From a virus: DNA of 23,766 nucleotides. The stretch lies in the IMG/VR virus record IMGVR_UViG_3300048027_000156, positions 1 through 23,766 of that record. One strand, 5' to 3'. The stretch's first letter is position 1; each line of letters begins with the position of its first letter. A program made the position numbers and the translations under genes. Positions 1 to 23,766 of this stretch are shown here, piece by piece. The notes under the pieces were generated by a model. It had not been told where the DNA came from. It saw nothing but the letters and a program-made list of their open reading frames with translations, and searched no databases.

Positions 1-627
1 AATTTCAGTATTGTCATCTGTTAGCTTTGCTTGTACAACCCCCAATGGATAACCGTTAACTATTTTAAGTTGTCCAACACGAATATACGTTACGTTTCCA
101 TCGTATTGTTTTAAAGAATAATCAACAAAGAATGATGTACACACACCAAGTTGGTATTTTAAGAATATACCGTTTGTATCCGTAAATGTTTTTCTGAATA
201 GGCTTGGGCGTAAACCAGTAACTGCGTCTAGTGAACTTAGGTGTTGGTCTGCAAATAGTTGATTGAATGAGTTTTCCGTAATTACTTCGACTTGTTTTCT
301 TGGGCGACCGTATTCGGCTACGTTGAATGCGGCAGTGTTATTCATTGCAGTAAGCAATGCTTCTACATCTACTACATGACGAATTACAAGGTCTTCATCA
401 ATTTCTAACCCCGGCTCTGGATTGTCTACACTATCTAACCATGACTGTATTACCGCATGTGCATTTGCAAATGGATCAAACTGTATCTCATTAATTGCAT
501 CATCGATGCCAACAAACAATTGATTGGTGTCTGTAGTAAACCCCATTTCACCTGTTTCAAGCGTAGCAGATGTGATTTCATCGCGGAAACCGCGTCTTAA
601 TAAAATTTTTACGTTCTCTGTAGACAT
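1..627 (-). CDS. Tail fibre / receptor-binding-like structural protein, N-terminal part (cut by window edge)
   Basis: The reading frame is open from an ATG at 627 to base 1 and has no stop in the window, so only the first 209 residues are visible. An AGGAG ribosome site lies 9 nt before the ATG. The N terminus reads LLRRGFRDEITSA, then LETGEMGFTTDTNQL and FVGID. This matches the RRG...LxxGExGxxTDTxxLxxG pattern at the N terminus of many phage tail-fibre and major-tropism-determinant-type proteins, a small domain that joins fibres to the tail. The remainder is not recognised. It is transcribed from the late promoter at 651-659, which fits a virion protein. The family call is by motif memory; the exact tail part is inference. 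Confidence 0.6.
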   Translation of the reverse strand, partial: MSTENVKILLRRGFRDEITSATLETGEMGFTTDTNQLFVGIDDAINEIQFDPFANAHAVIQSWLDSVDNPEPGLEIDEDLVIRHVVDVEALLTAMNNTAAFNVAEYGRPRKQVEVITENSFNQLFADQHLSSLDAVTGLRPSLFRKTFTDTNGIFLKYQLGVCTSFFVDYSLKQYDGNVTYIRVGQLKIVNGYPLGVVQAKLTDDNTEI

Positions 628-644
628 TATGTAACTCCTAGTAG

Positions 645-1334
645 TTACATGTATTTATCAAAATACTCTTGAACCTTTAATGCCCACTGCATTGCATACT
701 TGTCAAACTCTTCGCCTTCGACTACAAACTCTTGATAGTTACCAAGATTGTCTGCTTCAGCATCCCAGCCAATCATCATAATAACAATAGTACGAATGTT
801 AGTTCCGTACAATTCATTGTGCGCTGATGCGTATGCGGCACCTTGTAAGAAGTAATCGTCAATCCACTCACGCTTCTTAGGCTTACGAGTAGTTTTGAAA
901 TCAATAATCGCTTGTTGACCTTTATATACACCAATACAATCTGCTGTTCCAGCATAGAGTCCGGGGTAATATAGCGGTACTTCAGTGCCCCAACATTCAT
1001 CAATGCTACTGAGTCCTTTATCAATTACAATGTCTGAAAGTTCTTTAGCCATCTGATGAATAAGATTTGATCCTGCAGGACGATCCTCTTCTAAGATGAA
1101 CTTTTCTAAATGCAAGTGTACTTGTGTACCTATACCGGTAGCAAGGTTCATAATACGATTAGCTTCTTCGTTTCCGACACGCTTGCGCCATTCATGTATC
1201 GCTGTTTTATCAGCAAGCGCAGATAGTACTGTCGTTACGCTTGGTAATGGTTTACCCCCTGGCGTTTGATAGTGACGGGATCCATCAACATTCACACGCG
1301 ACAAGGGGGTATATGTATAAGTTTCTTTTAGCAT
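645..1334 (-). CDS. PD-(D/E)XK exonuclease (RecB/Cas4-like)
   Basis: This is a probable metal-dependent DNA exonuclease. Numbered from the ATG at 1334 (229 aa), the core motifs are E118, then AGTADCIG with D132, then AIIDFKTT with D145 and K147, and a following LQGAAYA that fits the QxxxY motif of RecB-type nucleases. H73 in GTQVHLHLE fits the upstream helical motif. A GTG two codons earlier is possible, but the promoter geometry at 1341-1369 favours the ATG. The gene is flanked by structural-type genes yet has its own sigma70-like promoter, so it may be expressed early as well as by read-through. Related proteins occur in marine T4-like phages, where a role in DNA processing or host DNA degradation is assumed. 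Confidence 0.8.
   Translation of the reverse strand: MLKETYTYTPLSRVNVDGSRHYQTPGGKPLPSVTTVLSALADKTAIHEWRKRVGNEEANRIMNLATGIGTQVHLHLEKFILEEDRPAGSNLIHQMAKELSDIVIDKGLSSIDECWGTEVPLYYPGLYAGTADCIGVYKGQQAIIDFKTTRKPKKREWIDDYFLQGAAYASAHNELYGTNIRTIVIMMIGWDAEADNLGNYQEFVVEGEEFDKYAMQWALKVQEYFDKYM
651..659 (-). promoter_or_regulatory. T4-type late promoter (GATAAATAC)
   Basis: Minus-strand GATAAATAC resembles the T4 late octamer TATAAATA with a G at the first position. With T4 geometry, +1 falls near 646, giving a 19-nt leader that carries the AGGAG site of the tail-fibre-like gene. The element lies inside the last codons of the exonuclease gene and encodes its final residues. Confidence 0.7.
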
Positions 1335-1340
1335 ACACAC

Positions 1341-1369
1341 AGTATACTATGATTCGAAAAGAATTACAA
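1341..1369 (-). promoter_or_regulatory. Sigma70-type promoter of the exonuclease gene
   Basis: Minus-strand TTGTAA (1364-1369), a 17-nt spacer, and TATACT (1341-1346). Exactly 6 nt (GTGTGT) separate the -10 from the ATG at 1334, so the expected +1 is the A of the start codon and the transcript would be leaderless. No Shine-Dalgarno sequence is seen. Confidence 0.65.
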
Positions 1370-1831
1370 GCTCTTTTTTATGATTTCGATCATATCCGCT
1401 TTCTTTTTTCTGCGGTCAAGTGATAGTCCAAGTGTTTCTTCTGCCCATTCGTCTAACTCTTTTTTAGTCATTGCTTCGAAGTCTGGCGTTTCTGCTTTCA
1501 CATCCTCTGCTGGGCTCACTTTAACTACATCATCATGTTGAATGACTATTGGGTCCGGACCAGTTTCTACTACAAGTTCATTTGTAACTTCTACGGATGC
1601 TTCTTGTAGTTTACGCATTGCTTCTTCTTCAGTACGTTCTACTTTTGCCATGAACTCCCTATGACGTTTGGCTTCTAAGATTTCACGTCTACGTTCTGCT
1701 ACCTCCGGTGGCAACTTCGAAAGTGCTAACTCTTCTGCATTTAGCTCTTCACGTTCTGCGTATATCTTTTCGTTCATTTCTTTTTTAGAAATAATTTTTA
1801 ATTCTTTGTCACCTTTAATAATTAATGGCAT
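1364..1831 (-). CDS. Hypothetical protein with C-terminal SAP/HeH-like helical module
   Basis: A 155-aa charged protein. Residues 45-80 are rich in E, K and R and likely form a long helix or coiled coil. Residues 80-115 look like a flexible linker. Residues 121-155 (MTKKELDEWAEETLGLSL, then DRRKKKADMIEIIKKSL) have the helix-extension-helix pattern of SAP/LEM-type domains, which often bind DNA. Its ATG overlaps the TAA of the upstream gene as TAATG, so the two are translationally coupled. It belongs to the run of late genes that starts at the promoter near 3329. The DNA-binding idea is inference from the C-terminal pattern only. Confidence 0.65.
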   Translation of the reverse strand: MPLIIKGDKELKIISKKEMNEKIYAEREELNAEELALSKLPPEVAERRREILEAKRHREFMAKVERTEEEAMRKLQEASVEVTNELVVETGPDPIVIQHDDVVKVSPAEDVKAETPDFEAMTKKELDEWAEETLGLSLDRRKKKADMIEIIKKSL

Positions 1832-2151
1832 TATCCAATCCTCTTATCAGTTGCTTTGTTAGCAAGTTTTTTAACCGTTTCTCTATCACTATTTTCTTCG
1901 CCTTGAGTTGGGGCTCCTACGAGTGTGATAGCGTCTACTGTTACTTTACTAGTATACTTGCTATTGCGCATTAAGTCAACAATTGATTCAGGTGTCACGG
2001 TGTGACCCATGTCATTTAACTCTCTAGCTAAAATATCAGTACCAATAGTGAAAATTGAATTCGCCTTCAAACGAACTAGATATGCATTGATATCATTAAT
2101 CAATTGTGCATGTGAATTTGAATCTTCGTTTAAAAGTGTTGAAATTTTCAT
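1831..2151 (-). CDS. Hypothetical protein, 106 aa
   Basis: Not recognised by function. The N terminus (MKISTLLNE) is followed by a helical and beta segment, residues 28-75, with a pattern such as TDILARELNDMGHTV and ESIVDLMRN. This looks like a small compact domain, and I associate similar proteins with marine T4-like phages. The tail (residues 83-106) is polar. An AGAG-type ribosome site overlaps the end of the upstream gene, 3 nt away, and the downstream gene starts inside this gene's stop codon. It sits in the late, probably structural, cluster. Confidence 0.65.
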   Translation of the reverse strand: MKISTLLNEDSNSHAQLINDINAYLVRLKANSIFTIGTDILARELNDMGHTVTPESIVDLMRNSKYTSKVTVDAITLVGAPTQGEENSDRETVKKLANKATDKRIG

Positions 2152-2154
2152 CTA

Positions 2155-3294
2155 TTATCTCTTTGCACGACCTAGTGGTTCATCTTCTGGACCTGACATT
2201 GATTCATCGCCACCTGAAAGTTCCATATCCATTGAGATATCATCTTCCATATCGTCGCCCATGTCACCACCAAGTTCTGCGCCTGTCGCTGCCATGTCTG
2301 ATGCTGGTTGCTGACCAGTTAGCACTAGTACTGCATCGTTAACTGCATCTTTAGTTGAACGTGCTTGTCCTAATAGGCCTGCAATTGCTGAATCAGTTGC
2401 TTGCTTGAATGATGCTGACTGTTCTGCACCGTGTGAGTAAGCCATTTCGTCTGCTAGTGGACCTAGTTGATCGTTTTGAATTTTACCTAGCTTTTCGATC
2501 ATGTCTTGTAGTTCGTCTACAATACCACGAGCCGCCATTGTGATTTCTGCATCTGCAGCGTCTGCTTCAAGTAGAGCATTAAGTTGTGCCATAAGGCCTT
2601 CTTCTAACTTTTCTTTTTTCATTTTGTATTCCTTTGGTGCTTCGTAAGTATTGCTATACTTTTTCATTGTATCAAACTTTGGTGTTTCACCTTCATTTGC
2701 TTTTTCTGCTTTTGATGCGTGTACTGCTTTACGCTGTGCATCTGATTTGTACTTGCCTTCAACAAATACTTCTACCATATCATCGCCATTACGTAATGCG
2801 CCTTTTTTAACTTTTACATTATCTTTGCCGTATTCTTTTTCAGCTTCTGCCGCAGACATGCTAGTTTGTTTCCAACGCTTTTCTGCTTCGTTTACTGATT
2901 CATTCTTTAAGAATGCTGGCTTATCATCTTTTGTGCCCATCTTACCGTCTTTGCCGGCATCCATTGGCATTTTATCTGACTTTGCTTTATCCTTTTTAGG
3001 AGCTTTGCCTTTTTTCTTATCTTGGTATGCTTTAAGACCCGGCGGAAGTTCACCTTCTGCAACATGTGCTTTAAGCAATGATTTAATTGTTTCTAACATA
3101 AGCATGTTCTCAACGTATGCACGATCCTGATGATCTGCACGTAGTTCACGCTTCTGTGCTTCTAGTGCTACTTTTGCTTCACGTAATGAAGTTAAGTCGC
3201 TTTCAACTGAATATCCAAAGTTCGACTTCATATACTCGTTTAAACGAGTAGAAATCGTAACTGGATTTGTGTTATAAAAGATTGTTTTTTTCAT
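2155..3294 (-). CDS. Putative virion structural protein
   Basis: 379 aa from the ATG at 3294. A TTG five codons upstream is open, but the ATG has a GGGG ribosome site 9 nt before it. The protein has an N-terminal helical region, a Lys/Asp-rich low-complexity stretch (KKGKAPKKDKAKSDK and nearby), a conserved-looking helical domain that includes AARGIVDELQDMIEKLGK and LGPLADEMAYSHG, and an acidic Met/Asp/Gly-rich tail ending PLGRAKR. I associate the C-terminal helical block with proteins annotated as virion structural in marine T4-like phages, but cannot name a T4 counterpart. It has its own late promoter at 3329-3337, which supports a late role. A scaffold or head-core function is possible given the acidic/basic low complexity. 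Confidence 0.65.
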   Translation of the reverse strand: MKKTIFYNTNPVTISTRLNEYMKSNFGYSVESDLTSLREAKVALEAQKRELRADHQDRAYVENMLMLETIKSLLKAHVAEGELPPGLKAYQDKKKGKAPKKDKAKSDKMPMDAGKDGKMGTKDDKPAFLKNESVNEAEKRWKQTSMSAAEAEKEYGKDNVKVKKGALRNGDDMVEVFVEGKYKSDAQRKAVHASKAEKANEGETPKFDTMKKYSNTYEAPKEYKMKKEKLEEGLMAQLNALLEADAADAEITMAARGIVDELQDMIEKLGKIQNDQLGPLADEMAYSHGAEQSASFKQATDSAIAGLLGQARSTKDAVNDAVLVLTGQQPASDMAATGAELGGDMGDDMEDDISMDMELSGGDESMSGPEDEPLGRAKR

Positions 3295-3328
3295 GGTAAT
3301 GTACCCCAATACATAATTGTTATATTAT

Positions 3329-3337
3329 GTATTTATC
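3329..3337 (-). promoter_or_regulatory. T4-type late promoter (GATAAATAC)
   Basis: Minus-strand TGATAAATACA in the gap between 3294 and 3371. The predicted +1 is about 3324, giving a leader of about 30 nt with a GGGG ribosome site. It would drive the genes from 3294 leftward, down to the exonuclease region. Confidence 0.7.
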
Positions 3338-3370
3338 ATTTAAGATCATATTTAATTTTTAAGGAAGTGC

Positions 3371-4000
3371 TTATTTGTTGATAGACTCGTAAATAGACTT
3401 AATTTTCTTCTTGGCTTGATTTGCATCGCCTTTTGCTCTTGAAAAACGTGCTTCTGCAATGTCCATTTTATTCAAATCTTTGCGTTTCTTTGCTACTTTG
3501 AATGAATTCTTATGCAACAGCGCATCTTCATAGCTTTGTTCAAATAGTGCATTCGTAGCCATTACTCTAGTAATTTCTGTTGAGTTTACCTTTTTACCTT
3601 CGTTAAGGTGTTTTGTGATAACAAATGCAGTTTCGTAAATATATAGGCCTTCAAATAACGTATCGTGTGTACGATTATCACGTATGTCGTAGTATCCATC
3701 GTCATTTTTCTCCACTGAGTAAAGTCCGATATCAACGCCAGTTGTTGTTTTCTTTGCTTCATTAATAGTCGTTGCTACTTTTTTTGAAACATTATTTGAT
3801 GCATTATGGAAGCCTTTAAGGATATTCTCCATAGCTTTAATATCTGCTGTTTTTACACCAGGTGCAGTATCAATGATGCCAGCATCTTCACGTGCTTTTG
3901 CTTCTTGTTGTGCCTGTTGCTTGACCCCACTCTTGTCACCGTTTAGTGCTTTCATAAGGTTGCTCATCGCATCTACATCTTTTCTTGTCGGTGCTGTCAT
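3371..4000 (-). CDS. Hypothetical protein of the late cluster, 209 aa
   Basis: Function not recognised. The N-terminal half is Lys/Ala-rich and probably helical. The middle (YYDIRDNRTHDTLFEGLYIY, then ETAFVITKHLNEGK) looks like a short beta meander followed by a helix and resembles a domain I have seen in conserved hypothetical proteins of marine T4-like phages. The C-terminal 50 residues are strongly basic and helical (AKKRKDLNKMDIAEARFSRA). The ribosome site is AGAGG, 6 nt before the ATG. It is the last gene of the run that starts at the late promoter near 5299, and a fresh late promoter follows it. Confidence 0.65.
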   Translation of the reverse strand: MTAPTRKDVDAMSNLMKALNGDKSGVKQQAQQEAKAREDAGIIDTAPGVKTADIKAMENILKGFHNASNNVSKKVATTINEAKKTTTGVDIGLYSVEKNDDGYYDIRDNRTHDTLFEGLYIYETAFVITKHLNEGKKVNSTEITRVMATNALFEQSYEDALLHKNSFKVAKKRKDLNKMDIAEARFSRAKGDANQAKKKIKSIYESINK

Positions 4001-4015
4001 TTTTGCCTCTTTCTA

Positions 4016-4210
4016 TTATACAGTTCTATAACCGCGTAGTGTTGGTACCAACACACCTTTGTGTGTTAGCTTATCAGCTATCAATCCTTCACGTTCTGAA
4101 AGCTGTGATTCATTAACATATTCATTCTCTGTGAAGAATTTCATAATTAAATCGTTTTCTTCTTCTGTGATCATTACATATAGACCACCTAGAACTTCTG
4201 TAAGTTTCAT
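4016..4210 (-). CDS. Small hypothetical protein, possible winged-helix fold
   Basis: 64 aa with a strong AAGGAG ribosome site 7 nt before the ATG. The segment EEENDLIMKFFTENEYVNES, followed by SEREGLIADKLTHKG and a short beta pair ending GYRTV, has the helix-turn-helix plus wing order of small wHTH domains, but no family can be assigned. It lies 15 nt upstream of the 209-aa gene in the same late operon. The wHTH idea is a weak structural inference. Confidence 0.55.
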   Translation of the reverse strand: MKLTEVLGGLYVMITEEENDLIMKFFTENEYVNESQLSEREGLIADKLTHKGVLVPTLRGYRTV

Positions 4211-4219
4211 AGAAACTCC

Positions 4220-4726
4220 TTACTTATTAATCTTATTCAAAAGATTTCTAAATTGTGTTGCTGTCCTCGGATCGCTTGCTAGTTTATCAACTGACGTTGC
4301 TTGTGCCGCCATTGCTTTACGCTGTATCGGTGATAGTGTCTTGCCTTGACTTGCTTTATCTACTGCATCTGCTGCTTGTTGTCCGGTTGCACCACCTAAG
4401 TTCTTTTTACCTAGACGTTGCATAGATTGTGCTTTCTGTGCTGATGGTGCTGCTGATTTGTTCGCTCTCATCTCACCCGGAGACATAGTACCACCACCAG
4501 AGTATTCTTCTCGCACAAGACCTAATAATTCTTTAATTTTTTGCTCATCGCGGTCACGCAATGAACGCATTAGATTGACATAATCAGGAAAGTCAAGAGA
4601 CTTCATACGATCACGCACATCATCCTCGGATGCACCAGCCATATCAGCAATATTTGTTAGGCGTGTATTGTATGGTGTTGCTGTTTCACTTAGCATTGCT
4701 TTTTCTATATCTTTTCTTAATGTCAT
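4220..4726 (-). CDS. Hypothetical late protein, 168 aa, Ala/Gln/Ser-rich C-terminal half
   Basis: Not recognised. Residues 1-75 look like a folded helical domain (MTLRKDIEKAMLSE, NIADMAGASEDDVRDRM, FPDYVNLMRSLRDRDEQKI). Residues 75-150 are low complexity and rich in Ala, Gln, Ser and Lys. A short helical tail (RTATQFRNLLNKINK) closes the protein. An AGAGAG ribosome site precedes the ATG. It sits between the basic 94-aa protein and the 64-aa protein in one late operon, so a virion or assembly role is the simplest guess. Confidence 0.6.
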   Translation of the reverse strand: MTLRKDIEKAMLSETATPYNTRLTNIADMAGASEDDVRDRMKSLDFPDYVNLMRSLRDRDEQKIKELLGLVREEYSGGGTMSPGEMRANKSAAPSAQKAQSMQRLGKKNLGGATGQQAADAVDKASQGKTLSPIQRKAMAAQATSVDKLASDPRTATQFRNLLNKINK

Positions 4727-4733
4727 TTTCTCT

Positions 4734-5018
4734 CTACCTATTTAGTGACTTCAATCTACGTGAAGCTGGATTCATACGTTTTGTCATCTTTGACTTTCTA
4801 GCCATTCTAGAACCCATTTTAGCTTTAGTACGTGCTAATGTAAAACGCTTTTTAATATCTACTGGTTTAAAACACGATGTTGGGTTAGCGACTGTTTTGC
4901 CCTTTAGTCTACCACTTGAACAACGATACTTACGAACAACTGATTTACCTTTACGGGCATATACAAGTTTCGCTTCGTCTAGTTCTTCCTGTGTTCCAAT
5001 AATTTCTTCAATAAGCAT
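4734..5018 (-). CDS. Small, very basic conserved protein
   Basis: 94 aa, extremely rich in Lys and Arg. After a short acidic N terminus, the body reads VYARKGKSVVRKYRCSSG, then RLKGKTVANPTSCFKPVDIK, and ends with repeated basic patches (KMTKRMNPASRR). C47 and C62 are the only cysteines. This pattern (YxCxSG, PxxCxxPxDxKK, then a basic tail with MNPASRR) is one I recall from conserved proteins of marine T4-like phages with no assigned function. Its charge suggests binding to nucleic acid, perhaps packaged DNA. Its ATG overlaps the upstream TAA (TAATG). Confidence 0.65.
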   Translation of the reverse strand: MLIEEIIGTQEELDEAKLVYARKGKSVVRKYRCSSGRLKGKTVANPTSCFKPVDIKKRFTLARTKAKMGSRMARKSKMTKRMNPASRRLKSLNR

Positions 5019-5269
5019 TAGAATGTTACCTTAAATACAGAAGTTAGTAGTGCGATTAACATAGTACCAAATAATGTTGACACTGCCCATACTACTACTT
5101 TCTTTAGCTCACTGATATCTTCTTTAATATCAGTATGATTTTTTTCCATCTGCGTTTCGACTCGTGCAATTGACTGGTCGATGTTTTTAAATCTTTCGTA
5201 ATTTGCTGCAACATGCACATCAAGTTTTTCTGCTTCAACACGTGCTAATTTAGTTTCTATTTCAGACAT
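5018..5269 (-). CDS. XhlA-like coiled-coil protein with C-terminal membrane segment
   Basis: 83 aa. Residues 1-57 form a likely coiled coil (TKLARVEAEKLDVHVAANYE, then RFKNIDQSIARVETQMEKN). Residues 58-80 (VVVWAVSTLFGTMLIALLTSVF) are one transmembrane helix, followed by a short tail. This N-terminal coiled coil plus C-terminal anchor is the layout of haemolysin XhlA-type phage proteins that help in lysis, but size and topology are the only evidence. GGAG precedes the ATG by 8 nt. It is the first gene after the late promoter at 5299-5307, and the next gene starts within its stop codon. Confidence 0.65.
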   Translation of the reverse strand: MSEIETKLARVEAEKLDVHVAANYERFKNIDQSIARVETQMEKNHTDIKEDISELKKVVVWAVSTLFGTMLIALLTSVFKVTF

Positions 5270-5298
5270 TGTAGGGCTCCAATGATTAATTGTTTCTT

Positions 5299-5307
5299 GT
5301 ATTTATC
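5299..5307 (-). promoter_or_regulatory. T4-type late promoter (GATAAATAC)
   Basis: Minus-strand TGATAAATACA. The predicted +1 near 5294 gives a leader of about 25 nt ending in a GGAG site before the XhlA-like gene. A second, weaker copy (GATAAATAA, 5321-5329) lies 22 bp upstream, just after the terminator at 5337-5365. Confidence 0.7.
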
Positions 5308-5336
5308 ATTGTAGTTTGTTTTATTTATCTACGAAT

Positions 5337-5365
5337 AAAAAACCCGACACAATAAATGTATCGGG
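5337..5365 (-). terminator. Rho-independent terminator, minus strand
   Basis: In minus-strand RNA, CCCGAUACA pairs with UGUGUCGGG around a UUUAU loop: nine pairs including one U-G wobble, followed by UUUUUU. The wobble pair becomes a C-A mismatch on the other strand, so the element is built for minus-strand transcripts. It ends the unit that contains the 5473-5871 gene. Confidence 0.85.
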
Positions 5366-5472
5366 CCTAACATCTCTTGCTTAATGTGTGTCCATATACT
5401 GTACGATACTGTAACTATGTACATGTGACCCCAAGACCATCAGATGAGTGGGTGCGTACCAAAGAGAATTAT

Positions 5473-5871
5473 TTACAGTATGTCTGACATTGTAAATTGA
5501 ATGTTTAAACCAGTTACTGGCTCTAAACCTACGCCATCTATTGCAACGCCAGTAAAAATCTCTTTAAGAATAGCAACTGAGTCACCGTCTCTTTCAAAAA
5601 TTCTACCGTGTTCAACAGCAAACTTAAAGATCATTCCTGGACCTGTAAGCGTTGGAGCAAGTCCATCAAGTGTTACTGTTAGTGGGTTATTCATAATTAC
5701 TGGTTGTGCTACTAGATTGATTAAGTTACATACGTCATCAAAATTTTGTTGTGATTGGTCTGCTACATCACCTGTAGCAGTAATATCTAAACCTTTAACA
5801 TATAATGTGTAAAAGTTAATATTACCTGATAAGTTCTCGCCTGCTTTTGCAGCGCCATGAATTCTTGCCAT
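5473..5871 (-). CDS. Putative late structural protein, single-gene unit
   Basis: 132 aa from the ATG at 5871. A TTG five codons upstream is open, but GGAG lies 9 nt before the ATG. The start is MARIHGAAKAGENLSGNINF, and the rest alternates hydrophobic and polar residues as in a beta-rich virion protein (TLYVKGLDITATGD, PLTVTLDGLAPTLTGPG, GLNIQFTMSDIL). No family is recognised. It is monocistronic: late promoter at 5901-5909, a leader of about 24 nt, a 3' untranslated part of about 107 nt, then a strong terminator. Such isolated, well-punctuated late units usually serve abundant virion proteins, so a tube, spike or decoration role is inferred. Confidence 0.65.
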   Translation of the reverse strand: MARIHGAAKAGENLSGNINFYTLYVKGLDITATGDVADQSQQNFDDVCNLINLVAQPVIMNNPLTVTLDGLAPTLTGPGMIFKFAVEHGRIFERDGDSVAILKEIFTGVAIDGVGLEPVTGLNIQFTMSDIL

Positions 5872-5900
5872 TGTTATTTTCTCCAATGTTAATTATAGTA

Positions 5901-5909
5901 GTATTTATC
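5901..5909 (-). promoter_or_regulatory. T4-type late promoter (GATAAATAC)
   Basis: Minus-strand AGATAAATACT with predicted +1 near 5896. It lies between the terminator of the upstream unit (5921-5954) and the ATG at 5871. Confidence 0.7.
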
Positions 5910-5920
5910 TTGTAGGCAAT

Positions 5921-5954
5921 AAAAAAGACCCAGTAAATTAATACTGAGTCTTTT
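5921..5954 (-). terminator. Rho-independent terminator, minus strand
   Basis: In minus-strand RNA, the 13-nt arm at 5954-5942 (AAAAGACUCAGUA) pairs with UACUGGGUCUUUU (5935-5923) around a 6-nt loop, with one U-G wobble. A U-run continues to 5921. The wobble is a C-A mismatch on the plus strand, so the element works best for minus-strand transcripts. It ends the 5978-6226 unit. Confidence 0.85.
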
Positions 5955-5977
5955 GTTTTAACCTGGGGGGTTTAAAC
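5955..5977 (-). repeat. Inverted repeat directly after the stop codon, in tandem with a terminator
   Basis: Arms GTTTAAACC (5977-5969) and GGTTAAAAC (5963-5955) flank a 5-nt CCCCA loop on the minus strand, with one mismatch. It begins at the base after the TAA of the 5978-6226 gene and abuts the terminator stem, so the mRNA ends in two consecutive hairpins. A 3'-end stabilising role is inferred. Confidence 0.6.
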
Positions 5978-6226
5978 TTAGTAGTCGAAATCTGCTACTG
6001 TGTAACCTGCACCTAGAGCTGCCTCTAGTGTTACTGCTGTCCATGCGCCGTTGTTTTCAACTGCGATGCGGCCGCCGTCTGCGCCTAGGATTACTACTGT
6101 TGCACGTGTTGAAGCTGTTTCAACAAGTACTTTCATGTCTACTGCTGATGTGTGTGTTACAGTAAAGTGTGTTAGTGAACCTGTTAGGAATTGACCTGCG
6201 TCATATGATTCGTGTGCTTTTGCCAT
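5978..6226 (-). CDS. Small putative late structural protein, single-gene unit
   Basis: 82 aa, start MAKAHESYDAGQFLTGSLTH with GGAG 7 nt before the ATG. The sequence is rich in Ala, Thr, Val and Gly in short beta-like segments (HFTVTHTSAVDMKVLV, RATVVILGADGGRIAV) and ends VADFDY. Base composition is visibly richer in G+C than its neighbours, as expected for a highly expressed virion gene. It has its own late promoter (6273-6281), a hairpin at the predicted 5' end, and a double hairpin and terminator after the stop. The family is not recognised; an abundant small head or tail protein is the best guess. Confidence 0.65.
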   Translation of the reverse strand: MAKAHESYDAGQFLTGSLTHFTVTHTSAVDMKVLVETASTRATVVILGADGGRIAVENNGAWTAVTLEAALGAGYTVADFDY

Positions 6227-6250
6227 TTTATTTCTCCATTAAATGTTTGC

Positions 6251-6265
6251 GAGACTACGTGTCTC
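6251..6265 (-). repeat. 5'-end hairpin in the leader of the 82-aa gene
   Basis: GAGAC and GTCTC are perfect 5-bp arms around ACGTA. The hairpin would start about two nucleotides after the predicted late transcription start near 6268, and could protect the mRNA 5' end. Confidence 0.5.
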
Positions 6266-6272
6266 TATACTA

Positions 6273-6281
6273 TTATTTATC
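6273..6281 (-). promoter_or_regulatory. T4-type late promoter (GATAAATAA)
   Basis: Minus-strand AGATAAATAATAG. It differs from the other copies only at the last base. It precedes the 82-aa gene by about 47 bp and follows the end of the 278-aa gene. Confidence 0.65.
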
Positions 6282-6293
6282 TTTTTTGTTCAG

Positions 6294-7130
6294 TTATTTG
6301 TCCCTAGATTGGAATTTTCCGCCAAGTTTTCTACCTGTCTGATATGATGTTTTGCCCAGATACGAACCTAGTTTACCTGCGCCATAGATTGCGCCAGCTG
6401 CCGCAGCCGCTTTGACAATTGGCTTATTCCAAATCTTTTTCTTTTTGTCTTTTTTGTCATCGATGATGAAGTTCCCACGCTTCTGAAACTTTAGAAGTGC
6501 TGGTGTAAGTTCACTACGCATTGCTGATGAACGCATATACTGTGCCATACGTGTTACTACTAGCGCACGTTGATTTTGATTTAGATTATCCCAATCACCT
6601 ACTAATCTACGCATAGATTTTAACATGCCATCCTGTACGTTCAACTGTCTCTCTAAACGCATTAGCATAGATTTTTCGAAACTAGCATTAGATTTGTTTG
6701 TGCCGATATGATTTAAGTAACGCATCACGTCTGCTTTCTTAACACCGATACGTGACATAGCAACTTTATCTTTATCACTAGAGTAGTCTTGGTCTTTGCC
6801 CATAAGTCTATTAAGAGCAATATACAAGTCTGTTCCGCTTGTTCTAAAGTAATCAAAACTCTTGAATGCGCCTGTACGACTAGCATACTCACTGGCCAAT
6901 GGCGCAAAGTCATAATCTTTGTTGAATACGTTTAGCATCATCATCTGTACGAATGCTAGATTTGCCGCATCATCTACATTTACGCTACTTGCGATCTTTT
7001 TGTTTCTAAATAAACGACTTTCAGTAAGTTCATGTACAAGTTGTAGCTTGTTGTCATTATTTTCTTCAAATGTGTGACCACCTTCAATTTGAGCCCACTC
7101 ATTTGCTGTATATTTTTTCTTACTCATCAT
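6294..7130 (-). CDS. Hypothetical late protein with Ala/Gly-rich C-terminal hydrophobic segment
   Basis: 278 aa. Two ATGs in a row (7130 and 7127) follow AAAGAGATGA, and the gene overlaps the end of the upstream 69-aa gene by 11 nt. Most of the protein is helical and charged (residues 1-225). A Lys-rich patch (KKDKKKKIWNKP) then leads into a hydrophobic Ala/Gly stretch (IVKAAAAAGAIYGAGKLGS), which could insert in a membrane or act as a DNA-ejection-type helix, and a basic tail. No family is recognised. It is the last gene of the run starting at the late promoter near 9989. A virion or internal protein is possible. Confidence 0.6.
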   Translation of the reverse strand: MMSKKKYTANEWAQIEGGHTFEENNDNKLQLVHELTESRLFRNKKIASSVNVDDAANLAFVQMMMLNVFNKDYDFAPLASEYASRTGAFKSFDYFRTSGTDLYIALNRLMGKDQDYSSDKDKVAMSRIGVKKADVMRYLNHIGTNKSNASFEKSMLMRLERQLNVQDGMLKSMRRLVGDWDNLNQNQRALVVTRMAQYMRSSAMRSELTPALLKFQKRGNFIIDDKKDKKKKIWNKPIVKAAAAAGAIYGAGKLGSYLGKTSYQTGRKLGGKFQSRDK

Positions 7131-7329
7131 TCATCTCTTTAAATCTATCAGCAAGTTCTTTAATCTTATCACTTGCATATGTTTTACAGCATCTAGGAAT
7201 AAATGAGTGCAAAGTAATTGCAACCACCGCAATTTGAAGTTCTAACGCAATACCCATTGCAAATCGTGCATGTTGCAGGGGACCCATTTCTGCTTCTTTT
7301 AGGTGTACTTTGCATTCTTTACTAAACAT
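7120..7329 (-). CDS. Small DUF6356-like protein
   Basis: 69 aa. The pattern HLKEAEMGPLQHARFAMGI, then a hydrophobic helix (ALELQIAVVAITLHSFIP), then CCKTYASDKIKEL matches the HLxxxxMxYxxHxxxA...H...P...TAS layout I associate with DUF6356-type proteins, a family without known function. The central segment could cross or lie on a membrane. The ATG is 1 nt past the upstream TAA, with a weak GGAA site. The family call is from memory of the pattern and not verified. Confidence 0.5.
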   Translation of the reverse strand: MFSKECKVHLKEAEMGPLQHARFAMGIALELQIAVVAITLHSFIPRCCKTYASDKIKELADRFKEMNDE

Positions 7330-7330
7330 T

Positions 7331-9514
7331 TTATCGTTCCTTACTCATATTTGCAGCACTGAATCCACTGCGATTTACTAATTTACTGTCACCTTGTCCG
7401 ATAACATAGCCTTCGCCTCCACGCTCGCCAGCTGTATATGCTTCTACATCTGCCTCTGCCGAGTCTAACTGTCCGATGATATCATTTTTTACAGCCATTA
7501 AATTTGTAATAACTGTGAATAGTGCTTTCATTCCGTCTGCGTTATTGTTAACATGGTTTGCCATACGTTCACGCATTGGCTCTGACATTTTTTCATTTGC
7601 TAACCACTGACCCCAATCACTTACTAGATTGTCTAACTTACGTGCTTTTGTCATGTTGTTAACATATTTGTATAGTGCATTTTTAAATGAACCTAGCTTA
7701 TTAGACTTTAAGAATTCATCTTCTAGTAAAGAATCAATCTTTGATGCATTTTGTCTTGCAAATGCTGTTACTTTGTCTAAGTTGTCTGCTTCTACTTTAG
7801 GCGCTTGTGTGACTGTTACAGGCGGCATGATAAGCAATCTACCAGCGTTTAGTTCTGATGCATCTACTTTAGATTTAGAACCGTCAAGTTCAATCTTAGC
7901 ATGTAGTACTACACCTGATTGACTTTGTGCAATTTGCTTACCAATGTCACTCTTTTGTTTAACACGATATGTAACAATGTTTGGAGTAAACTCATAATGT
8001 CCATCATCAACACGTGGTGTTGTAAAGTACAACAAGTCGCCGTGTACGTAGCCTCTGAAGCTCTCAGGTGTCGCTGCTTCGTAGATATCCCAGATGTTTA
8101 CCATCTTCTTAACGAATGCTTTACGATTTGCGTCTGGTGCTTCTTTGCCTCTACGTAAGAACATAGATGACATTTCTTCTTTACTTGTTACTTTCCCGTC
8201 ATAACCTTTTGCACCAAATCCACTCTTATCTGTTAGAATAAATTCGCCGTTCTCATTACGACCAAAGATAACTGCTGGCGAGCCATCCCATTTGACTGTA
8301 ATATTTTCTGGTGATGTTTCTAAATCTTTGAGTGTCTTAATAGATTTAGCAATACCTCGTGAACCATACCAGATAGCAAAGTCTTCTACGTGTTGAATAC
8401 GTGCATCGGACTCTTTAAGATTATTTTTCTTTCTAAAATCATCTACATCTTTTTGTGCATCTTTGCTTCTTTTCTTAGCTACCTCAGCATCTTTGACGTT
8501 ATCCGAGTGCATCTTATCTACGTCGATACCTTTTCTCTTTAACTGTTTGTTAAAGTTTGCTCTGCCGAAAGACTCGCCTAGTTCAGTTGGAACACCTGCA
8601 TTCTGAATGCTTGGATTATCTTTGAAATTCTTAAAGATAGATTTAGCTACGTCTGCTGGATAGTTCTTCTTAACTGCCGCATATAGTGACTCAAAGCTAT
8701 ACAAATCATCTTCGTTGTCTAGCTTTAAAATCTTTGCCCAGTCTTTAGGATCTTTGAATGGACCTTTGACGATCTCATTCTTGTTTGCTTTCGTGTGTCC
8801 AATGCCATTCTTCTTTTCAACTGGTCTGCGAATTACACGCACCATGCCGTCTGAAGGAGAGAACATCCAACGTTCCATTTCTAATGGTCTACCGTCTGAT
8901 GTTGTTTCATCACTTGCTTTAACTTCTAGCGCACCAGCAATTGAAGCAATCATAATATTACGATGAATGCCTTTATAGTTACTGTGTCTGCCGTCTTGAC
9001 TCATTTCTTTTGAGTGTGGCGAGTGATAGTAGTTCTTCATAAAGTCTACGTCACCCGGCATAAAGTCGATTTGTACTTTTCCAGTACGTTCTTTTCCTTG
9101 CACTTGCTTACTGTCATCATAGTTAACGATGTCAACTACTGTCATAAACACACTTGACTTTTTAATTTCTTGAATACTTGGTGCTGCTTCTAGTCGTTCT
9201 GCAAAGTCTGCAATCTGATCTTTATCTAGCTTAACTGCAATATCGATATCACCGGAGAATTCTTTCTTACCAACAGAACCAAGAGCATTCTTCAATAGAG
9301 GAATGCCCAATTCTTTTTCAAGTTTTAATAGTGTAGGTTTGATTTCCGAATGATGAATTATGCCAACGCCCGGCATTGCACCGCCTTCATTAATAGTGGC
9401 ATCAAATAAACTAGACATACGTTTATGGAATGACTTTTGCTTTAGGCGAGGCTTACGTGGACCTCTAAATCTACGTTCAATACCCTGACTTAAAATAATC
9501 TCACTAATCTTCAT
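7331..9514 (-). CDS. Pol-beta-type nucleotidyltransferase fused to an ATP-dependent ligase-like domain
   Basis: 727 aa from the ATG at 9514, which overlaps the upstream TGA as ATGA. Residues 40-170 carry nucleotidyltransferase signatures: G79-S80, then SGDIDIAV with D89 and D91, and a third acidic position, D150, in VQIDF. From about residue 375 the pattern of nucleotidyl-lysine ligases appears: KWDGSPAVIFGR with K408 as candidate adenylated lysine, FRGYVHGDLLYF around 486-497, EGYVI at 701-705 as motif IV, and KLVNR at 711-715 as motif V. The ligase domain contains a long helical insertion (about 580-690). Similar KWDGS proteins occur in cyanophages without tested function. A joined end-processing and sealing enzyme for RNA or DNA is inferred. 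The late-operon setting argues for a role late in infection. Confidence 0.7.
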   Translation of the reverse strand: MKISEIILSQGIERRFRGPRKPRLKQKSFHKRMSSLFDATINEGGAMPGVGIIHHSEIKPTLLKLEKELGIPLLKNALGSVGKKEFSGDIDIAVKLDKDQIADFAERLEAAPSIQEIKKSSVFMTVVDIVNYDDSKQVQGKERTGKVQIDFMPGDVDFMKNYYHSPHSKEMSQDGRHSNYKGIHRNIMIASIAGALEVKASDETTSDGRPLEMERWMFSPSDGMVRVIRRPVEKKNGIGHTKANKNEIVKGPFKDPKDWAKILKLDNEDDLYSFESLYAAVKKNYPADVAKSIFKNFKDNPSIQNAGVPTELGESFGRANFNKQLKRKGIDVDKMHSDNVKDAEVAKKRSKDAQKDVDDFRKKNNLKESDARIQHVEDFAIWYGSRGIAKSIKTLKDLETSPENITVKWDGSPAVIFGRNENGEFILTDKSGFGAKGYDGKVTSKEEMSSMFLRRGKEAPDANRKAFVKKMVNIWDIYEAATPESFRGYVHGDLLYFTTPRVDDGHYEFTPNIVTYRVKQKSDIGKQIAQSQSGVVLHAKIELDGSKSKVDASELNAGRLLIMPPVTVTQAPKVEADNLDKVTAFARQNASKIDSLLEDEFLKSNKLGSFKNALYKYVNNMTKARKLDNLVSDWGQWLANEKMSEPMRERMANHVNNNADGMKALFTVITNLMAVKNDIIGQLDSAEADVEAYTAGERGGEGYVIGQGDSKLVNRSGFSAANMSKER

Positions 9515-9732
9515 AATTGTCTCTTTCCGAATGGGCTTTCTCCAGTCAACTGGGGACGAGAAAACCACAATTTAAACCATTCAGGAGTGCCGGGCTGTAT
9601 ATCATTCTTACGTTGATATTCGCCTTTTTCCGTGCCAGTATGAGAGATATTCTCCTGATGTTGTGATACATCATAAGGCTTGTATATCCCAGCAAGAACT
9701 TTTAATTTTTTTAGTTGTGTTTCTAAATCCAC
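9511..9732 (-). CDS. Small conserved hypothetical protein, 73 aa
   Basis: It starts with GTG at 9732 directly after the TAA of the upstream gene and ends by overlapping the next ATG (ATGA). The C-terminal half has a distinctive motif, PGTPEWFKLWFSRPQLTGE, which I recall from conserved small proteins of marine T4-like phages. Function is unknown. The tight coupling to the ligase-like gene suggests a joint role, but nothing in the sequence proves it. Confidence 0.6.
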   Translation of the reverse strand: MDLETQLKKLKVLAGIYKPYDVSQHQENISHTGTEKGEYQRKNDIQPGTPEWFKLWFSRPQLTGESPFGKRQL

Positions 9733-9969
9733 TTACTTCTTCTTTGCACTAGTCATGCCTCTCTTAAACTTACGAGGGTCTTTGGCACGGATACTGTTGA
9801 CTAAACGCTTAGTCAAATCAGACGCAACGTCTTCGTCAAAAGTACGTTCAATGTACTCCATTAGATTAATTGCGCCAGCAATAATGTGTTCACCCTTTTG
9901 TTCAACAAGACGCTCTTTATCTAGTGAAATAGAATTAAGTTCTTCAAACAGGCTTTTGCGCTTAGTCAT
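9733..9969 (-). CDS. Small conserved hypothetical protein, 78 aa
   Basis: 78 aa with GGAG 8 nt before the ATG. The body is helical (KSLFEELNSISLDKERLVEQ, HIIAGAINLMEYIERTFDED) followed by VASDLTKRLVNSIRAKDPRK and a basic tail. The pattern of an Asn-Leu helix followed by LTKRLxNSIRxxDPxKF is familiar from marine T4-like phages, but the role is unknown. It is the first gene after the late promoter at 9989-9997 and leads the operon with the nucleotidyltransferase-ligase gene. Confidence 0.6.
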   Translation of the reverse strand: MTKRKSLFEELNSISLDKERLVEQKGEHIIAGAINLMEYIERTFDEDVASDLTKRLVNSIRAKDPRKFKRGMTSAKKK

Positions 9970-9988
9970 GATAAATCTCCGTTATAGT

Positions 9989-9997
9989 GTATTTATC
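9989..9997 (-). promoter_or_regulatory. T4-type late promoter (GATAAATAC) overlapping the helicase stop codon
   Basis: Minus-strand TTGATAAATACACT. The first bases supply the TGA stop of the helicase gene (9996-9998), so the early replication gene ends exactly where the late operon begins. The predicted +1 near 9984 gives a leader of about 15 nt with GGAG. Confidence 0.7.
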
Positions 9998-11405
9998 AAG
10001 TTTCGTCAAAAGCGGAACGAGACTTAGTTTTGAGCATTGCTCTAAGCGATGATGCAGCTTGCCCGTTGTCCATAACAGGCGTATCATCGTCTTCTTTAGT
10101 AACAGTTGTCTTCTTACGTAGTTGATCCACTACACTTGAAGTACCTGAACTAGTAATATTGTTGTCTGAATTTTCACTTGTATCATCTGAGATACGCAAA
10201 CTATCTCTATCGAATACAAGATTTACTTTACTACCTACACCAGATGATGAACGTGTTTTTAGAAGTTGCAATTGATACTGACCACGCTCACGCATAGCAT
10301 TAGATGTAAAGATACCAATAACGTTATCTGCTGTTTGAATTTTAGAGATACCGCCTGCGATATGTGAGTGATCGAATTCAATTTCTTCAACTGCACTACG
10401 GTTCAACTGTGATGCTGTTACCAATACAGACCCAGTCTCCATAGCGAAGTTACGCATTTCTTCTGTTACATATTTGTCTTTAGTATAAGTATCGCCTGCT
10501 TGCACTTTCATAGTAGCAGGAGTAAGAAGGTCGAGATAGTCAACGCACAAACAATCGACCTTCTTACCTGTCTGGATTTGTAGTTCTTTCAGATATGACC
10601 TAATGTCATTAACGCTTGACCCTGATGGGAGATATTTGATTCTAAGCTGTCCGGACTGTTTACCTTTTGCTTTGACCATCAGTTCCACTTCGTCTAAACT
10701 CTTAAAGATGCCTTTTGTACTTCTGTCCGTCTGCATTGCATACATACGCATCGATGAAAGCGATTCTGAAAGTTCCAGAGTGATGTAGACACAATTAAGA
10801 CCAGCCTCTGCCCAATTCAGACTCATATTTTGCATGAAAAGTGATTTGCCTGCGCCAGAGCCCCCTGCAAAAATCGTGATCTCCCCACGATTAATGCCAC
10901 CATATAACTTATCATCAAGGGCTTTCCAGCCTGTAGTCATTTGACCGTTATCGTCTTTCAGTCCTTCCAATACACCTCTAGGGTCAGCAAAATAATCTGT
11001 ACCCAATGAACGTGCCAGTCCGGTTTGAACTGCTTCCTTGATTCTAAGTTCTACTTCACCGTATTTGCCAGTCTCCAACAAATCAGCACTATCGATAATA
11101 GCCTTCTCAATAGCCTTATGTCGGCAGAATGTTTCAAATTCATCAACGAACCATTCGATATGCTGGTCGATGTTATCCAGTTTTTCTACAGTTACTCCCG
11201 TTTCTGCCTTGACCATTTCAAGACTTGGGATAGATGAATATTCATCACTGTGTTCGATCAACTGCTTGACCACAGGACGGACGCTGCGGTCGAAGTATTC
11301 AGGCTTAATGATACTACGAACCCTTGAATAAAGTTCTGGATCACTAAACATGAATTGTACGAATAGTTGCTGTAAATCTGAGCTATAGTTTTTTACTTCT
11401 GACAT
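9996..11405 (-). CDS. gp41: Replicative DNA helicase, T4 gp41-like (DnaB family)
   Basis: 469 aa. It unwinds DNA ahead of the phage fork and works with the gp61-type primase. The N-terminal domain covers about residues 1-130. The RecA-like core has Walker A GGSGAGKS (181-188), Walker B around DCLCVDYLDLL (284-294), the TASQLNR motif with Q333, and a KTRSSSGVGS segment (383-392) that fits the arginine-finger/DNA-loop region. Length and motif order fit gp41. The C-terminal 60 residues are polar and variable. It has its own strong promoter with perfect TTGACA, and no leader is expected. The SGNH gene ends just upstream. Confidence 0.92.
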   Translation of the reverse strand: MSEVKNYSSDLQQLFVQFMFSDPELYSRVRSIIKPEYFDRSVRPVVKQLIEHSDEYSSIPSLEMVKAETGVTVEKLDNIDQHIEWFVDEFETFCRHKAIEKAIIDSADLLETGKYGEVELRIKEAVQTGLARSLGTDYFADPRGVLEGLKDDNGQMTTGWKALDDKLYGGINRGEITIFAGGSGAGKSLFMQNMSLNWAEAGLNCVYITLELSESLSSMRMYAMQTDRSTKGIFKSLDEVELMVKAKGKQSGQLRIKYLPSGSSVNDIRSYLKELQIQTGKKVDCLCVDYLDLLTPATMKVQAGDTYTKDKYVTEEMRNFAMETGSVLVTASQLNRSAVEEIEFDHSHIAGGISKIQTADNVIGIFTSNAMRERGQYQLQLLKTRSSSGVGSKVNLVFDRDSLRISDDTSENSDNNITSSGTSSVVDQLRKKTTVTKEDDDTPVMDNGQAASSLRAMLKTKSRSAFDET

Positions 11406-11411
11406 TCTTCT

Positions 11412-11440
11412 ACTATATCAAAAAAGGTTACAATTGTCAA
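11412..11440 (-). promoter_or_regulatory. Strong sigma70-type promoter of the helicase gene
   Basis: Minus-strand TTGACA (11435-11440), a 17-nt spacer, and TATAGT (11412-11417), then 6 nt (AGAAGA) to the ATG at 11405. The expected +1 is the A of the ATG, so the mRNA would be leaderless. The TGA of the SGNH gene (11418-11420) lies in the spacer. Confidence 0.8.
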
Positions 11441-12059
11441 TAGAATTTATTACTAATTTTGAAAATGCATTGTGTGCTTCCTCACCTGGATGCCCACCGT
11501 CTAATGCTCTTGGATAATCACTTCTTAAACCAAAATCGTAATCTTCTATTTTTACGGGACACCATGACATCTGATTATACTCTTCTTTTTTTATCTTTAT
11601 GTGTATATTTGGTATACCTTTAGAGTTTAAATGACTTTGTGCAAGATATATCTGTTTGTTGAATGTCACGTCTTGGTCGAATTCATTTGACATTAAAAGA
11701 AAATCTAACACATTTTTATCATCACTCCACGGACCATAATCTTCGAATTTTTCATTTTGAAATATTTCAGTCCAACGGCGATTATAAGACCACAATACAA
11801 CTACCAAGTCATCCACTTTATAATCGTCATATTCTAATATCTTATATAATATTAATTTATTAGACGCACCCGGCTGTGATAAATTTCTTGTCTTTATATT
11901 ATAGTGATTGCCGACTAGTTTTGCCCATACCAAGTTACTTGGTTTTTTTCCAGGTAAATTAGGTGGTATGTGACAGTCGGGCAACCCGTGACCAAAAGTC
12001 ATACTGCATCCAAACGCTATCAGCCTAGTAGGTTGTGATAATATGGTCTGCGATCCCAT
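11418..12059 (-). CDS. SGNH/GDSL-type hydrolase-like protein
   Basis: 213 aa. Block I is LIAFGCSMTFGHG with nucleophile S19. The block III-like GASN has N67. The block V-like DGGHPG supplies D187 and H190. These fit the Ser, Gly, Asn and His positions of SGNH hydrolases, which act on esters and other acyl groups such as on lipids or sugars. Block II is less clear. The start at 12059 lies inside the ClpP gene, overlapping it by 35 nt, with GAGG about 13 nt upstream. Codon use looks more A+T-rich than the helicase. It sits between ClpP and helicase in the replication operon, an odd location for a hydrolase. Substrate is unknown. Confidence 0.7.
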   Translation of the reverse strand: MGSQTILSQPTRLIAFGCSMTFGHGLPDCHIPPNLPGKKPSNLVWAKLVGNHYNIKTRNLSQPGASNKLILYKILEYDDYKVDDLVVVLWSYNRRWTEIFQNEKFEDYGPWSDDKNVLDFLLMSNEFDQDVTFNKQIYLAQSHLNSKGIPNIHIKIKKEEYNQMSWCPVKIEDYDFGLRSDYPRALDGGHPGEEAHNAFSKLVINSIDNCNLF

Positions 12060-12705
12060 GCTTTAGTGTTTCCTCTGGGTTCAACCAGCAATCACTTTCC
12101 GGAAGTAACCACTTACGAATATATGCTTCATTTTTACCAGTACATTTCTTATAGTGATCCATCATACGCTCTGTTGATAGTTCAAACTCTTTTACAATAG
12201 ACATTAGTTCATGTTCTTTGCCGCGTGATCCCCAAGAGTATTGGTGTGACATTACACTTGTATTCTGCGTGATGTAACGATGTCCTTTTTCACCAGCCAT
12301 CATTAGTAGTACACCACACGATGCAATCATACCCATGCCATATGTATACACTGGGATTTGGGATTGTTTAATTACATCAATCAAATGAAACGCACTATTT
12401 ACTGCGCCGCCCGGCGAGTTGATATACAAGTGAATTACATCTGGGCGCGTATCTTCTGGCATCATATTGTATTCCATAATCATCTTGACCAATGGCATAC
12501 AGTTTTCTTGATTGAACTCTTTGTCCATGAAAAGTACACCCGCATCGTACAATAGTTCACCAGGTTTCTTAGGAGGCAGTGGGGGTTGTGGCATTGGCAT
12601 TGGCTGAGGCGCTGGTGCTACTTTTGGCGTTGGTATTACTTTGTTTGGCTCTGTTTTATTTGGAGCTTTTTTTGTTACTTTTTTCTTTTTAGGTTCTTTA
12701 GCCAT
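12025..12705 (-). CDS. clpP: ClpP-like serine protease subunit
   Basis: 226 aa. Residues 1-48 are a Lys- and Pro-rich extension not found in standard ClpP. The ClpP fold follows: LYINSPGGAV (93-102), the catalytic serine in GMIASCG (S129), the histidine in VMSHQYSWG (H154) and an acidic residue at D205 before WLNPEETLKHGIADHII. All three triad positions are kept. Phage ClpP could trim virion precursors or replace host ClpP rings; cyanophages are known to carry such genes. AGGA precedes the ATG. It is cotranscribed with primase upstream and SGNH downstream. The N-terminal extension may be a disordered linker or localisation tail. Confidence 0.88.
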   Translation of the reverse strand: MAKEPKKKKVTKKAPNKTEPNKVIPTPKVAPAPQPMPMPQPPLPPKKPGELLYDAGVLFMDKEFNQENCMPLVKMIMEYNMMPEDTRPDVIHLYINSPGGAVNSAFHLIDVIKQSQIPVYTYGMGMIASCGVLLMMAGEKGHRYITQNTSVMSHQYSWGSRGKEHELMSIVKEFELSTERMMDHYKKCTGKNEAYIRKWLLPESDCWLNPEETLKHGIADHIITTY

Positions 12706-12718
12706 TTATTTTGAATTC

Positions 12719-13717
12719 CTATCCTAAACGCATCTTTACGTTAATCTTTGTACTATTACTTATGCTTCCGTCGATTATACTTTTGAGAGTATAAAGTTTA
12801 CCATATCTTTGTATTGCATCACCTGCATCTTTTAAATCGTCTTCCCATCTTGGGAAAGAAACTGACCAGCCATTTTCAATTGCTTGCTTGATTAGTTTCT
12901 CGCCTGCTTTGTCTCTGTCGGGGCAGACAACGACTTCACCCTTAAACTGATTAATATAATCAATTTGTGTATCACTTGCTTCGTTACTCATAATCGCTAC
13001 TGCATCTAAACATGCCGCATCAATCGTGCCTTCTGTTACTATCAAGTATTTTCTATTTCGTTTGATAGCATCTATATTGTAGAGAAAGTCTTTTGGCGTT
13101 TTGCTCATATACTTAGCTTCATTCTTACCAGTAAAGTCTCTGCCACTATATCCAACAACTCTATCGCCTTGGTAAAAAGGAAAGATAACTCTTTGTCTGA
13201 ATACAGGATGCGGAGACCAATAAGTTTCTACAAAATCGTATATGCCCCTATCTAATAGATATTTAGCGGCTGATATAGCACGTACATCTGGTTCATCATC
13301 ACGTAGTATATCTTCTAATAATCGTGCGCCTTCGGGAAGTTCACATTCTTTAAATGATGGTATACGTGTTGTTTGTGTCTTACTAATGAATAATGTTGGA
13401 CCATCTGCTAATTCTTTTTGTCTAATAGCATCAAGTTGTAATCGTTTAATATCACTTTCTGGCATTCCCAGATTGCGTAGTAATACTAGCATCTTCTTAT
13501 TAAGAACCCTACCAGATTTATGTGACGCTGTAAATCCGCAATTAAAGCAATGATATGATACACTTTCGTTGTCACTTCTGATACCGCCACGTTGACGTGT
13601 ATCATTACGTGCTTCGCCATTATCTACACAACATGGACAGTTAAAAGACAACCATCCACCTGATGATTGTCTTCGCTGATGTGGCAAATGTGAATATATT
13701 GCTTGTTGTAATTCCAT
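12719..13717 (-). CDS. gp61: DNA primase, T4 gp61-like
   Basis: 332 aa. It makes RNA primers for lagging-strand synthesis with the gp41-type helicase. An N-terminal zinc-binding domain has CPCC (C27, C30) and CFNC (C57, C60). The TOPRIM core includes YLIVTEGTIDAA with E229 and VVVCPDRDKAG with D267 and D269, and QRVIFPFYQGDRVVGYSGRD precedes it as in DnaG-type enzymes. Length fits gp61. It is preceded by TTGACA-N17-TATATT with 6 nt to the ATG and heads the primase-ClpP-SGNH operon. Confidence 0.9.
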   Translation of the reverse strand: MELQQAIYSHLPHQRRQSSGGWLSFNCPCCVDNGEARNDTRQRGGIRSDNESVSYHCFNCGFTASHKSGRVLNKKMLVLLRNLGMPESDIKRLQLDAIRQKELADGPTLFISKTQTTRIPSFKECELPEGARLLEDILRDDEPDVRAISAAKYLLDRGIYDFVETYWSPHPVFRQRVIFPFYQGDRVVGYSGRDFTGKNEAKYMSKTPKDFLYNIDAIKRNRKYLIVTEGTIDAACLDAVAIMSNEASDTQIDYINQFKGEVVVCPDRDKAGEKLIKQAIENGWSVSFPRWEDDLKDAGDAIQRYGKLYTLKSIIDGSISNSTKINVKMRLG

Positions 13718-13723
13718 AACTAT

Positions 13724-13752
13724 AATATAACAGTTTTACAGTTGAGTGTCAA
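13724..13752 (-). promoter_or_regulatory. Strong sigma70-type promoter of the primase operon
   Basis: Minus-strand TTGACA (13747-13752), a 17-nt spacer, and TATATT (13724-13729), then 6 nt (ATAGTT) to the ATG at 13717. The predicted transcript is leaderless. The -35 box contains the TGA stop of the upstream gene (13749-13751). Confidence 0.8.
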
Positions 13753-14057
13753 GCAATTTCGTACCAATTATCTTCACGTTGCATCATTTGTTCGTAGAAT
13801 TTTTTGTGTGCTTTGATGTAGTCAGGTTTGTTTAAACGCTCAATTATAAAGTCACGATTTTTGAATTCATCGCTCATTACATATTCACTAAACAATTTTG
13901 AATACAGTTCTTCATTGTATCTATCGTAAGCGAATGCATACTCTCCCCACACACGCTGCGCTTCGTCGAATTCTTCTAATGTTAAAATTTTTGATGTATG
14001 AAGTGATGTAAGAGCAGGTTGAGTTACGATGTAAGCAGGCTTTTGATTGCGTAGCAT
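13749..14057 (-). CDS. Hypothetical protein, 102 aa
   Basis: Not recognised. It is a charged, aromatic-rich, mostly helical protein (LTLEEFDEAQRVWGEYAFAY, DFIIERLNKPDYIKAHKKFY). AAGGAT lies 8 nt before the ATG. Unlike its neighbours it has a leader of about 24-30 nt behind TTGACA-N16-TATCTT. Its stop codon lies within the -35 box of the primase promoter. An early role is inferred from the promoter alone. Confidence 0.6.
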   Translation of the reverse strand: MLRNQKPAYIVTQPALTSLHTSKILTLEEFDEAQRVWGEYAFAYDRYNEELYSKLFSEYVMSDEFKNRDFIIERLNKPDYIKAHKKFYEQMMQREDNWYEIA

Positions 14058-14087
14058 TTTATTATCCTTATTATTGATTACATAATA

Positions 14088-14115
14088 AAGATAACACGAT
14101 TCGCTATATTGTCAA
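14088..14115 (-). promoter_or_regulatory. Sigma70-type promoter of the 102-aa gene
   Basis: Minus-strand TTGACA (14110-14115), a 16-nt spacer, TATCTT (14088-14093). This promoter leaves a normal leader with an AAGGAT ribosome site, in contrast to the leaderless spacing at the primase, helicase and SufT-like genes. Confidence 0.7.
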
Positions 14116-14118
14116 GTA

Positions 14119-14919
14119 TTAATTGCGTAGCATCACTTTCGTGATTTCGCCTGATGTCTTTGTATATGAAATACGAATCCAATTAACATTAGCACGAACA
14201 ACATATCCCTGAACACCAGTTTCATTGTTGATACGAATATTTGCATCATACATAAGCGATGGAATCAAATCAAACCAATCATCATCATTTGTAGATGGTT
14301 GAACTGACAGGTCTCCTTGAATACTAACATCACCCGTAAATCCATCAAAATACAGTGCAAATGTATGAATTGAACGTGACTTAATTGTGTTACCACTACC
14401 ATCGAATACAGTTGTTACGTACTTCTGACCATCATCATAGAATATCTCAGTTTCTTGTGAATCCTCAAACTCTGGATAAACATCATCAATAACTTCGATT
14501 GTGCCTTTAGCATTATCATATGTATCAGTATAAATGATTTGTTCTACACCATCTTCAACCGTGTACATAGCGAATTGATAGAAACCTTCTGGAAGCATGA
14601 TAAAATCTGCAGCATAAAGAACTAGGGAACACATTCCTTTTGTCGCATTAGTGATTGTTGGATATCTGAACAACACATTTTCACGACTTTCACGGTCATA
14701 CATTTTCCAGATAATTGTTTTTCCAGCCAAATCGATTGGTTTTCTATCTGTGTCTTTAATCTTAAATCTAAGAGTATTATCTATACCCTTGTGTAGTTTG
14801 TGGTGTCCGTCATACATTGGCATGTTTCCTAGGTAGTTGTTCATAGTAGTGGTGTTGTTCCCGTCCAAACACACTACTTCGATTTCTCGCTCATATTGAA
14901 ATACATTATAATTAATCAT
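14119..14919 (-). CDS. Putative virion (baseplate/fibre-type) protein
   Basis: 266 aa, predicted beta-rich. After a short N terminus, residues 35-130 alternate strands (TLRFKIKDTDRKPIDLAGKT, IIWKMYDRESRENV, CSLVLYAADFIMLPEGFYQF) in a way typical of N-terminal sandwich domains of baseplate or fibre adaptor proteins such as BppU. The C-terminal part (HTFALYFDGFTGDVSIQGD to the end) looks like a second beta domain. It is driven by the late promoter at 14924-14932, whose octamer ends 5 nt before the ATG, so no Shine-Dalgarno or leader is available. Structural assignment is inferred from fold pattern and late promoter. Confidence 0.6.
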   Translation of the reverse strand: MINYNVFQYEREIEVVCLDGNNTTTMNNYLGNMPMYDGHHKLHKGIDNTLRFKIKDTDRKPIDLAGKTIIWKMYDRESRENVLFRYPTITNATKGMCSLVLYAADFIMLPEGFYQFAMYTVEDGVEQIIYTDTYDNAKGTIEVIDDVYPEFEDSQETEIFYDDGQKYVTTVFDGSGNTIKSRSIHTFALYFDGFTGDVSIQGDLSVQPSTNDDDWFDLIPSLMYDANIRINNETGVQGYVVRANVNWIRISYTKTSGEITKVMLRN

Positions 14920-14923
14920 AGTT

Positions 14924-14932
14924 GTATTTATC
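14924..14932 (-). promoter_or_regulatory. T4-type late promoter (GATAAATAC), leaderless spacing
   Basis: Minus-strand GATAAATA ends at 14925, then five bases (CAACT) to the ATG at 14919. By T4 late-promoter geometry +1 is the A of the ATG. It is back-to-back with the plus-strand late promoter at 14957-14964. Confidence 0.75.
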
Positions 14933-14956
14933 TCCCAGGAGCACTAAATTTTTTTG

Positions 14957-14964
14957 TATAAATA
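14957..14964 (+). promoter_or_regulatory. T4-type late promoter (TATAAATA), leaderless spacing
   Basis: A perfect TATAAATA followed by five bases (TAATT) and the ATG at 14970. The expected +1 is the A of the ATG. It is the only exact T4 octamer found placed before a gene in the window and the only plus-strand promoter. Confidence 0.75.
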
Positions 14965-14969
14965 TAATT

Positions 14970-15359
14970 ATGATTGATGATGAAAAGGCCAAATGGATAC
15001 AAGAGAATTATCCGTTCTTCTCTTGCTTACGTTACGGCAAAAAAGAATATATTGAGTACATTGGTATTTTAATTAATACTGATAATGTAATTACCTCTAT
15101 GTATAATTTTGAAGCGATACCAACTCCAGAATTGCGAAAAGAGTTTATTGAACTTGGAGAACAGTGGTGGTGGGAGTCAAACAGACTTATACCAATTAAC
15201 TTGTTCTTGGGATCACAAATTTCAGTTTATAAAAACTGGATTACGAATATGAATTCTAAAGATGTGCAAATTATGTGGGGACCAGAAACGTCATTGAATA
15301 ATATTATTCAAAAACGTATTAAGCGCCGCTCTGTGCAACTTGTTCGCAAAATAGATTAA
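14970..15359 (+). CDS. Hypothetical late protein, 129 aa; only convincing plus-strand gene
   Basis: The frame extends upstream to a TTG at 14922, but the first ATG at 14970 sits exactly at the expected start of the TATAAATA late transcript, so that start is chosen. No ribosome site fits it. The protein contains YGKKEYIEYIGILINTDNVI and ELGEQWWWESNRLIPINLFL, with three consecutive tryptophans, and ends in a basic patch (QKRIKRRSVQLVRKID). Function is not recognised. It runs towards and overlaps the DnaE-like gene by 41 nt, and a candidate terminator lies about 20 nt after its stop at 15380-15405. Confidence 0.7.
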   Translation: MIDDEKAKWIQENYPFFSCLRYGKKEYIEYIGILINTDNVITSMYNFEAIPTPELRKEFIELGEQWWWESNRLIPINLFLGSQISVYKNWITNMNSKDVQIMWGPETSLNNIIQKRIKRRSVQLVRKID

Positions 15360-15912
15360 GCTGAACTACGATACTTACTGCATACGCCACCGCGTGTGCT
15401 TTTTTAAAATAGTAAGCATCACCTGATGGTTTAATCCATACTTCTGATTTGATTACTTCTTTAGTTTCATTCAGCAAATGTCTTTTTGCTGGACGAATAA
15501 TAGCCAGTACCTCTGCAAGTTCCATAACACTCTGTGGCTTTAAAATACGCAATACATCAATATGATTTGAAACGTGTGCTAAATTCTCTACAACTTCTGG
15601 ATGTTGAAATAGATCCCAAACAGGTTCACGTTCCATTAACTTAATTAGATGCTCTTCATCACGGACACCATTGTATAGTGAGTTATTAAGAAAGTCTAGT
15701 TTGAAATATCCTCGTTCTTCTGCTTCTTTATACTCAATGCTTGCTAAATTAGATGCAGGATCATGTGGTATCTTACTAACATAAACACCACTATTGTGCT
15801 TTGTGTATACACCGTTCTTATTGATAGACGCAGGAATGTGTTGCAGTTTTTCTAGAACTACATCACGGTTCAATACATCAATATCAATATCTGTTTGTGT
15901 TTTCATTTCCAT
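15319..15912 (-). CDS. Miniature DNA polymerase III alpha (DnaE/PolC)-like protein
   Basis: 197 aa (195 if the ATG at 15906, which forms ATGA with the upstream stop, is used). Motifs of C-family polymerases occur in the right order. TDIDID (7-12) resembles the catalytic PDIDxD. HNSGVYV (39-45) resembles HAAGVVI. YFKLDFL (69-75) resembles KFDFLGL. LRILKPQSVMELAEVLAIIR followed by PAKR (121-144) resembles the LKP...ALYRPGP segment. FKKAHAVAYA (169-178) resembles FNKSHAAAYA. The PHP, tau-binding and OB domains are missing, and the core is about half the usual length. It could be a remnant, a decoy for the host polymerase, or a new small enzyme. Fold relation is fairly sure, activity is not. It is the last gene of the long operon. 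Confidence 0.65.
   Translation of the reverse strand: MEMKTQTDIDIDVLNRDVVLEKLQHIPASINKNGVYTKHNSGVYVSKIPHDPASNLASIEYKEAEERGYFKLDFLNNSLYNGVRDEEHLIKLMEREPVWDLFQHPEVVENLAHVSNHIDVLRILKPQSVMELAEVLAIIRPAKRHLLNETKEVIKSEVWIKPSGDAYYFKKAHAVAYAVSIVVQLNLFCEQVAQSGA
15380..15405 (+). terminator. Candidate plus-strand Rho-independent terminator inside the opposing gene
   Basis: GCAUACG (15380-15386) pairs with CGUGUGC (15393-15399) around a 6-nt loop, with one U-G wobble, and six U residues follow. The wobble works only in plus-strand RNA. It would end the 14970-15359 transcript. The same bases encode the Lys-Lys-Ala-His-Ala-Val-Ala-Tyr segment of the DnaE-like protein on the other strand. Confidence 0.65.
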
Positions 15913-16220
15913 ACCATTATAAACATTGCGGCATCATCTTCATATTCAAAATATATGTCGCCTCGATGTGCTACATAGTATCCTTCACAATTACTATTAC
16001 ACCAATCAATTAATTCAATTAACATACCGCTACCCGGTACAAGTTCTTTTTCAAACTGTATACCATCTTTAGTTACTGGAGTCCACTTTAGAAACTCTTT
16101 GTTATCAAAATCAGAAAAAAACTTTCGTCTATCTCTTACTTCGCCTCTAATTTTGCGAAGTCTATCAAGTAAGTCTTTTGTTCGTTTACCATCACGCATT
16201 GTATGGTTTGATTCTGTCAT
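15903..16220 (-). CDS. Hypothetical protein, about 105 aa
   Basis: The start is uncertain: TTG at 16229, ATG at 16220 (used here) or ATG at 16199, with no clear ribosome site for any. It overlaps the upstream gene, whose stop is at 16192. The N-terminal part is basic (KRTKDLLDRLRKIRGEVRDR); the C-terminal part has MLIELIDWCNSNCEGYYV and an acidic, aromatic end (DIYFEYEDDAAMFIMVWK). No family is recognised. The stop overlaps the start of the DnaE-like gene, so the two are probably co-translated. Confidence 0.55.
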   Translation of the reverse strand: MTESNHTMRDGKRTKDLLDRLRKIRGEVRDRRKFFSDFDNKEFLKWTPVTKDGIQFEKELVPGSGMLIELIDWCNSNCEGYYVAHRGDIYFEYEDDAAMFIMVWK

Positions 16221-16983
16221 ATATTGCAATGTATTTCGCTAGTCTCTCAGGTACATTCTCAAAGAAAACTTTGTATGTTCTATTGGTAACGCCCATAAAA
16301 TGTTCAAATTTTCTATCATTATACTCTTTTGCATACGCTTCGAACTTTTCAGAATCTACAGTTCCATAACAAGATATTGTATCTTCATTGAATTTTGTTA
16401 TATCGCCTATATTAAAGAGTTTATCTTTTGGAATAATGTTATTAATCGTTCTTATTTGTACTACTCTGTTAACAAACATTTCACAAAATATATCCCAGTC
16501 TATGTTTATATAACTAGGATGACTTGTAAAGTATTCATTACATGTAGACATAAGCATAGTATCAAAGTTATCATCAAGAGTCAAGCACTTTGATTTAGTA
16601 TGAGTGAATTTATTTGAAATAGTTCTATATTTTGTACTGTCTGGCATGTAAGTATGCGTGTTAAACATAATACTTTTTCCAAGATAATCCGGATCATTTA
16701 AAATAGTATCATAGTGAATAAATACATGATGCGCTAACATTAGTTCTGTATAGTTCTCAACATGCTCATACCCACCACCTCTGAGACTCAGAGGGTACTT
16801 ATTTCTTGAGACTATCGAACTATTTGCGTTCCAATATTTTTTTTGGTATCCAAATACTGATTCAGTAGGATCAATAAATTCATCTACTGCATGTGAAATT
16901 ATGCCACAAATATAATCTCCGTATGTTCCTGGCATATATTCTAATAGATGGGTGTCATAATTACTTAATACTTTAGGTATCAT
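16192..16983 (-). CDS. Hypothetical protein, 263 aa
   Basis: Not recognised. The early segment LLEYMPGTYGDYICGIISHA has the look of the start of a P-loop-like or sulfotransferase-like fold without a true Walker A. Later parts are rich in Tyr, Asn, Asp and Ile (FNTHTYMPDSTKYRTI, MFVNRVVQIRTINNIIPKDK). The coding sequence is more A+T-rich than the flanking aldolase and phosphoribosyltransferase genes, which may mean a different origin. It lies 7 nt after the aldolase-like gene and overlaps the next gene by up to 38 nt. Confidence 0.6.
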   Translation of the reverse strand: MIPKVLSNYDTHLLEYMPGTYGDYICGIISHAVDEFIDPTESVFGYQKKYWNANSSIVSRNKYPLSLRGGGYEHVENYTELMLAHHVFIHYDTILNDPDYLGKSIMFNTHTYMPDSTKYRTISNKFTHTKSKCLTLDDNFDTMLMSTCNEYFTSHPSYINIDWDIFCEMFVNRVVQIRTINNIIPKDKLFNIGDITKFNEDTISCYGTVDSEKFEAYAKEYNDRKFEHFMGVTNRTYKVFFENVPERLAKYIAIYDRIKPYNA

Positions 16984-16990
16984 TTTGCTA

Positions 16991-17686
16991 TTACTTTACT
17001 TCTACACCTGCTGTAAGTTCACAATATTCAATTTGTCTATCACGTGGCGGAGGCTGTACTCCACTCGCAAGCACAATAGAACACACATGTTCTAGACGTT
17101 CGATGTGTTCAAACGCACTCCACGGATCTTTACCAATAGATGTAACGCCGTGTGCTTCTTGTCCTACGATATCATATTGTGGGGTGTCACCTTTTTCGAA
17201 TACACCAAATCCTTCACATGTTACATGTGCTAGATCAACTGATCCCGGTGTTTCATACCCTGTGTTATGACCTACTTTAGAATAACGTGTTAGTTCTGGG
17301 AACTCACGTGTAACGTATCGAAGGTCCCAACCAGCGTACATGGCTGCCACACAGCTTGTAGGGTGCAAGTGTAGCACACAACGATATGGGTCTGGTGTTT
17401 CTGTATCATTGATTGTGTCTTGTAGAATGCGATGTAGATTAATTTCAGTTGACGGTGTACGCTGTCCTGCGTATGTTTCAAAGTTTCTGAAGCCACGTTC
17501 ATCTACACTGCCGTTCCATTTTAGTGTAAGTAGATTCTCCCACTCAATCTTAAACTTTCGAATACCCGATGGACTGACATAGATATAGTCTTTATGTCCT
17601 TCATAGATAGAACAGTTACCATCACGGGTAGTAATCCAATTGCGGTTATACGCTTCACGCATTACATCACCAATAAGTGTCTTCAT
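16991..17686 (-). CDS. Class II aldolase/adducin-family protein
   Basis: 231 aa. The family uses zinc to cleave or dehydrate sugar phosphates (fuculose-, rhamnulose- or ribulose-phosphate aldolases/epimerases, methylthioribulose-phosphate dehydratase). Visible landmarks: ITTRDGNCSI (18-27), YVSPSG (36-41), PSTEINLHRIL with E81, VLHLHPTSCVAAMYAG with zinc ligands H106 and H108, and QEAHGVTSIGKDPWSAFEHI with H179. All expected metal and acid positions are present, so the enzyme is probably active. The substrate cannot be read from the sequence. It follows the phosphoribosyltransferase by 4 nt, which hints at a shared pentose/nucleotide metabolism theme. It would be an auxiliary metabolic gene. 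Confidence 0.8.
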   Translation of the reverse strand: MKTLIGDVMREAYNRNWITTRDGNCSIYEGHKDYIYVSPSGIRKFKIEWENLLTLKWNGSVDERGFRNFETYAGQRTPSTEINLHRILQDTINDTETPDPYRCVLHLHPTSCVAAMYAGWDLRYVTREFPELTRYSKVGHNTGYETPGSVDLAHVTCEGFGVFEKGDTPQYDIVGQEAHGVTSIGKDPWSAFEHIERLEHVCSIVLASGVQPPPRDRQIEYCELTAGVEVK

Positions 17687-17690
17687 TTAT

Positions 17691-18191
17691 TCAAGTCTCC
17701 CATGGAAATTCAATCCAATATTCTGTTTCGTCATTAAGTTCTATACTCCAATAGTCGGTGTCTACAATTGAATTTGGATCACTAATCAGTGAAGCGAATC
17801 TTACATTGTTATGCCAAGTTTGTCCCCAACGTTCATTATTGGGGATGCAACCAGATTGCCAATCTTTCATAATCCATTCCATCGCATCACCGCCGCGATT
17901 AATATCATCAATGATTAAAATGTTTAGTGGATCTTTTTCATACCCGTATGCATCTTCTGCCATCCAGCAATTACTTTCAGTATTTTCATCAAGACCTTCG
18001 GCTCCAAGCTGAACGCATAGAGTATGCATTGGAATACCAGTCATATGAGAAAGCATCACAGCAGGAACTAATCCTCCACGTGTTATACCAACAATATAAT
18101 CTGGTCTCCAGCTATCTTTATACATAGACATAGCAATATCTTTAATTGCACGTTCTACTTTATTCCAATCATATGTAAGTGTTTTCATCAT
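17691..18191 (-). CDS. Phosphoribosyltransferase (type I fold)
   Basis: 166 aa. It likely transfers phosphoribose between PRPP and a base. The PRPP-binding signature is ILIIDDINRGGDAMEWI (91-107), with RGGD in place of the common TGxT. YIVGITRGGLVPAVMLSHM (32-50) forms the pyrophosphate-loop region. Size and pattern fit xanthine/hypoxanthine/guanine-type enzymes or small regulatory relatives. GGAGG lies 5 nt before the first of two ATGs, which overlaps the upstream TGA. The altered PRPP loop leaves the substrate open. A nucleotide-salvage role fits a phage that needs dNTPs. Confidence 0.8.
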   Translation of the reverse strand: MMKTLTYDWNKVERAIKDIAMSMYKDSWRPDYIVGITRGGLVPAVMLSHMTGIPMHTLCVQLGAEGLDENTESNCWMAEDAYGYEKDPLNILIIDDINRGGDAMEWIMKDWQSGCIPNNERWGQTWHNNVRFASLISDPNSIVDTDYWSIELNDETEYWIEFPWET

Positions 18192-18406
18192 GTTTCCTCC
18201 GTACCTGGTCTATCTCCACCAGTTACTTTTGATATGCCCCATGACCCATCTGGGTTTTCTTCCCATCGTAAGTCATCGCCTTCTTTCCATCCAAGTTGAT
18301 CTAGTAACCACTGTGGTAATTCAATGAATGGTTCGCCAGTATCGGGGTCTTCTTGTATTACAAGTGTAGACCTGTCTTCTACTGAACTTACACGTTTAGT
18401 ACTCAT
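18188..18406 (-). CDS. AbrB/MazE-like small protein
   Basis: 72 aa. The pattern IELPQWLLDQLGWKEGDDLR followed by WEENPDGSWGISK matches the swapped-hairpin AbrB/SpoVT domain of transition regulators and antitoxins (LPxxLLxxLGWKEGDxLxW...DGS). These bind DNA as dimers. No toxin gene lies beside it, so a plain antitoxin role is not supported; a phage transcription regulator is more likely. It overlaps both neighbours by 4 nt, between the zinc-finger gene and the phosphoribosyltransferase gene. Confidence 0.7.
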   Translation of the reverse strand: MSTKRVSSVEDRSTLVIQEDPDTGEPFIELPQWLLDQLGWKEGDDLRWEENPDGSWGISKVTGGDRPGTEET

Positions 18407-19077
18407 AGTCCTGCCTCCTTTAATACCATCTGTACAAATTCTACATCTTCTTGACGCATAGAGAACTTTCTCTGCCAGAATGTTGGTTCTAAGTATTCCA
18501 TAATCATATTTTGCTCATGATCTGTCATTGCTGCAATAGATGCATCACCAGTATCACAATTAAAAATAATCCAAGGGCTGATTCGTCCGGATTTGATCCA
18601 ATGTATAAGACGCGGCCTACTAATTTCCCTAAAGAATACATTATACGGTCTATCATTTTCTCTGCTCCATTGTTGCATCAGTAGTATACCACGTTCTACT
18701 GCACGTTCTGCTGTTTCCTTTTTGTTAAGTTCACGAATGTAAGTTTCGTACACTGCGTCACTGCACCATTTATCAAGTGCTATACTATTAGTTATCACGA
18801 AATCAACAAAGCGTTCTGGGTCGATTGCATTTATATCTAGTGTATGTTTACCGAATCGAGTGAACCCGGTATAGTAATTTGATTTACAAAAGTGTTCATA
18901 TGTCTTTTGTTTAGTTGCTCCTTGAGTAATTTCATAGAAACGATTATACGCAAGAAAACCCAGACGAACATATTTTTCATCTCGGTTAATCCATCTACGT
19001 TTCTGTTCACACAAATGTACTGCAAGTGTTTTCTCTCGTTTGAAAGATTTCTTACAGAACTGGCATTCAAAACTCAT
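18403..19077 (-). CDS. Zinc-finger protein, conserved hypothetical
   Basis: 224 aa. An N-terminal finger is visible: C5, C8, H21 and C23 in FECQFCKKSFKREKTLAVHL and the following residues, then CEQKRRW. The rest is a helical domain without clear motifs (LGFLAYNRFYEITQGATK, NSIALDKWCSDAVYETYIRE, REISRPRLIHWIKSG). I recall similar finger-plus-helical proteins in marine T4-like phages, with no function. The finger suggests nucleic-acid contact. ATGA overlaps link it to the putative clamp-loader gene upstream and the AbrB-like gene downstream. Confidence 0.65.
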   Translation of the reverse strand: MSFECQFCKKSFKREKTLAVHLCEQKRRWINRDEKYVRLGFLAYNRFYEITQGATKQKTYEHFCKSNYYTGFTRFGKHTLDINAIDPERFVDFVITNSIALDKWCSDAVYETYIRELNKKETAERAVERGILLMQQWSRENDRPYNVFFREISRPRLIHWIKSGRISPWIIFNCDTGDASIAAMTDHEQNMIMEYLEPTFWQRKFSMRQEDVEFVQMVLKEAGL

Positions 19078-19553
19078 TTCTTTTTACGCTTCTTTTTACC
19101 AAAGATTTCATCAATTGATTTATCATCCATAGCCATATCCATTGCCATCTGTTTGATATCATCATCGCTGTTTAGCTGTCTAAACAATTCAACTTCATCT
19201 GCTTTCATATGAGGATATTGTTCTGATACAAATTCAGATATCTTATCTTTTTTCTTTGTTGATGTTGGCGGCTTGATCCATTCATGAAACTGTTTCTTGC
19301 CTGTGCCCGTGAGACACATTAGCTTCCAGATTAGTTCTTCGTGCTTATACAAGTCCGTATAGTTCTTATTGACAAACTCGTTTGTGTCAAGTAGTGCATC
19401 GCCCGCACTTGATCCTTTGACACTACTTACATAACGAAGAAACAACCAACTAGACCATTTCTTTTTGTGTTCATCTGATAGTCTAGCATACCAACCGAAG
19501 TCTCTGCGGTCAACAGCTTGCAAAACATCATTCAGTGGGATTTTGTCACTCAT
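19074..19553 (-). CDS. Putative clamp-loader small subunit (gp62-like)
   Basis: 159 aa. The stretch DRRDFGWYARLSDEHKKKWS and WLFLRYVSSVKGSS, then EFVNKNYTDLYKHEELIWKL and GTGKKQFHEWIKPP, resembles the small clamp-loader subunit in marine T4-like phages and, more loosely, the LIG...GKRYGKWAK region of T4 gp62. If right, it loads the sliding clamp together with a gp44 ATPase that lies outside the window. The tail is very basic (FGKKKRKKK). GAGG precedes the ATG and the start overlaps the upstream stop. Placement next to UvsW and other replication genes supports the idea, but similarity is from memory and weak. Confidence 0.45.
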   Translation of the reverse strand: MSDKIPLNDVLQAVDRRDFGWYARLSDEHKKKWSSWLFLRYVSSVKGSSAGDALLDTNEFVNKNYTDLYKHEELIWKLMCLTGTGKKQFHEWIKPPTSTKKKDKISEFVSEQYPHMKADEVELFRQLNSDDDIKQMAMDMAMDDKSIDEIFGKKKRKKK

Positions 19554-19798
19554 TTATAACCTCTAGGTGGGGGTATGTATTTACCGCCATGTACTAACAT
19601 AAACATACTACAAATTGACTTGGATGTAAAGTAAAAACAATCAAAATTATCAAAAACTTCGCTCTCCCATTCGTCTTCGAATAGCAAGTCTGTACACCAC
19701 TGATGTGCAATGTCAGATTTAGAAATATCTGTTATCTGTACTCTGTGCATTCTATCTTGTGTATTAGTCTTAGAAAAAATCATAGCTGTTAAGTACAT
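19550..19798 (-). CDS. Small hypothetical protein, 82 aa
   Basis: Not recognised. It overlaps the end of the upstream gene by 29 nt from the ATG at 19798, or by 14 nt if the ATG at 19783 is used; neither has a clear ribosome site. The middle is acidic and aromatic (LLFEDEWESEVFDNFDCFYF) and the end is HGGKYIPPPRGYK. It sits between the 166-aa conserved gene and the putative gp62 gene. Confidence 0.5.
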   Translation of the reverse strand: MYLTAMIFSKTNTQDRMHRVQITDISKSDIAHQWCTDLLFEDEWESEVFDNFDCFYFTSKSICSMFMLVHGGKYIPPPRGYK

Positions 19799-20270
19799 CT
19801 GGGATTCTATTCAAGTCTTTAACAAAATATGCACACTTTGGTTTATCACCATGTTCTAATGGAATAGTAAGAATATGACCGTATTTCAATTTAGGAAAGA
19901 ACCATTTAACATCTGCGAATACGTTATTCACACGAATGGGCTCCCATCCCATAGTAAAGCCTCCAAGCGGATTAGTGATGATTGTATCGAAGCTACGTTC
20001 ATTAATACTTGTAAGTGGAATAAATTCTAATTGACCCAAGTCACGGTCCCCAATGAGAATATTCCAATCAATTGGCATTTCAATTGTATGAGAACCAATG
20101 TTTAATGAAATACTTGGAGCGTTAAATGTTTCAATAAACACCAGTGGTATAAAGAAGAAATCGGGTTCCTCTTTGTCAGTAACATCCATAACGCAATAAC
20201 GTATATCTTCTATTTCTTCTGGTAGACTATTCATTTCGAATGTCTTATTTTCTGGTGTTAAAATTTTCAT
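19770..20270 (-). CDS. Conserved hypothetical protein, 166 aa
   Basis: It reads as a beta-rich protein with a distinctive central block: FFFIPLVFIETFNAPSISLN, then IEMPIDWNILIGDRDLGQLE and FIPLTSINERSFDT. KWFFPKLKYGHILTIPLEHG and CAYFVKDLNRIPDVL follow. I recall this block (LPLxFxExFNAP... MPxDWxILIGDxxxGxLE... PLTSxNxRxF) from conserved proteins of marine T4-like phages with no assigned role. Its ATG overlaps the UvsW stop as TAATG, so it is translated with the helicase and may be tied to replication or recombination. Confidence 0.65.
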   Translation of the reverse strand: MKILTPENKTFEMNSLPEEIEDIRYCVMDVTDKEEPDFFFIPLVFIETFNAPSISLNIGSHTIEMPIDWNILIGDRDLGQLEFIPLTSINERSFDTIITNPLGGFTMGWEPIRVNNVFADVKWFFPKLKYGHILTIPLEHGDKPKCAYFVKDLNRIPDVLNSYDFF

Positions 20271-21778
20271 TAGTATTTTACCTTATCAATTGTGAATGGA
20301 TATTCTGCATCCTTATAAAACTTTTTGCGTTCAGTTAGGTGTCGCTTGGCAAACTTACATCTACTTGTGACGTCCCAGATTTGAACAAAATCTTTATCTT
20401 TTGCCACACGAACACCGCGACCGATAGACTGTATAACACGCACAAAAGACTTGCCAGGCTCCAAAAGAACCAAGTTGAAAATGCGAGGGATGTTAATACC
20501 AACAGCGGCAACGCCATAAGTAGCAATAGTGATTGAATTAGTAGCTTCATTTATGTCCTTATATGCTGTTTTTCGATCATCAGATTTCATTGAGCCTTGT
20601 ACGAAATCTGCTTCGGGCAACAGTTCTTGTAATTTGTTTCCTGAATTAATACGACTTGTCAGCACAAGTGTATTTCCTGTTTGCGATACTTCTTTAATCA
20701 TATTCGCAATAAATTCTTGTCGTTTATCATCTTCTAATAAAAATTTAAGTTCGCTCTGATAGTTAGAATACTCCCCAGTTTCCTGTGTCTGTATGACATT
20801 CACATGACAGTTTGACAGAACACCAATATCTTGTAGTTCTTTTGCTGCTAGTCTATTGACAACATCTCCCAAACTTGCACGAATAGTTGCAAACTCATGA
20901 TCCGATTTTGGGATAGTTCCTGTCAGACCCCATCGCAATGGTACATTTGCAAACACGCTCGTTAGCAAGTCTTTTAGTACGTCTGCTTTTGCCTGGTGTA
21001 CTTCGTCAACCATAACGCATACAACATCTTCGATAAAATCCATGATGTTGTCTTCACCCTTTTTAGTTTTCTTCAACAGACTATTGAGTGATTGCCATGT
21101 ACAAATAGTGTGCGTTTTGCCAATATCTTTACGGTCGCCGAAGTACACCCCGGCATCTAACCCACAGTTGATATAATCTTCTTCGGTTTGCCGTACCAAA
21201 TCCTTATTCGGTACAATTACGATAGTGCGTCCATACTTCTCTGCTAACTTAGATAATGTAGCAGTCATAATGGTCTTGCCTGCACCTGTCGCAATCTCTT
21301 GCAAACACTGTGGGTTCTCAATAAATTTATTTACTACCTCAACTTGATAGTCGCGTAGCATAATTTCCTGTCCCTCGACAGGATGACCTTCAGGCCAATT
21401 AACACCCTGGTCAGCCCAGAAGCGTTCTGATACTTGTGTGAATTCTAATGCTTCACTAGTACGATGGTCATCTACTTCAATTTCATAACCAGCTTCCATA
21501 ATAATAGGAAGCAGATCATCAAGTAAATTAATATATGTACGACCGCCAACGTCACAAAAGCGAACAGTACCATCCCAACGTCCTAACTTATATGCTGGCA
21601 TATGATATGCATGGGGCAAGAAAAACTTCAAAGCATCAGAACACTTGCGCCGCGTTGCCGGATCAAGCCCGTCTAACTTAACGTTCACTTCATCTTTAAT
21701 TACTATCGTACATTTCTTCAATTGAACATCCAATCCATCATCATCTGTGCTTCTTCTGATAGATGCTCTGGTCCCCAT
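20270..21778 (-). CDS. uvsW: UvsW-like recombination/repair helicase (SF2)
   Basis: 502 aa from the ATG at 21778, though that start overlaps the upstream gene by 61 nt. A TTG at 21721, forming a 4-nt TTGA overlap, gives 483 aa and fits the usual UvsW N terminus better. Motifs: RDYQ (Q motif, 142-145), ATGAGKT (163-169), DEVH (258-261), LTGT (285-288), and QSIGRGVR (450-457). N-terminal residues 20-80 (KLGRWDGTVRF region) match the UvsW DNA-binding part. UvsW branch-migrates recombination intermediates, dissolves R-loops and reverses stalled forks, helping the switch from origin- to recombination-primed replication. Confidence 0.9.
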   Translation of the reverse strand: MGTRASIRRSTDDDGLDVQLKKCTIVIKDEVNVKLDGLDPATRRKCSDALKFFLPHAYHMPAYKLGRWDGTVRFCDVGGRTYINLLDDLLPIIMEAGYEIEVDDHRTSEALEFTQVSERFWADQGVNWPEGHPVEGQEIMLRDYQVEVVNKFIENPQCLQEIATGAGKTIMTATLSKLAEKYGRTIVIVPNKDLVRQTEEDYINCGLDAGVYFGDRKDIGKTHTICTWQSLNSLLKKTKKGEDNIMDFIEDVVCVMVDEVHQAKADVLKDLLTSVFANVPLRWGLTGTIPKSDHEFATIRASLGDVVNRLAAKELQDIGVLSNCHVNVIQTQETGEYSNYQSELKFLLEDDKRQEFIANMIKEVSQTGNTLVLTSRINSGNKLQELLPEADFVQGSMKSDDRKTAYKDINEATNSITIATYGVAAVGINIPRIFNLVLLEPGKSFVRVIQSIGRGVRVAKDKDFVQIWDVTSRCKFAKRHLTERKKFYKDAEYPFTIDKVKY

Positions 21779-22032
21779 TGGGGTTCGAAAGTAACATCAA
21801 CACTAACAAGATTGACACCTTCAACTGTTTGTGCCGCATTTTTTACATCTGCAATAATATCATCTGCTGAAGGACAAAATGCACTAGTAAGTGTCATTAC
21901 GATATCTGCATAACCTTCACCTACTTTTAATTCATAAATCAATCCCATATTATATACATCAATACCTAGATCAGGATCATATACTTCTTTGAGATTTTCA
22001 ATAATCTTTTCTTTTGTCTCTTCTAAATTCAT
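21718..22032 (-). CDS. MIP18/DUF59 (SufT/PaaD-like) protein
   Basis: 104 aa. DPDLGIDVYNMGLIYELKV (19-37), MTLTSAFCPSADDI with C53, and the end VTFEPQWGPEHLSEEAQMMM match the MIP18 family, whose members help mature Fe-S proteins or belong to phenylacetate oxygenase systems. C53 is the conserved family cysteine. In this phage it may assist an Fe-S protein of phage or host. It is the first gene of the long operon and has a strong promoter with no leader. The UvsW gene starts inside its 3' end. Confidence 0.85.
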   Translation of the reverse strand: MNLEETKEKIIENLKEVYDPDLGIDVYNMGLIYELKVGEGYADIVMTLTSAFCPSADDIIADVKNAAQTVEGVNLVSVDVTFEPQWGPEHLSEEAQMMMDWMFN

Positions 22033-22038
22033 AATACT

Positions 22039-22067
22039 ATACTAACATTTTTTACGGTGGTTGTCAA
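22039..22067 (-). promoter_or_regulatory. Strong sigma70-type promoter of the SufT-uvsW operon
   Basis: Minus-strand TTGACA (22062-22067), a 17-nt spacer, and TAGTAT (22039-22044), then 6 nt (AGTATT) to the ATG at 22032. The expected transcript is leaderless. The perfect inverted repeat at 22073-22120 ends 5 bp upstream of the -35. Confidence 0.75.
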
Positions 22068-22072
22068 CTGGA

Positions 22073-22120
22073 AAAGACAGATATTGGAAAAGAGAATCAA
22101 TCAAACCAATATCTGTCTTT
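22073..22120. repeat. Perfect 15-bp inverted repeat, terminator or operator
   Basis: Arms AAAGACAGATATTGG (22073-22087) and CCAATATCTGTCTTT (22106-22120) are exact complements around an 18-nt spacer. It lies between the AAA+ gene and the next promoter. The minus-strand transcript of the AAA+ gene would form a stable stem ending in UUUU, so a terminator is likely; nearness to the -35 leaves an operator role open. Confidence 0.75.
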
Positions 22121-22126
22121 GATAGA

Positions 22127-22145
22127 TGAAGCGATTAACGCTTCA
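22127..22145. repeat. Short perfect hairpin over the AAA+ stop codon
   Basis: TGAAGCG (22127-22133) and CGCTTCA (22139-22145) are perfect 7-bp arms around a 5-nt loop that contains part of the TAA stop. It precedes the larger inverted repeat by 6 bp. Confidence 0.5.
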
Positions 22146-23112
22146 TGCATGTTGTTTCTGCTAGACGTTTCCAACGATTATTTGCAGGAGCCATCTTACA
22201 CAAGTCTGCCAGTTTCTGAGCCATACGCAACGAAATCTCACGCATACGCTTTTGATTTTCTTCTAGGAACGATACGATATCTACTTCTTGATCCTTAGAC
22301 AAACCTTTAGTGTCGAACAAACCACCATCACGTGCAATCTGTTTGATACGCAAGATTTTGTCACGTGTAGTATCAAGTGTCAAGTCAAGATAGTGACAAC
22401 GAGACATGATAGCTTCCAAGTGATCCTTAATCTTTGTAGAACGAACATTGTCAAACTTCAAGTTAGTGATAAAGATCACAGAGCCTTTAAATTCAAAACG
22501 ATCAGGAACCCCCTCGCGGCGAAGAAAGTGCGAGTCAGAGTTCCAAGAAATCATACGCTTCTTACCGCTATCAAGTGCTGCTTTAAGAATGTTTAGAGCA
22601 TTTTCATCAAACAGAATGCTATCACAGTCATCCAGAACAACAATGTTCTTTGAGTCTGAATACTTGTACAGCATAGCGTACAACCCAATCGGTGACATTG
22701 TACCTTTGACAAATGTGTGACGTAGTGGGTTATCTGCCATTACGTCAAACAAAGAATCTTTCTCAAGTATTTGCTCGACACCATACGTCTTACCGATCCC
22801 AGGAGGTCCCGAGACGACCATTCCGCGTACTACACCATCGATAGTAGCTTCTGTCATTTCATCTAAGATAGAAAAACGTTCTGCAATGCGATCCATAACC
22901 TGTTCATCTGACTCGCGATGCTCAGATACAGTTTCAACATTCTCAGGTAGAACTTTAACTCGCATTTTTTCTTTAACAAACTCGGTTTCAGAACCGTCTA
23001 CTGTGATGAAATGTGTGCCGTCTTTAGCTTGTTTAATTTCTTGTACAACAGGAAAGATACCTGTTACTTCTTGATTACGATAGAAGCCGTTTGTGATTTG
23101 AACAATTGACAT
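22135..23112 (-). CDS. AAA+ ATPase, MoxR/chaperone-like
   Basis: 325 aa. Walker A is GPPGIGKT (102-109), Walker B VVLDDCDS (158-165), and sensor 1 is in FITN (214-217). The N-terminal 65 residues form a small beta domain (QITNGFYRNQEVTGIF, THFITVDGSETEFV). It is a single-module AAA+ protein without a nuclease or protease domain, so it probably remodels another protein. Similar ATPases are common in marine T4-like phages, without a fixed role. It has its own sigma70-type promoter and a leader of about 24 nt with a GAGAG site. Transcription probably ends at the inverted repeat at 22073-22120. Confidence 0.85.
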   Translation of the reverse strand: MSIVQITNGFYRNQEVTGIFPVVQEIKQAKDGTHFITVDGSETEFVKEKMRVKVLPENVETVSEHRESDEQVMDRIAERFSILDEMTEATIDGVVRGMVVSGPPGIGKTYGVEQILEKDSLFDVMADNPLRHTFVKGTMSPIGLYAMLYKYSDSKNIVVLDDCDSILFDENALNILKAALDSGKKRMISWNSDSHFLRREGVPDRFEFKGSVIFITNLKFDNVRSTKIKDHLEAIMSRCHYLDLTLDTTRDKILRIKQIARDGGLFDTKGLSKDQEVDIVSFLEENQKRMREISLRMAQKLADLCKMAPANNRWKRLAETTCMKR

Positions 23113-23142
23113 GTGATTCTCTCTTTCGTTGATTACTTAATT

Positions 23143-23170
23143 AATATAGCATGATTCGAGGATTTGTCAA
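23143..23170 (-). promoter_or_regulatory. Sigma70-type promoter of the AAA+ gene
   Basis: Minus-strand TTGACA (23165-23170), a 16-nt spacer, TATATT (23143-23148). Expected +1 is near 23136, leaving a leader of about 24 nt with GAGAG before the ATG at 23112. Confidence 0.75.
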
Positions 23171-23173
23171 GTA

Positions 23174-23434
23174 TTATCTTTTGCGCCACTCCGCATTTAC
23201 ATCTGCAACATGTGCAGCATGTCGCTCACGTATAACCACATACTTTGACCATTCAGCGTATTCATGAGTATCAGGTCCAGTTTTTGCACAACGGTCTGCT
23301 GCATCAATTTGGGCCATTTTCTCACCAAACGCAAACCAGTTTAGTAGTTCTTTAGTCTCAGCATTATATACCACATATACTGGATAATTTTTTTCAACTG
23401 CTGATTCTAGAGAAGTTGTGTTTGCTAAATTCAT
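23174..23434 (-). CDS. Small hypothetical protein, 86 aa
   Basis: The ATG at 23434 is chosen because AAGGTGAT lies just before it; a TTG eight codons upstream overlaps the previous gene. The protein reads NYPVYVVYNAETKELLNWFA, then a helical part (EKMAQIDAADRCAKTG), then YVVIRERHAAHVADVNAEWR. No family is recognised. It follows the 63-aa gene by 10 nt. Confidence 0.55.
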   Translation of the reverse strand: MNLANTTSLESAVEKNYPVYVVYNAETKELLNWFAFGEKMAQIDAADRCAKTGPDTHEYAEWSKYVVIRERHAAHVADVNAEWRKR

Positions 23435-23444
23435 TTTATCACCT

Positions 23445-23636
23445 TTACATTTCGTCAATTAAAAATTCATCATCGATATTCATTAGGTTTGACAAAACCT
23501 GAACACCCATACTACCATATACTTCACGAACCTTATCTTCTACATCACTGTAAGGGATTTCGAACTCGCCATATGCATCCATGAAGTCTAAAGCAAATTC
23601 TTCGACTTCCACAACATAATTACCCATAGCACTCAT
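23445..23636 (-). CDS. Small hypothetical protein, 63 aa
   Basis: AGGTGA lies 5 nt before the ATG, which overlaps the upstream TGA as ATGA. The protein is acidic and mostly helical (VVEVEEFALDFMDAYGEFEI, YSDVEDKVREVYGSMG). It is not recognised. Strong ribosome site and tight coupling make it a real gene. Confidence 0.55.
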   Translation of the reverse strand: MSAMGNYVVEVEEFALDFMDAYGEFEIPYSDVEDKVREVYGSMGVQVLSNLMNIDDEFLIDEM

Positions 23637-23764
23637 TTTTTCACCTCTTCAATTATATAGTCTACTTTATCAAGTTTAGTTTTTGATGCTAGTGCTTCTG
23701 CATCAGACTTTAGGGAGCATATAGCAACTGTTTCACCAGTTGCTTTTACTTTTACAATATACAT
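23633..23764 (-). CDS. Very small hypothetical protein, 43 aa, at the window edge
   Basis: The frame runs from an ATG at 23764 to TGA at 23633-23635, overlapping the next ATG. The start MYIVKVKATGETVAICSLKS and following DAEALASKTKLD look like a compact beta-alpha protein. TG precedes the ATG, so TGATG overlap with a previous stop is possible, but the start could also lie outside the window. Tight coupling with the next gene supports translation. Confidence 0.5.
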   Translation of the reverse strand: MYIVKVKATGETVAICSLKSDAEALASKTKLDKVDYIIEEVKK

Positions 23765-23766
23765 CA

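Follow-up and report, generated by a model that had tools for sequence, protein, structure and literature searches.

The 197-aa protein encoded at 15319-15912 of the window (the whole 23,766-nucleotide stretch of viral DNA that was analysed) is best read as one of two subunits, the C-terminal one, of a C-family (DnaE-type) nucleotidyltransferase, whose N-terminal half (N half, about 172 aa) is encoded as a separate gene in related phages. The two halves probably pair into some form of heterodimer capable of catalysis. The split arrangement is already known, having been predicted in 2021, and the protein described here adds a member to it. Homology, break point, co-occurrence and residue conservation were computed; physical assembly, catalysis and biological role are what we infer. 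The gene and its catalytic segments are located as follows.

15319-15912, minus strand: C-terminal half (C half) of the split mini-DnaE, phrog_11778, 197 aa, with the DIDID, HNSG, KLD, RPAK and FKKAH motifs
15877-15891, minus strand: DIDID catalytic strand, residues 8-12 (E. coli DnaE D401/D403/D405)
15688-15702, minus strand: KLDFL, residues 71-75 (E. coli K553/D555), containing the third catalytic Asp

The ORF is confirmed as genuine. It is read from the minus strand, starts with ATG and encodes 197 aa, and the plus strand across the same interval holds many stops. The original prediction had recognized DnaE landmarks in this protein, arranged in their DnaE order, and this is borne out: TDIDID, HNSGVYV, YFKLDFL, IIRPAKR and FKKAHAVAYA are all present in that order, at residues 8, 39, 71, 138 and 169 respectively. 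A regular expression describing the ordered motifs matched both the 197-aa protein and E. coli DnaE, and was found in 0 of 200,000 shuffles of the former and in none of the remaining ORFs of the window. The protein matches the phrog_11778 'DNA polymerase' profile with an E-value of 1.2e-69 (residues 3-191 on profile positions 3-194 of 197) and phrog_405, the full-length phage DnaE family, with an E-value of 3e-4. When it was used as a lone query, no match was returned by Pfam scan, NCBIfam scan or phmmer against the PDB; the Pfam DNA_pol3_finger cut-off was exceeded by two C-half homologues when scanned by themselves, those of XacN1 and CM1. The dN/dS ratio of the gene, calculated against its two nearest relatives, is about 0.07-0.085, which indicates purifying selection.

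The conserved positions D8, D10, D12, H39, K71, D73, R140, F169 and H173 correspond to D401, D403, D405, H511, K553, D555, R639, F756 and H760 of E. coli DnaE. H39 lies in the HNSG block, K71 and D73 in KLD, R140 to K143 in RPAK, and F169 to H173 in FKKAH. When the profile of the C half was compared with that of DnaE (E-value 2.9e-8), the aligned region began at DnaE H511 and ran up to the RPGP motif, DIDID and FKKAH lying on either side of this core. The local alignment spans H39-K143; global alignment with hhalign forced the ends and placed DIDID and FKKAH wrongly, and both were therefore assigned by pattern and invariance. A residue census was taken over 113 unique C halves, with a mean pairwise identity of 57% and a lowest sampled value of 35%. 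D8, D10, D12, H39, G42, K71, D73, R140, P141, K143, F169 and H173 are invariant in all 113 sequences, so that the acidic residues and the KxH motif, whose conservation among homologues had been proposed as a check, proved invariant or nearly so. K143 and W159 are new invariants specific to the C-half family. The Asp set that defines the C family and is absolutely conserved in it consists of D401, D403 and D555 (PMC3919608), all of which are found in the C half as D8, D10 and D73. D405 is conserved in DnaE and is replaced by Asn in PolC (PMC3919608); as D12 of the C half corresponds to D405, the family is DnaE-like. The original prediction was thus well founded in its claim that a T4-like phage, where a B-family enzyme is normally used, has a protein homologous to the C-family palm and fingers, and the catalytic acids are conserved.

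Two further statements of the original prediction had to be revised, namely that no landmark motif of the polymerase core is missing and that this core is compressed to half its length. The protein lacks GPGRGS of the palm as well as the YQEQ and RRAMGKK blocks of the fingers, and is in fact the C-terminal half of a core split over two genes. The GPGRGS triphosphate-binding motif, absent from the 197-aa chain, is present in the partner N half. The PHP domain, the thumb, the full fingers (YQEQ, RRxxGKK), the HhH and the beta-binding regions are likewise absent from the 197-aa protein, together with the OB and tau-binding parts and everything located C-terminal of the fingers. The loss of the thumb is apparent from the D12-H39 spacing (27 residues vs 106 in E. 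coli DnaE), and that of most of the fingers from the R140-F169 spacing (29 residues vs 117). In the DnaE reference alignment, YQEQ (686-689) and, within RRAMGKK, R709, K714 and K715 are invariant; these fingers residues have no room in the 29 residues between R140 and F169 of the C half. The string QLNLF was considered as a clamp-binding motif and rejected, position 184 being Q, H or N and the F occurring in 3 of 27 relatives.

The start of the C half and the end of the N half define the break point. The C half begins at the catalytic PDxDxD strand; its consensus start is MPDIDIDF, the native sequence with which many C halves open, and the gene thus begins at the equivalent of E. coli DnaE M399. 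The CBB genome paper (PMC5259590) notes CBB_328, which is 172 aa long, as a 'truncated' Pol III alpha. CBB_328 is of the partner type, that is an N half, and the C-half homologue in the same phage is CBB_287. Several C-half homologues, including CBB_287 and the GAP32 entries, are labelled 'putative membrane protein' despite being the catalytic half. The C-terminal end of CBB_328, GLGRGSSVSSYCLYLIGLHLVDSIKYELDVNEFLKW, is the DnaE block GPGRGS...ERFL that directly precedes PDFDVDF, and the block that follows next in DnaE is the start of the 197-aa protein. Profile comparison of the N half with DnaE gave an E-value of 1.7e-10 over E. coli residues 320-396, and its PDB matches end at DnaE residue 392. 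Among about 95 N-half ORFs, nearly all stop 0-6 residues from EFLK, which is equivalent to F391-L392 of E. coli DnaE, and none extends more than 9 residues past it. The break therefore falls in a loop of about 6 residues between E. coli L392 and M399. GxGRGS is invariant in 83 of 83 unique N halves (mean identity 40%), and DnaE R390, invariant in the reference alignment, is apparently Glu in N halves (conserved EF). No homology was found when the C half and the N half were compared to each other, and the two are therefore complementary pieces and not duplicates. No ORF containing both halves was found among the fetched loci.

The structures of both halves were modelled with AlphaFold2 and confident predictions were obtained (C half: pLDDT 88.5, pTM 0.75; N half: pLDDT 87.8, pTM 0.67). 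A Foldseek search of the PDB with the C half returned DnaE or Pol III chains exclusively at ranks 1-10, with a best E-value of 5e-3 and a probability of up to 1.00; with the N half, ranks 1-17 were all DnaE or PolC. The confident PDB matches of both predicted structures were limited to DnaE and PolC. TM-scores of these matches are modest (0.36-0.47), as would be anticipated when half a domain carrying large deletions is compared. The fold comparison suggested with the original prediction thus gave DnaE as the best match of the C half, and the modelled fold matches the DnaE palm and fingers.

Relatives of the C half (phrog_11778) occur in 63 phage records, nearly all of them jumbo myophages of the RaK2/121Q/CBB, PA5oct/Paride, Atu_ph07/Phosso and SCTP-2 types, and in more than 100 metagenomic viral loci. 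Co-occurrence of the two halves was evaluated in 21 long records, consisting of 8 isolate genomes (CBB, Paride, Phosso, Vibrio 2.275.O, Atu_ph07, SCTP-2, XacN1 and CM1) and 13 metagenomic contigs, none shorter than 200 kb. Six of the latter were fetched by the N half and 7 by the C half, and the co-occurrence was thus tested in each direction. One C half, one N half and a B-family polymerase are found in all 21, the genes of the two halves being separated by 15-224 kb. G026 is the long record most closely related to the window; its C half is 71% identical and its N half lies 84 kb away. By extension from these 21 long relatives, the phage from which the window derives would also carry an N half and a B-family polymerase, the 23.8-kb window being too short to include them. 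A single listed C-half record is devoid of a listed N half, and this is a partial record of 110 kb. The N half and the B-family polymerase are absent from contigs of 25-101 kb, which were judged uninformative because the C-half, N-half and B-family genes are far apart. Five shorter contigs (110-191 kb) were fetched by the N half and none of them holds a C half, which is read as fragmentation.

The C-half gene is placed between uvsW and the primase-helicase genes, next to a convergent gene. The neighbours in the window are the following.

14922-15359, plus strand: conserved convergent gene, phrog_11637, function not assigned, a neighbour and not a component of the enzyme; its overlap with the 3' end of the C-half gene is 41 nt
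12719-13717, minus strand: Toprim (DnaG-type) primase, same replication block, downstream of the C half
9996-11405, minus strand: DnaB-type replicative helicase (T4 gp41-like), same replication block
20270-21778, minus strand: UvsW-like helicase, same replication block, upstream of the C half

A phrog_11637 homologue is found within the flank in 129 of 134 C-half loci, and its convergent layout with the C half is repeated in loci L042, L043 and L044. A virion-protein-like gene lies near the C half in 120 of these 134 loci. The N half is located directly upstream of the gp44 clamp-loader gene, and the genes of both halves are thus located in replication blocks.

The proposed mechanism can be briefly summarized as follows. 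The N half would supply the GxGRGS loop, whose role in DnaE is to bind the incoming nucleotide through its triphosphate. The C half would supply the catalytic strand (D8, D10, D12), K71, D73 and a fingers module that is shortened and has FKKAH at its end. One pol-beta-type palm would be rebuilt by the two halves together. The resulting enzyme may act as a low-processivity polymerase for a special step, such as gap filling or lesion or primer-end extension, beside the B-family gp43-type replicase; low processivity is expected from the loss of the thumb, the PHP domain, most elements of the fingers and the regions that bind clamp and tau. Whether the predicted heterodimer, with an active site drawn from two separately encoded chains (the triphosphate loop on one, all metal-binding Asp on the other), performs templated DNA synthesis is a question on which we stand about evenly balanced. 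The loss of YQEQ, R709, K714, K715 and the thumb, the apparent replacement of R390 by Glu and the absence of the partner gene from the 23.8-kb window all count against a competent heterodimer.

The main rival reading, which we regard as unlikely though worth serious consideration, is that the halves form a nucleotide- and metal-binding complex that no longer copies DNA and acts as a regulator or a non-templated nucleotidyltransferase in the phage replisome. The loss of the thumb and of the YQEQ and RRxxGKK fingers elements, the retention of a full B-family replicase in the genome and the appearance of family-specific invariants such as K143 and W159 would all fit such a complex. However, none of the 113 unique sequences departs from the full catalytic set, D73 and K71 included, and such constancy is difficult to account for without two-metal catalysis. 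A decoy or adaptor entering the host replisome, as the original prediction had proposed, is highly improbable: homology to the host DnaE is all that speaks for it, whereas the PHP domain and the beta-clamp-, tau- and epsilon-binding regions are absent and QLNLF is unconserved in relatives. An active site kept invariant is, moreover, not something that a decoy requires, and this reading leaves the partner half without explanation. The idea of a self-sufficient minimal polymerase of 197 aa, also put forward originally, fares just as poorly; all metal-binding Asp are indeed present in the chain, but the G[GS] triphosphate-binding element of the fold lies in the N half, a separate gene co-inherited in 21 of 21 long records. 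A remnant of a decaying host-derived dnaE might account for the short length and the missing domains, but this reading, the least credible of all, is already contradicted by the dN/dS ratio, the invariance seen in over 100 diverse phage sequences and the fixed ends of both halves.

A number of other split or minimal DnaE genes were encountered. Members of a marine phage clade carrying the C half also encode an unsplit, PHP-less DnaE of about 550 aa, located about 6-7 kb away beside a gp41-type helicase; the contigs examined in this clade were all about 101 kb or shorter. This protein keeps DVDID, the KVD motif and the RRxxxKK fingers element, and has at least 188 relatives in IMG/VR. In Bacteroides phage BS-TP1 (PQ571274), a full-size DnaE is encoded in two parts and is broken at the same place, after FERFLLPER and before LPDVDNDF; a Dda-like helicase gene separates the two. 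Their additional ends resemble split-intein parts by eye, and no intein was reported by a Pfam scan of the first part. The pair phrog_13169 and phrog_12219 is apparently split in the same manner, and a split of the BS-TP1 type is a possible route to that of the jumbo phages. The match of phrog_7513 (461 aa, function not assigned, reached via L064 and L053) to the DnaE N-palm ends near its C-terminus, at position 444 of 461, which suggests another DnaE broken at the same site. In Bacillus phage KLEB27-3, DnaE is annotated as two CDS with an HNH endonuclease gene between them, possibly as a result of an intron or intein insertion. The coordinates of these genes are given below.

L065:154-1803, minus strand: unsplit PHP-less DnaE of the marine clade, also found in L015, L016, L020, L223 and L272-L351
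L053:1825-3555 and L053:4795-6312: full-size DnaE of BS-TP1 in two parts
L228:2798-4873 and L228:5882-7168: the two DnaE CDS of KLEB27-3

The closest known system is the phage-specific minimal Pol III alpha described in silico by Iyer et al. in 2021 in 'group 2.2' jumbo phages (PMC7824862). Two genes far from each other encode it, one for an N-terminal protein that binds NTP and the other for a C-terminal protein that binds Mg and template, and a family B polymerase is present alongside; the authors suggested that it cooperates with the latter and is ancestral in character (PMC7824862). With the same split (phrog_11778 for the C half, phrog_11127 for the N half), distant genes and a B-family polymerase, the present case shows no difference in kind, and the 197-aa protein is a further member, found on a metagenomic contig; the split having been described in 2021 (PMC7824862), the polymerase type is not new as originally proposed. 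The literature search found no report of an experimental test of whether the two halves work together. With E. coli DnaE, the C half shares D401, D403, D405, H511, K553, D555, the RP motif and F756/K758/H760; unlike it, the phage enzyme consists of two chains and is devoid of PHP, thumb, HhH, beta-binding, OB and tau-binding regions and of most of the fingers. CBB_328 (PMC5259590) belongs to the same family but is the other (N) half. The T4 gp43-type B-family replicase is present in the same phages, and its fold is unrelated to that of the mini-DnaE.

Beyond the work of Iyer et al., the present analysis adds the exact break point, a two-way co-occurrence count, a residue census of both halves, a list of the lost DnaE elements and, for each half, a confident model. 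An active pair would be the smallest C-family polymerase, with about 370 aa in total and neither thumb nor PHP domain, and would show how little of DnaE catalysis needs. A pol-beta-type active site could then assemble from two freely encoded chains, and jumbo T4-like phages would run two unrelated DNA polymerases, the second inside a T4-like replisome. The pair is small and apparently free of host factors, and may offer a simple experimental model for the replicase family of all bacteria. It also bears on whether the minimal forms are ancestral, as suggested by Iyer et al. (PMC7824862), or derived by breakage.
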